This document shows positions 1 through 60,230 of a stretch of 60,230 nt of DNA, piece by piece. Position 1 is the stretch's first letter. Every line of letters begins with the position of its first letter. This DNA is from Ectothiorhodospiraceae bacterium WFHF3C12. GTDB taxonomy: Bacteria > Pseudomonadota > Gammaproteobacteria > Nitrococcales > Nitrococcaceae. The DNA lies in contig JACDUA010000020.1 in NCBI GenBank assembly GCA_013519935.1, forward strand, positions 1 through 60,230. The letters are read 5' to 3'. The notes below the pieces were generated by a model that saw only the letters and a list, made by a program, of their open reading frames with translations, searched no databases and was not told where the DNA came from. Made by a program: the position numbers and the translations under genes.

Positions 1-1095
1 GCCGTGTCCGAAGGCGGCGCCCTGGCCCGGGGCATCGCCGCGGCCATGGGCCGTGGTCGGGCGCGCGTGACCGTGGTCGGGACGCACGCCGGCGAGTGCG
101 TCGTGAACCCGACGAAAGAGGAAATCGTAGACGAGGCGCGACTCCCGGAAACGGACCTCGTGCTTGGTCGGATGCACGTTCACGTCCACCTCGGCCGGAT
201 CCACTTCCAGGTAAAGCACGTAGGCCGCGTAGCGGTCCTTGAACAGCACGTCCTCGAAGGCCCGCCGCAGGGCATGTCCGGCCAGACGATCCCGGACCAT
301 GCGGCCGTTGACGTAGAGGTACTGCATGTCCGCCTGACCGCGGGCGTAGGTGGGCAGGCCCAGCCAGCCGCGCAAGCTCAGACCGGTCGCCTCGGCATCC
401 AGGCGCAGCGCATGCTCGATGAATCCGCGCCCCAGCAGATCGGCCAGCCGCTGCTCCTCGTCAGCCTGGCTCGCAGCCCCCGGCAGACTCATTATCGAGC
501 GCTGGTTGTGCCGCAACTGAAAGGCCGTGGCGGGGCTGGCCATGGCGAGCCGCCGCATCAGCTCCTGGACATGACGGAACTCCGTGCGCTCGGCCCGCAG
601 AAACTTGCGCCGGGCCGGCGTGTTATAGAACAGATCCCGCACCTCGATGGTGGTGCCGGGCGGGTGCGGCGCCGGGACGGGTTCCGGGCGCTGATCCGGC
701 GTACCGGTGAGCTCCATGCGCCAGCCGTGCTCCTCGGCCGCCGTGCGGGCGGTCAGGCGCATACGGGAGACGGAGGCGATGCTGGGCAGGGCCTCGCCGC
801 GGAAACCGAGGCTGGCAATGTGCTCCAGATCCTCGAGCTCGTGAATCTTGCTGGTAGCGTGGCGCCCCAGGGCCAGCTTGAGGTCCCCGGCATCCATGCC
901 GGCGCCGTCGTCGCGAACGCGGATGAGCTTCTTGCCCCCGTCCTCGACATCGACTTCAACCTGCCGCGCACCGGCGTCGAGGCTGTTCTCCACCAGCTCC
1001 TTGATCACCGACGCCGGCCGCTCGATGATCTCGCCGGCGGCGATCTGGTTGACGAGCTGCGGGGATAACGGTTGAATTCTGCTTTGCTTTTGCAC
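1..1095 (-). CDS. mutL: DNA mismatch repair protein MutL, N-terminal part (runs off the left edge)
   Basis: MutL couples MutS mismatch recognition to MutH/UvrD strand removal. The 365 visible residues are the GHKL ATPase and transducer regions: [19 protein letters not shown] near the N-terminus holds ATPase motif I, followed by RDDGAGM, the ATP lid around TSKI and [14 protein letters not shown], and [14 protein letters not shown]. The C-terminal dimerisation domain lies outside the window. The only start in frame before an upstream stop is a GTG at 1095, giving [22 protein letters not shown]; no strong ribosome site precedes it, so translation may be modest. It is the last visible gene of the leftward group nnr-tsaE-amiB-mutL, an order common in gammaproteobacteria, where miaA and hfq usually follow. 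Identity is certain; the start is probable. Confidence 0.96.
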
Positions 1096-1151
1096 GCTTA
1101 TGCTGGGTGTTCGGGCATACCAGTGAGCGTGCCATTATGCGCCATCGCGAC

Positions 1152-1169
1152 GGGACGGGTCACCGTCCC
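1152..1169. other. Perfect 7-bp hairpin between amiB and mutL
   Basis: GGGACGG at 1152-1158 pairs with CCGTCCC at 1163-1169 around a GTCA loop. There is no T-tract on either strand, so it is not a standard intrinsic terminator. It lies in the 102-bp space between the amidase stop and the mutL start and could lower read-through or protect an mRNA end; this role is inference. Confidence 0.4.
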
Positions 1170-1197
1170 CGCGTGGACGGCGATCCGTGTTGCCAGA

Positions 1198-2517
1198 TCA
1201 GGGAATCAGCAGCGTGCTGCCGGCGATCAGCTGATCGCCGCGGATGTCGTTGACGTCGCGCAACCGTCTCAGGCTGACGCTGTACTGCCGGGCGATCCCA
1301 CTGAGGGTCTCCCCCCGGCGGACCACGTGCTCCCGGCCCTGCGCCACGCGCACGCCCGGCGGCATGTGCTCACGCACGTAGCCGCGCAGGCCGTCGCGCA
1401 GGGAGCGGGCCAACGCCCACTGGTAGTCGCCGCTGCGCAGCCGTTGCTCCTCGGTGGGATTGGAGATGAAGGCCAGCTCCACCAGCACCGACGGCATGTC
1501 CAGGGACTTGAGCACCACGAAGCCGGCGTGCTCCACGCTGTGCTTGTGGACGGCACCGACCGTGTTGAGCTGACTGAGAATGGTGCTGGCCAGCGCGTTG
1601 CTCGACTCGACGGTGGCCGCCCGCGAAAGGTCCACCAGGACGCTCGCGACGACGTCGTCCTTGTCCTCCAGGGAGACACCGCCGATGCGGTCCGCCGAGT
1701 TTTCCCGCTCGGCCAGCAGGCGGGCGACCTCCGTGGAGGCCCCCTGACGGGAGAGCGTGTAGACCGAGGAGCCGCGCACGGTGCGGTTCTCGATGGCGTC
1801 GGCATGGATCGAGACGAAGATATCGGCCCCGCCCTCGCGCGCCTTGCGCGTGCGCTCGCGCAACCCCAGGTAATAATCCTTGCCGCGAATCAGCAGCGGA
1901 CGCATCCCCGGTTCCTTCTCGATGAGGTTGGCCAGCTTCCGCGCCACGGCCAGCACCACATCCTTCTCGTAGGTGCCGCGTTTACCGATGGCACCGGGAT
2001 CCTCCCCGCCGTGCCCGGCGTCGATGGCGATCACCAGCTCGCGCCGGCTCTCGGGCGCGGTCTTGACCGGGCCGTCGCGATCAGCCTGCTTCGGCTCCAG
2101 ATCCACCACCAGGCGATGGCCGTATTTCTCGTTGGGCTGGACCAGGAAGCTCTTGGGCTCGACATCGGTGCGCGTGTCGAAGACCACGCGCAGGTCGCGG
2201 CGGTCCCGCGGCGCACTGCGAATGCGCGCCAGCACCCCTTCCTCGGGCACCGCATCCGTAAGCCGCGGGTTCATGGCAGCCGACTTGAAGTCGATGACCA
2301 CGCGCTGGGGATTGCTCAGTGTGAAGAGGCTGTGATCCGTGGGCTCGGTGAGATCGAACACCACCCGGGTGCGCTCCGGCCCGGCCCAGGTGCGGATGTC
2401 CTTGATCACCGTCTGACCGGCCGTGGCCGGCTGCGCGAGGGCGAACGGCACCGTCACCGCCAGGGCGGCCAGCGCCGCCCAAAGGCGCATTGGAAAGCTC
2501 GCCATGACTCGTTTCAT
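1198..2517 (-). CDS. amiB: N-acetylmuramoyl-L-alanine amidase AmiB type (AMIN, Amidase_3, LysM)
   Basis: Periplasmic zinc amidase that cleaves the MurNAc-L-Ala bond of peptidoglycan during daughter-cell separation. The 439-residue protein begins with a signal peptide (MKRVMASFPMRLWAALAAL, cleavage near ALA-QP), then an AMIN septum-targeting domain at about 35-145, the Amidase_3 domain with zinc ligands in IDAGHGGEDPG and the following Glu of TYEKD, the VSIHADA histidine, and VELAFISNP with the catalytic Glu. A C-terminal LysM repeat (about 395-438, HVVRRGETLSGIA) binds glycan and marks AmiB rather than AmiC architecture. I chose the ATG at 2517 because GGGGGT lies 5 nt upstream; a longer frame to 2565 lacks this and would bury the signal peptide. 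In E. coli the enzyme is activated by EnvC; no activator gene is in the window. Confidence 0.94.
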   Translation of the reverse strand: MKRVMASFPMRLWAALAALAVTVPFALAQPATAGQTVIKDIRTWAGPERTRVVFDLTEPTDHSLFTLSNPQRVVIDFKSAAMNPRLTDAVPEEGVLARIRSAPRDRRDLRVVFDTRTDVEPKSFLVQPNEKYGHRLVVDLEPKQADRDGPVKTAPESRRELVIAIDAGHGGEDPGAIGKRGTYEKDVVLAVARKLANLIEKEPGMRPLLIRGKDYYLGLRERTRKAREGGADIFVSIHADAIENRTVRGSSVYTLSRQGASTEVARLLAERENSADRIGGVSLEDKDDVVASVLVDLSRAATVESSNALASTILSQLNTVGAVHKHSVEHAGFVVLKSLDMPSVLVELAFISNPTEEQRLRSGDYQWALARSLRDGLRGYVREHMPPGVRVAQGREHVVRRGETLSGIARQYSVSLRRLRDVNDIRGDQLIAGSTLLIP

Positions 2518-2604
2518 TGCTACCCCCAACGTCCCGCGGCGCGGGGCACCGACCGGGCCCGGCATGGGGCCGAACCGCCCCGGGTTTTTTCGTCCATTGG
2601 GAGA

Positions 2605-2632
2605 AGTATGCCTGACAGAATGTATTTTTCAA
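2605..2632 (-). promoter_or_regulatory. Candidate sigma-70 promoter for amiB
   Basis: On the minus strand TTGAAA (2627-2632) and CATACT (2605-2610) are separated by 16 bp. The -35 box overlaps an inverted repeat TGTATT-TTTC-AATACA at 2621-2636 that could bind a regulator. It would give amiB-mutL a promoter separate from the tsaE-nnr mRNA. Confidence 0.4.
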
Positions 2633-2652
2633 TACAAAGAGCCAGATAGACG

Positions 2653-3132
2653 CTATTCCTTGCACGTCACATCAAAGGAACCGGCCCATTGACGCACCAT
2701 CTGTTCGCCCGCGGGCGTCTCACCGGCCAGAACCAGGCGCCGTCCCGGCGGCGCCGCCGACAACCCCACGCGGAGGTCGGGCTCCGGCAGCACCCCCCGC
2801 CCCCGCTGCGGCCACTCCACGATGACGACACCGCCCTCGGCCAGTATGTCCCGTATGCCGATCATCTCCAGCTCTTCGGGGTCGGCAAGGCGGTAAAGGT
2901 CTAGATGATGGACCGGCGGCGTCAGCGCGTAAGGCTCCACCAGTGTATAGGTCGGACTGGGTACCGGTCCCGCGTGACCGGCCGCCCGCAGCAGGCCCCG
3001 GACGAGTGTGGTCTTGCCCGCCCCGAGATCCCCTTCCAGAAATACCAGCATTGGCGCCCGTGCAGCCTGCCACAGGGCAGCACCAGCCCGCTCGGTGGCT
3101 CCGGCGTCTTCCAGGTATCGGGTCTGCGCCAT
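2653..3132 (-). CDS. tsaE: tRNA threonylcarbamoyladenosine biosynthesis ATPase TsaE
   Basis: TsaE (YjeE) is the ATPase partner of TsaD/TsaB in making the t6A37 modification of ANN-decoding tRNAs in the cytoplasm. The 159-residue protein shows the P-loop FLEGDLGAGKTTL at residues 31-43, the family switch PSPTYTLVEPY, HHLDLYRL and the conserved EWPQRG. Length matches the family (150-165). Its ATG shares one base with the nnr stop (TGATG), so it is translationally coupled to nnr. No other t6A genes are in the window. Confidence 0.96.
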   Translation of the reverse strand: MAQTRYLEDAGATERAGAALWQAARAPMLVFLEGDLGAGKTTLVRGLLRAAGHAGPVPSPTYTLVEPYALTPPVHHLDLYRLADPEELEMIGIRDILAEGGVVIVEWPQRGRGVLPEPDLRVGLSAAPPGRRLVLAGETPAGEQMVRQWAGSFDVTCKE

Positions 3133-4604
3133 CAGGGATTGGCCAGGCGGCGAAGATGGGGCATCAGGTCGGTGGCGAGCAATCCGCGCTCACCGCGTCC
3201 AGCGGCGGCGTCGGCGGCCGCGGCATGGAGGACGACCCCGGCCCGGGCAGCCTGCTCCACCGGCACGCCCTGCGCCAGCAGCCCACCGAGCACACCGCTG
3301 AGCACGTCCCCCATCCCGCCACTGGCCATGCCGGGGTTGCCATCGGTGCACACCGCCGCGGTCTCGCCCCGGATCACGGTACCCGCCCCCTTGAGGACCG
3401 CAACGCCGCCGTAGGTCGTCTGCAGCCGCTCGGCGGCGGCCAGACGATCAGCCTGCACGTCACCGGTGCCCAGCTCGAGCAGCCGGCCCGCTTCCCCGGG
3501 ATGGGGCGTGATAACCCATCGCTCCCGCCGCCGCGGCACCGCCGCCAGGAGGTTCAGCGCGTCGGCATCCACCACCAGGGGACCGTCGAAGGTCAGGCAA
3601 CGCTCCCACAGACCGCGCCCCCAGTCGTCCTGCCCGAGCCCCGGGCCGATCACCACCACCGAAGCCCGCGCCATGGGGACATCCAGATCCGCCGCGGCCG
3701 TCACCGCATGGGCCATGACTTCGGGCCGGGCCGCCAGCATCGGTCCACAGTGGCGTTCCCGGGTCGCGACGCTGACCAGACCCGCGCCGCAGCGCCCCGC
3801 CGCCTCGGCCGCCATGCGCAAGGCACCGCCCATGCCGTGATCGCCGCCCACCACGAGCACATGCCCGTAGCGGCCCTTGTGGGCCGTGCGCGGTCGCGGC
3901 GGCAACACCGAGCCGAGCATGCCGGCGTCGACGCGCGTTGCTGCCGGCCGGATCTGCTCGTAGGCCGCGGCCGGCGCGCCCAGGTCATCGAAGACCACCG
4001 CCCCCGTCAGGGCGGGACCATCACCGGTGAACAGACCGGTCTTCAGGCCGATGAACGTCGGGGTAAGCGCGGCCTGGACGGCCACGCCCATTCGCCTGCC
4101 TGTGTCGCCCTGCAGGCCCGACGGAATGTCGACGGCCATTACGGGCGCCGGCGCAGCGTTGATGGCGTCGATGGCCTCGGCATACGCGCCCTCCACCGGC
4201 CGGTCCAGGCCAGTACCGAAGACGGCATCGACAATCACGTCGGCATCCGCCAGGCCGTCGGGGGAGAACGGCTCACTGGAACCCACCGCCCAGTAGCGCT
4301 CCGCCACGGTGCGGGCGTCGCCCTTGATCTTTCCGGCGTCACCCAGTTGCAACAGCCGCACCGCGAGCCCGTCCTGGGCGGCACGGTGGGCAACGACGAA
4401 TCCGTCGCCGCCGTTGTTGCCGGTGCCGCAGACCACCGCGAGCCGGCGCGCATCGGGCCAGTTCCGGCGCAGTGCCCGGTAGGCGGCGTTGCCGGCCCGT
4501 TCCATGAGCGTCAGGCCGGGCACCCCCAGACCGTCAATGACGGCCCGGTCCAGGTCCCGTACCTGCGCCGCGGTGTAGAGCGCTTCGGGGAGTCTTCGAT
4601 CCAT
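3132..4604 (-). CDS. nnr: Bifunctional NAD(P)HX repair enzyme (epimerase NnrE + ADP-dependent dehydratase NnrD)
   Basis: Repairs hydrated NADH/NADPH: the N-terminal YjeF_N domain epimerises R- to S-NAD(P)HX and the C-terminal ribokinase-like domain dehydrates the S form using ADP. In the 490 residues the epimerase shows CGTGNNGGDG and the Asp of VDAVFGTG; the dehydratase shows VVGGDHGMGGA, ITPHPGEAGRL and the nucleotide site NPGMASGGMGD. The start at 4604 (MDRRLPEALYTAAQV) fits the family; the frame extends 57 codons further but that part is low quality and covers the divergent queG promoter. There is no Shine-Dalgarno, and a TATACT box ends only 6 bp before the ATG, suggesting a leaderless mRNA. 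First gene of the nnr-tsaE group. Confidence 0.95.
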   Translation of the reverse strand: MDRRLPEALYTAAQVRDLDRAVIDGLGVPGLTLMERAGNAAYRALRRNWPDARRLAVVCGTGNNGGDGFVVAHRAAQDGLAVRLLQLGDAGKIKGDARTVAERYWAVGSSEPFSPDGLADADVIVDAVFGTGLDRPVEGAYAEAIDAINAAPAPVMAVDIPSGLQGDTGRRMGVAVQAALTPTFIGLKTGLFTGDGPALTGAVVFDDLGAPAAAYEQIRPAATRVDAGMLGSVLPPRPRTAHKGRYGHVLVVGGDHGMGGALRMAAEAAGRCGAGLVSVATRERHCGPMLAARPEVMAHAVTAAADLDVPMARASVVVIGPGLGQDDWGRGLWERCLTFDGPLVVDADALNLLAAVPRRRERWVITPHPGEAGRLLELGTGDVQADRLAAAERLQTTYGGVAVLKGAGTVIRGETAAVCTDGNPGMASGGMGDVLSGVLGGLLAQGVPVEQAARAGVVLHAAAADAAAGRGERGLLATDLMPHLRRLANP

Positions 4605-4610
4605 GGCCGG

Positions 4611-4640
4611 AGTATAGCTTCGCCGGCGCCGGCACTTGAA
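4611..4640 (-). promoter_or_regulatory. Candidate nnr promoter giving a leaderless mRNA
   Basis: TATACT on the minus strand (4611-4616, 5 of 6 consensus) with TTCAAG (4635-4640) 18 bp upstream as a weak -35. Transcription would begin at or within a base or two of the ATG at 4604, and no ribosome site is present. It overlaps the divergent queG promoter. Confidence 0.45.
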
Positions 4641-4667
4641 CAGAAAGCGAGCCGCGCGCGTTACAAT
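4636..4667 (+). promoter_or_regulatory. Candidate queG promoter giving a leaderless mRNA
   Basis: TACAAT (4662-4667, 5 of 6 consensus) lies 7 bp before the queG ATG at 4675; TTGAAC (4636-4641) is a possible -35 but with a long 20-bp spacer. No Shine-Dalgarno is visible. The -35 region is shared with the opposite nnr promoter. Confidence 0.4.
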
Positions 4668-4674
4668 GCCGCTC

Positions 4675-5745
4675 ATGAGCACCGCGACGCCGGCCACCGA
4701 CCTGGACACCCACGCCCTGGCCGCCGACATCAAGTCCTGGGCCCGGGAGCTGGGGTTCGACGATGTCGGCATCACGACGCCGCGGCTTGAGCGGGACGAA
4801 GCACATCTGTTGCGCTGGCTGCGCCGGGGCTTTCAGGGCGGCATGGGCTACATGGGCCGGCACGGCGTGAAGCGGGCGCGCCCCTGGCGGCTTCATCCCG
4901 GCACCCGGCGGGTGATCTGCGTGCGCATGGATTACACCACCGCCGAGGCGGCCCCCAGCGGCGCGGTTCTCGGCGACCGGCTGCGCGCCTTCGTCGCCCG
5001 CTACGCCCTGGGCAGGGACTATCACAAGCTGATGCGCAAGCGCCTCCAGGCGCTGGCGCGGCGCATCGAGGGGCATGCCGGGCCCTTCGGCTACCGGGCA
5101 TTCGTGGACAGTGCGCCGGTGCTCGAGAAGGCCCTCGCGCGGGATGCGGGCATCGGCTGGATCGGCAAGAACACGCTGCTCCTCAACCGCAGCGGCGGCT
5201 CCTACTTCCTGCTCGGTGAGCTTTTCACCGACCTGCCCCTGCCGGCCGACGCCCCGGGCTCGGAGCACTGCGGCAGCTGCCGCGCCTGCATCAGCGCGTG
5301 CCCCACCGGGGCCATTGTCGGCCCCTACCAGCTGGATGCCCGCAAATGCATCTCCTATCTGACCATCGAGCACCACGGGACCATCCCGGAAGCGTTGCGC
5401 CCTTATCTGGGCAATCGCATCTTCGGCTGTGACGACTGCCAGGATGTCTGTCCCTGGAACAGGTACGCCCAGCCGACCGATGAGTCGGATTTCCAGCCCC
5501 GTCACGGCCTGGACCACGAGGCACTGGCGACCCTGTTCGACTGGTCCGAGGACACCTTCCTGGCGAGGACCGAGGGCTCGGCCATCCGGCGGCTGGGCCA
5601 CGAACGCTGGCTGCGCAACATCGCCGTGGCCCTGGGCAACGCGCCGTCGCGGCCGGCGGTGATCCGGGCCCTGGAGAGCCGCCGCGATCATCCGTCTGCG
5701 CTCGTTCGGGAGCACGTGGAATGGGCATTGCGGCGCCATGCCTAG
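4675..5745 (+). CDS. queG: Epoxyqueuosine reductase QueG
   Basis: Cobalamin- and iron-sulfur-dependent reductase that performs the last step of queuosine synthesis on tRNA, converting epoxyqueuosine to queuosine. The 356-residue protein has the DUF1730 cobalamin-binding part (LGRDYHKLMRKRLQALA), the two [4Fe-4S] sets CGSCRACISACP and CDDCQDVCPWN plus the lone Cys of RKCISYLTIEHHG, and a C-terminal HEAT-like tail ending EWALRRHA. The ATG at 4675 (MSTATPATDLD) is chosen over one 39 bp upstream because the latter lies inside the promoter. The nnr/queG divergent arrangement is conserved in gammaproteobacteria. Confidence 0.96.
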   Translation: MSTATPATDLDTHALAADIKSWARELGFDDVGITTPRLERDEAHLLRWLRRGFQGGMGYMGRHGVKRARPWRLHPGTRRVICVRMDYTTAEAAPSGAVLGDRLRAFVARYALGRDYHKLMRKRLQALARRIEGHAGPFGYRAFVDSAPVLEKALARDAGIGWIGKNTLLLNRSGGSYFLLGELFTDLPLPADAPGSEHCGSCRACISACPTGAIVGPYQLDARKCISYLTIEHHGTIPEALRPYLGNRIFGCDDCQDVCPWNRYAQPTDESDFQPRHGLDHEALATLFDWSEDTFLARTEGSAIRRLGHERWLRNIAVALGNAPSRPAVIRALESRRDHPSALVREHVEWALRRHA

Positions 5746-5814
5746 GGGCGCCCGAGGCAGCGCAGGAGCGAGCCATCGCCTCGAGCCGGCGAGCGGCTGA
5801 CGGGACCTTACCCC

Positions 5815-7458
5815 CTACTCCGACCCCCACGCGGTGAGCTGACCCAGCATCCCCCGCGTCGAGGCATCCAGGTCCGTCGCCGCGGCATCGCCCCGCAGAA
5901 CGTCGAAGACCTCGCCGGCCAGCTGCTTGCCGAGCTCCACGCCCCACTGGTCGAAGGGGTTGATGCGCCAGACCACCCCCTGGACGAAAGTGCGGTGCTC
6001 GTACAACGCCAGCAACCGCCCCAGGCTCCGCGGCGTAAGAGAGCGCAACAGCAGGGTGTTGGAGGGCCGGCCGCCGGGGCAGAGCCGGTGGGGCAGCAAC
6101 GCCTCGGCCCGATCGGCGTCCAGGCCTTCCGCGTCCATGACCGCGCGAATGCCCGCCTCGTCCCGGCCGAGCATCAGCGCGCGGCTCTGGGCAAGCATGT
6201 TCGCGGTCAGCTGGCTGGCGTCACCCCGACCGCCGCCGACGTCCTCGGCGACGCCGATGAAGTCCACCGGCACCATGTGGGTACCCTGGTGGAGGGTCTG
6301 GAAAAAAGCGTGCTGGGCGTTGGTGCCGGTCTGCCCCCAGACGGCGGGGGCCGTCTGATAGTCCACCTCACGGCCGTCGCGGGTGACCCGCTTGCCGTTG
6401 GACTCCATCTCCAGCTGCTGGAGATAGTTCGGCAGCAGGCGCAGGCGGTCGGTATAGGGGACCACCGCCCGGCTCGGAATGCCGAAGGCGTTGTTGTACC
6501 AGATGCCCAGCAGCGCCATGAGCATGGGCATGTTCCGCTCGGGCGGGGCCTCGCGAAAGTGGAGGTCCATATGCCGGGCCCCTTCCAGCAACTCGCGGAA
6601 AACGGCCATGCCAAAGGCGAGAGCGATGGGCAAACCTACTGCCGACCACATCGAGTAGCGACCACCGACCCAGTCCCATAGCGGCAATACCCGTTCGCCG
6701 TCCAGACCCAGGTCGTTCACGCGATCCGGCCGAGCGGTCACGGCAATGACCCGCTCGCGGACCTGGGTATCGGACAGCCCGGCCTGTTTCAGCCAGGCCA
6801 TCGCCTGCTCGGCGTTGACCCGTGTCTCCAGCGTCCCGAAGCTCTTGGAGACCACCACGAACAAGGTGGTCCGGGGATCGCAGTGGCGCAGTGCGCGGGT
6901 GAGCTCCACCCCATCCAGGTTGGCAACGAAATGAACCTCGGGGCCGCCATCGTCGACGAGGTCCGACAGGGCATCCACCACCAGCCTCGGGCCGAGATCC
7001 GAACCGCCGATGCCGATGCTGACCACGTCCCGGACCTCGCCATCGCTCAGGTATCCGCCACCGCGCACCCGTTCGCTGATCGTCTCCATGCGTTGCAGAC
7101 AATCCGCCACGGCCGCGCCCACGTCCTCGCCACCGGGCCGCGGCGCCTCCTCCGGGGGTTGCCGCAGCGCCGTGTGCAGCGCGGGGCGCTGTTCGGTGCC
7201 ATTGACGGGCTCGCCTTTGAAAAGCGCTTCCCGCCAGCCCTCCACGTCCGCCTCCCGGGCCAGCTCGACGAGCAGCTCCACGGTTTCCCCGGTAAGCCGG
7301 TTCTTGGAGTAGTCCAGCAGCAGATCGTCGTCGCTGACGGAGAAACGCTGGAACCGATGGGGATCGCGCTCGAAGAGCTGCGCCAGCGACAGCCCCGAGA
7401 GCACGCGGCGATGTTGCATCAGCGATATCCAGGCGGGCGAGGCCTTGAAACCCTCCAT
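5815..7458 (-). CDS. pgi: Glucose-6-phosphate isomerase
   Basis: Interconverts glucose-6-phosphate and fructose-6-phosphate in the cytoplasm, serving glycolysis and gluconeogenesis. The 547 residues match the usual length (about 550). Visible signatures are VSIGIGGSDLGP (phosphosugar site), VGGRYSMWSAVGLPIAL (PGI signature 1 region), QTGTNAQHAFFQTLHQGT with the catalytic Glu/His neighbourhood, and NPFDQWGVELGKQL (signature 2, catalytic Lys). It faces the HemD-like gene across a 123-bp divergent spacer and lies downstream of the pan genes, which end on the far side of the HemD-like gene. Confidence 0.97.
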   Translation of the reverse strand: MEGFKASPAWISLMQHRRVLSGLSLAQLFERDPHRFQRFSVSDDDLLLDYSKNRLTGETVELLVELAREADVEGWREALFKGEPVNGTEQRPALHTALRQPPEEAPRPGGEDVGAAVADCLQRMETISERVRGGGYLSDGEVRDVVSIGIGGSDLGPRLVVDALSDLVDDGGPEVHFVANLDGVELTRALRHCDPRTTLFVVVSKSFGTLETRVNAEQAMAWLKQAGLSDTQVRERVIAVTARPDRVNDLGLDGERVLPLWDWVGGRYSMWSAVGLPIALAFGMAVFRELLEGARHMDLHFREAPPERNMPMLMALLGIWYNNAFGIPSRAVVPYTDRLRLLPNYLQQLEMESNGKRVTRDGREVDYQTAPAVWGQTGTNAQHAFFQTLHQGTHMVPVDFIGVAEDVGGGRGDASQLTANMLAQSRALMLGRDEAGIRAVMDAEGLDADRAEALLPHRLCPGGRPSNTLLLRSLTPRSLGRLLALYEHRTFVQGVVWRINPFDQWGVELGKQLAGEVFDVLRGDAAATDLDASTRGMLGQLTAWGSE

Positions 7459-7581
7459 TCGTGCGCTCCTTTCTCAGGCATCCGTTCGGGGCGGCCGGCG
7501 CCCCTCCGCGGGCGTTCAGCGGTTCCGGCCATTCCTATAGTATGGATGGTCTCACGATCTGCATCCCGAGGGAGAACACCG

Positions 7582-8394
7582 ATGACCCTGCCCCTGGACG
7601 GCGTGACCGTGGCCCTGCCGGAGACGCGGGAACTGGACCTGTTCGCCAGCATGCTGGAGGAACGCGGCGCCACCACCTGGCGCTGCCCGCTGGTCAGCAT
7701 TCTCGACACGCCCGACCGGGAAAGCGTCGACGGGTGGCTGCGGGAGGTCTCGGCCCACGGGCTGGACTGGATGGTACTGCTCACCGGCGAGGGTCTGCGG
7801 CGGCTGGTACGCTTCGCCGACGGGCTGCAGCTCAGGGAGGCCTTCGTCGAGGCTTTGGGCAATGCCCGCCGGCTCACCCGCGGCCCCAAGCCGGGACGGG
7901 CACTGCGCGAGATCGGCCTGCGCGGCGACGTGGCCGCCGACGAGCCGACCACGGACGGCGTGATCTCTACGTTGAAGCGCCACGAGATCGCCGGGCAAAG
8001 GGTCGGCGTCCAGCTCTACGGAGAACCGAACCCCAAGCTCACGGCATTCCTGGAGGACGCCGGTGCCCGGGTGCTGCCGGTGGCGCCTTACGTTTACGCC
8101 TCGGCAGCGGACGACCAGCGCGTGATGGACCTCATCGACGCCCTCTCCCGCGGCGGGATCGACGTCATCGCGTTCACGAGCAAGGCACAGGTCGACAGGC
8201 TGATGCGCATGGCCCGCTCGGCCGGCATCGAGGCACGGGTTCAGCGGGCGCTACAATCCACTGTGACGGCCGCCGTGGGACCCGTGGTCGCGGAGGCGCT
8301 GAGCGCGCACGGTTTCCACCCGGAGCTCATGCCCCGGGAGAGCTTTTTCATGAAACCGCTGGTGCGTGAGATCGTGGCGCGCTTCGGAGCCTGA
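7582..8394 (+). CDS. Uroporphyrinogen-III synthase family protein (stand-alone HemD)
   Basis: The 270-residue protein has the two-lobed HEM4 fold pattern: LDGVTVALPETRELD at the start, a first lobe with WMVLLTGEGLRRLV, a hinge, and a second lobe with VIAFTSKAQVDRLM and VGPVVAEALSAHGFHPELMP. HEM4 enzymes cyclise hydroxymethylbilane to uroporphyrinogen III for haem, sirohaem and cobalamin. In gammaproteobacteria the housekeeping hemD normally follows hemC; hemC is absent here, so this may be a second HEM4 protein with a different job or the only copy moved. The ATG at 7582 has GGGAGA about 6 nt upstream; the frame is open far upstream only as the antisense of pgi. A TATAGT box at 7536-7541 is a possible -10. 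Confidence 0.8.
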   Translation: MTLPLDGVTVALPETRELDLFASMLEERGATTWRCPLVSILDTPDRESVDGWLREVSAHGLDWMVLLTGEGLRRLVRFADGLQLREAFVEALGNARRLTRGPKPGRALREIGLRGDVAADEPTTDGVISTLKRHEIAGQRVGVQLYGEPNPKLTAFLEDAGARVLPVAPYVYASAADDQRVMDLIDALSRGGIDVIAFTSKAQVDRLMRMARSAGIEARVQRALQSTVTAAVGPVVAEALSAHGFHPELMPRESFFMKPLVREIVARFGA

Positions 8395-8417
8395 GCGCGC
8401 CACGGGGGGTTGGCCGA

Positions 8418-8798
8418 CTAGGCGACCTGCAGCGGGATGGCGCTACGACGGTGGGTGATCCGGTTGTTCTCGTCGCAGTAGACCAGCGTCGGCTGATAGT
8501 CCTCCAGCTCCGCTTCGTCCACCACGCCATAGGCACAGATGATGATACGGTCGCCCTCGCCGGCCTTGTGGGCGGCAGCGCCGTTCATGGAGATCATCCC
8601 GGAGCCGCGCTCGCCGTTGATGGCATACGTGGCGAAGCGCTCGCCGTTGGTGATGTTATAGATGTGGATCTGCTCATACTCGCGAATTCCCGCGGCCTCG
8701 AGCAGGTCAAGGTCGATGGCGCAGGATCCCTCGTAATCAAGCTCGGTCAGCGTCACCCGGGCCTGATGCAATTTGCACTTGAGCATGTTCAGCTGCAT
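8418..8798 (-). CDS. panD: Aspartate 1-decarboxylase
   Basis: Makes beta-alanine from aspartate for pantothenate synthesis. It is a pyruvoyl enzyme made as a proenzyme that cleaves itself between Gly24 and Ser25. Starting at the ATG at 8798 (AGGTG 8 nt upstream) puts the YEGSCAID motif so that Gly24-Ser25 fall exactly where they do in E. coli, and the length is 126 residues, also as in E. coli. Further family motifs are [19 protein letters not shown] and [12 protein letters not shown]. It ends the leftward group pcnB-folK-dNK-panB-panC-panD but is separated from panC by 213 bp carrying its own promoter-like site. It converges with the HemD-like gene. Confidence 0.97.
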
Positions 8799-8926
8799 AA
8801 CAATCACCTCGTCCCCTCGGAAGATGCCCCGTCTTCCCTCGTGGCGGCCCATCCGGGCGAACACGAGAGCCGGTGACGATCACGTCCTCTTCCCTGCCGA
8901 TACCGGCGTTATTGCAGAGCAGCAAG

Positions 8927-8955
8927 AATATACGGATTCACTTCTGCGACAACAA
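8927..8955 (-). promoter_or_regulatory. Candidate panD promoter
   Basis: On the minus strand TATATT (8927-8932, 5 of 6) and TTGTTG (8950-8955) are separated by 17 bp, about 130 bp before the panD ATG. The -35 box lies inside the palindrome at 8947-8964, as expected for a repressor-controlled promoter. Confidence 0.45.
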
Positions 8956-8964
8956 GTGTTGTCG
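8947..8964. promoter_or_regulatory. 18-bp palindrome, probable operator between panC and panD
   Basis: CGACAACAAGTGTTGTCG has two 8-bp arms around a 2-bp centre. No T-tract follows on either strand, so it is not a terminator for panC. It covers the predicted -35 of panD, which suggests a dimeric transcription factor site; the factor is not identified. Confidence 0.5.
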
Positions 8965-9011
8965 TGGCCGGACGACAGTACCGCCCGCTGCCGCCCCTGC
9001 CCGGCCCGGTT

Positions 9012-9875
9012 TCAGGCCAGCGGCCCCGGCAAGCTGACCTCAAGGTTGTCGATGAGCCGCGCGCTGCCCAGGCGCGCCGCGGTGAGGATGACCAGTTCGC
9101 GATCCCCGGGCGCGGGCGGCTGCAGATCCGCCTGACGCCGGATGCTGAAATAGTCGGTGCGAAACCCGCGGCCGTCGAGGCGCTCACGCCCCCAGGCCTC
9201 CAGCGCGGCCACGTCCGCCGGGCCGGCCTTGAGCCACTCGGCCGCTTCCCGCAGGGTCGCGTAGATCTGCGACGCCGTTTCACGCTCCTCGGCCGAGAGA
9301 TAGGCATTGCGCGAGCTGCGGGCCAGGCCGTCGCCTTCGCGCACCGTATCGACGCCCACGACCTGCACGGGGAAATTGAGGTCGCGGACCATCCGGCGGA
9401 TGACGGCCAGCTGTTGATAGTCCTTCTTGCCGAAGACCGCCAGATCCGGCGCCACCATGTTGAACATCTTGGCGACCACCGTGGCGACGCCGACAAAATG
9501 GCCCGGGCGGTAGCTGCCGCAGAGGATATCCGACAGGCCGGGCACTTCCACGCGCGTGCTGAGCTGGTCGCCGTCGGGATAGACCTCGCGGACCGGCGGC
9601 GCGAAGACGGCGTCCACGCCCAGCGGCAACAACTGGGCACAGTCGGCATCCAGCGTGCGGGGATAGCTGTCGAAGTCCTCCCCGGGACCGAACTGCATGG
9701 GATTGACGAAGATGCTGACCACGACGCGATCGGACCGCGCCCGGGCCGCTTTGACCAGGGCCAGATGGCCGTCGTGCAGGCTGCCCATGGTGGGTACGAA
9801 TCCCACCTCCAGACCCTGACGGTGCCACTCACGCACCTGCTGGCGCAGCTCTGTCAGCCGGTTGATCGTGTGCAT
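9012..9875 (-). CDS. panC: Pantothenate synthetase
   Basis: Joins pantoate and beta-alanine using ATP to form pantothenate, through a pantoyl-adenylate intermediate. The 287-residue protein has the nucleotidyltransferase motif PTMGSLHDGHLALV near residue 29, SIFVNPMQFGPGED, GKKDYQQLAVI and the RSSRNAYLS loop. Only 13 bp separate it from panB upstream, so the two are one transcript. Confidence 0.98.
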   Translation of the reverse strand: MHTINRLTELRQQVREWHRQGLEVGFVPTMGSLHDGHLALVKAARARSDRVVVSIFVNPMQFGPGEDFDSYPRTLDADCAQLLPLGVDAVFAPPVREVYPDGDQLSTRVEVPGLSDILCGSYRPGHFVGVATVVAKMFNMVAPDLAVFGKKDYQQLAVIRRMVRDLNFPVQVVGVDTVREGDGLARSSRNAYLSAEERETASQIYATLREAAEWLKAGPADVAALEAWGRERLDGRGFRTDYFSIRRQADLQPPAPGDRELVILTAARLGSARLIDNLEVSLPGPLA

Positions 9876-9888
9876 GGCGGCAGGCGCT

Positions 9889-10710
9889 TCAGAAACAGTG
9901 TTCCTCGGCCGGGAACTGCCCGCGTTTGACGGCCCTCACGTACGCCTGTACCGCCGCGGGCACGGACTCGGCCTCACCCATGAAATCCTTGGAGAACTTG
10001 GGAGTCTTGCCCGGCGTGATGCCCAGCATGTCCTGCAACACCAGGATTTGCCCGTCGCACGAAGGCCCCGCGCCGATCCCGATCACGGGGATATCCAGGC
10101 GACTGGCCAGCGCCCCGCCCAGTGAGGCCGGGATGCATTCCACCAGCAGCATGTCCGCGCCGGCCTCCTGGAGCTTCTGGGCGTCCTGGAGCATCTGGCT
10201 GGCGCCAGCGGTGTCCTTGCCCTGAACACGGTAGCCGCCGATCTTGTGCACCAGCTGGGGTTGCAGGCCGAGATGGGCGCAGACGGGCACGCCGGCAGAG
10301 GACAGGGCCCGGACCAGGCTGGCCTGGTCGCCGGCGCCTTCCAGCTTGACCATGTGGGCGCCGCCCTCCTTCATCAGCCGGCCGGCATTGCGCATCGCCT
10401 CGTCGGCGTTCGTATAGCTCATGAAGGGCATGTCGGCCATGACCAGGGCGCGCCGGCGCCCGGCGGTGACACAGCGCGTGTGGTAGACGATATCGTCCAC
10501 CGTCACGGGGATAGTGGTATCCCGCCCCTGCATCACCATGCCCAGGGAGTCACCGATGAGCACCACGTCAACGCCGGCGGCATCCGCCACCGCCGAGAAG
10601 GTATAGTCGTAGGCGGTCAGGCAGGCGATGGCCTCGCCTTCCGATTTCATGCGGTGCAAACGGGAAACCGTTACCGGCTTGTCGTCGTGGGGCTTGATAC
10701 CGGCGTACAT
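9889..10710 (-). CDS. panB: 3-methyl-2-oxobutanoate hydroxymethyltransferase
   Basis: Transfers a one-carbon unit from methylenetetrahydrofolate to ketoisovalerate, making ketopantoate, the first committed step of pantothenate synthesis. The 273-residue protein has the barrel motifs LTAYDYTFSAVADAAG, LIGDSLGMVMQG, KLEGAG, AHLGLQPQ and IGIGAGPSCDGQILV. I use the ATG at 10710 because AGAGGT lies 5 nt upstream; a GTG two codons earlier overlaps that site. Together with folK (folate) and ilvC (ketoisovalerate precursor) elsewhere in the window, its substrates are locally represented. Confidence 0.97.
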   Translation of the reverse strand: MYAGIKPHDDKPVTVSRLHRMKSEGEAIACLTAYDYTFSAVADAAGVDVVLIGDSLGMVMQGRDTTIPVTVDDIVYHTRCVTAGRRRALVMADMPFMSYTNADEAMRNAGRLMKEGGAHMVKLEGAGDQASLVRALSSAGVPVCAHLGLQPQLVHKIGGYRVQGKDTAGASQMLQDAQKLQEAGADMLLVECIPASLGGALASRLDIPVIGIGAGPSCDGQILVLQDMLGITPGKTPKFSKDFMGEAESVPAAVQAYVRAVKRGQFPAEEHCF

Positions 10711-10775
10711 GCACACCTCTCGTGCTCGTCGGAACCGTCAACGGTCGCGGTCCCGGACCTCAGAAGCGCCTTAGC

Positions 10776-11423
10776 TTACAGCGCAAACGGCGACGGATTG
10801 AAGTAGTGGCGCCCGCTGCGTATTTCCTGGATGCGGTCAAGCAGCAGCTCGTACTCGGGATCGTTCTCCACCGGATTGATTTCGCTGGTATTGACGATGA
10901 GCAGCGGCGCGCCGTCGTAATGGTAGAAAAAGCGGATGTACGCCTCGCTGAGACGCTCCAGATAACCCGGATCCATACCCTGCTCGTAACCGATACCGCG
11001 CTTTGAGATACGCGCCTGCAGGACCTCCACCGGCGCCTGCAGGTAGACCACCAGGTCCGGACGGGGGATGCTCAGGGCCAGCTCCGAGTAGACGCGCTCG
11101 TAAAGCGCCATCTCATCGGCGTCCAGGTTCAGCTCCGCGAACACGCGGTCCTTGTCGAAGAGGAAGTCCGCCACCAGCCGCGGCCGGAACATGTCCGTCT
11201 GGCGCAGCGCCCGCAGTTGCTCGGCGCGTTGCAGCAGGAAATAGAGCTGGGCGGGAAAGGCGGCGTCCCGCGGTTGCCTGTAGAAGCGCTCCAGAAAAGG
11301 ATTCTCCTCGGCCTTCTCAAGCAACAGCTCGGCACCGAAGCTCTCGGCCAGCCGACGGCTGAGGCTCGTCTTGCCCACACCGATGGGCCCTTCGACGACC
11401 AAGTATCCCGGAATCTCGCTCAT
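10776..11423 (-). CDS. Deoxynucleoside kinase family protein
   Basis: A 215-residue P-loop kinase of the deoxyadenosine/deoxyguanosine kinase family. Visible motifs are VVEGPIGVGKTSL (Walker A), LLLEKAEENPFLERFY, the FDKDRVFAELNLD segment that corresponds to the family's catalytic ERS/DR region, and the lid arginines in ISKRG. Such enzymes salvage deoxynucleosides, but the substrate of the proteobacterial branch found between folK and panB is not evident from sequence. The location, 52 bp after folK and 65 bp before panB, is seen in other gammaproteobacteria and suggests co-transcription with the folate and pantothenate genes. Confidence 0.85.
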   Translation of the reverse strand: MSEIPGYLVVEGPIGVGKTSLSRRLAESFGAELLLEKAEENPFLERFYRQPRDAAFPAQLYFLLQRAEQLRALRQTDMFRPRLVADFLFDKDRVFAELNLDADEMALYERVYSELALSIPRPDLVVYLQAPVEVLQARISKRGIGYEQGMDPGYLERLSEAYIRFFYHYDGAPLLIVNTSEINPVENDPEYELLLDRIQEIRSGRHYFNPSPFAL

Positions 11424-11475
11424 GCCACCTCGCCGGTCACCCCCTCAAGGTCCAGACCCAACGCGGGCCCGGCGC

Positions 11476-11967
11476 TCAATCCGGCAGCCGCCGCAGGCCA
11501 CTGCCGTCGACGCGCGTGCACAGCACCGCCACGGGCCCGTGGCCCGGCACGCGCAGCGCCGGGCTCAGCTCGGCGAGAGGATACAGCACGAAGGCGCGTT
11601 CATGCAGGCCCGGATGGGGTAGAGTCAGCCTCTCATGGGCCATTTCCCGCTCCCCCCAGAGCAGCAGATCGAGATCCAGTATCCGCTCGCCCCAGCGCCG
11701 GCCGCGCCGCCGACCCTGGCGCTGCTCGATGCCGAGCAGCCCATCGAGCAGCGCCACCGGCTCCAGCACCGTGCTAAGCCGGGCGACGGCGTTCACGTAG
11801 TCGGGTTGGTCCTGGGGCCCCATGGGCGGATTGCGATACAGCGACGAGGCCGCGGTCAGGGACGTCCCGGGCAGCCGGTCCAGCGCCGCCAGCGCCGCCC
11901 GCACCTGACGCTCGGGATCGTCCAGATTGCTGCCAAGGCCCACGTAGGCGGTTACGGCACGGGTCAT
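11476..11967 (-). CDS. folK: 2-amino-4-hydroxy-6-hydroxymethyldihydropteridine pyrophosphokinase
   Basis: Transfers pyrophosphate from ATP to hydroxymethyldihydropterin in folate synthesis. The 163 residues include YVGLGSNLDDPERQVRAAL at the N-terminus, the magnesium-binding aspartates of ILDLDLLLWG, and LPHPGLHERAFVLYPL. Its ATG overlaps the pcnB stop by 4 bp, so it is coupled to pcnB. Confidence 0.97.
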   Translation of the reverse strand: MTRAVTAYVGLGSNLDDPERQVRAALAALDRLPGTSLTAASSLYRNPPMGPQDQPDYVNAVARLSTVLEPVALLDGLLGIEQRQGRRRGRRWGERILDLDLLLWGEREMAHERLTLPHPGLHERAFVLYPLAELSPALRVPGHGPVAVLCTRVDGSGLRRLPD

Positions 11968-13301
11968 TGCGCCTGGGAGTCACCCTGCGGCTTGCGCCGC
12001 CCACGCCGGCGGCGTTTCGCCGGCGCCTTCGATCCCTTGCCCGCCATGGCCTGACGGTCCTCCCCGTTGGCCTCCTGGAGGTCCGTCCACCATTGCGCCA
12101 CGGCCTCGTCCACCTCGCCCACCTCGGCGCGCAGGAGCAGGAAGTCGTAGGCGGCGCGAAACCGCGGATGGCCGAGTAGCCGCAGGGCGCGCTTGTTGCG
12201 ACGCTCCAGTCGCGGCTGAAGACTCCAGATCTCGCGCATGGGAATGCCGAAGCGCTTGGGCAGCATGACCTTCTGCACCTGGGATTGGTGAACGGCGGCG
12301 CCCGCCTCCTGGACCGCCGAGTTGGCGTTGTGACCCTCGTCGGACATGAGCTCGCGCATGCGCAGCTGCACCGCCGGCCACATCAGCGCGCCGAACAGGA
12401 AGGCCGGGGTCACGGGCTTGTCCTCGGCGATCCGGCGGTCGGTGTTGTCCAGCGCCCGGGAGATGAACTGCAGGGCGATCCCGTGGGTGTCCTGCTCCAG
12501 CGCGGCATCGGTCTCCGGAAACATGGGCCCGAACAGCCCATGCTGGCGCAGCATCTCGAAGGTCTCGAGCCCCATGCCGGAGAGCAGCAATTTCAGGACC
12601 TCGTCGAACAGCCGCGCCGCTGGCACGTGCTCGAGCAGCGGGGCCATCTCCGGGAGCAATTCGGCGGTGCGCCCCTCCAGCTTGAAACCGAGCTTCACGG
12701 CGAAACGAATTGCCCGGAGCATGCGCACGGGATCTTCCCGATAGCGGACCTCCGGATCGCCGATGAGTCTTATAAGGCCCTGGTCCAGATCGCTCATGCC
12801 GCCGACATGATCCACCACCGAGAAGTCGGCGATGTTGTAGTACAGGGCGTTGACGCTGAAATCCCGGCGCAGGGCGTCCTCCTCCAGGGTTCCGTAGACG
12901 TTGTCGCGGACGATGCGCCCGTCCTCGAACGCCACCTCGCCTTCAACGGCTTCGTCGTCGTCCGCGCCGGGGTCATGCAAGGCCCGGAACGTCGCCACCT
13001 CGATGATCTCGCGGCCGAAATGCACGTGGGCCAGGCGGAAGCGCCGGCCAATCAGGCGGCAGTTGCGGAACAGATCCTTCACCTCTTCGGGCCGGGCATC
13101 GGTGGCGATGTCGAAGTCCTTGGGCTCCCGCCCCAGGGAGAGGTCCCTGACGCCGCCGCCGACCAGGTAGGCCTCGAAGCCGGCGTTCTTCAGCCGGTAG
13201 AGAACCTTGAGCGCATTCTCGCTGATATCGGCGCGCGATATCCGGTGATCGGAGCGCGGGATTATTATTGAGTCGATGGAATTGGCCTCTGTGCCGGACA
13301 C
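11964..13301 (-). CDS. pcnB: Poly(A) polymerase I
   Basis: Adds 3' poly(A) tails to RNAs, promoting decay. The 445-residue protein has the class II nucleotidyltransferase head LVGGGVRDLSLGREPKDFD with the catalytic DxD, the RRDFSVNALYYN motif, and RYREDPVRMLRAIRFA. A basic C-terminal tail (KRRRRGRRKPQG) is typical of PcnB and separates it from CCA-adding enzymes. The GTG start at 13301 has no clear ribosome site; no other good start lies before the conserved head, so it remains the best choice. It heads the leftward pcnB-folK-pan group and is divergent from tRNA-Glu. Confidence 0.94.
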   Translation of the reverse strand: MSGTEANSIDSIIIPRSDHRISRADISENALKVLYRLKNAGFEAYLVGGGVRDLSLGREPKDFDIATDARPEEVKDLFRNCRLIGRRFRLAHVHFGREIIEVATFRALHDPGADDDEAVEGEVAFEDGRIVRDNVYGTLEEDALRRDFSVNALYYNIADFSVVDHVGGMSDLDQGLIRLIGDPEVRYREDPVRMLRAIRFAVKLGFKLEGRTAELLPEMAPLLEHVPAARLFDEVLKLLLSGMGLETFEMLRQHGLFGPMFPETDAALEQDTHGIALQFISRALDNTDRRIAEDKPVTPAFLFGALMWPAVQLRMRELMSDEGHNANSAVQEAGAAVHQSQVQKVMLPKRFGIPMREIWSLQPRLERRNKRALRLLGHPRFRAAYDFLLLRAEVGEVDEAVAQWWTDLQEANGEDRQAMAGKGSKAPAKRRRRGRRKPQGDSQAQ

Positions 13302-13311
13302 GGTCTATGGC

Positions 13312-13339
13312 TTGTGCGATGGAGAAGAGTGCGTATAAT
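13312..13339 (+). promoter_or_regulatory. Promoter of tRNA-Glu
   Basis: A perfect -10 box TATAAT (13334-13339) with TTGTGC (13312-13317) 16 bp upstream, about 78 bp before the tRNA. The same bases read as TATTAT on the minus strand, so the site could also serve pcnB. Confidence 0.55.
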
Positions 13340-13416
13340 ACCAGCCCCTGCGAAGGGCACATAGGACAGCCTACCAGCGACGGGCTGCCCTGCGAAGCCG
13401 GCAGACAGATCGCACC

Positions 13417-13492
13417 GCTCCCATCGTCTAGTGGTCCAGGACGCCGCCCTCTCAAGGCGGTAACCGGGGTTCAAATCCCCGTGGGAGCGCCA
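13417..13492 (+). tRNA. tRNA-Glu (anticodon CUC)
   Basis: A 76-nt cloverleaf. Acceptor arm GCTCCCA (13417-13423) pairs with TGGGAGC (13482-13488), discriminator G, and the CCA end is encoded at 13490-13492. The anticodon stem is CCGCC/GGCGG around the loop CTCTCAA, giving anticodon CTC, which reads GAG. The T arm GGGGTTCAAATCCCC is standard, and the D-arm/anticodon region follows the E. coli tRNA-Glu pattern (CGTCTAGTGGTCCAGGAC). A terminator follows at once. Confidence 0.95.
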
Positions 13493-13501
13493 GATACGAC
13501 G

Positions 13502-13537
13502 AAAGCCGCCCGAGATCATCGATGGCGGCTTTTTTTG
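13502..13537 (+). terminator. Rho-independent terminator of tRNA-Glu
   Basis: AAAGCCGCC (13502-13510) pairs with GGCGGCTTT, followed by a run of seven T (13530-13536). It ends only about 15 bp before the RDD gene start. Confidence 0.85.
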
Positions 13538-13551
13538 TGGGGTCCCGCTCA

Positions 13552-13986
13552 ATGATCGACCCGGATGCCGACGCACCCGCCGGTCTGATACGCAGGCTGG
13601 CCGCCATCATCTACGACCTGCTGCTGCTGGTCGGGCTCTGGATGGTCGCCACCGGCGCGCTGCTGCCGTTCACCCACGGCCGGGCGGTGCCCGCCGGTGA
13701 CCTGCTGTTCCGCCTCTACCTCACGCTCATCGCCTTCGGTTTCTTCGGCCTGTTCTGGACACGGGCGGGTCAGACCCTTGGCATGAAGGCCTGGCGGTTG
13801 CGCCTGCAGCAGCCCGATGGCCGCCCGGTCACCTGGCGTCAGGCGAGCATACGATTCGTGGTGGCGGCTCTATCCGCGGCGGCGGCCGGGCTCGGTTTTC
13901 TCTGGCAACTCATCGACGCTCAGGGTCGCAGCTGGCACGACATTGCCTCCGGGACGGTCATGGTCCGCACGGCCCGCCGCCGCTAA
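13552..13986 (+). CDS. RDD family membrane protein
   Basis: A 144-residue inner membrane protein. The RDD domain shows the Arg of GLIRRLAAIIYDLLLLVGLW and the Asp in that first membrane segment, a second segment LYLTLIAFGFFGLFW, the conserved TLGMKAWRLRLQ after it, and a third segment FVVAALSAAAAGLGFLWQLID with the final RSWHDIASGTVMV. Function of small RDD proteins is unknown; transport has been suggested. The ATG at 13552 is used since an upstream in-frame ATG is inside the tRNA terminator. The gene has no room for a normal promoter after the terminator, so expression may depend on read-through. It converges with lptG. Confidence 0.85.
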   Translation: MIDPDADAPAGLIRRLAAIIYDLLLLVGLWMVATGALLPFTHGRAVPAGDLLFRLYLTLIAFGFFGLFWTRAGQTLGMKAWRLRLQQPDGRPVTWRQASIRFVVAALSAAAAGLGFLWQLIDAQGRSWHDIASGTVMVRTARRR

Positions 13987-14032
13987 ACGCCTTCCGGCCG
14001 GTCTTCGCGGTGACGGGACCTGCCCGCAGATC

Positions 14033-15097
14033 TCAGCGCGACCGACGCATACCCCAGATGCCCGCCGCGAGGAACAGCAGCGGCGGCCCCAGAGCGCTCA
14101 ACATCACCGGGAGACCGTAGACCAGTCCCACGTAGTTGAGCACGCGGTTGGTGAAATAGAAGGCCATACCGATGATGATACCCAGGAACAGCTGCCGCCC
14201 GGTGCCTTTCTCGCGCAGGGAACCGAAGACCAGCGGCACCGTCAGCACCAGCATGGTCACCACGGCAATGGGCGTGGCGATCTTCACCCAGAAAGCGAGC
14301 CGGTAGCGCTCGCTCTCCAGGTCGTTGCGCTCCAGGTAGTCGATGTAGGTGGCCAGGTCGAAGATCGGCAGACGGCTCGGCTCAACGACCACGACATCCA
14401 GCACCTCGGGTTCGAGGCCGGTCTCCCACACGCCCGGGCCCTGCCGGGTTACCGCCACGCCTTGCCCCTCCAGCCGCGTGATCGTCGCCCGCGTCAGCCG
14501 CCATTGCCCCCGCCGGTAGTCGGCCGCCGGCGCCTCTAGAACGGAAGCCACACCGCCGTCCGCGCCGAGCCGATAGACCCGCAATCCCTCCAGGCGCCGC
14601 GGCGTTGGGGCCCGGTCCACCTCAATAAAGTGTTGCCCGTCCCGCGCCCAGAAACCGGTGGCTTCGCCCTTGGTTACCCGGTCGCTGATGGCCTCCGCCT
14701 TGAGGCGCTCCGCGGTTCGCTGCGCCGACGGCGCCACGAGCTCGCCCAGCACGAAGGCGATGGCCGCCAGCACCAGCCCGGCCAGCACCACCGAGCGGGC
14801 CACGCCGCCCACGGAGACGCCCGCGGCGCGTATCACCACCAGCTCATGGCGCTGAGCCATGGCCCCGAGCCCCAGCAGACTGCCGATGAGGGTGGCGAAC
14901 GGGAAGGTCTGGTAGGCGCGGTACGGGGCGGAGAGCAGCGTGTAAAGCAGCGCCTGGACCGTGGTGTAGTCGCCCCGGCCGACTTCTTCGGTCTCGGCGA
15001 GGAAGTCGAAGACCACCTCCAGCGACAGCACCACCAGCAGCGTGAGCAGGGCGCTGGCCAGGACCGTACGGGCAATGTAGCGGTCGAGTATGCCCAT
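14033..15097 (-). CDS. lptG: LPS export ABC transporter permease LptG
   Basis: Inner membrane permease of LptB2FG, which extracts lipopolysaccharide from the inner membrane and hands it to LptC. The 354-residue protein has six membrane segments in two groups of three (from LLTLLVVLSLEVVFDFL, and near the C-terminus ATPIAVVTMLVLTVPLVFG) around a periplasmic beta-jellyroll. The coupling-helix region FATLIGSLLGLGAMAQRHEL is conserved. I trimmed the frame to the ATG at 15097 (MGILDRYIAR), two bases after the lptF stop; the longer frame runs into lptF. The pair lptF-lptG is always adjacent. Confidence 0.96.
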   Translation of the reverse strand: MGILDRYIARTVLASALLTLLVVLSLEVVFDFLAETEEVGRGDYTTVQALLYTLLSAPYRAYQTFPFATLIGSLLGLGAMAQRHELVVIRAAGVSVGGVARSVVLAGLVLAAIAFVLGELVAPSAQRTAERLKAEAISDRVTKGEATGFWARDGQHFIEVDRAPTPRRLEGLRVYRLGADGGVASVLEAPAADYRRGQWRLTRATITRLEGQGVAVTRQGPGVWETGLEPEVLDVVVVEPSRLPIFDLATYIDYLERNDLESERYRLAFWVKIATPIAVVTMLVLTVPLVFGSLREKGTGRQLFLGIIIGMAFYFTNRVLNYVGLVYGLPVMLSALGPPLLFLAAGIWGMRRSR

Positions 15098-15099
15098 GA

Positions 15100-16176
15100 T
15101 CAACGCCCGGGCCAGCCGAACTGGCGGACCAGCCAGATGGCACCCACCGCCAGGGCGACGCCGTGAATCCACCAAAGCCCGAGCCACAGCGGCACCGTGC
15201 CCTGCTTGACCCACTCCTCCCCGGCGGCCAGGCCGTTGGAGTAGAGCAGGTAGATCAACACCGCCACGAACATGCTCGTGTATCGCACGTCACGGGGACC
15301 GCTGCGGGACAGGGGAACGGCGACGAAGCTCAGCACCAGCAGCATGAGCGGCAACGACACCCGCCACTGCAGCTCCGAGCGCAGAAAGGCCCGGTCCGAG
15401 GCCAGCAGCGCCGCAGTGCGCAGGCCGCCGCGGTCCGCGTCGGGTTCCCGGGCGGGCGGCGCCTCGATGCGGATGCCATGCTCGCGAAAACGCAACTTGC
15501 GCCACTGCCCGGCGCCGGGAACACCCTCGTAGCGGCTGCCTTCGTGCAGGACCAGGTATCGGGCGCCGGTTTCCGGGTCCTGGGTTCGCGTGGCGCGTTC
15601 GGCACGCAGCAGAACGGTCTCGCCGTCGCGTCGCCCCTTGAGGAAGACTCCCTCCATGGTGTGGCCGTCGCCGGCCACGTTCTCCACATAGACCATGCCG
15701 TCTATGCCCTTGGGCTGGAAAAAGCGTCCGGCCTGGACACCCTGCACCAGGAGCAGCGACTCCGCCTGGGCCATGAGCTCGTCGCTGGCGCGCTCTGCCC
15801 ACGGGGCCACGAAAAGCGTCACGCCGGCCACGGCCAGCGTCAGCGGCACGGCCACCAGGAAAACCGCCCGCAGCTGCCGCCCGGGACCGATGCCGCAGGC
15901 GGCCATGGCGGCCATCTCGGAGTCCCGGTAAAACCGGCCCAGGGCCAGCACCGTGGCGAGGAAGAAGCTCGCGGGTATGGTCATACCCAGCTGGGAAAGG
16001 GCCTCGTAACCGAGCAGCTGCAGGATCATCTGCCCCGGCACGTCGCCTTCCGCCGCCTGACCCAGGTAGCGCACGAAGCGATTGGTGAGCAGCACCAGGA
16101 ACAGCACGACGATAACCGCGACCCAGACGGTCAGCACCTCGCGTGCGATATAACGGCTGACAATGGCGGGCCTCAA
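15100..16176 (-). CDS. lptF: LPS export ABC transporter permease LptF
   Basis: Partner permease of LptG in the LPS extractor. The 358 residues begin MRPAIVSRYIAREVL, typical of LptF, followed by VWVAVIVVLFLVLLTNRFVRYL, a conserved second segment GMTIPASFFLATVLALGRFYRDSEM, a periplasmic jellyroll at about 135-260, and a last group of three segments with VSLPLMLLVLSFVAVPLSR. It is divergent from pepA, as in E. coli and Pseudomonas. Confidence 0.96.
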   Translation of the reverse strand: MRPAIVSRYIAREVLTVWVAVIVVLFLVLLTNRFVRYLGQAAEGDVPGQMILQLLGYEALSQLGMTIPASFFLATVLALGRFYRDSEMAAMAACGIGPGRQLRAVFLVAVPLTLAVAGVTLFVAPWAERASDELMAQAESLLLVQGVQAGRFFQPKGIDGMVYVENVAGDGHTMEGVFLKGRRDGETVLLRAERATRTQDPETGARYLVLHEGSRYEGVPGAGQWRKLRFREHGIRIEAPPAREPDADRGGLRTAALLASDRAFLRSELQWRVSLPLMLLVLSFVAVPLSRSGPRDVRYTSMFVAVLIYLLYSNGLAAGEEWVKQGTVPLWLGLWWIHGVALAVGAIWLVRQFGWPGR

Positions 16177-16443
16177 GGGCGGCTCCTTCGCTTCCGGGGC
16201 ATTGCGCGGGCATGATTATGGCCGTCCCGAGGGCCCGCCGGGAAGTGCGCGGGAGCGCCGGCGCCGGAACGCGGCGGCGCAGCGCCACGGCGATGTTGGA
16301 AAAACCGAGCGTTATGGCGCTTTTCGGCACGAACACTGCAAAGAAGACGCTTTGATGGATTAAGATGGTGCTTCGGCCGGCTGCCCGGGTGCGCCCGGCG
16401 GCTGCGATTCACTGCGAGCACAACGAGGCATGAGGAGTCGCCG

Positions 16444-17943
16444 ATGGAATTCAGCGTCAAGAGCGGCAGTCCGGAGAAACAGCGATCGGCCTGCGTCGTG
16501 GTGGGCATTTACGAGCCGCGGCGCCTGTCTGCCGCCGCCGAAGAGCTGGACGCGGCAAGCGACGGCTTTATTTCCGGCCTGCTCCGCCGCGGCGACATGG
16601 AAGGCAAGCTGGGCCAGTCACTGATGCTGACCCACGTGCCGGGCGTGCTCTGCGACCGCGTGCTGCTCATCGGCCTCGGCCGTGAGCGCGATTTCACCGA
16701 CGGCGGGTTCCGGCAGGCCGTCTCGGTCATGGCCAACCGGCTTCAGGAGGCGGGGGCCGCTGAGGCCGTCAGTTATCTTTCGAACCTGCACGTCAAGGGC
16801 CGGGACACCCTCTGGCGTGTCCGCGAGACCGTGCTCGGCGTCTCCCACACGCTCTACCGCTTCGACCAGCTCAAGAGCAAGAAGGACCAACCGCGTCGGC
16901 CGTTGCGCAAGCTCACCGTCAGCGTGCCCAGCCGGCGCGAGCTCCCGGGGGGCGAGCAGGCGCAGCGCGAGGCCGTGGCAATCGCCGAGGGCGTGAGCTT
17001 CGCCCGGGATCTGGGCAACCTGCCCGGCAATATCTGCACACCCACCTATCTCGCCGAACAGGCCGAGGCCCTGGGCAAGGCGCACAAGCAGCTCAAAGTG
17101 GAAGTGCTGGAACGCAAGGACATGGAGTCGCTGGGCATGGGCGCGCTGCTGTCGGTGGCTCGCGGCAGCCGCCAGCCGCCCAAGCTCATGATCATGCACT
17201 ACCAGGGCGGCCCCAGGGATCAGAAGCCCTATGCCCTGGTCGGCAAGGGCATCACGTTCGATTCCGGCGGTATCTCCATCAAGCCCGGGGCCGCGATGGA
17301 CGAGATGAAGTTCGATATGTGCGGCGCCGCTTCGGTCTTTGGCACCATCAAGGCCGTGGCCAGCCTGGAGCTGCCCATCAATGTCATCGGCGTGGTCCCC
17401 GCCAGCGAGAACCTGCCCGACGGCGACGCCAGCAAGCCGGGCGACATCGTCACGACCATGTCAGGGCAGACCGTGGAGATCCTCAACACCGACGCCGAGG
17501 GCCGGCTGGTCCTCTGCGACGCGCTGACCTACACCGAGCGCTACGAGCCCCAGACGGTCATCGACATTGCCACCCTCACCGGTGCCTGCATCATCGCCCT
17601 TGGCCACCAGGCCCATGCGCTGCTCGGCAACAACAACCCCTTGATCAACGACGTGCTCAGCGCCGGGCGCAAGGCCGGGGACCGGGCGTGGGAGCTCCCG
17701 CTGTGGGAGGAGTACCAGGATCAGCTCAAGAGCAACTTCGCGGACATGGCCAACATCGGGGGCCGGCCCGCCGGCACCATCACGGCAGCGTGTTTCCTGT
17801 CCCGGTTCACGAAGAAATTCCGCTGGGCGCACCTGGACATCGCCGGCACCGCCTGGAACAGCGGTGACAACAAGGGGGCGACCGGCAAACCCGTTCCCCT
17901 GCTTACCCAGTATCTCCTTGACCGCGTGGAGGAGAACGCCTGA
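16444..17943 (+). CDS. pepA: Leucyl aminopeptidase (cytosol aminopeptidase) PepA
   Basis: Zinc/manganese M17 aminopeptidase removing N-terminal leucine and other residues; in E. coli it also binds DNA (XerCD recombination, carAB control). The 499-residue protein has the metal site [19 protein letters not shown], the M17 signature [10 protein letters not shown] and the C-terminal catalytic region with [16 protein letters not shown] and [14 protein letters not shown] lies 8 nt before the ATG. It starts the rightward group pepA-holC-92 aa protein-valS. Confidence 0.97.
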
Positions 17944-17950
17944 GTCGCGG

Positions 17951-18385
17951 ATGATGAGAGTGGACTTCTACATCCTGCCGGGCGACTCCGACAGGGAGCG
18001 CGCGCTGTTCGCCTGCCGGCTGGCGGAGAAGGCCTATCAGCAGGGACACCGGCTGTTTCTGCGCGTCGCCGACGCGGCGGAGGCCTCCCGCCTGGATGAG
18101 CTGCTGTGGACGTTCCGCCAGGGCAGCTTCCTTCCCCATGCCCGGATGGAGGCGGCTGACGGCGAGCCCATCCTCATTGGCACCGAGGCGGGCGAGCAGA
18201 CACCGCGGGACGTGCTGGTGAACCTGGCGCAGAACCTGCCCGCCCACTGGAGCGAGCATGAGCGCGTGGCGGAGGTGGTGAACCAGTCACCGGAGGTACT
18301 GCAGGGCAGCCGGGCGCGCTTCCGGGCCTATCGCGAGCACGGCAGCGAGCCCCACACCCACCGGATGGACCAGCGCGGCGCATGA
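17951..18385 (+). CDS. holC: DNA polymerase III subunit chi
   Basis: Chi links the clamp-loader (through psi) to single-strand DNA-binding protein at the replication fork. The 144 residues show the family pattern RVDFYILPGDSDRERALFACRLAEKAY, LDELLWTFRQGSFLPH, LIGTEAGEQTPRDVLVNL and AEVVNQSPEVLQGSRARFRAYR. It begins 7 bp after pepA; either of two adjacent ATGs (17951, 17954) could be used. Confidence 0.94.
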   Translation: MMRVDFYILPGDSDRERALFACRLAEKAYQQGHRLFLRVADAAEASRLDELLWTFRQGSFLPHARMEAADGEPILIGTEAGEQTPRDVLVNLAQNLPAHWSEHERVAEVVNQSPEVLQGSRARFRAYREHGSEPHTHRMDQRGA

Positions 18386-18660
18386 AGGTCACGGACGTCG
18401 ACGCACAGGGCCGTCCGATCCTCATCGAGGTGGCCGTGGCCGGCGACGAGGCGCGTCGGCGCGGCATCCGTCTCGACGTCAACCCCGACGAGGCACCGTC
18501 CGCCGCGGCAGCCGGACAGAAACCGGACGAAGCCGGCCTGGAGCAGTACCTTCGCGAGCGTATCGAGCAGGCCGTTCGCAAAGCGCTTCCGCAGGCCACC
18601 CAGGAGACGCTGGAGCGGCTGCGCCGGGAACGCCACTGGCACGACGACGAATCGCGTTAA
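18382..18660 (+). CDS. Small conserved protein between holC and valS, function unknown
   Basis: A 92-residue acidic, charged protein whose ATG overlaps the holC stop by 4 bp. It opens with a short beta-like segment (VTDVDAQGRPILIEVAVAG), a low-complexity linker rich in Ala, and ends in a helix with many Glu/Arg (YLRERIEQAVRKALPQATQETLERLRRE). No signal peptide or membrane segment. A small gene between holC and valS occurs in other gammaproteobacteria, so a link with the replication or translation genes is possible but unproven. Confidence 0.75.
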   Translation: MKVTDVDAQGRPILIEVAVAGDEARRRGIRLDVNPDEAPSAAAAGQKPDEAGLEQYLRERIEQAVRKALPQATQETLERLRRERHWHDDESR

Positions 18661-18807
18661 ACCGTCGCCGCGCCACTGCCCGGCACGAGCGCGCCAGACC
18701 CGTTATACTGTCGCGCCGCGACGACGGCCGAATCGTCGCCGGCGCCCGGCCGCGCATCCGGCCGCTTTGAACAGGCATTCGCAGAGGTATTGAGCTGGCA
18801 GGCATCC

Positions 18808-21606
18808 ATGGAAAAGACCTACGACCCCACCAAGATCGAGGCCCGCTGGTACCAGACCTGGGAGCGCAACGGCCATTTCGCGCCCCGGGGGGAAGGGGAT
18901 CCTTACTGCATCATGATCCCGCCACCCAACGTCACGGGCACGCTGCACATGGGGCACGCCTTCCAGGACACCATCATGGACGCGCTGACGCGCTATCACC
19001 GCATGCTTGGCGACCGCACGCTCTGGCAGGTGGGCACGGACCACGCCGGCATCGCCACGCAGATGGTGGTGGAACGCCAGCTCAACGCCGAAGGTCAGAC
19101 CCGCCACGATCTGGGCCGCGAGCGCTTCGTCGAACGGGTCTGGGAATGGCGGGCCCATTCCGGCGGCACCATCCAGAACCAGCTCCGCCGCATGGGCGCC
19201 TCCGTGGACTGGACCCACGAGCGCTTCACCATGGATGACGGGCTGTCCAACGCCGTGCGCGAGGTATTCGTCCGGCTCTACGACGAGGGCCTCATCTACC
19301 GGGGCCAGCGCCTGGTCAACTGGGACCCGGTGCTGCACACCGCCGTGTCCGATCTGGAGGTGGAGTCCAGGGAGGAGCAGGGCCACATCTGGCACATGCG
19401 CTATCCGCTGAGCGACGGCAGCGGTCACGTGGTGGTCGCCACCACGCGCCCGGAGACCATGCTCGGCGACACAGCAGTCGCCGTTCACCCCGACGACGAG
19501 CGTTACCGCAAGCTCATTGGAAAAACCATCCGCCTGCCGCTGGCGGAACGCGAGATCCCGGTCATCGCCGACGACTACGTGGATCCGGCGTTCGGCAGCG
19601 GTTGCGTGAAGATCACTCCCGCCCACGACTTCAACGACAGCGCCGTGGGCGAGCGCCACGACCTGCCGGTGATCAACATCCTCACCGAAAGCGCCGCCAT
19701 TAACGACAATGCGCCGACGGCGTACCGGGGCCTGGACCGCTACCAGGCCCGCAAGCGCATCGTCGAGGACCTGGAAGCGCTGGGCCTGCTGGACAAGGTC
19801 GAGGACCACAAGCTCATGGTGCCCCGCGGCGATCGCAGCGGCGCGGTGATCGAGCCCTACCTCACCAACCAGTGGTTCGTGGACCTGACCCGCGACACCC
19901 AGGACGACGGCCGTCCCGGCGGCAAGCGGGAGATCACCGACCCGGCCATCGAGTGCGTGCGGGACGGACGCATCCGGTTCATCCCCGGCAACTGGGACAA
20001 GACCTATTTCAACTGGCTGGAGGACATCCAGGACTGGTGCATCAGCCGCCAGATCTGGTGGGGCCACCGCATCCCGGCCTGGTACGACGCCGAGGGCAAC
20101 CTGTACGTGGGCCGCAGCGAGGCCGAGGTTCGCGAGCGGCACGGCCTGGGCGAGACCCCGCTGGAGCAGGACCAGGACGTCCTGGACACCTGGTTCTCGT
20201 CCGCGCTGTGGCCCTTCTCCACTCTCGGCTGGCCGGAAAGGACCGGGCGGCTGGAGCTGTTCTACCCGACCAGCGTGCTGGTCACCGGCTTCGACATCAT
20301 CTTCTTCTGGGTCGCCCGCATGATCATGATGGGCATGAAGTTCATGGGCGACGTGCCCTTCCGCGAGGTTTACATCCACGGCCTGGTGCGCGACTCCGAC
20401 GGTCAGAAGATGTCCAAGTCCAAGGGCAATGTCCTGGACCCCATCGACATCATCGACGGCATCGATCTGGAATCGCTGGTGGCCAAGCGCACCAGCGGGC
20501 TGATGCAGCCCCAGCTGGCGCCGAAGATCGAGAAGCAGACGCGCCGGCATTTCCCGGATGGCATCGCCGCCCACGGCACCGACGCCCTGCGTTTCACGTT
20601 CGCCTCGCTGGCCACGACCGGACGGGACGTGGTCTTCGACATGGGCCGCGTGGACGGCTACCGCAATTTCTGCAACAAGCTCTGGAACGCCGCCCGTTAC
20701 GTGCTCATGAGCACCGAGGGCCAGGACACCGGCCTCGACAGCGATGATGTCACCCTCACACCGGCGGACCGCTGGATCATCTCCCGGCTGCAGCAGACCG
20801 AGCAGGCAGTGCACGAAGGTTTCGCCGCCTACCGCCTGGATCAGGTGGCCCAGGCCATCTACGAGTTCGTCTGGGACGAGTACTGTGACTGGTATCTGGA
20901 GCTGTCCAAGCCCATCCTCCAGCACGCCGAGGATCCACGCGCACTGCGGGGCACTCGCCGCACCCTGGTCCGCGTGCTGGAGACCGTGTTGCGGCTGCTG
21001 CATCCGCTGATGCCCTTCGTAACCGAAGAAATCTGGCAGCGCGTCGCGCCCCTGGCCGGCCGGCAGGGCGAGACCATCATGCTCCAGCCCTATCCCCGGC
21101 CCGACGCCGGGCACCGGGATCCCGAGGCGGAAGCCGAGGTGGCCTGGATGCAGCAGTTCATCCTCGGCGTGCGCCGGATTCGCGGCGAGATGAACATCGC
21201 CCCCACGAAGCCACTCTCCGTGATCCTCGCCAACGCGACGACGGCGGATCGCGAACGCGTCGAGCGCAACCGCTGGTATCTGGACTTCCTGGCGCGCATC
21301 GAATCCCTGGACTGGGTGGCGGATCGCGACCAGGCCCCCGAGTCCGCCATGAGCCTGGTCGGGGAGATGCAGCTGCTGGTGCCCATGGCCGGGCTCATCG
21401 ACAAGGACGCCGAGCTGGCGCGGCTCGACAAGGAACGCACCCGGCTGCGCCAGGAAATCGAGCGCGGCGAAAAGAAGCTCGGCAACACCAGCTTCGTCGA
21501 AAAGGCCCCTGCCGAGGTGGTGGACAAGGAACGGCACAAGGTGGACGAGGCGCGTTCCGCGCTGGCCAAGCTGGACGACCAGTACGCCCGCATCGAGGCT
21601 TTGTGA
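18808..21606 (+). CDS. valS: Valyl-tRNA synthetase
   Basis: Class Ia synthetase charging tRNA-Val, with a CP1 domain that hydrolyses mischarged Thr-tRNA. The 932-residue protein starts [16 protein letters not shown], has the HIGH box in [14 protein letters not shown] (about 43-56), the editing domain with [13 protein letters not shown], the KMSKS box in [15 protein letters not shown] and a C-terminal coiled coil ([21 protein letters not shown]). I chose the ATG at 18808 over one 18 bp upstream because it matches the usual N-terminus. A TATACT box at 18704-18709 is a possible own promoter. A degenerate copy of the dispersed repeat begins 10 bp after the stop. Confidence 0.97.
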
Positions 21607-21616
21607 GAAGCACGTG

Positions 21617-21660
21617 AGCCCCGCAAATGAACGCGGATAAACGCTGATCCGTGGTCCATG
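21617..21660 (+). repeat. Degenerate relative of the ATGAACACGGAT repeat after valS
   Basis: The stretch from 21617 contains ATGAACGCGGATAAACGC, matching the left arms of the elements at 44719 and 56036 except for point changes and a 2-bp offset. A short opposite-sense piece (GATCCGTGGTCCAT) follows at 21646-21659, but there is no full right arm. I see no other feature in 21607-21839 besides this. Confidence 0.55.
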
Positions 21661-21839
21661 CAAGATATGGAGAGCGGCGGCCACGACGTCAGCCCCGGTA
21701 CGCCCAAGCCCCTGTGTGGGCGACGTCCCTGCCGCGACAAGGGACAATCCTGCACATGGGCGAATGGGCGCCGCGCACCGCATTCCCCACGTCGCCACCG
21801 ACTCTCGCAGGCGCGGCCCCTGGTCGCGAACCGGCGCGA

Positions 21840-22067
21840 CTAACCGCCCGCGCTGCTCACCACCATCTGAACGATCAACACCAGCACCAGCACGAAGACC
21901 ACCGTGAATATGATGCCGCCGATGATGAACGGCGCCGGGCTGCCCTTGCTGAAATCGCGCTCGCGCGCCTCCTCGCTCTGCACGCCGAGCGCCGCGGCCA
22001 GGATGCTCTTGACCACCTGCCAGGGTGAAAGCCGCCGCCGCTGTCTCGAATCCTGCCCTTCATTCAT
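21840..22067 (-). CDS. DUF2970 family small membrane protein
   Basis: A 75-residue protein fitting DUF2970: a charged N-terminus (MNEGQDSRQRRR), the conserved WQVVKSILAAALGVQSEEARERDFSKG split by the family's GVQS and RERDF motifs, and one membrane segment (FIIGGIIFTVVFVLVLVLIVQMVV) near the C-terminus. Function unknown. AGGA lies 9 nt before the ATG. It follows the UMF1-type permease by 30 bp on the same strand. Confidence 0.8.
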   Translation of the reverse strand: MNEGQDSRQRRRLSPWQVVKSILAAALGVQSEEARERDFSKGSPAPFIIGGIIFTVVFVLVLVLIVQMVVSSAGG

Positions 22068-22097
22068 GCCATCGTTCCTGAAAACATCGTACCGCGC

Positions 22098-23414
22098 CTA
22101 ACCTGCATCGGTGCCGCTCGCGTTGCCGGTGCGCACGCTGGCACCCAGCGAGTGCCGCTCCGTCACTCGGGACAGGACGACACCACCGGCGACGAACAGG
22201 ATGATCAGCGCGACCATGGAATAGCGCTGCCCGAACCACACGCCGAACAGACCGAACATGGGCGGCCCGATCAGGGTCGCGAACTTGCCGAGCAGGTTGT
22301 AGAACCCGAAGAACTCGCCCGACTCCGCCGGCGGAATCAGCCTGGCGTAGAACGACCGGCTCAGCGCCTGCACGCCGCCTTGCACCAGTCCGACGAGTAC
22401 CGCGATCGCGAAAAACTCCCAGACGTTTGTGAGGAAGATTCCCCAGAGGCTCACCACGGTGTACACGCCCAGCCCGATATAGATGCCGGTCTTCGCGCCG
22501 ATGCGCTCCCCCAGCCAGCCGAATGCGATCGCGGCGGGGAACCCGACGAATTGTACCAGTAGCAGCGCCATGATCAGTTTGTCGCTGCCGAAGCCCAGCG
22601 CCTGGCCATAGCTTACGGCCATGACGTACACGGTGTGCACGCCGTCCATATACAGCCAGTAGGCAATCAGGAACGTCAGGATCTGCGGCATCGCCCGAAC
22701 CCGGGCCAGCGTGTGCCGCACCTCGCGCAGCCCCGCCAGCGCGGCCGCCCCGAATCCGCGAACCCGCGGCGCCGGCTCCGGCACCCAGAGGAATAGCGGG
22801 ACGGCGAAGACCAGCCACCAGACCGCCGTGGCCAGGAAGCTCGCCTTGACCGCCTCGGCCTTGTCGGCGAGGCCGAACCATTCCGGTTGCAGCGTGGCGG
22901 CAACGCAGCCGGCGAACAACAGCCCGCCGCCCAGATAACCCATGCCGAAGCCCAGTCCGGAGACGAAGTGCCAGCGCTCCGCCCGGCTCACCGCCACCAG
23001 CAGGGCATCGTAGAAGACGTTCGCCCCCATGAAGCCGACGTTGGCCAGAACGAACAGCGCCGCCGCAGTCAGCCAGCTGCCCGGGCCCACGAGACTCAGC
23101 AGGGCCGTCCCGGCAACGCCCAGCAGCATGAACACGCCCAGCAGCAGCCGCTTGGCCCCGGCATAGTCGGCAATGGCGCCCAGCACCGGTGCGGAGACGG
23201 CGATAATCGCACCGGACAGGCCGTTGGCGAATCCCAGGCGGCTGGTGGCGACCGCCCCGTCCACGCCTGTATTCCAGTACATCTGGAAGAAGATGGGGAA
23301 AAAGCCGGCCACAACGGCCGTGGCATAGGCGGAATTGGCCCAGTCATAGAGGGCCCAGCTCCAGACCGCCCGCCGGGCGCTCCCGCCCGAACGCGGTTCC
23401 GGTCCGTTATTCAT
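22098..23414 (-). CDS. MFS transporter, UMF1 family
   Basis: A 438-residue inner membrane permease with about 12 hydrophobic segments. The opening WSWALYDWANSAYATAVVAG is the hallmark of the UMF1 (Atg22-like) branch of the major facilitator superfamily; other motifs are GAIADYAGAKRLLL between segments 2 and 3 and GLVQGGVQALSRSFYARLIP near segment 10. Substrate unknown; fungal relatives export amino acids from vacuoles. The ATG at 23414 has GGAGG 8 nt upstream; the frame's TTG at 23429 overlaps that site. Faces no gene directly; rimI lies upstream on the same strand. Confidence 0.88.
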   Translation of the reverse strand: MNNGPEPRSGGSARRAVWSWALYDWANSAYATAVVAGFFPIFFQMYWNTGVDGAVATSRLGFANGLSGAIIAVSAPVLGAIADYAGAKRLLLGVFMLLGVAGTALLSLVGPGSWLTAAALFVLANVGFMGANVFYDALLVAVSRAERWHFVSGLGFGMGYLGGGLLFAGCVAATLQPEWFGLADKAEAVKASFLATAVWWLVFAVPLFLWVPEPAPRVRGFGAAALAGLREVRHTLARVRAMPQILTFLIAYWLYMDGVHTVYVMAVSYGQALGFGSDKLIMALLLVQFVGFPAAIAFGWLGERIGAKTGIYIGLGVYTVVSLWGIFLTNVWEFFAIAVLVGLVQGGVQALSRSFYARLIPPAESGEFFGFYNLLGKFATLIGPPMFGLFGVWFGQRYSMVALIILFVAGGVVLSRVTERHSLGASVRTGNASGTDAG

Positions 23415-23462
23415 GTTCTCAGCCTCCAATGGCCTATTTCCCGGCTTCGATGGCGGGCCGAT

Positions 23463-23948
23463 CTACCGGCGCGGCCCCGACCATGGCAGGTCCAGAGCCA
23501 TGACCAGGGCATCCTCGCGCCCGTCGACATCGGGGTAATAGTCGCGGCGCCGGCCGATCTGCGCGTATCCGGTATGATGATAGAGCTTTACGGCCACCGC
23601 GTTGCTGGGCCGGACCTCCAGGAAGACCCGCGAGGCCCCCAGGCGCTCGGCATCGCGAATGACCCGGTGCAACAACCGCTTGCCGATGCCATAGCCGTGC
23701 CAGGTGGGGTCCACGCAGATGTTGAGCAGATGCGCCTCGCCCGCGCCGTAGGACATGATTGCATGGCCAACCACGTCGTCCCGGACCAGATGCACCCAGC
23801 AGCTATAGCCGACATTCAGGCAATCGCGAAATATGCCGGGAGTCCACGGATAGTCGTAGGCCGCCTGCTCCACCGCGCTGACGGCGCCCACGTCCGATTC
23901 CCGCATGGGCCGGATGAGGGTTAGCAGACTCGACGGCACGGCGCTCAT
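23463..23948 (-). CDS. rimI: Ribosomal protein S18-alanine N-acetyltransferase RimI
   Basis: GNAT-fold enzyme acetylating the N-terminal Ala of ribosomal protein S18. The 161 residues include LIRPMRESDVGAVSAVEQAAY, the acetyl-CoA loop DPTWHGYGIGKRLLHRVI, FLEVRPSNAVAVKLYHHTGY and RRRDYYPDVDGREDALVM, the last being the typical RimI C-terminus. The ATG overlaps the uracil-DNA glycosylase stop by 4 bp, so the two are coupled. The udg-rimI pair is common in proteobacteria. Confidence 0.93.
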   Translation of the reverse strand: MSAVPSSLLTLIRPMRESDVGAVSAVEQAAYDYPWTPGIFRDCLNVGYSCWVHLVRDDVVGHAIMSYGAGEAHLLNICVDPTWHGYGIGKRLLHRVIRDAERLGASRVFLEVRPSNAVAVKLYHHTGYAQIGRRRDYYPDVDGREDALVMALDLPWSGPRR

Positions 23949-24676
23949 GAGACCGACGCCAACCGGTTGCGGACCTGTTTCAGATCCTGCCAGGCCTTGG
24001 CCTTGTCGCCCGGAGAGCGCAGCAGGTACGCCGGGTGATAGGTCACCCAGACCGGCGTTTCGTCCGGCCCATAGAAATGCCATCGCCCCCGGAGCTTGCC
24101 CAGTGGCTGTTCTTTCTTCAGCAGGTTCTGGGCAGCGACCCGGCCCACGGCCAGAATGACCTGCGGCTGTATGAGCTGGAGCTGGCGGCGCAGATACGGC
24201 TCACAGGCGGCGACTTCGTCGGCCAGCGGATCCCGGTTGTCCGGCGGCCGGGACTTGAGGATGTTGGTGATATAGACGCCGCCGTCCCGCCGGGACAGGC
24301 CGATGGCACGCAGCATCTCGTCCAGCAGCTGCCCGGCCCGGCCCACGAAGGGCTCGCCGCGGCGATCCTCCTCGGCGCCGGGCGCTTCGCCAATGACCAT
24401 GAGCCGTGCCGCATGGTCCCCCACGCCCACCACGCCCTGGGTCCTGGACTCGTGCAGCCGGCAGGCCGTGCAGGCTCGAATCGCCGCCTCCAGGGCCGGC
24501 CAGTCCCAGTCGGGCGCCGCTTCATCGCGTTCGGCCGATGCCGCCGGGGACGGCGCCGCGGTGGCCGGTGCTTCGGCCGCGGGCTGCGACGCCACGGCGG
24601 CCTCTGCCCCGGTTTCCCGGGGCACCCAGACGTCGATGCCCATGCGTTGCAGGTATTCCAGCCGGCGCTTGTCCAT
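23945..24676 (-). CDS. Uracil-DNA glycosylase, family 4 type
   Basis: Removes uracil from DNA. The 243-residue protein carries an N-terminal extension rich in Ala/Pro, then the glycosylase core: ACTACRLHESRTQ, VIGEAPGAEEDRRGEPFVG (motif A), VYITNILKSRPPDNRDP, AACEPYLRRQ, ILAVGRVAAQNLL and the motif B VTYHPAYLLRSPG. Family 4 enzymes hold a [4Fe-4S] cluster by four cysteines; here CTAC and CEPYL supply three, while the Cys expected in KCRPP is Ser (KSRPP). The cluster may therefore be changed or missing. Coupled to rimI downstream. Confidence 0.9.
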   Translation of the reverse strand: MDKRRLEYLQRMGIDVWVPRETGAEAAVASQPAAEAPATAAPSPAASAERDEAAPDWDWPALEAAIRACTACRLHESRTQGVVGVGDHAARLMVIGEAPGAEEDRRGEPFVGRAGQLLDEMLRAIGLSRRDGGVYITNILKSRPPDNRDPLADEVAACEPYLRRQLQLIQPQVILAVGRVAAQNLLKKEQPLGKLRGRWHFYGPDETPVWVTYHPAYLLRSPGDKAKAWQDLKQVRNRLASVS

Positions 24677-24719
24677 GGAAACAGACGTTACCGTTGCAGC
24701 CGCCTATACACCAGCCGTT

Positions 24720-25526
24720 TCAACCACCCCGGTGTCGGCGCTGGCGCCGCCGCAACACGGTTAACACCGGCCCGGAGGCCATGTAGGCGAGCGCCGCGCC
24801 GAAGAGCATCGTCGGCGGATGCAGTGAGGCGAACACGATGATCAGCACGAGGATGACCACCGCGGTAAAGGGAACCTTGTAGCGGAAATCCACTTCCTTG
24901 AAGCTGTAATAGCGCACGTTGCTGACCATCAGGATGCCCGCCGCCACCGTGATGGCCAGCGCCGGGAAGCCACTGTAGGCAGTGCTGAGCTCGAAGCGGT
25001 TGCCGGCCCAGACCATGCCCGCCAGCACCGCCGCCGCCGCCGGGCTGGGCAATCCCTGGAAATAACGCTTGTCGGCCACGCCCGCCTGGGTATTGAATCG
25101 CGCCAGCCTGAGCGCGGCACAGGCGCTGAAGGTGAACGCCCCGAGCCAACCCAGCTTGCCGGCCATGGGCCCGACCCCGGCGAGCCCCTCCAGGCTCCAC
25201 TGGTATACCACCAGCGCCGGCGCGATGCCGAAGGAGACCATGTCCGAGAGGCTGTCGTACTGGACGCCGAAATCGCTCTGGGTGTTGGTGAGGCGCGCCA
25301 CCCGTCCGTCCAGGCCATCCATGACCATGGCCACGAAGATGGCCACTGCGGCCAGCTGATAGTCGGCGTTGTTGGCCGCGACGATGGCATAGAAACCGAA
25401 GAACAGCGCAGCCGTGGTGAGCAGGTTGGGCAGCAGGTAGATGCCGCGCCTGCGAAGCCGCGTGGGCTTCTCCGGCTCCGGTTCGTCCGTGGGCTTGCGT
25501 TGAGGTTCCGCAGTCATGGAGAGCAT
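24720..25526 (-). CDS. pssA: CDP-diacylglycerol-serine O-phosphatidyltransferase
   Basis: Makes phosphatidylserine, precursor of phosphatidylethanolamine, at the inner membrane. The 268-residue protein has a charged N-terminus, about seven membrane segments starting at IYLLPNLLTTAALFFGFYAI, and the CDP-alcohol phosphotransferase motif D-x2-D-G-x2-A-R-x8-G-x3-D-x3-D starting at DGLDGRVARLTNTQSDFGVQ. It is the integral-membrane subclass. No clear ribosome site; a second ATG three codons in is equally possible. The ilvN-ilvC-pssA order is widely conserved, though a terminator separates ilvC from pssA here. Confidence 0.95.
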   Translation of the reverse strand: MLSMTAEPQRKPTDEPEPEKPTRLRRRGIYLLPNLLTTAALFFGFYAIVAANNADYQLAAVAIFVAMVMDGLDGRVARLTNTQSDFGVQYDSLSDMVSFGIAPALVVYQWSLEGLAGVGPMAGKLGWLGAFTFSACAALRLARFNTQAGVADKRYFQGLPSPAAAAVLAGMVWAGNRFELSTAYSGFPALAITVAAGILMVSNVRYYSFKEVDFRYKVPFTAVVILVLIIVFASLHPPTMLFGAALAYMASGPVLTVLRRRQRRHRGG

Positions 25527-25569
25527 TCTACTGGCAAGGCCCCGGCTCCCGCGAGTACCGGGGCGTGCC

Positions 25570-25601
25570 GAAACGAAAAGGCCGGGGTTGACCCCGGCCT
25601 T
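25570..25601 (-). terminator. Rho-independent terminator after ilvC
   Basis: AAGGCCGGGG and CCCCGGCCTT (25578-25587, 25592-25601) form a 10-bp stem with a 4-nt loop; on the minus strand TTTTCGTTT follows the stem. It lies 28 bp past the ilvC stop. Confidence 0.85.
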
Positions 25602-25629
25602 GGCAGAAGGCGTCCGGATGGGCGCCGGA

Positions 25630-27193
<1,564 letters not shown>

Positions 27194-27509
27194 GAGTGTC
27201 CTGAACGGGTGACGCGGACCTGCGCGGAGGGCACGCAGGGGCCGAGTTTAAAGCCGTCAAACCTACTTGGGAACGCCTGACGCGTCAAGGCGGTGCAGCA
27301 TGCCCACGACGGCCCCTGGCCACCGCGCGGCACGCCCGTCGAGGAAACGCTGAGCATTTACCGCGGGCCTCTTGACGCGCGGCGCGTGCGCGCTCGCCCG
27401 CGAATCGGTCGGAGTTCCCTCAATGCCCAATTTGCGAAGCCGTTTGCGGCACGCCCGTCTTCATGGCCCATAATGGTGCGGCAAAACCATACTTAAAGGG
27501 AGATTTCGC
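27194..27509. other. 316-bp gene-free spacer between ilvN and the DUF4124 gene
   Basis: No credible ORF on either strand and no remnant of ilvB. It holds a TGACGCGTCA palindrome (27278-27287) overlapping TTGACG (minus strand, 27283-27288), which could be the -35 of an ilvN promoter, and on the plus strand a CATAAT box (27469-27474) ahead of the DUF4124 gene. I see no attenuator or leader peptide rich in branched-chain residues. Confidence 0.5.
27278..27287. promoter_or_regulatory. TGACGCGTCA palindrome upstream of ilvN
   Basis: A perfect 10-bp palindrome flanked by CGCC on the left and GGCG on the right (27274-27292, one unpaired base). The minus-strand TTGACG at 27283-27288 overlaps it and could be the -35 of ilvN, with TAGGTT 17 bp further as a poor -10. 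Operator role is inference. Confidence 0.3.
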
Positions 27510-27965
27510 ATGCGCGCTTGGGTGGTGGCCGTAGCGATTCCGGCACTGATTCTCGCCTTCAGCGTCTCGGCGAAGATTTACAAGTGGGTGGACGAGGACG
27601 GCCAGGTGAACTACGGCCAGCAGCCGCCTACCGGCGTCGAGGCCGAGGCTGTCTCCGTGCATGCCGCACCGCCGTCGGCAAAGTCCGGCGGGTCGTCCTC
27701 GAATGACGGCGGGGGCAGCCGCAGCACGGCGACGCAGCAACCGCAGGAAGACAGCGAGGACACGTCCGCCAGCAACGAGGACGCCATAACCGAGAACTGC
27801 CGGATCGCGCGACAGAACCTGAGCACGCTGGAAACCGCCGGTCCGGGCGGACGATTCCGAACCGCCGACGGCGAAGTGACCCGCTACACCGAGGAGCAAT
27901 GGCAGCAGCGGGTGGAGCGGAACCGCAAGTATCTCGAGGTCTACTGCGAGGAACAGACGCAGTAG
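27510..27965 (+). CDS. DUF4124 domain-containing secreted protein
   Basis: A 151-residue exported protein. The signal peptide is MRAWVVAVAIPALILAFSVSA, then the DUF4124 core KIYKWVDEDGQVNYGQQPP (residues 22-40), whose YKWVD-x-G-x-V-Y pattern defines the family. A Ser/Gly-rich acidic linker follows, then a helical C-terminal part with two cysteines (NCRIARQNL and VYCEEQ) that could form a disulfide. Function unknown; probably periplasmic. AAAGGGAG lies about 7 nt before the ATG. Confidence 0.85.
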   Translation: MRAWVVAVAIPALILAFSVSAKIYKWVDEDGQVNYGQQPPTGVEAEAVSVHAAPPSAKSGGSSSNDGGGSRSTATQQPQEDSEDTSASNEDAITENCRIARQNLSTLETAGPGGRFRTADGEVTRYTEEQWQQRVERNRKYLEVYCEEQTQ

Positions 27966-28111
27966 CCGGCAGGATCCCCGACGGTCTCCCGCTACGCCGG
28001 GGCGTCGATTCCAGCGCACGATTCGGCTAGTGTAATGCGGCGGCGCCGCCACACCTCCAGGGCGCCGACCGCATACACGTCGAACACGCGAGATCAAGGA
28101 CAATCGCCGCC

Positions 28112-29821
28112 ATGCGAGTGAGCCGTTTTCCCCTCTTCACTACCAAGGAAACGCCCGCCGACGCCGAGATCGTGAGCCACCAGCTGATGCTGCGGGCCGG
28201 CATGATCCAGAAGGTCGCCGCCGGCCTGTACAACTGGCTGCCGCTGGGCCTGCGCGTGCTGCGCAACGTGGAAGCCATCGTGCGTGAGGAGATGAACCGC
28301 ACGGGTGCCATGGAAGTCCTGATGCCGGCGGTTCAGCCCGCCGAGCTCTGGCAGGAATCCGGCCGCTGGGATCAGTACGGCCCGTTGCTGCTGCGCATCC
28401 GCGACCGCCATGACCGGGATTTCTGCTTCGGCCCCACCCACGAGGAGGTGATTACCGACCTGGTGCGGCGCGAGTTGCGCAGCTACAAGCAGCTGCCGTT
28501 GACCTATTACCAGATCCAGACGAAGTTCCGCGACGAGACCCGGCCGCGCTTCGGCGTCATGCGGGCACGGGAGTTCGTGATGAAGGACGCCTATTCCTTC
28601 CACCTCAGCCAGGCGTCGCTGCAGGAAACCTACGACGCCATGCGTACCGCGTACAGCCGCGTATTCGAGCGTCTGGGCCTGGACTTCCGCCCCGTGCGGG
28701 CCGACACCGGCGACATCGGCGGCAGCGTCTCCGAGGAGTTCCACGTGCTGGCCGATTCCGGCGAGGACGCCATCGCCGCCTGCGACGGCTGTGACTACGC
28801 CGCCAACACCGAGCTCGCCGAGAGCCGGCCGCCGAAGCCGACGCAGCAGCAACCCGCCGAGGCCCGCGAGGCGCTCACGCCGGATATCCATACGGTCGCG
28901 GAGCAAGCGGAGTTGCTGGGCCTGAACGTGGACCAGATCGTCAAGAGCGTGGTCGTCATGGCCGATGGGGAGCCGGCGGTGCTCTACGTCGTCGGCGACG
29001 ACGAGCTCAACACCGTCAAGGCGGCCCGGGCCCTGGAAGCCGGCGATATCCGCCTGGCCGAACCGGAAGAGGCCCTGAACGCCACCGGGGTCCCGCGCGG
29101 CTTCATTGGCCCCCGGGGGCTGCCGGAAGGCCTCCGCCAGGTGGTGGACCACCGCGCGGCGGCGGCCGTCAATTTCTCATCCGGCGCCAATCGCAAGGAC
29201 TACCACTGGGTAAATCTCAACTGGGACCGGGACATGCCCCTGCCGCCCACGGCCGATCTGCGCACGGTCAAGGCCGGTGAGGGATGCCCCAACTGCGACG
29301 GCACCCTGTCCATCACCCGGGGCATCGAGGTCGGCCATATATTCCAGCTCGGCACCAAGTACAGCGAGAGCATGGGCGCCACCGTGCTGGACGAGTCCGG
29401 CAGCGACGCTCTGATGACCATGGGCTGCTACGGTATCGGGGTTTCCCGGGTGGTGGCCGCCGCCATCGAGCAGAACCACGACGACAACGGCATCATCTGG
29501 CCCGCGCCCCTGGCGCCGTTCAAGGTGGCCCTGATCTCCATCAACATCCACCGCTCCGAGGCGGTGGCGGAGAAATCCGGCGAGCTCTACCAGCAGCTGC
29601 TGGACGCCGGACTGGACCCCATCTGGGACGACCGCGAGGCGCGCCCCGGGGTGAAGTTCGCGGACATGGAGCTCATCGGCGTGCCCCACCGGATCGTCGT
29701 CAGCGACCGCGGCATCGAGGCGGGCACCCTGGAGTACCGCGGCCGGCGCGACAGCGAGAATCAGAACATACCCATGGAGGGCGCGCTGGACTTCCTCCGG
29801 GAACGGATCGGGCCGGGATGA
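28112..29821 (+). CDS. proS: Prolyl-tRNA synthetase (bacterial type with editing domain)
   Basis: Class II synthetase charging tRNA-Pro. The 569-residue protein starts MRVSRFPLFTTKETPADAEI and shows motif 1 around LMPAVQPAELWQESGRW, motif 2 (TKFRDETRPRFGVMRAREF), the YbaK-like insertion that hydrolyses Ala-tRNA-Pro (about 220-390, with VVVMADGEPAVLYVVGDDEL), motif 3 GCYGIGVSRVVAAAIEQ, and a C-terminal anticodon-binding domain. Length matches E. coli (572). Confidence 0.97.
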   Translation: MRVSRFPLFTTKETPADAEIVSHQLMLRAGMIQKVAAGLYNWLPLGLRVLRNVEAIVREEMNRTGAMEVLMPAVQPAELWQESGRWDQYGPLLLRIRDRHDRDFCFGPTHEEVITDLVRRELRSYKQLPLTYYQIQTKFRDETRPRFGVMRAREFVMKDAYSFHLSQASLQETYDAMRTAYSRVFERLGLDFRPVRADTGDIGGSVSEEFHVLADSGEDAIAACDGCDYAANTELAESRPPKPTQQQPAEAREALTPDIHTVAEQAELLGLNVDQIVKSVVVMADGEPAVLYVVGDDELNTVKAARALEAGDIRLAEPEEALNATGVPRGFIGPRGLPEGLRQVVDHRAAAAVNFSSGANRKDYHWVNLNWDRDMPLPPTADLRTVKAGEGCPNCDGTLSITRGIEVGHIFQLGTKYSESMGATVLDESGSDALMTMGCYGIGVSRVVAAAIEQNHDDNGIIWPAPLAPFKVALISINIHRSEAVAEKSGELYQQLLDAGLDPIWDDREARPGVKFADMELIGVPHRIVVSDRGIEAGTLEYRGRRDSENQNIPMEGALDFLRERIGPG

Positions 29822-30417
29822 AACGCCGCCCCAGCCCCGCACGGGGTCTTCGCCCGCTCCGGTCGGTGGCGCTCGCCGTCGCCGCCCTCGCCCTGATGGC
29901 GGGGGCAGCCGGCGCCCAGGCCGTGGACCCGGCCCTGCGCGCCGCGCTGAAGCAGGCCGTGGAGGATTCCGACAGCTTCACCAGCCGCTTCGATGCCGAG
30001 GTCTGGCTGCTGGACATGTCGGCGCGGCTGAAGGCGCGCATGCCCGACACCGACCGGCGCATGGAATTCCTGCGGCTGCTCCACCGCGAAGCAAAACGCG
30101 CCGGGCTGAAACCCGAATGGGTGCTGGCGGTCATCGAGGTGGAAAGCGATTTCAACCGCTTCGCCATTTCCTACGCCGGGGCGCGGGGGCTGATGCAGGT
30201 CATGCCGTTCTGGCTGGACGAGATCGGCCACCCGGAGGACAACCTGTTCAATGTCCAGACCAATCTGCGCATGGGCTGCACGATTCTGCGTTACTACCTG
30301 GACCGGGAGGACGGCGATCTCACCCGTGCCCTGGCCCGTTACAACGGCAGCCTCGGTAGCAACCGTTACCCGCTCAAGGTCTTCCAGGCCCTCAACGACA
30401 CCTGGTACCCGCAATAG
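29818..30417 (+). CDS. Lytic transglycosylase (SLT domain)
   Basis: A 199-residue exported muramidase-like enzyme. After a basic start and signal peptide (VALAVAALALMAGAAGAQA) and a helical region, the SLT domain shows the catalytic Glu in VLAVIEVESDFNRFAIS, then AGARGLMQVMPFWLDEIG, LRMGCTILRYYLDRE and the LARYNGSLGSNRYP motif. It cleaves glycan strands forming anhydro-MurNAc ends. The ATG overlaps the proS stop by 4 bp. It converges with trmH, 26 bp between stops. Confidence 0.9.
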   Translation: MKRRPSPARGLRPLRSVALAVAALALMAGAAGAQAVDPALRAALKQAVEDSDSFTSRFDAEVWLLDMSARLKARMPDTDRRMEFLRLLHREAKRAGLKPEWVLAVIEVESDFNRFAISYAGARGLMQVMPFWLDEIGHPEDNLFNVQTNLRMGCTILRYYLDREDGDLTRALARYNGSLGSNRYPLKVFQALNDTWYPQ

Positions 30418-30443
30418 GGTCGCGGGGCCCTCCCCCCGTTCCC

Positions 30444-31106
30444 TTACCGGCGCAGGGCCTCCCAGACAACATGCCCGTCCTCGTCCAGCGCCGGATAGTC
30501 CAGCCCATGACGGCGGCAGTAGGCCGCGACCCGCGGCTGCATCCACTCGAACAGCGTGCGCCGGTATGTATCCGCGTCCAGCCGGGGGGCATCGTACATG
30601 CCCGCCGCCAGGCGCTGTTTCTGGGCCTCGAAAAGCATCACGGCCGTGGCCACGGAGACGTTCAGCGACTCGGTCAGGCCGAACATCGGCACCATGACAT
30701 GACCGTCGGCAAGGGCCTTGCCCGTGTCGCTCACCCCCCAGAGCTCGGCACCCATGAGCAGCACGGTGGGTTCGGTGTAATCGATGTCCCGGTAGTCCAC
30801 GGCCTGCTCCGAGAGATGAGCCGCGTAGACGCGGAATCCCTCGGCGTGCACCGAGGCGATCGCATCCTCCAGCGTCGGGTGGGTCACGATATCCACCCAC
30901 TGACCGGCACCGGCGGAGCTGTGCCGGTGCGCGGAGACCCGGCCGCGGGCCGTCACCGCATGGGCGCGGAACGCGCCCACCGCATCACAGCTGCGGAGTA
31001 TCGCGGAGAGGTTGTGCGGCTTGTGCACTTGGTCCAACATCACCCGCAGATCGGGTTGACGGCGATCCAGAGTGGCACGCAAACGCGCCAGGCGCTGCGC
31101 GGTCAT
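30444..31106 (-). CDS. trmH: tRNA (guanosine(18)-2'-O)-methyltransferase TrmH
   Basis: SPOUT-class methyltransferase modifying G18 in the D-loop of tRNAs with S-adenosylmethionine. The 220-residue protein shows motif 1 in QVHKPHNLSAILRSCDAVG with the catalytic Arg, motif 2 LLMGAELWGVSD and motif 3 ESLNVSVATAVMLFEAQ, plus the TrmH-type C-terminal extension (RRTLFEWMQPRVAAYCRRHG). A TACAAT box at 31143-31148 on the minus strand is a possible -10. Confidence 0.92.
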   Translation of the reverse strand: MTAQRLARLRATLDRRQPDLRVMLDQVHKPHNLSAILRSCDAVGAFRAHAVTARGRVSAHRHSSAGAGQWVDIVTHPTLEDAIASVHAEGFRVYAAHLSEQAVDYRDIDYTEPTVLLMGAELWGVSDTGKALADGHVMVPMFGLTESLNVSVATAVMLFEAQKQRLAAGMYDAPRLDADTYRRTLFEWMQPRVAAYCRRHGLDYPALDEDGHVVWEALRR

Positions 31107-31186
31107 CGGCGATTTCCTCTGCGTTGGCGCGAACGGCGGCCCATTGTACCCGCGGCCGCCGCAACATCCACCGGACTTGAACGGCC

Positions 31187-32020
31187 ATGAACGAACGCAT
31201 CCTCATTGCGGGCTACGGCAAGATTGGCCAGGGCCTCGCGGAGCACTGGATCGCCCAGGGCGCACGTGTCTGGGGTCTGCGGCGCAGCGCCGCCCCCCTG
31301 CCGCAACCGGTCGAGCCCCTGCGCGGCGATCTCACGGACCCCGGCAGCCTGCCCGCTCCACCCCCGGGCATTGACCTGGTGTATTTTCTGGCCACGCCGG
31401 GCCGCTTTGACGACGAGGCCTACCGGCTGACTTACGTCGAGGGCCTTCGCAACCTGGTCGAGTGGCTCCCGGAAACGGCCGGCGCAAGGCTGGTATTCGT
31501 TTCCAGCACGGCCGTTTACGGCCAGACGGACGGACGCTGGGTAGACGAGACCAGCCCGACCGAGCCGAATGGTTTTTCCGGACGGCGAATGCTGGAAGCG
31601 GAGCGCATCGCCGCTGACGCCGGTGGCGTCTCGGTACGCTTCGGCGGCATCTACGGGCCGGGCCGGACCCGCATGATCGACAAGGTCCGGCAGCAGGAAC
31701 CCTGCGTGGCCGACCCGCCCCGTTACACCAACCGCATCCACGAAAGCGACTGCATCGGCGTCCTCGCCCATGTGGGCGCTCTATCGCATCCCCGGCCGGT
31801 CTACCTGGGTGTCGACGACGCGCCATGCACCCAATGCGAGCTCATGGACTACATCGCCGGCCTGCTCGGCCTGCCCCGTCCCGAGCGGGTCAGTGGCGAC
31901 CCGGGCGGGCTGCGCGGCAGCAACAAGCGCTGTGGCAACCAGCGCCTGAAGGACAGCGGCTACCGCCTCATCTATCCGGGCTACAGGGAAGGGTACGCAG
32001 CCATCGTCGCATCCGGCTGA
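31187..32020 (+). CDS. NAD-dependent epimerase/dehydratase family protein (YeeZ-like)
   Basis: A 277-residue atypical short-chain dehydrogenase. The Rossmann start ILIAGYGKIGQGLAEHWIAQG binds the dinucleotide; FVSSTAVYGQTDGRW has the Ser and Tyr positions of the extended family, but the Tyr-x3-Lys catalytic pair is not clear (GFSGRRMLEAE where YxxxK is expected). This is also true of YeeZ/YbjT-like proteins, so it may bind rather than reduce a sugar-like ligand. RFGGIYGPGRTRMID and YTNRIHESDCIGVL are the typical substrate-side motifs. Divergent from trmH; convergent with the CbiX gene, 11 bp apart. Confidence 0.82.
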   Translation: MNERILIAGYGKIGQGLAEHWIAQGARVWGLRRSAAPLPQPVEPLRGDLTDPGSLPAPPPGIDLVYFLATPGRFDDEAYRLTYVEGLRNLVEWLPETAGARLVFVSSTAVYGQTDGRWVDETSPTEPNGFSGRRMLEAERIAADAGGVSVRFGGIYGPGRTRMIDKVRQQEPCVADPPRYTNRIHESDCIGVLAHVGALSHPRPVYLGVDDAPCTQCELMDYIAGLLGLPRPERVSGDPGGLRGSNKRCGNQRLKDSGYRLIYPGYREGYAAIVASG

Positions 32021-32031
32021 GCCCGGCGGGC

Positions 32032-32412
32032 TCAGCCGGCGTCGAGGCCCCGCGCGATCATATCCGGCAGTTCATCCCAGGCGCCAAAGTGCTCGAGGAT
32101 GCGGAAGCCAACATGGGGGTGCCTTCCCCGGGCCTCACCGACGATGCGGGGTATATCCTCGGCAACGTGCCGGCCGGCGGCGAGAAAGTACGGGAACAGA
32201 TCCACCTGCCGTGCTCCGGCGGCCACCGCATGATTCATCGCATCGGGTATGGAGGGCTCGGCCAGCTCCAGAAAGGCACATCCCACGGCCTCGTAGGAAC
32301 CGCCCGGGCCCATGGCCTGCCCGAGGCGCTCGGCGAACGCCGCGACCTCCTCGTTGGAGGCCTCGCGACGGCTGCCATGGGCAATGACGACAAGATGCGT
32401 ATGGGGGTTCAA
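32032..32412 (-). CDS. CbiX/SirB family single-domain chelatase-like protein
   Basis: A 126-residue single-domain member of the class II chelatase group. HLVVIAHGSRREASNEEV holds the first metal-binding His, and VDLFPYFLAAGRHVAEDIP the second motif with its His. Single-domain forms act as homodimers and insert cobalt or iron into sirohydrochlorin; in gammaproteobacteria the role is less settled. I take the TTG at 32412 as start, with GGGAGA about 9 nt upstream, because it places MNPHTHLVVIAHGS at the N-terminus; a TTG at 32457 would add 15 residues of poor quality. Confidence 0.8.
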   Translation of the reverse strand: MNPHTHLVVIAHGSRREASNEEVAAFAERLGQAMGPGGSYEAVGCAFLELAEPSIPDAMNHAVAAGARQVDLFPYFLAAGRHVAEDIPRIVGEARGRHPHVGFRILEHFGAWDELPDMIARGLDAG

Positions 32413-32444
32413 GCGTCGGGTCTCCCTGGGAAATGGAAATCCGC

Positions 32445-32473
32445 TTAGCGGCGGCAACCGTCTCCGCTATGAT
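32445..32473 (+). promoter_or_regulatory. Candidate promoter of the diguanylate cyclase gene
   Basis: TATGAT (32468-32473, 5 of 6) with TTAGCG (32445-32450) 17 bp upstream; the start codon is 33 bp past the -10. Confidence 0.35.
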
Positions 32474-32506
32474 TTCAACAAAGTCCGCAAGCAAGCAAGG
32501 CCGACA

Positions 32507-34099
32507 ATGCCGGAAGACGAGAACGCCCCCGCCGACGCCGAATGGAAAGCCCGCTACCAGGCCGCGCTCTCCGAGGCCGAAAACCGCGAGTCCGAGCTGC
32601 AGAGCGAAGTCGCCATTCTCCGGCGCGCCCTGGTGCGCCTCGGCACGGCCGCGGTGCCCGCCGCCGGGCAGGGGGAGCTGGAAGCGCTGCGCGCCTCGGT
32701 CCGGGACGAAGCCGCCATCGACCGGGTCGAAGGCCACGTGCGCAAGATCGCCGACACCCTGCTTCGCGAGCAAAGAACCGAACCACGTCATGATACGACT
32801 CCGGATGCCGCGTCGGCTCTTCTGGAGGTGCTGGAGCGCCGCTGCGACGACCGGGACATGCGCGCCCGGGCCCGCTCGCTCCTGCGCAACCTGGACCGGG
32901 GCGATCAACCGGACGCGTGGGAGGCCGCGCTGGACCTGGCAGCACGAGCCGCACGGGGCGGCAACGGCGGCCTGTTCGGACTGCTCCGGCGCGGTAACAC
33001 AAGGGCCGAGGCGGACGAGACGGTCCCGGCAGATACCGTGCCGGCCACGGTGCGCGGCCCCCTCGCCCGACTCATCGACAAGCTGGTACGGATCGAGGAA
33101 GCCGAGAATAGCGCCAGACGGCTCAAGCGGCGGCTCGACGCCGAACTCCCCATGACCGAGCTGCCGGCGACGGTCGAGGCGGTCACCGATCTGGTGGTGG
33201 ACGCTTCCCAGGAAGAGATGGCGGCCCTGCAGGCGTTCCTCCACCAGCTCACCGGACGGCTCTTCGACATCCACGCCTTTCTTGACGACTCCGAGGCCGA
33301 CATTGCCGGCGATCGCGAGGACAGCCAGGCGCTGGATGACGCCATACGCAACGAGCTGGCCGGAATGCAGGAGCAGGTCGCCACCGCCGGCGACCTGCAG
33401 GGGCTGAAACGAAGCGTGGCCGCCCAGCTCGACACCATTACCCGGCACATGGACGCCTACCGTCGTAGCCAGATCCAGCGCCAGCAAGCAACCGAACAGC
33501 GCATCAGTGAACTCAGCGCCCGCCTCGAGGCTACCGAAAGGCAGGCGGACCGGTTGCGGCAGCGGTTGCTGCAACAGCAGGCCCGGGCCGAAGTGGACGG
33601 TCTCACCCAGCTCGCCAACCGCCAGGCCTACGAGGACCGGCTGGAGTACGAATACGCCCGGTGGCGGCGCTACGGCGCGCCGTTGAGCCTGGCGGTCATG
33701 GACCTGGACCGGTTCAAGTCCATCAACGACCGTTTCGGACACGCCGCCGGCGACAAGGTTCTGCGCACGGCGGCCCGGGTCCTGCGCTCCAACGTCCGTG
33801 AGACGGACTTCCTCGCCCGCTACGGCGGCGAGGAGTTCGTATTGATCATGCCCGAGACGGACCTCGAACGGGCCTGGCAGGCCACCGAGAAGCTGCGCAC
33901 CGCGCTCGAGACCGCACCGTTCCACGCGGGGGACCAGCGCCTGCCGGTTACCCTGTCCGCAGGAGTCGCCGGGTTCGGCGACTCCGACTCCCGCGAGGCG
34001 GTTTTCGACCGCGCGGACCGGGCCCTTTACAACGCCAAGAACGCCGGCCGCAACCGGGTCAACAAGGAAGACGGCGGCTCAGCCGCGCAGTCCTCCTGA
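32507..34099 (+). CDS. Diguanylate cyclase (GGDEF) with long coiled-coil N-terminal region
   Basis: Makes cyclic di-GMP from two GTP. The 530-residue soluble protein has a GGDEF domain at about 365-525: EVDGLTQLANRQAYEDRL, SLAVMDLDRFKSINDRFGHAAGD, active-site GGEEF at 440-444 and the inhibitory I-site RETD at 431-434, exactly five residues before it, so product inhibition is expected. The first 360 residues are mostly helical, Ala/Arg/Glu-rich, with a coiled coil leading into the cyclase (QQATEQRISELSARLEATER). No PAS, GAF or membrane segment is visible, so the input is unknown. AAGG is 7 nt before the ATG at 32507. Confidence 0.92.
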   Translation: MPEDENAPADAEWKARYQAALSEAENRESELQSEVAILRRALVRLGTAAVPAAGQGELEALRASVRDEAAIDRVEGHVRKIADTLLREQRTEPRHDTTPDAASALLEVLERRCDDRDMRARARSLLRNLDRGDQPDAWEAALDLAARAARGGNGGLFGLLRRGNTRAEADETVPADTVPATVRGPLARLIDKLVRIEEAENSARRLKRRLDAELPMTELPATVEAVTDLVVDASQEEMAALQAFLHQLTGRLFDIHAFLDDSEADIAGDREDSQALDDAIRNELAGMQEQVATAGDLQGLKRSVAAQLDTITRHMDAYRRSQIQRQQATEQRISELSARLEATERQADRLRQRLLQQQARAEVDGLTQLANRQAYEDRLEYEYARWRRYGAPLSLAVMDLDRFKSINDRFGHAAGDKVLRTAARVLRSNVRETDFLARYGGEEFVLIMPETDLERAWQATEKLRTALETAPFHAGDQRLPVTLSAGVAGFGDSDSREAVFDRADRALYNAKNAGRNRVNKEDGGSAAQSS

Positions 34100-34112
34100 G
34101 GAAGGCAAGCGC

Positions 34113-34145
34113 GCAAAGGAAAAGGCGCCCGAGGGCGCCTTTATC
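34113..34145. terminator. Bidirectional terminator between the cyclase and cytochrome genes
   Basis: AAAGGCGC (34121-34128) pairs with GCGCCTTT (34135-34142). Plus strand: TTTAT after the stem; minus strand: TTTTCCTTT. It serves the convergent genes on both sides. Confidence 0.8.
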
Positions 34146-34166
34146 CGATGAATGACGGGATGGCGA

Positions 34167-34505
34167 TCAGCGATCCATCGTGTACAGATCGCTGGACTGA
34201 GCGGCATAGTAAGCCGCCAGATCCCACATGTCTTCCTCGCTCAGATTCGCCACCATCCCCTTCATGACGGCGTTCTGGCGAGCCCCGGTCTTGTAGTCCA
34301 CCAGGGTGCGGTACAGGTAATCGGCGTACTGCCCCGCGAGAATGGGATACTGCGGATTGGTACTACGCCCTGCCTGGCCGTGGCAGCCGGCGCAGGTGGC
34401 CGACTTGCGCTCGCCGGCCGCGGGATCACCCCGATCCACCGCCGCGACGGGAAGGGACACGACCAACGCCAGCGCTGCCATTCCCAGTTTCAGCCTCTTG
34501 ATCAT
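34167..34505 (-). CDS. Small class I cytochrome c, resembles one half of cytochrome c4
   Basis: A 112-residue periplasmic single-haem cytochrome. The signal peptide runs to about residue 21 (LALVVSLPVAA), the haem-binding CAGCH is at 38-42, and PILAGQYADYLYRTLVDYKTG is the characteristic pattern after the haem site in cytochrome c4 domains; Met of VMKGMVANLS is the likely sixth ligand. ATG at 34505 has GGGGGC 7 nt upstream. It follows a paralogue by 13 bp, so both are made from one mRNA. Electron transfer to a terminal oxidase is the likely role. Confidence 0.88.
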   Translation of the reverse strand: MIKRLKLGMAALALVVSLPVAAVDRGDPAAGERKSATCAGCHGQAGRSTNPQYPILAGQYADYLYRTLVDYKTGARQNAVMKGMVANLSEEDMWDLAAYYAAQSSDLYTMDR

Positions 34506-34518
34506 GATAGCCCCCACC

Positions 34519-34833
34519 TTATTGCTCCTGAGCGAAGTACGCGGCGATGTCCTGCATGTCCTGCTCGCTGAGCTGACTCGCCTGGGCCTGCATGGTCTGG
34601 TGGCTGCGCTGCCCGTTCTGATAGGCCTTCAGCGCGGCCACCAGATAGTCGGCATGCTGGCCGCCGAGCTTCGGCACATGGTACGACGGGTAAGCGTTGC
34701 GATAACCTTCGACACCGTGACAGCCGAGACAGGTAACGGCCTTCCGGGCGCCCGCATCGGGGTCACCATCGGCCAGCGCCGGGCCGCTGAAGGCGGCGAG
34801 CGCCAGACAAAGCGCGAAAAGCTTGCTCTTCAT
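34519..34833 (-). CDS. Small class I cytochrome c, second half-like paralogue
   Basis: A 104-residue exported single-haem cytochrome with signal peptide ending ALA at about 21, haem site CLGCH at 35-39, HVPKLGGQHADYLVAALKAYQNG and the ligand Met of HQTMQAQASQLS. It is clearly related to the downstream protein (LGGQ/LAGQ-x-ADYL, LS-x-xD-x-x-D-x-AAY). AGGGA lies 6 nt before the ATG at 34833. First gene of the pair. Confidence 0.88.
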   Translation of the reverse strand: MKSKLFALCLALAAFSGPALADGDPDAGARKAVTCLGCHGVEGYRNAYPSYHVPKLGGQHADYLVAALKAYQNGQRSHQTMQAQASQLSEQDMQDIAAYFAQEQ

Positions 34834-35078
34834 TATTTCCCTCACAACTTCCGGAGTTATCGATTCCGGTAAACGAACGGCCGATTGCGCGCCCCTCACA
34901 GCCACTGGACGCACCCCCAACGGCATTCGTTGCTCCAATCCAGAAAGGCGCGGCAAGGGCCCGCCCGAACGCATCCGCCCGCGCGCACCATCGGGCGCTC
35001 TCCAAGGCGCCATATGGTTCCATGTATCGGCCCTCGCGTAAAGGTAGCGCTGGACTGTGGCCTCCGGCACCGGCCCTT

Positions 35079-35348
35079 TCAGCGAATGTCGAAATGGGAC
35101 AGTCCGGGATCACTGACAGCCTCGCACTCCACCTCGGTCACCACCGCCTGCGGCGGCCCGTTCTTCAGCCAGGCCCGGAATGCCGCGGTGGCGTCGGGCT
35201 CGCCGCACATAAGCACCTCCACGCGCCCATCGTGAAGGTTCTTGGCATAGCCGCTCACGCCGAGCCGCTGAGCCTCCTCCCGGGCGCTGGCCCTGAAGAA
35301 CACGCCCTGCACACGACCGGAGACATAGCACTTGTGGCAGTCCACCAT
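35079..35348 (-). CDS. acyP: Acylphosphatase
   Basis: Hydrolyses acyl-phosphates. The 89-residue protein has the phosphate loop GRVQGVFFRASAREEAQRLG with catalytic Arg, and GYAKNLHDGRVEVLMCG with the catalytic Asn; length is typical. Nine bases of GGAAGCTGA precede the ATG at 35348, which lies directly after the yihY stop (2 bp), so the two are one transcript. The longer frame upstream is yihY antisense-frame noise. Confidence 0.93.
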   Translation of the reverse strand: MVDCHKCYVSGRVQGVFFRASAREEAQRLGVSGYAKNLHDGRVEVLMCGEPDATAAFRAWLKNGPPQAVVTEVECEAVSDPGLSHFDIR

Positions 35349-35350
35349 GT

Positions 35351-36655
35351 TCAGCTTCCTCCCGACCCGGCTTGGCCCTGTTCTCGCGCCTCGTCGACGG
35401 GCGCGGCCAGCAGCCTGGACAGCGGCACATCGAAGGCCTCCGTCAACGCGCCGGCCGCCGCATCGAGGCGTTCGCCTATCGCCCTGTCCCAGGGATCGTT
35501 GGGGTCCAGCGCGCGATGATCCAATGGCAGGGTGAACGGGTGGGCACGGAAGAGCTCCAACAGCGTGAAGCCCGCCAGGTCCCGGGACAGCACCCAGCGG
35601 CCGCGGGACGTCTTCTGCACCAGCCGCACCGACTCGAGAATGTCCATGATGGCCTGCAGGCCCCGGTCCCCTATACGGGGCTCGGCGCGCACCAGCTCCC
35701 GGCGGCCCAGTGTGGTGCCGTGTTGCTGCGCCTGCCAGAGCCGGCCGAGGATGCGCAGGGCCGCCACCAGTCGATGGCGTTCCCCCGCCAGGGGTCCGGC
35801 GCGGCCAGCCTTGTAGGCGCCCAGCGCCTGCGTCCATTCGGCACCCAGCAGGATGATCAGCCAGCAGACGTAGAGCCAGATCAGGAACAGCGGAATAGTG
35901 GCCAGCGCCCCGTAAATCGCTTCGAAACCCGGGACCATGCGCACGTACAGTGCGAAGCCGGCCTTGGCGGCCTCGAACAGCAGCGCCGCCACGATGGCGC
36001 CGCCAAGCGCGTGACGCACCCGCACCCGCCGGTTCGGAACGGCCATGTACAGGAACAGGAAGGCGCCGACCTCGGCGATGAACGGCAGCGCCCGCAGGAC
36101 GGCCGCGGCGACGGGGCCGGGGGCCTCCAGGTCGACCAGCCGGGAGACCGTGAGCAGATAGGAGCTGACAGCCACGCTCGCGCCCAGCAGCACGGGGCTC
36201 AGCGTCAGCACGGTCCAGTAGACCATGAAGCCCTGAAACGGACGACGGCGCTTGTGGACGTGCCAGATCCGGTTCAGGGCCCGGTCAATCGCCGAGATCA
36301 TGAGCAGCGCGGACAAGAAGACACCGAGCGCGCCGGCCAGCGTCAGCCCCGCGGCCCGATCGACGAATCGCGCCAGATAGTCTTCCACCGTGGCGCCGAA
36401 ACTGGGTACGAAGTTGCCCAGCACGATACCCCTGAGCTGCCCGCTTATGGCGTCGAATACCGGGAAGGCCGACAGCACGGAAACGATGACCGTGAGCAGC
36501 GGCACGAGGGACAACAGGGTGGTATAGGCCAGGGTGGCAGCGCTCTCGGGACACTGATCGCGCAGGAAGCGTTCGACGAGATAGCGCAGGAAGGCGGCAG
36601 CTTCCCGCAACCACGGGGCGATCAGGTGCAGCCATTGCCGCATTCGTTCAGGCAT
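35351..36655 (-). CDS. YihY family inner membrane protein
   Basis: A 434-residue protein. The first 290 residues are the YihY/UPF0761 domain with six membrane segments (LAYTTLLSLVPLLTVIVSVLSA, AGLTLAGALGVFLSALLMI, VYWTVLTLSPVLLGASV and others) and the conserved PNRRVRVRHALGGAIVAALLF and IPLFLIWLYVCWLIILLGAE. About 140 cytoplasmic residues follow that resemble a helix-turn-helix-like helper region (LRILGRLWQAQQHGTTLGRREL) seen in gammaproteobacterial members. The old label RNase BN is wrong for this family. Function unknown. Upstream lies a DUF4398 lipoprotein gene and downstream acyP. Confidence 0.9.
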   Translation of the reverse strand: MPERMRQWLHLIAPWLREAAAFLRYLVERFLRDQCPESAATLAYTTLLSLVPLLTVIVSVLSAFPVFDAISGQLRGIVLGNFVPSFGATVEDYLARFVDRAAGLTLAGALGVFLSALLMISAIDRALNRIWHVHKRRRPFQGFMVYWTVLTLSPVLLGASVAVSSYLLTVSRLVDLEAPGPVAAAVLRALPFIAEVGAFLFLYMAVPNRRVRVRHALGGAIVAALLFEAAKAGFALYVRMVPGFEAIYGALATIPLFLIWLYVCWLIILLGAEWTQALGAYKAGRAGPLAGERHRLVAALRILGRLWQAQQHGTTLGRRELVRAEPRIGDRGLQAIMDILESVRLVQKTSRGRWVLSRDLAGFTLLELFRAHPFTLPLDHRALDPNDPWDRAIGERLDAAAGALTEAFDVPLSRLLAAPVDEAREQGQAGSGGS

Positions 36656-36682
36656 CCGCGCGGCCCCGGCGCCCCGTATCGA

Positions 36683-37018
36683 TCAATTCGGGGGACTATT
36701 GACCCGGAGAGTGGCCTCCCGAGCGACTATGGCGTGCCGCTTGGCCGAAAGCGCCGCCATTCTGGCGCGAACGTACTCGCCCCGGTTGAGGTCGCGGGTG
36801 GCCTGCGCGAGCAGCCGCTCGGCCTCCTGGAGGGTCTGGGGGGTATAGCGGGCGCTGCCGGCCGATTTCGCGGACTGGATGGCCTGCCGGGCATCGCTCA
36901 TCTCCTGGACAGGCGCGGGGTCTTCGCGGGAAATGGGCGCCACGCAGCCCGAAACCGCCAACGCCAGGACGATTGCGACTATCGCCCCGCCGATACGAGC
37001 GCCAATGCGGGAGTTCAT
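36683..37018 (-). CDS. DUF4398 lipoprotein
   Basis: A 111-residue lipoprotein: lipobox LAVSGC near residue 24, then a DUF4398 domain (SDARQAIQSAKSAGSARYTPQTLQEAERLLAQA...), a helical hairpin of the kind found in OmpA-associated envelope proteins. AGGTGA is 4 nt before the ATG at 37018. The residue after the lipobox Cys is Val, so outer membrane sorting is expected. First gene of the DUF4398-yihY-acyP group; divergent from arsC. Confidence 0.86.
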   Translation of the reverse strand: MNSRIGARIGGAIVAIVLALAVSGCVAPISREDPAPVQEMSDARQAIQSAKSAGSARYTPQTLQEAERLLAQATRDLNRGEYVRARMAALSAKRHAIVAREATLRVNSPPN

Positions 37019-37073
37019 GCCGTCACCTGTGCTGCCTTGCGGAACCACTCGATAAGTCTGCCAGCAACCCCAT

Positions 37074-37167
37074 GTTACCGTTCACGGCCCGGCCTCGCCG
37101 ACCGGCCCGGAGCGCTCTTGTTGCTATTTTGCTGCGCAACCGGTAACCAATTGCACTGAACGGTAGC
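37074..37167. promoter_or_regulatory. Paired inverted sequences in the DUF4398/arsC divergent spacer
   Basis: GTTACCGTTCA (37074-37084) and TGAACGGTAGC (37157-37167) are inverted copies (10 of 11) 72 bp apart, and CGGTAACC occurs at 37141-37148. Such spaced half-sites in a divergent promoter region suggest a regulator, but no -10/-35 pair is convincing. Confidence 0.3.
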
Positions 37168-37191
37168 CGAAATGGACCCGGAGGTCTACTG

Positions 37192-38155
<964 letters not shown>

Positions 38156-38156
<1 letters not shown>

Positions 38157-38554
38157 TGGGCGTGGCCAGACATATCCACCGCGCGGCGGCGGGCTGTTAC
38201 CTGGCGCTTTTCGCACTCCTTGCGGCCTGGTTGTTGTGGCTGGATCCGCCGCCGGACCCTCTGGTGAGCGTCGCCGCCGCCGTTCTCCTGGCGCCGCTGC
38301 TGGTACCGGTGCGCGGCGTGCTGGCCGGCCGGCGTTATACGCTCGCCTGGAGCACGATGTTCATCCTGCTGTACTTCCTCCACGGCGTGGCCACAGCAGC
38401 CGGCCCGCCGCCCGGTCGCTGGCTGGGCCTTGCCGAGGCATCGCTGAGTGTCGCCTACTTCGTATTGGCGCTGGTCTACGTGCGCCTGACCCGTGCCCGC
38501 AGCGTAGCGGACGCGGACCCGAGCGGTGAGAACGCATCCGACTCAGGAGGCTGA
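38156..38554 (+). CDS. DUF2069 family membrane protein
   Basis: A 132-residue protein with four hydrophobic segments (CYLALFALLAAWLLWL, VAAAVLLAPLLVPVRGVLAG, WSTMFILLYFLHGVATA, LSVAYFVLALVYVRL), matching DUF2069. Its ATG shares one base with the wrbA stop (TAATG). The last 12 bp overlap the 3' end of hda on the other strand. Function unknown; the arsC-wrbA-DUF2069//hda arrangement is conserved in gammaproteobacteria. Confidence 0.85.
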
Positions 38555-39265
38555 TCCGGCGAGGACCCGGCGGACGAAGGGAATGGTCAGGCGCCGCTGC
38601 GCCCGCAGCGAGGCGTCGTCCAGCCTGTCCAGTGCGCTGAACAGGAATGCCGCATCGCGCCTGTGCCGGGCCAGCAGATAATCGAGCACCTCTGGCGGCA
38701 TCTCCAGGCCCCGGGCACGGGCGCGGCGCTGCAGCAGCGCCTTCTTGTCGGCCTCGGAGAGCTCCAGGAGCCGGTAGACCAGGCCCCAGCGCAGTCGCGA
38801 GACCAGATCCGGCAGGGCGAGGCCCAGATGCGCCGGATGGCCCCGGCCCGCCGCCAGAAAGCCACCACCCGCGTCGCGGACCCGGTTGAACAGGTGAAAC
38901 AGCGCCTCCTGCCACTGCGGCGATTGCGCCGCCGCCTCAAGGCCATCCACCGCCACCACGCGGGTCGTTTCCATGCCCGCCAGGACCTCGGGCGGGTGCG
39001 AGAGAAGCGCATCCAGCGGCAGGTAAGCAGCACCTTCACCCCGGGCGTTCACCGCCCGGCAGGCGCCCTTGAGCAGGTGGGATTTCCCCGTGGCGGACTC
39101 ACCATAGAGATAGACCGGCCCGGCCTGACGCCCCGCGGCAACCGCGGAAATGGCGGCCACTGCCGCGCCGTTCGGCCCCGCGAGGAAATCCTCCAGGGCG
39201 GCATCGGGCTCCCAGCGGATATCCAGCGCCAGCTGGGGTGGCATGCCGGTGTCTTCGTGCTTCAT
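38543..39265 (-). CDS. hda: DnaA regulatory inactivator Hda
   Basis: AAA+ protein that, with the DNA clamp, stimulates ATP hydrolysis by DnaA and so limits replication starts. The 240 residues show the N-terminal clamp-binding motif QLALDI, Walker A YLYGESATGKSHLL, Walker B VVAVDGLE, and sensor regions with DLVSRLRWGLVYRL and the Arg finger region RRDAAFLFSALDRLD. Two starts are possible, 39265 and 39244; the second would put QLALDI at residue 5, close to E. coli. Neither has a strong ribosome site. Confidence 0.92.
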   Translation of the reverse strand: MKHEDTGMPPQLALDIRWEPDAALEDFLAGPNGAAVAAISAVAAGRQAGPVYLYGESATGKSHLLKGACRAVNARGEGAAYLPLDALLSHPPEVLAGMETTRVVAVDGLEAAAQSPQWQEALFHLFNRVRDAGGGFLAAGRGHPAHLGLALPDLVSRLRWGLVYRLLELSEADKKALLQRRARARGLEMPPEVLDYLLARHRRDAAFLFSALDRLDDASLRAQRRLTIPFVRRVLAGSAS

Positions 39266-39450
39266 GGCGCACAGAGTTTGCCCCATCCCGGCACCCCCCG
39301 CCAATCGGCATGGGCGGAACGCGGCAAACCTTGATTTCCCTCGTTCGGTACCCAAGGCTTGTGCACGGTCGGCGCTGCGGCCATCATCGGCACCGCGCGC
39401 ACTCGTGCGTCGGGTGTCGGGCTCATCCCATCCAAGCATCGGAGGTCAAC

Positions 39451-40476
39451 GTGATACAACGACACACCACCCTGCTGGCGCTCGCCGCCCTGCTCCCCGG
39501 CGCGGCCCTGGCCGATACGGTGGTCACCAACAGCGGTGACCGGCTCAACGGCACCGTCACGAGCATGCGCGAGGGTGAGCTTGTCCTGGAGACACCCTAC
39601 GCCGAGGTCACCATTCCGTGGGGCGAGATCCGTTCCGTGACCACGGAGGGCAACGCCGTTGTCACGCTTAAGGACGGCACGCAGGTGATTGGCGTCGTCA
39701 CCGTCACGGAAGACGGCCGTCTGAGCGTGCAGCCGGAGGATGCCGCCGGCCCGGTCGTGTTCGATCCCGCCGCTGTCACGAAAATCCACCCCGGGGATAC
39801 GCCTGAGCCCGCCCTGAAGACCAGCGGGTTCGTGAACATCGGTCTGCGCGCCACCAATGGCAATACCGACAGCGAGTCCTATTACGGCTCCGGCGAATTC
39901 GTGGCACGGACCGAGTCCAACCGATATACCATCGGTTTCTCGGCCATTTACGCCGAGGAAGACGATGAAACCAGCGCCAACGAGAAGCGCGCCTACGGCC
40001 GCTACGACCACTTCGTCTCGGAAAAGTGGTACGTGAACGCGAACATGTCCTTCCTCCGGGACGAGTTCAAGGATCTGCGGCTGCGCTCGACGCTGGGCGC
40101 CGGCATGGGTTATCAGGCCCTGGAAACCGACGACACCAATCTGGCTCTGGAACTGGGCGGGAGCTACATCCGCGAGGACTACGAGGACATCGAGGACGCC
40201 GAGGATGACAGCAGCGTGGCGGCCCGTTGGGCCCTGGACTTCACCCAGGAGCTTTTCGACGACGGCATGACGCTATTCCACAACCACGAGCTGCTCAAGG
40301 GCGTGGGCGAGGACAACGCCCTGTTCCTCGCTTACACCCGGACCGGCGTGCGCTTCCCGCTGGTGGCGGGACTCAACGGCACTGCCCAGGTCAATTACGA
40401 CTACGACGACAATCCCCAGGGCGACAATGCCTACGCCGACACCACCTATCTGTTCACGCTGGGCTACACCTTCTGA
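39451..40476 (+). CDS. DUF481 family outer membrane beta-barrel protein
   Basis: A 341-residue exported protein. The GTG start is set by a perfect GGAGG 5 nt upstream (39441-39445); the longer frame is not credible. A signal peptide (TTLLALAALLPGAALA) is followed by a soluble segment of short beta repeats (DTVVTNSGDRLNGTVTSM, LVLETPYAEVTIPWGEI, residues 20-120) and then the DUF481 barrel (about 125-341) of alternating strands such as GFVNIGLRATNGNTDSESYY and the final strand TTYLFTLGYTF ending in Phe, as outer membrane proteins do. Function unknown; DUF481 proteins are salt- or stress-related in some bacteria. Confidence 0.9.
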   Translation: MIQRHTTLLALAALLPGAALADTVVTNSGDRLNGTVTSMREGELVLETPYAEVTIPWGEIRSVTTEGNAVVTLKDGTQVIGVVTVTEDGRLSVQPEDAAGPVVFDPAAVTKIHPGDTPEPALKTSGFVNIGLRATNGNTDSESYYGSGEFVARTESNRYTIGFSAIYAEEDDETSANEKRAYGRYDHFVSEKWYVNANMSFLRDEFKDLRLRSTLGAGMGYQALETDDTNLALELGGSYIREDYEDIEDAEDDSSVAARWALDFTQELFDDGMTLFHNHELLKGVGEDNALFLAYTRTGVRFPLVAGLNGTAQVNYDYDDNPQGDNAYADTTYLFTLGYTF

Positions 40477-40486
40477 GGCGTCTGAC

Positions 40487-40513
40487 GGCGGGGCGGTTCA
40501 CGACCGCCCCGCC
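40487..40513. terminator. Strong hairpin shared by the DUF481 and pgsA-like gene ends
   Basis: GGCGGGGCGGT (40487-40497) pairs perfectly with ACCGCCCCGCC (40503-40513) around a 5-nt loop. The stop codon of the leftward gene lies in the loop. There is no T-tract, so it may act as a Rho-assisted or mRNA-end-protecting element for both convergent genes. Confidence 0.6.
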
Positions 40514-41055
40514 AGCTCCGTCACGGCACGGCGGCCCCATACGACCACGTAGCCGGCACCGCTTGCCACCACCAGCACCAGGCAGGCCGCATGCACCGCG
40601 GCGACCAGCGGATCCGGATAGGCCACGCCGAGCCAGCGTGTCAGAGCCAGGGCCACGACCCCGATCTGAAGGGCCGTGTTGAGCTTGCTCAGCCGGCTCG
40701 GTTCCGCCGTGAAGGGCCCGACGAGCAACCGGAAGGCGACGCCGCCGGTCACGATGATGGCGTCGCGCGCCATGGCCGCGGCAACGAGCCACACGGGCAG
40801 AGCGCCCATCCAGGCCAGCGCCAGCATGGATCCCACCAGCAGCAGTTTGTCGGCGATACCGTCCAGAAAGCCGCCGACGCGGCTCTGCCAACCGTAGCGC
40901 TTGGCGAGGAAACCATCCAGCGCATCCGACGCGCCCGCAATCAGGAACAGCACCAGAGCCGGTGCCGGGCGGCCCCCGAGGATCCACGCGACCACCGGCG
41001 CCACCATGAACAGCCGCATCACGCTGATGATATTGGGAATATGCCGGGGGTTCAC
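40498..41055 (-). CDS. CDP-alcohol phosphatidyltransferase family protein (PgsA-like)
   Basis: A 185-residue membrane enzyme with the CDP-alcohol motif D-x2-D-G-x2-A-x8-G-x3-D-x3-D in ASDALDGFLAKRYGWQSR and GGFLDGIADK, and hydrophobic segments before and after. The opening HIPNIISVMRLFMVAPVVAW matches PgsA-type proteins. Members near hda/purM make phosphatidylglycerol phosphate or cardiolipin-like lipids; whether this is the housekeeping PgsA cannot be told, since that gene usually lies next to uvrC. The start overlaps the DUF2066 stop by 4 bp. Confidence 0.88.
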   Translation of the reverse strand: MNPRHIPNIISVMRLFMVAPVVAWILGGRPAPALVLFLIAGASDALDGFLAKRYGWQSRVGGFLDGIADKLLLVGSMLALAWMGALPVWLVAAAMARDAIIVTGGVAFRLLVGPFTAEPSRLSKLNTALQIGVVALALTRWLGVAYPDPLVAAVHAACLVLVVASGAGYVVVWGRRAVTELAGRS

Positions 41056-42125
41056 GGCGACAGCCGGAACATGCGCTCGTCGGCACCCAGTGCCCGCTGG
41101 CCGCTGTCGTCATTCCGTGGGACCGATCCCGTGCCCGGCGCGGCGACGGGAATGAGCGTGCGGGAACGCTCGAGATCCCGCAGTACCCGCTCCACCGGCA
41201 CTTCCAGCGTCAACGCGTAGGTCGCCTGGTTGTCCTCGACGGAAAGCAACCGGACGCCGGCGACGCCGCTGACCCCGGCCAGGTACCGTTCCAGCCGGGC
41301 ATAGCGTTCGGCCGAGTCCACGTCGCGGACATGCACACGCAGCGTATGCGCGGCATCCAGATCCGGTAATACCGCGTACTGGCCGACCAGTCGTCCGGCG
41401 AGCTCGGCCGCCGCCTGATCCATTAGCGCACGCTGCGTGCCCGCGCTGTTGCTCCAGGCGCTGCGGCCGTCGTCGGTAACCAGCCGCCAGCGCGCCGCCC
41501 AGCTTCCGCCGCGTTGTTCCAGACGGCCGACCCAGATCAGCGGCGTGTCGTAGCGTCGTGACGCCTGCACGATGGGATCCGTGAAGCCGCCCCAGATATC
41601 CGAGGACGTCACCGCGGCGCGGTCGGTGCCGTCGAGCTTGGGAAACAGCAGTGGCAGCCCGTAGCCAAGCGCGGCCTCCTCGACGAGTTGCCGGGTGTCC
41701 GCGGCCTGGTCGGCGCCGACGATGACGCGGCCACCCTGCCGCTCCACCGCCAGCCAGACCAGCACCGGCGGCCGGTTGGCCTCCCAGACGGGAATGTCGG
41801 CTTCGACGAGGGCCTTGCGCAGCGTCTCGCCGTAATAGGTGATCTGCAGGCGCAGCCCCTCGTCGCCGGGCTGATACTGGAACCGCTGCACGAACCGCGA
41901 AGGGGTCTCACGCAGTTGCGCCACCACGCCGGACCCGGCAAGCTCCGGCCGGCCGGTCAGGCGCACGGCCATCGTGGCCAGGCCGGCGCGGAAAGCCTCC
42001 TCGCGAAGCTCCGCGCTCTGGTCCTCCACCGGCACCTCCACCTGCAGGAGGTTTTCCACCGTGGCCGCCTCCAGCGCGGGGACGACGACAAGCAGCAATA
42101 GCGCGCAGCACAGACGCCTTGGCAT
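41052..42125 (-). CDS. DUF2066 domain-containing secreted protein
   Basis: A 357-residue exported protein: signal peptide MPRRLCCALLLLVVVPALEA, then the DUF2066 region (VEVPVEDQSAELREEAFRAG, GSGVVAQLRETPSRFVQRFQYQ, residues 25-200) and a C-terminal part with repeating alpha-beta segments (LRVHVRDVDSAERYARLERYL). Function unknown; probably periplasmic. GGAGAGG lies 4 nt before the ATG. Gene order DUF2066-pgsA-like-hda beside purMN is standard in gammaproteobacteria except that a PerM-type permease, often present here, is lacking. Confidence 0.88.
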   Translation of the reverse strand: MPRRLCCALLLLVVVPALEAATVENLLQVEVPVEDQSAELREEAFRAGLATMAVRLTGRPELAGSGVVAQLRETPSRFVQRFQYQPGDEGLRLQITYYGETLRKALVEADIPVWEANRPPVLVWLAVERQGGRVIVGADQAADTRQLVEEAALGYGLPLLFPKLDGTDRAAVTSSDIWGGFTDPIVQASRRYDTPLIWVGRLEQRGGSWAARWRLVTDDGRSAWSNSAGTQRALMDQAAAELAGRLVGQYAVLPDLDAAHTLRVHVRDVDSAERYARLERYLAGVSGVAGVRLLSVEDNQATYALTLEVPVERVLRDLERSRTLIPVAAPGTGSVPRNDDSGQRALGADERMFRLSP

Positions 42126-42139
42126 TGACCCTCTCCAGA

Positions 42140-42160
42140 GCTTCAGCGTTTCCCTGAAGC
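42140..42160 (-). promoter_or_regulatory. 5'-end stem-loop of the DUF2066 mRNA
   Basis: GCTTCAG (42140-42146) and CTGAAGC (42154-42160) form a 7-bp stem with a 7-nt loop. It begins at the predicted transcription start and ends just before the ribosome site (42130-42136). Confidence 0.45.
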
Positions 42161-42164
42161 ACGT

Positions 42165-42192
42165 ACCATATCAGCGTTTCGCCGGCGAACAA
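42165..42192 (-). promoter_or_regulatory. Candidate promoter of DUF2066
   Basis: Minus-strand TATGGT (42165-42170) with a TGA extension just upstream (extended -10) and TTGTTC (42187-42192) 16 bp further. Confidence 0.4.
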
Positions 42193-42287
42193 CGGCCCCG
42201 GCACGGCCGGCACCGCTCGGCGGACGATGCGTTTCCCCCGACCCCGGCGCGCGGCTACCATACGCACTTCCAACACGCGGAGGCGAA

Positions 42288-43343
42288 GTGAGCGACGAAC
42301 GTATTCATAGCGGCCTGAGCTACCGGGACGCCGGTGTCGACATCGACGCCGGCAACGAGCTGGTGCAGCGTATCAAAAACAGCGTTGCGGCGACGCACCG
42401 CAAGGGCGTGCTGGGCGGTCTCGGCGGCTTCGGCGGTCTGTTCGAGGTGCCGGTCGACCGCTACCGCCGTCCCGTCCTGGTATCCGGTACCGACGGCGTG
42501 GGCACCAAGCTCAAGCTCGCCATCGAGACCGGCCGGCACGACGGTATCGGCATCGACCTCGTGGCCATGTGCGTCAACGACGTCATCGTCACCGGCGCGG
42601 AGCCCCTGTACTTCCTCGACTACTACGCCACCGGCCATCTGGACGTGGATGTCGCGGAGCAGGTGGTGCGCGGCATCGCCGAAGGCTGCCGGCAGGCCGG
42701 CGCCGCACTCATTGGCGGCGAGACCGCCGAGATGCCCGGCATGTACGCCGAGGGGCACTACGACCTGGCCGGTTTCTGCGTCGGCGTGGTTGAGAAGGAC
42801 GCCATAATCGACGGTGGCCGGGTCTCGACGGGGGACGCGCTGATCGCCCTGACATCCAGCGGCGTTCACTCCAACGGCTTCTCCCTGGTAAGGCGGATCA
42901 TCGAGCATGCCGGCGCCAGCCTGCAATCTCCGGTGGATGGCCGCCCGCTCGCGGACAGGCTGATGGCACCGACCCGTATCTACGCGGCGGCCCTGCAGCA
43001 GTTGATGGAGCACGTGCCGCTCCATGCCGCGGCACATATCACCGGCGGCGGGCTGCCGGAGAACCTGCCCCGGGTGCTGCCATCCGGCACCGCCGCCCGG
43101 CTCGACACCGCCAGCTGGGAATGGCCCGCGCTGTTCCACTGGCTGCAGGAACGGGGCAACGTCAGCACTGCCGAGATGTATCGCACCTTCAATTGCGGCG
43201 TGGGCATGGTCGTCGTCGTTCCCGACGACCATGCGCGGACGGCGGTATCCGTCCTGCAGGCCGCAGGCGAACGGGCCTGGCGCATCGGCACCGTCATGGC
43301 CAGCGCGGATCAGCCCCACGTAATACTGGAGGGTGGCGAATGA
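42288..43343 (+). CDS. purM: Phosphoribosylformylglycinamidine cyclo-ligase
   Basis: Closes the imidazole ring (FGAM to AIR) using ATP in purine synthesis. The 351 residues show [61 protein letters not shown] and [15 protein letters not shown]. The GTG start has GGAGG 4 nt upstream (42279-42283). It leads the purM-purN-DUF3108 operon and is divergent from DUF2066. I found no convincing PurR-like operator. Confidence 0.97.
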
Positions 43344-44011
43344 ATCGCGATCCGATGCCCGTCGTGGTACTCATCTCAGGCAACGGCAGCAATCTCCAGG
43401 CGCTGATCGACGGCCAGCTGGGCGGCTCGCTACCCATCGACATCCGTGCCGTCATCAGCAACCGCGCGGACGCCTACGGTCTGGAGCGGGCCCGGCGCGC
43501 CGGCATCGGCGCCGAAGTGCTGGAGTACCGCGGCTACGAGACCCGGGAGGCCTACGACGCCGCCCTGCTGGCGCGGGTAAGGGCCCACGAGCCCGGGCTG
43601 GTGGTCCTGGCGGGTTTCATGCGCATCCTCTCGCCGGCCTTCGTCGGTGCCCTGGAGGGCCGGCTGATCAACATCCATCCCTCCCTCCTGCCCGAATTCC
43701 GGGGACTGCACACCCATGAACGGGCCCTGGAGGCCGGGGTCACGGAACACGGCTGCAGCGTGCACTTCGTCATCCCGGAGCTGGACGCCGGGCCGGTGAT
43801 CGTCCAGGCCCGCGTGCCCGTGTATCCCGACGATACCGCGGAGACGCTGGCAAAGCGGGTGCAGGCCCAGGAGCACCGCATCTATCCTCTCGCCGTGCGC
43901 TGGATCGCCGAGGGCCGCGCGCGGATGCGCGACCGCGAGCTCGTCTTCGACGGACAACCCCGCGCCACGCCGCCGGCGATTACCGCCGAGGACGCGCTGG
44001 CAGCGCTCTAG
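43340..44011 (+). CDS. purN: Phosphoribosylglycinamide formyltransferase
   Basis: Transfers formyl from 10-formyltetrahydrofolate to GAR. The 223-residue protein has [29 protein letters not shown], the catalytic N-x-H in [19 protein letters not shown], and [15 protein letters not shown] with catalytic Asp. ATG overlaps the purM stop by 4 bp; a GGAGG site lies in the purM end. Confidence 0.97.
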
Positions 44012-44740
44012 GTGCGCGGGCTCTGGCTCTCAATCCTGCTGCTTCTCTCGGCCTCGGCCGGTGCGCGTGCCGGCGATATCCCGCCTCCGTTCACAGCGGT
44101 CTATAACGTCCAGCGCGGCCTATTCACCGTTGCACAGACGCGGGTCGCGTTCAGCCGGCCCAGCGACGGACACTACCGCTACCGTTCCAGGAGCGAGGCG
44201 AGCGGGCTCGCGGCCCTGTTCCGGGATGCCGAAGTCCACGAGCGCAGCGAAGGGCTGATCGTCGAGCGCGGGCTGCGACCTCTGCGCTATACCTACCGGC
44301 GAACCGGCGACGAGGCCCGCGCGGGCGAGCTGCGCTTCTACTGGGAGGACGGCCAGGTGGTCAACGACGTCGGCGGCCACCCGTGGCGGCTGGATATCCC
44401 ACCCGGCACCCGGGACCGGGTCGTGGGCTCGCTGCAGCTGATGCACGACCTTTCGGCCGGCGAACGTGAGCTCAGTTACCACGTCGCCGACGGTGGCCGG
44501 CTGCGCACCTATCACTTCCGCGTCGATGGCCGCGAGCGCCTGGATACCGGGCTGGGCGAGCTCCAGACCCTGCGCGTAGTGCGCACGGACGCCGACGGTG
44601 ACGGCCGCACCGTGCTGTGGTGCGCGCCGTCGCTGCACTACCTGGCCGTACGCATCGAGCACAGCGACCCGGAGGAAGGCGACTACGTCATGACCTTGAA
44701 GGAACTGAAAGGCTTACCAGCCACAGATGAACACAGATAG
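44012..44740 (+). CDS. DUF3108 domain-containing secreted protein with repeat-derived C-terminus
   Basis: A 242-residue exported protein of the DUF3108 family often found after purN. Signal peptide LWLSILLLLSASAGARA, then beta-rich segments (FTAVYNVQRGLFTVAQTRVA, RPLRYTYRRTGDEARAGELR, LQTLRVVRTDADGDGRTVLW). The GTG start directly follows the purN stop. The last residues PATDEHR and the stop codon are read from the left arm of the inverted-repeat element at 44719. Function unknown; likely periplasmic or envelope-linked. Confidence 0.85.
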   Translation: MRGLWLSILLLLSASAGARAGDIPPPFTAVYNVQRGLFTVAQTRVAFSRPSDGHYRYRSRSEASGLAALFRDAEVHERSEGLIVERGLRPLRYTYRRTGDEARAGELRFYWEDGQVVNDVGGHPWRLDIPPGTRDRVVGSLQLMHDLSAGERELSYHVADGGRLRTYHFRVDGRERLDTGLGELQTLRVVRTDADGDGRTVLWCAPSLHYLAVRIEHSDPEEGDYVMTLKELKGLPATDEHR

Positions 44741-44854
44741 ACGCCGATAGCCGGATCGGGGCGAAGTCCAGCGGCGATCACGCCGTGGCCGACTGCGCTC
44801 CACAGCGAGGCGAAAATCAGCGCAATCCGTGTCTATCCGTGTTCATCTGTGGCT
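44719..44854. repeat. 136-bp element with 30-bp terminal inverted repeats
   Basis: Left arm 44719-44748 begins AGCCACAGATGAACACAGAT; right arm 44825-44854 is its inverse with 27 of 30 matches. The 76-bp middle has no ORF and no similarity to that of the other copy. It fills the space between the convergent DUF3108 and dcd genes and supplies the end of DUF3108. Same arms as the element at 56036. Confidence 0.85.
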
Positions 44855-44862
44855 AATCAGCG

Positions 44863-45426
44863 CTAGGTCCGCGGCAGGGTTACCCCGCGCTGGCCCTGGT
44901 ACTTGCCCTTGCGGTCCAGATAGGACTCCTCGCAGACCTCGTCGGACTCCAGGAACAGCATCTGGGCGACGCCCTCGTTGGCGTAGATCTTGGCGGGCAA
45001 AGGGGTGGTGTTGGAGAACTCCAGGGTAACGTGACCCTCCCACTCCGGCTCCAGCGGCGTAACGTTGACGATAATGCCGCAGCGGGCATAGGTGGACTTG
45101 CCCAGGCAGATGGTCAGCACGTTGCGCGGAATGCGGAAATACTCCACCGTCCGGGCCAGGGCGAAGGAGTTGGGCGGGATGATGCAGACGTCCGCCGAGA
45201 CGTCCACGAAGCTGGATTCATCGAAGTTCTTGGGATCGACAATGGCCGAGTTGATATTGGTGAATATCTTGAACTCGCCGGCACAGCGCACATCATAGCC
45301 GTAGCTGGAGGTCCCGTAGGAAATCATCTGCCGGCCATCCGTCTCCCGGACCTGGCCGCCTTCGAAGGGCTCGATCATCCCCTCGGCGGCCATGCGCCGG
45401 ATCCATTTGTCGGACTTGATGCTCAT
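44863..45426 (-). CDS. dcd: dCTP deaminase
   Basis: Deaminates dCTP to dUTP, the main dTMP source in gammaproteobacteria. The 187-residue trimeric enzyme has [28 protein letters not shown], the nucleotide-binding [17 protein letters not shown] and [11 protein letters not shown], and the catalytic Glu in [12 protein letters not shown]. Length matches E. coli (193). It follows apbC by 91 bp on the same strand. Confidence 0.97.
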
Positions 45427-45517
45427 GCTTTGCCTTACCCTGCTGACCGCCCGGCCGAAGAAGCCGCAATTTTGCCTGCAACATCAACGCCGGTACAGCC
45501 CCGGCGATCGCAGGGCC

Positions 45518-46612
45518 TCAGTCGTCGTCCACCTGGATGTTCGGGAACCGGGAACTGCTCACCTGATCCTGGAGCGACAGGTGCGCAGCCATGCGTAGCG
45601 CCGCCTCGCGGTAAAGCTCGGCAATACGACCCTCCGGGTCGGCGACCACGCTCGGGCGGCCGCCGTCAGCCTGCTCGCGAATGTGGATATCCAGGGGCAG
45701 CGTCCCGAGGACGTCCACGCCCTCCTCGCGCGCCAGCCGGTCGCCGCCCCCCTCGCCGAAGACGTGCTCTTCGTGGCCGCACTGGCTGCAAATGTGGATG
45801 CTCATGTTCTCCACCACACCCAGCACCGGCACATTGACCTTCTGGAACATCTTCAGACCCTTGCGGGCGTCCAGCAGGGCGATGTCCTGGGGCGTGGTGA
45901 CGATCACCGCACCACTGACGGGTACCCGCTGGGACAGTGTCAGCTGGATATCGCCCGTCCCCGGCGGGAGATCGACAATCAGGTAGTCCAGGTCTTCCCA
46001 GCGGGTCTCGGTGAGCAGCTGGGTCAGGGCCTGGGTCACCATGGGCCCGCGCCAGACCATGGGCGTTTGCTCCTCCACCAGGAACCCGATGGACATGATC
46101 TGCAGACCGTGGTTTTCCAGCGGCTTGATGGTCTTCCCGTCGGGGCTTTCCGGCTTCGCGCCCTGCACGCCGAGCATCCGCGGCTGGCTCGGGCCGTAGA
46201 TATCGGCGTCGAGAACGCCTACCCGGGCCCCTTCCTGAGCCAGCGCGAGGGCCAGGTTGGCGGCGGTGGTGGACTTGCCGACACCGCCCTTCGCGGAGGC
46301 CACGGCGACGATGTTGCGAATGCCCTCGAGGGGTTTGAGCGTGGCCTGGACCTCCCGGGCGGCGATACTCCAGTCCACGTTCACCGTCACCCGTGCCGCG
46401 CCGGTCCCGTCGCGGACCGCGGCGGCGAGGGCCTGTTGCAGACGCTCACGGTAGCGCTCCACCGGGAATCCCAGGTGCAGGTCCACGGTCACGGCGTCGC
46501 CGTCGACACGGACGTCGCGCACCGCCCCCGCGTCGGCGAGGCTGCGCCCCAGGCTGGGCTCAACCCATTCGGCCAGGACCTGATCCACTGCTTCTCGCTG
46601 CACCTGCGCCAT
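45518..46612 (-). CDS. apbC: Iron-sulfur cluster carrier protein ApbC (Mrp)
   Basis: P-loop ATPase that carries Fe-S clusters to apoproteins. The 364 residues contain an N-terminal DUF59 domain (about 8-85), Walker A VASAKGGVGKSTTAANLALA with the deviant signature Lys, VLDADIYGPSQPRMLG, LIVDLPPGTGDIQLTLSQ, and the cluster-bridging CSQCG. A TACAAT box on the minus strand (46648-46653) is a possible -10. The apbC-dcd pair divergent from metG is the Pseudomonas-type order. Confidence 0.95.
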   Translation of the reverse strand: MAQVQREAVDQVLAEWVEPSLGRSLADAGAVRDVRVDGDAVTVDLHLGFPVERYRERLQQALAAAVRDGTGAARVTVNVDWSIAAREVQATLKPLEGIRNIVAVASAKGGVGKSTTAANLALALAQEGARVGVLDADIYGPSQPRMLGVQGAKPESPDGKTIKPLENHGLQIMSIGFLVEEQTPMVWRGPMVTQALTQLLTETRWEDLDYLIVDLPPGTGDIQLTLSQRVPVSGAVIVTTPQDIALLDARKGLKMFQKVNVPVLGVVENMSIHICSQCGHEEHVFGEGGGDRLAREEGVDVLGTLPLDIHIREQADGGRPSVVADPEGRIAELYREAALRMAAHLSLQDQVSSSRFPNIQVDDD

Positions 46613-46779
46613 GGCGCTCTCACCTCGTCACGTTCCTGAATGCGGGCATTGTAGTCCGACAGCCGCGGGGACAAAACGAATCGGCGAAGCAGTTCGCAAC
46701 CCCGACGCGGGAGTGTTGTGCGAGACCGCGCGCCAAAGCACCATGTCCGGCCACTGCATCCACCGGACAGGGAGCGCCC

Positions 46780-47370
46780 ATGAAAGCCGTCCTCACCGCC
46801 ATCGCCCTGGCCCTGTCGATCCCGGGACCCGCTCTGGCCGCGGAGCGCCGGGTCGAGGGCCATGTGACCCACAACGGTTCCAGACTGGAGCTCACCGACG
46901 GCTATGCGCTACGCAGCGACCGGGGCGATACCGTCACGGTCTATCTCTATCCGGTGGCCGTCGGCGAGCGCGACATCCAGGCGGCACGGGCCGGACAGGC
47001 CTGGGCGGTGGCGCTGCGCAAGCCCTCGCCGGACCCGTCGCGCTGGGACTGGTGCCCCACCATGGAGATCGACCTGCAATCGGTCAGCGGCAGGCTCACG
47101 GGCCGGGGGGATCTGGCCTTCGGCAATTTCATGTTCACGGGCCTGGACCGGCGTAACCACACCACCAATCTCACGCGCAGCGGCGACCAGGCCCGGGCCA
47201 CCGTTACGGGCCTGACCTTCGAAGACGCCGGCGGTCAGTCGTTCGTCAACATCGAAACCCGCGCGGGCGGCCTCTCCTATGACGGCAACAGCACTTTTGG
47301 CTGGCGCGTGCGGGCGCGAGTGCCGGTGTTTCCCGAGCCGGCCCCGGAAGGCCCGGACGATCGGCAGTAG
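46780..47370 (+). CDS. Hypothetical secreted beta-rich protein
   Basis: A 196-residue exported protein I do not recognise. Signal peptide MKAVLTAIALALSIPGPALA, then strands such as RVEGHVTHNGSRLELTDGYA and TVTVYLYPVAVGE, a WDWCPTMEIDLQSVSG segment with a lone Cys, and LTFEDAGGQSFVNIETRAGG. The pattern suggests a small beta-sandwich or lipocalin-like fold in the periplasm; this is inference. AGGGAG lies 5 nt before the ATG, and a short inverted repeat GTCCGG/CCGGAC (46745-46768) flanks it. Stands in the place between apbC and metG with two further unknown small genes. Confidence 0.75.
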   Translation: MKAVLTAIALALSIPGPALAAERRVEGHVTHNGSRLELTDGYALRSDRGDTVTVYLYPVAVGERDIQAARAGQAWAVALRKPSPDPSRWDWCPTMEIDLQSVSGRLTGRGDLAFGNFMFTGLDRRNHTTNLTRSGDQARATVTGLTFEDAGGQSFVNIETRAGGLSYDGNSTFGWRVRARVPVFPEPAPEGPDDRQ

Positions 47371-47490
47371 CGGCCAAGCCCTGTGGCCCGCGTCACAAAG
47401 CGCTCCGGCAGATGCGTGTTAGCTTCGATGAGGAGGTAACCGACGGGCACGTCACAGAACGAAGCCGGGGCAGATTCGCAGGGGGTGATC

Positions 47491-47736
47491 ATGCAGGGTA
47501 CCGTCAAGCTGCTCAACGCCGACGATGCCGTGGCCGCGGTGCAGACCGAGGCCGGCGATTTCACCATCATCGGTTTGATGAGCGAGGACGCCGTGACCGT
47601 GGGGGACCGGGTCTCCGGCGCACTGGACGCGGACGGGGCGGCATCGCTGCGCAATGAGACCCGGGACGCCGACCTGGAGGTATACGTGGAAGCCTGTGGC
47701 GTCTCCGAGGCGTTCGCCCGGCAACAGGTCGATTGA
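47491..47736 (+). CDS. Small protein with cold-shock-like OB pattern
   Basis: An 81-residue acidic protein. The start MQGTVKLLNADDAVAAVQTE resembles the opening of cold-shock proteins (GTVKWFN), and VGDRVSGALDADGAASLRNE parallels their later strands, but the aromatic RNP1/RNP2 residues that bind RNA are missing. No membrane segment. GGGGG lies 5 nt before the ATG. It is followed 19 bp later by a small membrane protein, so they may be co-transcribed. Function unknown; the similarity is by eye only. Confidence 0.7.
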   Translation: MQGTVKLLNADDAVAAVQTEAGDFTIIGLMSEDAVTVGDRVSGALDADGAASLRNETRDADLEVYVEACGVSEAFARQQVD

Positions 47737-47755
47737 ATAACGAAAAGGACGAATC

Positions 47756-48055
47756 ATGGCCTTGATCGGTGGCTTCAACCGCGACACGACCGGGGATCTG
47801 CTGTCACGGGTACGCGTTGCGTCCGTGGCCATGCTGCTGCTGGGCGGACTCTGCGGCGGAACCCTCATCCACTTCTGGGCGACCATCGCCAACCCCGGCC
47901 CGCTGGATCAGCGCCTGATCTTCGGCGGCCTGGCTCTGGCGCCGCTGATATGCGCATTCGTCGTCTATCTTTACATGACACTGGGCGTGATCCGCGCCCT
48001 GCGCGAGCGCTTCGACAGCCTCAAGCGCGCCGCCGAGGCGAACAAAGCCTTCTAG
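47756..48055 (+). CDS. Small two-helix membrane protein, function unknown
   Basis: A 99-residue protein with two membrane segments ([21 protein letters not shown] and [21 protein letters not shown]) and a charged C-terminal helix ([20 protein letters not shown]), predicted with both ends in the cytoplasm. AAAAGGA is 6-8 nt before the ATG. Not recognised. It pairs with the upstream 81-residue gene. Confidence 0.72.
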
Positions 48056-48095
48056 CGTAGCGCCGCCTCCCTTCGGGACCGAATCGCAGGCAAGC

Positions 48096-48115
48096 CGCGC
48101 GGGCCGGCCCGCGCG
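48096..48115. promoter_or_regulatory. 20-bp perfect palindrome upstream of metG
   Basis: CGCGCGGGCCGGCCCGCGCG reads the same on both strands. Six-base outer arms GCAGGC (48086-48091) and GCCTGC (48124-48129) extend it to a larger stem. It lies about 25 bp before a CATAAT box (48140-48145) and 65 bp before metG. It could be a protein site or a cruciform/hairpin ending the previous transcript; there is no T-tract. Confidence 0.55.
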
Positions 48116-48179
48116 TCGCCACCGCCTGCCGGAATCTGGCATAATCCTCGCCCTTCCCGGGAAAGGTGTTTCTTTGCAT

Positions 48180-50195
48180 ATGACGCGCAAGATCCTGGTC
48201 ACCAGTGCCCTGCCCTATGCCAATGGGCCCATTCATCTGGGGCACCTGGTGGAGTACATCCAGACCGATATCTGGGTCCGCTTCCAGAAGCTGCAGGGCA
48301 ACGAGTGCTACTACGTGTGCGCCGACGACGCCCACGGCACGCCGATCATGCTCAAGGCCCGGGAGGAAGGCATCGAGCCGGAGGCGCTGATCGAGCGCGT
48401 CGGCCGGGAGCACCAGCGGGACTTCGCCGGCTTCCACGTCGCCTTCGACAACTACTACACCACCCACTCGGACGAGAACCGGCATTACGCCAACCTCATC
48501 TACGACAATCTGCGCCGGGGCGGGCACATCGACCAGCGCGAGATCACCCAGGCTTACGATCCGGAGCTGGAGATGTTCCTGCCGGACCGTTACATCAAGG
48601 GCAGCTGTCCGCGCTGCGGCTCACCGGAGCAGTACGGCGACAGCTGCGAGGTCTGCGGGGCCACGTACACGCCGGCGGAGCTCAAGGACTCGGTATCGGT
48701 GATCTCCGGCGCCAAACCGGTGGAGCGCCAGTCCCTGCATTTCTTTTTCCGGCTGCAGGACTTCGAGGCCATGCTACGGGAATGGGCCGGCGAGCGGTTG
48801 CAGGAAGAGGTGGCCAACAAGCTCCAGGAATGGTTCGACGAAGGCCTGCGCGAGTGGGACATCTCCCGGGACCAGCCCTATTTCGGCTTCGAGATCCCCG
48901 AACAACCGGGCAAGTATTTCTACGTCTGGCTGGACGCGCCAATCGGTTACATGGCGAGCTTCCGCAACCTCTGCGATCGGGAAGGCATCGACTTCGACAC
49001 CTTCTGGAATGCCGATTCAGAGGCCGAGCTCTACCACTTCATCGGCAAGGACATCATTTACTTCCATGCCCTGTTCTGGCCGGCCATGCTGGACGGCGCC
49101 GGGTTCCGCAAGCCCACGCGCATCTTCGCCCACGGCTTTCTGACGGTGAACGGGCACAAGATGTCCAAGTCGCGGGGCACGTTCATCATGGCCAGCACGT
49201 ACCTGCGCCATCTCAACCCGGAGTATCTGCGCTATTACTTCGCCGCGAAGCTGGCGGACACCGTTCACGACCTGGACCTGAACCTGGAGGACTTCTCCCA
49301 GCGGGTGAACTCGGACCTGGTGGGCAAGCTGGTGAACATCGCCAGCCGCTGCGCCGGCTTCATCACCAAGCGTTTCGACGGCCGGTTGTCCGCCAAGCTG
49401 GACACGCCGGAGCTGTTCCGGGAGTTCACCGCCAAGAGCGAGCAGATCGCCGAGCTCTACGAGAAGCGCGAGTTCTCCAGGGCCATTCGGGAGATCATGG
49501 CCCTGGCGGACACCGCCAACCAGTACATCGACGAGCAGAAACCCTGGGTCATCGCCAAGGAGGCCGGGCAGGAAGAGCAGCTCCAGGCCATCTGCACCAT
49601 GGGCATCAATCTGTTCCGGGTGCTGACGGTGTATCTCAAGCCCGTTCTGCCTAAGATGGCGGCCGACGCCGAGGCCTTCCTCGGCATTCAGCCGCAGGCG
49701 TGGGGCGATGCCCAGAAACCGCTGCTCGACCATCGGATCAATCCGTACAAGGCGTTGATGACGCGCATCGACCCCAAACAGATCGACGCCATGCTGGAAG
49801 AGTCCAAGGAGAGCCTGGCCGCGGCCAATGCCGCCAGCAAGGAGTCCGAGAAGCAGGTCGAGACGACCCCGGAGATCGAGTTCGACGACTTCGCCAAGGT
49901 GGACCTGCGCATCGCGCGAATCGCCCGGGCCGAACGCGTGGAGGGGGCCGACAAGCTGCTGCGGCTGACCCTGGATCTGGGCGGCGACGAGCGCAACGTC
50001 TTCGCGGGTATCAAGACGGCCTATCAGCCCGAGGACCTGGAAGGCCGCCTGACCGTGGTGGTGGCCAATCTGAAACCACGCAAGATGCGTTTCGGTGTCT
50101 CCGAAGGCATGGTTCTGGCGGCCGGTCCGGGCGGACGGGACCTGTTCCTGCTCTCCCCGGACGAGGGCGCGGAGCCGGGCATGCGGGTCAAGTAA
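48180..50195 (+). CDS. metG: Methionyl-tRNA synthetase
   Basis: Class I synthetase charging both Met tRNAs. The 671-residue protein has the HIGH box in [20 protein letters not shown], the zinc knuckle CPRCG...CEVCG at about 142-162, the KMSKS box in [12 protein letters not shown], and a C-terminal EMAP-type tRNA-binding domain ([20 protein letters not shown]) needed for dimerisation. The ATG at 48180 is used; a TTG two codons earlier is better spaced from GAAAGG and cannot be excluded. metG followed by the rnf operon and nth matches the Pseudomonas layout. Confidence 0.96.
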
Positions 50196-50229
50196 CGCGA
50201 CAGCGGGCTGCGCGGGAGGTCTTGGACGG

Positions 50230-50817
50230 ATGACCGAGCTGGCCCTGATCCTGATCAGCACGGTGCTGGTCAACAATTTCGTGCTGGTGAAGTTCCTGGG
50301 GCTGTGCCCCTTCATGGGTGTCTCGAAGAAGCTCGAGAGCGCCATGGGCATGGCACTGGCCACGACCTTCGTGCTCACGCTCTCCTCGATCTGCAGCTAT
50401 CTCGTGCACAGCTATCTGCTGGCGCCACTGGGTCTCGAGTACCTGCGCACCATCGGCTTCATCCTGGTCATCGCCGTGGTGGTGCAGTTCACGGAAATGG
50501 TGGTGCACAAGACCAGTCCGCTGCTACACCAGGTGCTGGGCATCTTTCTTCCGCTGATCACCACCAATTGCGCGGTGCTGGGCGTCGCGCTGCTGAACGT
50601 TCAGCAACAGAACACACTGCTGCAGTCGGCTGTCTACGGTTTCGGGGCTGCGGCGGGCTTTTCGCTGATCATGGTCCTGTTCGCCGCCCTTCGCGAACGG
50701 CTGGCGGTGGCCGATGTGCCGGCCCCGTTCCAGGGCGGCGCCATCGCCCTGATCACCGCGGGATTGATGTCGCTGGCCTTCATGGGTTTCTCCGGCCTGG
50801 TCACCGCGGGACCATGA
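50230..50817 (+). CDS. rnfA: Rnf/Rsx electron transport complex subunit A
   Basis: Integral membrane subunit of the Rnf complex, which moves electrons between NADH and ferredoxin coupled to ion flow; the homologous Rsx complex of E. coli reduces SoxR. The 195 residues form six membrane helices with [20 protein letters not shown] and [17 protein letters not shown], whose two cysteines hold an intramembrane [2Fe-2S] cluster shared with RnfE. First gene of rnfABCDGE. Confidence 0.95.
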
Positions 50818-50844
50818 GCCGAACGGACTTGCACGTATACGACC

Positions 50845-51399
50845 ATGCTTGAGGCAATTCTCGCACTGAGCGTTCTCGCTGGCGTCTTCGGCGTGCTGCT
50901 GGGATTCGGCGCCGTGCGCTTCCGGGTGGACGGCGACCCGGTGGTGGACCGGATCGATGCGATCCTGCCGCAGACACAGTGCGGTCAGTGCAACTTCCCT
51001 GGCTGCCGTCCCTATGCGCAGGCCATCGCGGCTGGCGAGGCGGACATCAATCAGTGCCCGCCCGGTGGGGAAGCCGGGGTCCAGGCCCTGGCGGATCTAC
51101 TGGGTGTCGAGCCCAAGCCGCTCAACCCGGACAACGGGACGGAGAAAGCACAACCGACGGTGGCCTGGATCGACGAATCCGTATGTATCGGTTGCACCAA
51201 ATGCATTCAGGCCTGCCCGGTCGACGCCATACTAGGCGCGCCCCAGCAGATGCATACCGTCATCCGCGATGAGTGCACCGGCTGCGACCTCTGCGTGGAG
51301 CCCTGCCCGGTGGACTGCATCTACATGCGCCCGGTGGAGACGGACATCCGCAACTGGCGCTGGCCCTTCCCGGAGAACCGCATCGAGGCCGCCCGGTGA
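50845..51399 (+). CDS. rnfB: Rnf complex subunit B, multi-cluster iron-sulfur protein
   Basis: A 184-residue protein: an N-terminal membrane anchor ([19 protein letters not shown]), a 4Fe-4S domain with [13 protein letters not shown] and a later Cys, and two ferredoxin-type [4Fe-4S] motifs [12 protein letters not shown] and [12 protein letters not shown]. It links the soluble electron donor/acceptor to the membrane part. The stop overlaps rnfC by 4 bp (GTGA). Confidence 0.95.
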
Positions 51400-52958
51400 C
51401 CCGTGCGCTCCGGGACTTCCCCGGCGGCATCCAGCTGGCGGGGAATAAAGGCGAGTCCACCAGCCGGCCGAGCATGACCGCGCCCCTGCCCCGCCGCGTC
51501 GTCATCCCGCTGGACCAGCATATCGGCGAGCCCGCCAGGCCCGTTGTGAAGCCGGGCCAGCGCGTGCGCACCGGGGAACTGATCGGCTCGCCCGAGGGCT
51601 ATCTCAGCGCCGGCGTCCACGCCAGCATCACGGGCGAGGTGGAAGCCGTCGAGGAACGGCCCGTACCCCATCCTTCCGGTCTGCCGGCCCTGTGCGTGGT
51701 CATTGCGGGCGACGGCACCGATGAATGGATCCCCGCGGCGGCGCAGCAGACCGACGCGATGTCCCGCGGCGCGCTGCGCCGGCGCCTGCGCGAGGCCGGC
51801 ATCGTCGGCCTGGGCGGTGCCGCCTTCCCCACCGCCGTCAAGGTCAATACGGGCCCCGAAAGCGCCGTGGAACAGCTCATCCTCAACGGCGCCGAATGCG
51901 AGCCGTACATCAGTTGCGACGAAATGCTGATGCGCGAGCGCGCCGGGGCCGTCGTGGACGGCGCGCTGCTGCTGATGCGCGCCCTCGACACCCGCCAGTG
52001 CCTGATCGGCGTGGAGGACAACAAGCCGGAGGCCATCGAGACCCTCTCCGCGGCAATCAGCACAATCGCCGCCGAGGGCGTCGAGGTGGTGCCGGTGCCC
52101 ACCCGCTATCCCGGCGGCGGCGAGAAGCAGCTTATCTACACGCTCACCGGCAAGGAAGTGCCCAGCCACGGCCTGCCCGCGGATGTCGGCGTGGTCTGCC
52201 AGAACGTGGGCACGGCGGCGGCCGTGCACGACGCCCTGCGCCATGGACGGCCCCTGGTGGAGCGCTATGTCACCATCACCGGCCCAGGCGTTGCCGGACC
52301 GGGCAACGTCCGCGCGCGTATCGGCACACCCATGCACGAGCTCATCGCCCTTTGCGGCGGCTACACCGGCGATCCCGACCGGCTCATCATGGGGGGGCCG
52401 ATGATGGGCTTCGGCCTGAGCGACGACGATCTGCCGGTCGTCAAGGGCACCAACTGCCTGCTGGTAACCACGGAGACGCGATTTCCCCGGCCGGACCAGG
52501 CCATGCCCTGTATCCGCTGCGGAGCCTGCACCGAGGTCTGCCCGGCAGGCCTGCTGCCTCAGCAGCTCTACTGGCACGCCCGGGCGAAGGATCTCGATCG
52601 CGTAAGGGACTACGACCTGTTCGACTGCATCGAATGCGGCGCATGCGCCTATGTCTGCCCCAGTCACATCCCGCTGGTGCAGTACTATCGCTTCGCCAAG
52701 TCCGAGGTGCGCGCCCAGGAGGAGGAACGGCACAGGGCCGACATCGCCCGCCAGCGCTATGAGCTGCGCCAGGCACGTCTGGAACGCGAGCAGCGCGAAC
52801 GCGAGGAGAAACGTCAACGCAAGAAGGCCGCCCTGCGGGAGAAAGAGAAATCCACCGAGGACAGGAAGGCGGCCGTCCAGGCCGCCTTGCAACGCAAGCG
52901 GGGCGAGGCCGGAACCAGTTCCCAAGACACATCGGCGAGCCAGGATGACGATGGCTAG
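51396..52958 (+). CDS. rnfC: Rnf complex subunit C
   Basis: Peripheral cytoplasmic subunit with flavin/NADH site and two [4Fe-4S] clusters. The 520 residues show [15 protein letters not shown] and [13 protein letters not shown] (NADH/FMN region as in complex I subunit NuoF), [18 protein letters not shown], then [12 protein letters not shown] and [13 protein letters not shown] charged coiled tail (about 70 residues of Arg/Glu/Lys) ends the protein; the long Ala-rich repeats of enterobacterial RnfC are absent. GTG start overlaps rnfB. Confidence 0.95.
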
Positions 52959-53019
52959 CGGTAGGCGGCCGGGCTCGACGGAAAGCCACGCGGCGAGCAC
53001 GAACCAGGGGCCGTAGCGC

Positions 53020-54045
53020 ATGCGCTTCAATGTATTCACGCCGCCGCACCTGCGTCCCCCGGCCAGCGTTTCCGCGATGATGCGGGAGGTGCTGCTGGCC
53101 CTGGTTCCGGGCATCGCCGCGGCGGCCGGGTTCTTCGGCATCGGCGTGCTGGTGAACATCCTGGTAGCCACCGTGGTTGCGGTGGGCGCCGAGGTTGTCA
53201 TGCTTCGGCTGCGCGCTCGCCCGGTGTCGGTGTTCATCAACGATTACAGCGCGGTGGTCACGGGCGTTCTCCTGGGCATCGCGCTGCCGCCGCTGGCGCC
53301 GTGGTGGCTGCCCGCTCTGGGCAGCGCCTTCGCCATCGTGTTCGGCAAGCATCTCTATGGCGGCCTGGGCTACAACCCCTTCAATCCCGCCATGGTGGGT
53401 TACGTGGTGCTGTTGATCTCCTTCCCGCGGGAGATGACGCTGTGGCTGCCGCCGGCCGGCGTGGGCGACGGCCCCGTCGGTGCCGGCGAGGCCCTGACGC
53501 GGATCTTCACCGGCAGCCTGCCGCCGGGCACCGAGCTGGACGCCGTCTCCATGGCGACCCCGCTGGATACCATCAAGACCCAGCTGGGCATGGCCCGCAC
53601 CCTTGGGGAGATTCAGGCCGGGCCGTTGTTCGGCGCCATTGCCGGCCGCGGCTGGCAGTGGATCAACATGCTGTTTCTGCTCGGCGGCGCTTGGCTGATC
53701 TACCGTCGCGTCATCGACTGGCGCATCCCGGCCGGCGTGCTGGGCGCACTGGCCGCCATGGCCCTGGTGTTCTGGGCCGCGGATCCCGACCTGCGGCCCG
53801 GACCGGTGTTCCACCTGTTCAGCGGCGCCGCCATGCTGGGAGCGTTCTTCATCGCCACCGACCCCGTTTCGGCCGCGACCACGCCCCGGGGGCGGCTGGT
53901 TTACGCCGCCGGCATCGGCGTTCTCGTCTACGTCATCCGCACCTGGGGCGGCTACCCCGACGGCGTTGCCTTCGCCGTGCTGCTGATGAACATGGCCGCG
54001 CCACTGATCGACACCTACACCAAGCCAAGGGTGTTCGGGCAGTGA
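53020..54045 (+). CDS. rnfD: Rnf complex subunit D
   Basis: A 341-residue membrane subunit related to NqrB. About nine or ten membrane helices; GKHLYGGLGYNPFNPAMVGY is the conserved region and DAVSMATPLD carries the Thr expected to bind FMN covalently. GAFFIATDPVSAATTPRGR is the second conserved block. A 61-bp gap separates it from rnfC, with no visible hairpin. Its stop overlaps rnfG (GTGA). Confidence 0.95.
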   Translation: MRFNVFTPPHLRPPASVSAMMREVLLALVPGIAAAAGFFGIGVLVNILVATVVAVGAEVVMLRLRARPVSVFINDYSAVVTGVLLGIALPPLAPWWLPALGSAFAIVFGKHLYGGLGYNPFNPAMVGYVVLLISFPREMTLWLPPAGVGDGPVGAGEALTRIFTGSLPPGTELDAVSMATPLDTIKTQLGMARTLGEIQAGPLFGAIAGRGWQWINMLFLLGGAWLIYRRVIDWRIPAGVLGALAAMALVFWAADPDLRPGPVFHLFSGAAMLGAFFIATDPVSAATTPRGRLVYAAGIGVLVYVIRTWGGYPDGVAFAVLLMNMAAPLIDTYTKPRVFGQ

Positions 54046-54677
54046 AGGCACCGACGATACGCGAGATGGCGCTGGCCGGCGGACTGCTGATGGGCTTCGC
54101 GGTGGCCGGGACGGCAATCGTCGCCTTCGTGCACCAGCGCACCGCCGAGCGCATCGCCGCCAATGAGGCCGCGGCCACCCGGGCACTGATCCACGAGATC
54201 GTACCCGCGGGCAGCTACGACAACGACGTGGTCACGGACACGGTGACGATCACGGCACCCGAAGCCCTGGGCAGTGACGACCCGCTGCCCGTCTACCGCG
54301 CTCGTCGCGACGGCCAACCCGTGGCGGCGGTGATGACCGTCGTGGCCCCGGACGGCTACAACGGCGCCATCAAGCTGCTGGTGGGCGTGCGCGACAACGG
54401 TACGGTCGCGGGGGTGAGGGTGGTACGCCACCAGGAGACCCCCGGGCTCGGCGACGGCATAGAGGCAGCCCGGTCGGACTGGATCACCCAGTTCCGCGGA
54501 CGCAGCCTCCAGCGCCCGCAGCCGCGGCAGTGGCGGGTCGCCAAGGATGGCGGGACCTTCGATCAGCTCACCGGCGCCACCATTACCTCCCGGGCCGTGG
54601 TTAGGGCCGTGCGCGAGGCGTTGGTATACTTCCGGTCCCATCGGCAGGCGCTCTTCGCCCGCAAGCGGACGGACTGA
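54042..54677 (+). CDS. rnfG: Rnf complex subunit G (FMN-binding)
   Basis: A 211-residue protein with one N-terminal membrane segment ([20 protein letters not shown]) and a periplasmic FMN-binding domain. The flavinylation motif is TGATITS (S/T-G-A-T-x-T), where the last Thr takes FMN through a phosphoester bond made by ApbE; no apbE gene is in the window. GTG start overlaps rnfD by 4 bp. Confidence 0.94.
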
Positions 54678-54678
54678 C

Positions 54679-55386
54679 GTGCAGGACAAAGCCTACTTCG
54701 ACATCGCCCGGGAAGGTCTCTGGACCAACAACGCCGGCCTGGTGCAGCTGCTCGGGCTGTGCCCATTGCTGGCGGTCAGCGCCACCGTGGTCAACGCCCT
54801 GGGCCTGGGGCTCGCCACGCTCCTGACCCTGGTGGCCTCCAACCTGACCGTCTCGCTGATCCGTAACTGGGTACGCCCGGAGATCCGCATTCCCGTGTTC
54901 GTGCTCATCATCGCCTCGTTCGTCACGGCCGTGGAGCTGGTTATGAACGCCTTCTTCCACCAGCTGTACCTGATACTGGGCATCTTCATCCCCCTGATCG
55001 TCACCAACTGCACGATCCTGGGCCGGGCCGAGGCCTTCGCCTCCCGGACCACACCGGGACGCGCCGCGGCCGACGGGCTTGCCATGGGGCTTGGCTTCAT
55101 GGGCGTGCTCGTGGCGCTCGGCGCCCTGCGCGAGGTACTGGGCCAGGGCACGCTGCTGGCCGACGCCCATCTGATGCTCGGCGACTGGGGCCGGCAGCTC
55201 ACCGTGGAGATCATCCCGCACTACCAGGGGTTCCTGCTCGCCATGCTGCCGCCGGGCGCATTCATCGGCCTGGGCCTGCTGCTGGCCCTGAAAAACGTGA
55301 TCGACCGCCGCCTGGAGGACCGGCGGCGCGCCGTGACGGCCGCACCCCACCGGGCCCGGGAGACGCGGGGCGGCGCGACGGCATGA
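54679..55386 (+). CDS. rnfE: Rnf complex subunit E
   Basis: A 235-residue, six-helix homologue of Rnf[21 protein letters not shown] and [20 protein letters not shown] carry the cysteines for the shared [2Fe-2S] cluster. GTG start one base after the rnfG stop. The C-terminus is a basic tail; its stop overlaps nth by 4 bp. Confidence 0.95.
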
Positions 55387-56057
55387 ATCAGGACAAGCGC
55401 CGCGAGATCTTCCGTCGGCTGAAGGCGTCCAATCCGGCCCCCACCACGGAGCTGACCTACACCACGCCCTTCGAGCTGCTGGTGGCGGTCGTGCTCTCCG
55501 CTCAGGCCACCGACAGGGGGGTCAACAAGGCCACGGCGAAGCTCTTCCCGGTCGCCAACACGCCGCAGGCCATCCTGGAGCTGGGCGAAGCGGGGCTGAA
55601 GCACTACATCCAGACCATCGGGCTGTACAACAGCAAGGCCAGGAACATCATCCAGGCCTGCCGCCTGCTGGTGGATCGTCACGGCGGACAGGTGCCGGAC
55701 AACCGCAAGGACCTCGAGGCCCTGCCCGGTGTCGGCCGCAAGACCGCCAACGTGATCCTGAACACCGCCTTCGGCCAGCCCACCATCGCCGTCGACACCC
55801 ACATCTTTCGGGTTTCCAACCGCACCGGCATCGCCAAGGGCAAGACCGTTCGCGCGGTGGAGGACCGGCTGGCGCGGGTGGTGCCGAAGGAATACCGCCA
55901 CGACGCCCATCACTGGCTGATCCTGCACGGCCGCTACGTCTGCACGGCGCGCAAACCCCGCTGCGGCGAGTGCGTGATCTACGACCTGTGCGAGTTCAGG
56001 GATAAGGCCGCGTTCGCTGGAGGCGGGAAAAAGGTAGCCACAGATGAACACGGATGA
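55383..56057 (+). CDS. nth: Endonuclease III with repeat-derived C-terminal tail
   Basis: Base-excision DNA glycosylase/AP lyase for oxidised pyrimidines. The 224 residues have the helix-hairpin-helix [14 protein letters not shown] with the catalytic Lys, the catalytic Asp in [13 protein letters not shown], and the [4Fe-4S] loop C-x6-C-x2-C-x5-C in [17 protein letters not shown]. The domain ends near residue 212; the last residues VATDEHG and the stop come from the left arm of the inverted-repeat element at 56036. ATG overlaps rnfE by 4 bp; the rnf-nth linkage is conserved. Confidence 0.96.
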
Positions 56058-56244
56058 ACACGGATTCCGCAATGCGTATGCGCAAGTGCTCGGGCATCCT
56101 GCGGTCCCATCCCCCCCTTTCAAGGCACGCCGTACGTCTGCGGGCGGAGTGGGGCGGCGATGAATCGATTGGGATCTTTTCAACGCTGGCAAGAGGTTAC
56201 ATCTAATTACATACATCGGTGTCCATCCGCATTCATCTGTGGCT
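56036..56244. repeat. 209-bp element with 30-bp terminal inverted repeats
   Basis: Left arm 56036-56065 starts AGCCACAGATGAACACGGAT; right arm 56215-56244 is the inverse with 26 of 30 matches. The middle (about 150 bp) has no ORF and differs from the copy at 44719. It begins inside nth and ends 46 bp before the DUF1841 gene; nothing else is visible in the interval 56058-56290. Confidence 0.85.
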
Positions 56245-56290
56245 GATTCCTTGGGCTTTACCTCTACGGCCTTATTTTCGGGTGCAGGCT

Positions 56291-56725
56291 ATGTTTTTTG
56301 AGCAGAATCGCGACGAGATGCGTCGCTATTACGTGGAGAGCTGGCGCAAGGCCAGGGCCGGCGAGGCGCTGGAGCCGGTGGAACGGATGATCGCCGACGT
56401 GGTGGCGGACCATCCCGAGTATCACGCCCTGCTGGAGAACGAGGACAAGGCCCTGGGACGGGAATACCTGCCGGAGGACGGCGAAACCAACCCCTTCCTG
56501 CACATGGGGATGCACATCGCGATCCGCGAACAGGTGGCCACCGACCGGCCCCAGGGCGTGCGTCATGTCCACCAGCGCCTGACCGAGCGCCGCGGCAGCG
56601 CCGTGGAGGCCGAGCACGCCATGATCGAGTGCCTCGCCGAGATGCTCTGGCGTGCCCAGCGCGACAATGCCATGCCCGACGAGGCCGGCTACCTGGACTG
56701 CCTCAAGGGTCTGCTGGGGCGATGA
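56291..56725 (+). CDS. DUF1841 family protein
   Basis: A 144-residue soluble protein of the DUF1841 family: FFEQNRDEMRRYYVESWRKA, VADHPEYHALLENEDKALGR, NPFLHMGMHIAIREQVATDRP and AEHAMIECLAEMLWRAQR with conserved His and Glu residues that could bind a metal. Function unknown. I start at the ATG at 56291; the frame continues upstream into the repeat's right arm and those residues (RIHLWLI) are repeat-derived noise. The 3' end overlaps the convergent sulfatase-like gene by 23 bp. Confidence 0.85.
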   Translation: MFFEQNRDEMRRYYVESWRKARAGEALEPVERMIADVVADHPEYHALLENEDKALGREYLPEDGETNPFLHMGMHIAIREQVATDRPQGVRHVHQRLTERRGSAVEAEHAMIECLAEMLWRAQRDNAMPDEAGYLDCLKGLLGR

Positions 56726-58361
56726 GGCCCGGGTTCGGTGAGGCCGCCGCGGCGCGCTTCTCCCCCGGCGATCCCGTCCCGGCCGAGCCGAAAGCGGCGT
56801 GCAGCCAGCCGCGCAGGCGTTCGACCCCTGGCACCCGCGAGACGTCGCCGTCAGCCAGCAACGGCCGGGCCCCCCGGCCGAATCCGCGCTCCAGGAAGGG
56901 CGCAAGCAGGGACGCGTTCCCGGAGATGACGTGAACCGGCACGCCGTGCCCGGCATCCGCGCCGCTGATCATCGGCGCGGCGGGGTGATCCCCCATGAGG
57001 ATCAGCAGATCGTCCCTGCCCAGGTAGGCCTCCGCCCAGGCCGTCACCACCCGCAACGTGTAGTCGAGCGCCCGGGCGTGCTGGACCCGGACACGGTCCA
57101 GGTCCCGCCACAGTTCCTCCGGCGGCTCACCGGCATCCGTCCAGCGCTGGAAGACACTGCCGTCACCCAGCCGGGTCCAGTCGTCGAGCACCGGCAGGAC
57201 GGGCGTCCAGGGCGCGTGACTGCTGATCAGGGCGATCTTGGCGAACACCGGGCGCCCGGCCGGCCGACGTAACGACTGCTGGAAGCGATGGAGGGTGTAC
57301 TGATCCGGCATCGTCACCCAGTTCAGCCGTGGCCCGGCATAACCCAGGTCGTCGGCGGCATGTATGGCGTCGAACCCATAGGCCCGCCCCTCCGGCCACG
57401 CCATGGTGATCGCCGGCATGACCGCCATCGTTCGGTGGCCGGTGGCCCGGAAATCATCCACCAGCGTCGGCTCCCCGCTCGAAAGCAGCAGGCGGTAGCG
57501 GAACTGGTTATCCACCCGGTACCCACTGAGCACGCTGGCGTGCGCCAGCCACGACTGCCCGCCCCGGATGGGCGAGCGCATCACCCCCGAGGCCATTCGC
57601 AGCCCCGCACGGTGGAGCCGCCGTTGCATCTCGCTCAGCGCGGGCTCGAGCCGGTCCCGCCAGGGCTCGCGACGGAGCACACCGGCGCCGTAGGACTCGA
57701 TGAACACCAGGAGGACGTCCCGGCCCGCCAGCTGTCCGAGCGCACGCGTTGCACGCCCCCCTTCGGAGACTGCCCGCTGGAACGCGTCGCGTGCCCGCTG
57801 CGTCTCGATGAGCTGTTCGGCCTGGAAGCTGAGCGTGTCCACCATCGGCGTCCGGGCGAAGGCGAGCGTACGCGGATTCCACAGCTCGGCGGCCAAGGCC
57901 ACGCCCGCGCCGACGAGCATTGCCGTGCCGAGCGTCACCGTGGGCGCGGTGCGGCGTACGACCTGGAGCGCGGCGGCGGCTCTATTCAGCGCGATGAAGG
58001 CCAACACCGGAAGCACCGCGCCCAGGCCAGCCACCACGACCGCGAGGGGCGTATCGAGAACGCCGCTCAGGAGGTTGTAAACGGTGCCCAGCAGCGCTAT
58101 GTCGAGGTAGACGTTGAGCGGCCTTCCGAGCACGTGATGGGTCGCCGCGTTGCTCAGGCCCAGCAGCAGCGAGATCATCACGGCGGCCACCGACAGGTGA
58201 CGCAACCACCGCGCCCAGCCCGACGGCGCCAAAGCGAGCGCGGGCACGAGCAACACGGCCTCCAGTGCCAGCCAGTACGGCCGGAAGGACAGGAACTGCA
58301 ACCACAGCGGCAGGAGCAGCAACAGGTTGGCCACCAGGATTCCAGCCAGGAGCCGCCTCAT
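56703..58361 (-). CDS. Membrane sulfatase-like protein (alkaline phosphatase superfamily)
   Basis: A 552-residue protein with about five N-terminal membrane segments (to about residue 170) and a periplasmic sulfatase/LtaS-like domain. Seen are VLLVFIESYGAGVL (first metal-binding acid), RGGQSWLAHASVLSGY (likely nucleophile Ser/Thr region), ISSHAPWTPVLPVL and LILMGDHPAAP (metal-binding Asp-His). Such proteins transfer or remove phospho-groups on envelope glycans or lipids; the substrate here is unknown. Lies divergent from an FkbM methyltransferase gene, which suggests a surface-polymer role (inference). Confidence 0.82.
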   Translation of the reverse strand: MRRLLAGILVANLLLLLPLWLQFLSFRPYWLALEAVLLVPALALAPSGWARWLRHLSVAAVMISLLLGLSNAATHHVLGRPLNVYLDIALLGTVYNLLSGVLDTPLAVVVAGLGAVLPVLAFIALNRAAAALQVVRRTAPTVTLGTAMLVGAGVALAAELWNPRTLAFARTPMVDTLSFQAEQLIETQRARDAFQRAVSEGGRATRALGQLAGRDVLLVFIESYGAGVLRREPWRDRLEPALSEMQRRLHRAGLRMASGVMRSPIRGGQSWLAHASVLSGYRVDNQFRYRLLLSSGEPTLVDDFRATGHRTMAVMPAITMAWPEGRAYGFDAIHAADDLGYAGPRLNWVTMPDQYTLHRFQQSLRRPAGRPVFAKIALISSHAPWTPVLPVLDDWTRLGDGSVFQRWTDAGEPPEELWRDLDRVRVQHARALDYTLRVVTAWAEAYLGRDDLLILMGDHPAAPMISGADAGHGVPVHVISGNASLLAPFLERGFGRGARPLLADGDVSRVPGVERLRGWLHAAFGSAGTGSPGEKRAAAASPNPGLIAPADP

Positions 58362-58412
58362 GTATTACGCCCTGAATCCGTTACCGTCGCGAGCGCGACA
58401 GGAGCCGGCTGA

Positions 58413-59174
58413 ATGACCCGCCAGCGCGGCGCCCTCCGGCAGACTTTCGGCCTCGCACGATCCATGCTGATCTACCACCGCCCCGGGCGCCAACGGGGTT
58501 TGCGCCGGCTCTATGCCGGCTTTGTCCGCTCCGGTGACCTGGTTTTCGACATCGGCGCCCACCTGGGTGACCGCACCCTGGCGTTCAGTGGGCTCGGGGC
58601 GCGCGTCGTGGCCCTGGAGCCCCAGCCGCGGCCGTTCAACTGGCTCCGCCGCCTGAGCGGGTACCGGCCCGGCGTGACATTGCTGGCGATGGCGGCCGGC
58701 GCCGCCGAGGGCGAGGCCGAGCTGGCCATCAGCGCCGCCACGCCCACGGTCTCGACGCTGGCCGAAGAGTGGCGAGCCAGCATCGGCGCGCGCAACGCGG
58801 GGTTCCGCAAGGTCCGGTGGGATCACCGGATCAGGGTACCGGTCACCACGCTGGACCGATTGATCGGCGAGTACGGCGAGCCGCGTTTCTGCAAGATCGA
58901 CGTCGAGGGCTACGAGGCGGAGGTGCTTGCCGGGCTCAGCCGGCCACTGGCGGCCTTGTCGGTCGAGTTCGTTGCCGGCGCGCTGCCGGTGGCCGGGCGT
59001 TGTGTGACACGTCTCGCCGAATTGGGCCACTATGAATTCAATGTCGTCGCCGGCGAGGGCCGCCGGTTCCTCTGGAGCGCATGGCACGGACCGGAAGCCG
59101 TCGCGCGATGGCTCGAATCCGGTGCCGGCGGACTGCCATCCGGCGACCTCTATGGCCGCCTCGTGCGCCCGTGA
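58413..59174 (+). CDS. FkbM family methyltransferase
   Basis: A 253-residue SAM-dependent methyltransferase. LVFDIGAHLGDRTLAFSGLG is the SAM-binding motif I, VVALEPQPRPFNWL motif II, and CKIDVEGYEAEVLAGL the FkbM hallmark. These enzymes often O-methylate sugars of surface glycans or natural products. No signal peptide. Starts 51 bp from the divergent sulfatase-like gene. Confidence 0.86.
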   Translation: MTRQRGALRQTFGLARSMLIYHRPGRQRGLRRLYAGFVRSGDLVFDIGAHLGDRTLAFSGLGARVVALEPQPRPFNWLRRLSGYRPGVTLLAMAAGAAEGEAELAISAATPTVSTLAEEWRASIGARNAGFRKVRWDHRIRVPVTTLDRLIGEYGEPRFCKIDVEGYEAEVLAGLSRPLAALSVEFVAGALPVAGRCVTRLAELGHYEFNVVAGEGRRFLWSAWHGPEAVARWLESGAGGLPSGDLYGRLVRP

Positions 59175-59210
59175 CGCGAATACAGAACTGGTTGCCACGG
59201 AGGTTCGATC

Positions 59211-60029
59211 ATGTCCCTTTCCCTGCCCTGCCGCTGGCAGGACCTGACCAGTGTCGAGACGGGCGTACTGCCCGGCGATACGGTGGCGGCGATGGTGCTG
59301 GGCGCCATCGAACAGCACGGCGCCCACCTGCCCCTGTCCACCGATCTGGACATTGGCGAGGGTCTGCTGGCGGCGGCGCTGGACGGCCTGCCGGACGGGT
59401 TCCCGCTGGTGACGCTGCCGCCTCTGGCGGTCGGCGCAAGCCAAGAGCATGCCAACTTTTGCGGCACGCTTACCCTGCCCCACGAGACCGTTATAACGCT
59501 GCTCGAAGCCTACGGAGCCGCCCTGGCCCGCGCCGGCGTCCTGCGCCTGGTGCTGGTCAACGCACACGGCGGCAACAGCGCCGTGATGGACATCGCGGCA
59601 CTGCGTCTGCGCCACCGCCACGGGATGATCGTGGTCAAATACCACTACCAGCGCTCGCCGCTGCCGGAGGCGGCCACCGTCCTGCCGGAGACCGAGCTGC
59701 GGCACGGCTACCATGGTGGCGCGCTGGAAACGGCCATGATGCGCCACCTGTACCCGGACCGGATCCGCGCGGACCGGCTGGACCACCATCCGTCCAGCGG
59801 CGCCGATCGCGCCGCGGCCGGGAATCGGGTCGGTCCGGAGGCGGAAGGCAATCTCGCCTGGCTGGCCGAGGACCTGAATCCGGCGGGCGTCGTGGGGGAT
59901 GCCCGCCGCGGCACCGCCGAATTGGGCGAGCGGCTGGTCCATCACTACGCCGGCCGGCTGAGCCGGCTGCTCCAGGAGACACGTACAATGCCGCTGCCCG
60001 GACAAGGAAGCACTTCCGCGTCGCCTTGA
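59211..60029 (+). CDS. Creatininase family protein (metal-dependent amidohydrolase)
   Basis: A 272-residue member of the creatininase/MftE/ArfB family. GAIEQHGAHLPLSTDLDIGE supplies metal-binding Glu, His and Asp; VLVNAHGGNSAVMDIA a further His, and GYHGGALETAMM the catalytic/metal Glu. Family members hydrolyse creatinine, process mycofactocin or deformylate the formylaminopyrimidine made by archaeal GTP cyclohydrolases. The neighbouring gene encodes a GTP cyclohydrolase II-like protein, so a deformylase role is an attractive guess. GGAGG-like spacing (GGAGGTTCGATC) before the ATG. Confidence 0.85.
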   Translation: MSLSLPCRWQDLTSVETGVLPGDTVAAMVLGAIEQHGAHLPLSTDLDIGEGLLAAALDGLPDGFPLVTLPPLAVGASQEHANFCGTLTLPHETVITLLEAYGAALARAGVLRLVLVNAHGGNSAVMDIAALRLRHRHGMIVVKYHYQRSPLPEAATVLPETELRHGYHGGALETAMMRHLYPDRIRADRLDHHPSSGADRAAAGNRVGPEAEGNLAWLAEDLNPAGVVGDARRGTAELGERLVHHYAGRLSRLLQETRTMPLPGQGSTSASP

Positions 60030-60034
60030 CCCAG

Positions 60035-60230
60035 TCAATCCCGACTCGAGCGGGTGTCGAGGACTTCGTCCAGCCAGTGGCCCGCCCGTTCCGCCTTGGC
60101 GCTTAGATAGCGGTGATTGTGATCATTCAGGCTGCCGTAAAGGGCCTGGCGGCCCGCAATCTCGACGCCGCCGGCGGCCAGGGCGCGCAGCTTGTCCGGG
60201 TTGTTGGTCAACACCATGGCCTGCCGGACG
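60035..60230 (-). CDS. GTP cyclohydrolase II-like protein, C-terminal end (runs off the right edge)
   Basis: Only the last 65 residues are visible. MVLTNNPDKLRALAAGGVEI and NDHNHRYLSAKAERAGHWL match the C-terminal part of RibA-type GTP cyclohydrolase II (LLTNNPxKxxAL, NxxYLxxKxxxxGH). It may be the riboflavin enzyme or one of the RibA-like paralogues with other roles; the zinc and GTP motifs lie outside. Converges with the creatininase gene with 5 bp between stops. Confidence 0.8.
   Translation of the reverse strand, partial: VRQAMVLTNNPDKLRALAAGGVEIAGRQALYGSLNDHNHRYLSAKAERAGHWLDEVLDTRSSRD

Follow-up and report, generated by a model that had tools for sequence, protein, structure and literature searches.

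In the archaeal riboflavin trunk, reduction precedes deamination. In Streptomyces coelicolor, SCO6650 and SCO6655 presumably lie in one region, and a Met at a switch site reportedly makes SCO6655 stop at the formylated product (a result said to date from Spoonamore 2006). We take this switch site to be the position of E. coli Tyr105 in GTP cyclohydrolase II and, following a rule from the S. coelicolor work, assume that Tyr there marks the complete GTP cyclohydrolase II and Met the early-stopping type. PMC9478397 places the ArfA and ArfB steps in the archaeal riboflavin trunk and describes BrbF (SMc02977) of Sinorhizobium meliloti, a protein annotated as a creatininase that deformylates 2-amino-5-formylamino-6-ribosylamino-4(3H)-pyrimidinone 5'-phosphate; the rhizobial BrbF genes adjoin MarR and CobW genes and serve riboflavin. 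A bacterial creatininase-family formamidase is already published in that paper, and the idea alone is not new. For proteins of the PTPS fold, PMC5041015 gives a CxxxHGH-type motif as the mark of QueD/PTPS enzymes and, on the basis of unpublished evidence, assigns PTPS-IV a role in the synthesis of F420 in archaea. In the accessible portion of the AGeNNT paper (PMC5445326), the label PTPS-IV is attached to an FGPAQ signature, with 561 sequences in that cluster-node, and PF00925 and PF01872 are already noted as PTPS-IV neighbours with no pathway given there.

The window, that is, the whole stretch of DNA analysed (60,230 bases), is an entire contig, C82, of a 4.6-Mb genome, which we take to be gammaproteobacterial, Halomonadaceae being the closest named relatives in the genome_contigs scan. 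The initial annotation had placed a clean creatininase-family gene beside a RibA-type C-terminus at its end, and this was confirmed. The creatininase-family hydrolase, a proposed formamidase of 272 residues, is encoded at 59211..60029 on the plus strand, and on the minus strand 60035..60230 codes for the end of a RibA-like protein (~65 C-terminal residues), a member of the GTP cyclohydrolase II family. The two genes are convergent on opposite strands, and their stop codons are separated by 5 bases as calculated from the gene coordinates. Comparison of contig ends showed that window positions 59385-60230 are identical to positions 16069-16914 of contig C154 (846/846 positions, tail to tail), and the two contigs are read as joining at the creatininase/RibA-like locus. 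This 846-base overlap is unmerged in the assembly, and the creatininase can be double-counted in this genome; an extra match on C154, considered as a second creatininase, is read as the same gene truncated by the overlapping contig end. The remainder of the RibA-like gene and its neighbours, which the initial annotation had proposed to read, lie on C154, where the gene is complete (L006:15128-16264, plus strand, L006 being the C154 region; 378 residues from the chosen ATG at 15128, or 393 if translation begins at L006:15083) and is situated inside a conserved cluster that is not a rib operon. On the other side of the creatininase gene are an FkbM-family methyltransferase (58413..59174, plus strand; TIGR01444, 89.6 bits with a cut-off of 37.7) and a membrane protein (56703..58361, minus strand) with a weak match to sulfatases of the alkaline-phosphatase superfamily (PF00884, 23.7 bits, under the cut-off of 25). 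The FkbM gene adjoins the creatininase gene in nine of the ten Halomonadaceae loci described below, L018 having no FkbM gene. The sulfatase-like membrane protein recurs at the cluster edge; it has a homologue in 7 of these ten loci (a set that includes short loci) and also in certain plasmid clusters.

The creatininase-family protein belongs to the superfamily, with 195.9 bits against a PF02633 cut-off of 31.3, and contains the motifs EQHGAHLPLSTD, NAHGGN, and HGGALETA. It falls below the cut-offs of the equivalog models for creatininase proper (TIGR04448, 65.2 bits, cut-off 235), MftE (TIGR03964, 99.8 bits, cut-off 172), and ArfB (NF033501, 18.8 bits, cut-off 180). When aligned to the solved creatininases 1q3k and 3a6e, it keeps the EQHG motif, the next Asp, and the His of N.H..N, and a Gly replaces their Glu; we take these aligned positions to be those with metal-ligand roles. 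The MarR and CobW neighbours of BrbF, a rhizobial trait and no requirement elsewhere, are not found at this locus, and a pattern test for a CobW-type P-loop, tried as a way to pick out a true BrbF, beside the creatininases of loci L130-L159 and L209-L228 (flanks of ~1.5 to 3.5 kb) gave none. In a quick tree of creatininases, in which 75 of 89 rows were kept after duplicate removal, the gammaproteobacterial cluster proteins fall with creatininases that are not cluster-linked and come from other classes, and the Streptomyces cluster proteins, which share 29-34% identity with them over the matched part, stand apart. A single clade of the Streptomyces and gammaproteobacterial creatininases was not rejected (p-AU 0.285; 69 rows, six long branches left out), and independent recruitment in the two groups is not claimed.

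The full RibA-like protein matches PF00925 with 177.7 bits, and the GTP cyclohydrolase II cysteine cluster CLTGD...CDCG is present in the alignment. The NCBIfam model NF001591 was passed (223 versus 148), and the score for TIGR00505 was under its cut-off (187.8 versus 205.85). An N-terminal extension of ~170 residues, represented by an alignment of cluster members, matched a small RibB alignment in a profile-profile comparison (probability 87.6%, E 3.5e-6). The DDEDRENEG motif of RibB was not seen in the aligned stretch, and the extension therefore reads as a decayed RibB domain. The switch residue is Tyr in 25/25 canonical RibA and in 44/44 proteobacterial cluster RibA-like proteins, including the one studied here, which accordingly does not carry the Met of the early-stopping SCO6655 type; 12 of these 44 proteins come from loci without a creatininase. 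Met was found in both (2/2) of the Streptomyces cluster RibA proteins. The Streptomyces version of the cluster fits a split pathway well, and the gammaproteobacterial version fits only through cluster homology and the behaviour of the gene pair, which is the main weakness of our best explanation. The Glu of HSEC and the Arg of RQEGR are both kept in 25/25 canonical RibA and both lost in 44/44 proteobacterial cluster proteins. These changes (HS[AS]C and [ADN]QEGR) were considered as a mark of early stopping and dropped, since RibA-like proteins outside the cluster region are also changed (L186, L200, L201, L206, and L207, with L206 ~15 kb from its own cluster on the same contig). Two genomes of the same order (G014 and G010) contain a second RibA-like copy with an HSAC motif away from the cluster (L200 and L201).

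The initial annotation would have abandoned the link if the RibA-like gene were part of a complete rib operon, and such a setting is contradicted by the rest of the genome, which holds two further PF00925 genes. On contig C114, ribD (deaminase and reductase), a riboflavin-synthase-like gene identified by eye, and ribBA lie in a row, and contig C93 encodes a standard RibA carrying all motifs. In the RibBA beside RibD (L008:8055-9176), the RibB half is intact, and the RibA half, although above the Pfam cut-off, lacks the HSEC and CDC motifs. With an intact RibB and a RibA without the zinc-cysteine motifs, this RibBA mirrors the cluster RibA-like protein, whose RibB half appears to have decayed. 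C154 and the window were both without an FMN riboswitch reaching the Rfam gathering score.

The neighbours of the RibA-like gene on C154 comprise a YceI-family gene at the cluster edge (L006:8315-8974), a CDP-alcohol phosphatidyltransferase (L006:8961-9680, minus strand), a dehydrogenase (L006:9788-10762, plus), a PTPS-fold protein (L006:10918-11316, plus), a GT4 glycosyltransferase (L006:11313-12416, plus), a methyltransferase (L006:12413-13312, plus), an LPG_synthase_TM flippase-like membrane protein (from L006:13309, plus), and a RibD_C reductase (L006:14230-15051, minus; PF01872, 121.2 bits). The methyltransferase had no Pfam or NCBIfam match and takes its name from homologues annotated on plasmids. 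Successive stops and starts overlap by four bases from the PTPS gene through the LPG_TM gene. Among the neighbours named by Pfam or NCBIfam matches, there is no riboflavin synthase, lumazine synthase, or deaminase, nor the DUF1688 protein or uracil phosphoribosyltransferase that the initial annotation had suggested looking for. A YceI gene is also present at the cluster edge in 21/33 gammaproteobacterial genome loci, and the annotated genes of the Thiodictyon, Peteryoungia, and Agrobacterium clusters include cytochrome b; together these hint at a membrane redox link.

The RibD_C protein consists of the reductase domain only, in place of the deaminase and reductase of RibD; a pattern test found the deaminase motif in 0/62 cluster RibD_C open reading frames, and the score against the archaeal reductase model was 89.6 versus a cut-off of 186.45. 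In genome G333, where the fetched region contains no RibA-like gene, the creatininase gene ends in an ATGA overlap with the start of RibD_C, and in G435 the two genes are co-directional. These arrangements are a more direct link between the creatininase and the pyrimidine stage than is its proximity to the RibA-like gene. For the PTPS-fold protein, SCO6650 (PDB ID 3d7j) was the sole PDB match at E 0.001, aligning over the full length with E 1.9e-49. FGPAQ followed by HGA is present in 72/73 cluster PTPS-fold proteins, with FGSAQ and HGA in the remaining one. The protein lacks the CxxxHGH-type motif and scores 42.8 bits for TIGR03367 (cut-off 89.25), which separates it from the QueD/PTPS enzymes, and the FGPAQ signature together with the full-length match assigns it to the PTPS-IV/SCO6650 subfamily.

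The gene neighbourhood is real, and the cluster is widely conserved in bacteria. Scanning genome_contigs with the RibA-like protein as query, a choice that itself determined what was found, gave ten loci, all Halomonadaceae by title, with the gene order dehydrogenase, PTPS, GT4, methyltransferase, LPG_TM, reductase, RibA-like, and creatininase in 10/10. On plasmids, a PTPS match at E 1e-5 occurs in 22 of 72,556 records, two of them archaeal with ~33% identity. Fourteen of the 22 were examined, and the core cluster genes were found on plasmids of Actinomycetota and of other Pseudomonadota. Two Streptomyces plasmid clusters hold the dehydrogenase, PTPS, GT4, methyltransferase, LPG_TM, creatininase, and RibA genes. 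Two other Streptomyces plasmids among the 14 (L022 and L027) carry the PTPS gene, that of L022 being the FGSAQ type, without the rest of the cluster and with MEKHLA-domain and cupin genes nearby. Among whole genomes, a PTPS gene at E 1e-15 is present in 23/54 of the same order and 27/398 sampled across the phylum, this genome being included in both counts. A set of 73 loci, picked by the RibA-like (10) or the PTPS match and in some cases truncated by contig ends, so that the counts are not natural frequencies, contained the PTPS gene in 73, the dehydrogenase in 71, GT4 in 68, the methyltransferase in 67, the reductase in 62, the CDP-alcohol transferase in 52, LPG_TM in 48, RibA-like in 46, the creatininase in 36, FkbM in 26, YceI in 22, and the sulfatase-like protein in 18. 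No description of the whole cluster was recognised in a search of the open-licence PMC library.

Conservation of the pair was followed in a family of 151 genomes (f15), taken as Halomonadaceae on the basis of the tree, where its proteins lie among those of named Halomonadaceae, with E limits of 1e-90 for the RibA-like protein, 1e-50 for the creatininase, and 1e-20 for PTPS. The PTPS gene was found in 91/151 genomes and the RibA-like and creatininase genes in 79 each. Among the 91 PTPS carriers, 78 have both genes, 11 have neither, one has the RibA-like gene only (G579), and one the creatininase only (G435); at the same limits, neither gene was found in any genome without a PTPS gene. In G579, from an assembly that is 93% complete, a cluster-type creatininase is present but broken by a frameshift into two reading frames. 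Each of the 78 pairs is convergent and lies on a single contig (74 of them within 400 bases; median gap of 84.5 bases between matches), which makes the adjacency more than chance. The pair is thereby conserved well beyond this genome, in 78 genomes of the family and at other loci, and the initial view that the convergent layout weakens the link no longer stands, the layout being itself conserved. Across loci with both genes, 32/34 are convergent, the other two being the divergent Streptomyces loci. Among 34 gammaproteobacterial PTPS carriers, 8 of which are also in the f15 set, 25 have both genes (in G010, G047, and G139 the pair is on another contig and was scored present), 7 have neither, one has the RibA-like gene with only a different type of creatininase (G005), and one the creatininase only (again G435). 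The 7 carriers without the pair have two PF00925 genes each genome-wide; six are without PF02633 and G099 has one of another type. All 7 retain the RibD_C reductase, as expected if a housekeeping RibA can feed the same reductase. Outside the class, in 15 carriers for which ~20 kb was fetched, 7 have the RibA-like gene only, one the creatininase only (G333), and 7 neither, at least 2 of the last group (G434 and G244) having a RibA-like gene farther off. A PF02633 gene is present elsewhere in six of the seven genomes with the RibA-like gene only; G393 has none. Fisher tests gave p values of 1.2e-5 for the 34 gammaproteobacterial genomes and 3e-12 for the 91 f15 carriers, both of which ignore kinship and linkage. 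The joint absence of the two genes may reflect linkage, as one deletion can remove adjacent genes. A phylogenetically independent co-loss was considered and not retained, with two independent pairs on well-supported branches and a sign test that was not significant. Strong as it is, the co-occurrence is confounded by both kinship and adjacency.

We tentatively read the pair, from its sequence families and gene context, as an optional module for GTP entry in a conserved biosynthetic cluster distinct from riboflavin synthesis. The module would open GTP in a split fashion, and we assign this reading a probability of roughly 0.48. As expected from its family, the RibA-like protein would open the imidazole ring of GTP. 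The creatininase-family enzyme would then take off the formyl group to give 2,5-diamino-6-ribosylamino-4(3H)-pyrimidinone 5'-phosphate, and the RibD_C reductase, with no deaminase half, would turn the ribosyl into a ribityl chain, the three steps being a bacterial counterpart of archaeal ArfA-ArfB-ArfC. If no deaminase acts, the 2-amino group would be retained and the product would be pterin-like, not flavin-like. The PTPS-fold protein, dehydrogenase, GT4, and methyltransferase might then yield a glycosylated pterin- or pyrimidine-derived compound, and the flippase-like protein, CDP-alcohol transferase, and sulfatase-like membrane protein may point to a product that is membrane-bound or exported. 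The ascription of PTPS-IV to F420 would mean a different product from the one proposed here. The split pyrimidine/pterin pathway of the initial annotation is thus supported in part: the pair is conserved, it does not lie in a rib operon, and the RibD_C and PTPS-fold neighbours appear to fit such a route, while the Tyr retained at the switch and the outside-class carriers with the RibA-like gene and no nearby creatininase speak against it.

These same observations are expected if the RibA-like protein carries out the complete GTP cyclohydrolase II reaction and feeds the cluster unaided, the creatininase instead hydrolysing an amide, formamide, or lactam that arises later in that pathway, an explanation that we consider possible although doubtful. 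It would account for Tyr in all 44 proteobacterial cluster proteins, for the 7/15 carriers outside the class and G393 with no PF02633 gene at all, and for G333 and G435, where the creatininase is beside RibD_C and there is no RibA-like gene. However, it leaves the gammaproteobacterial co-occurrence of creatininase and RibA-like genes unexplained, unless this is due to physical linkage, and it does not agree with the two Streptomyces plasmid clusters, in which a Met-type RibA is paired with a creatininase.

A creatininase-family formamidase serving riboflavin synthesis in S. meliloti, as described in PMC9478397, and the RibD_C family of the cluster reductase would both suit a spare or special-purpose riboflavin module, like the second riboflavin branch of BrbF. 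We regard such a module as improbable, as rib genes and a further RibA are present elsewhere in the genome, neither C154 nor the window has an FMN riboswitch at the gathering score, and the surrounding genes encode PTPS-fold, GT4, methyltransferase, and flippase-like proteins, with no riboflavin synthase, lumazine synthase, or deaminase among the named neighbours. That the two genes are chance neighbours with no common pathway would be compatible with their opposite strands and the lack of a single operon, but is very hard to reconcile with convergent adjacency in every f15 genome that has both genes and with the adjacency in two Streptomyces plasmids.

Under the preferred reading of a GTP-entry module, a function would be obtained for the large orphan FGPAQ-type PTPS subfamily, a member structure of which (3d7j) was deposited as an uncharacterized protein, and the archaeal order of early riboflavin chemistry would be used by bacteria for a non-riboflavin product. 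The cluster is common in Halomonas and its relatives, which would then be practical organisms in which to seek that product. In its widest form, the proposal would be that bacteria of at least two phyla possess an undescribed ArfA-ArfB-ArfC-like trunk of RibA-like, creatininase-family, and RibD_C proteins, feeding an enzyme of the PTPS fold that lacks the usual zinc motif and leading to a new class of glycosylated, methylated, and possibly lipid-linked or exported pterin-like molecule; taken as a whole, this is unlikely.

Compared with the described systems, the cluster resembles the PTPS-IV neighbourhood of AGeNNT in the FGPAQ signature and the PF00925 and PF01872 neighbours, and differs in its creatininase, none being named in the available text of that paper ('creatinin' occurs 0 times), where PF00925 is called FolE2 (PMC5445326). 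Unlike the BrbF genes, the creatininase gene here adjoins FkbM and RibA-like genes near a PTPS cluster, the two being compared by their gene neighbours. The PTPS-fold protein matches SCO6650 of the S. coelicolor SCO6650/SCO6655 pair over its whole length. The Streptomyces plasmid clusters encode a short RibA with a switch Met, and its gene diverges from that of the creatininase, whereas the RibA-like protein studied here carries a RibB-like N-terminus that appears decayed and a switch Tyr, and its gene converges on the creatininase gene. The first enzyme belongs to the GTP cyclohydrolase II family in contrast to the ArfA of the archaeal trunk, and the hydrolase and reductase score below the archaeal cut-offs, but the proposed order of reactions, with ring opening, deformylation, and reduction before deamination, would be identical to that of ArfA-ArfB-ArfC.
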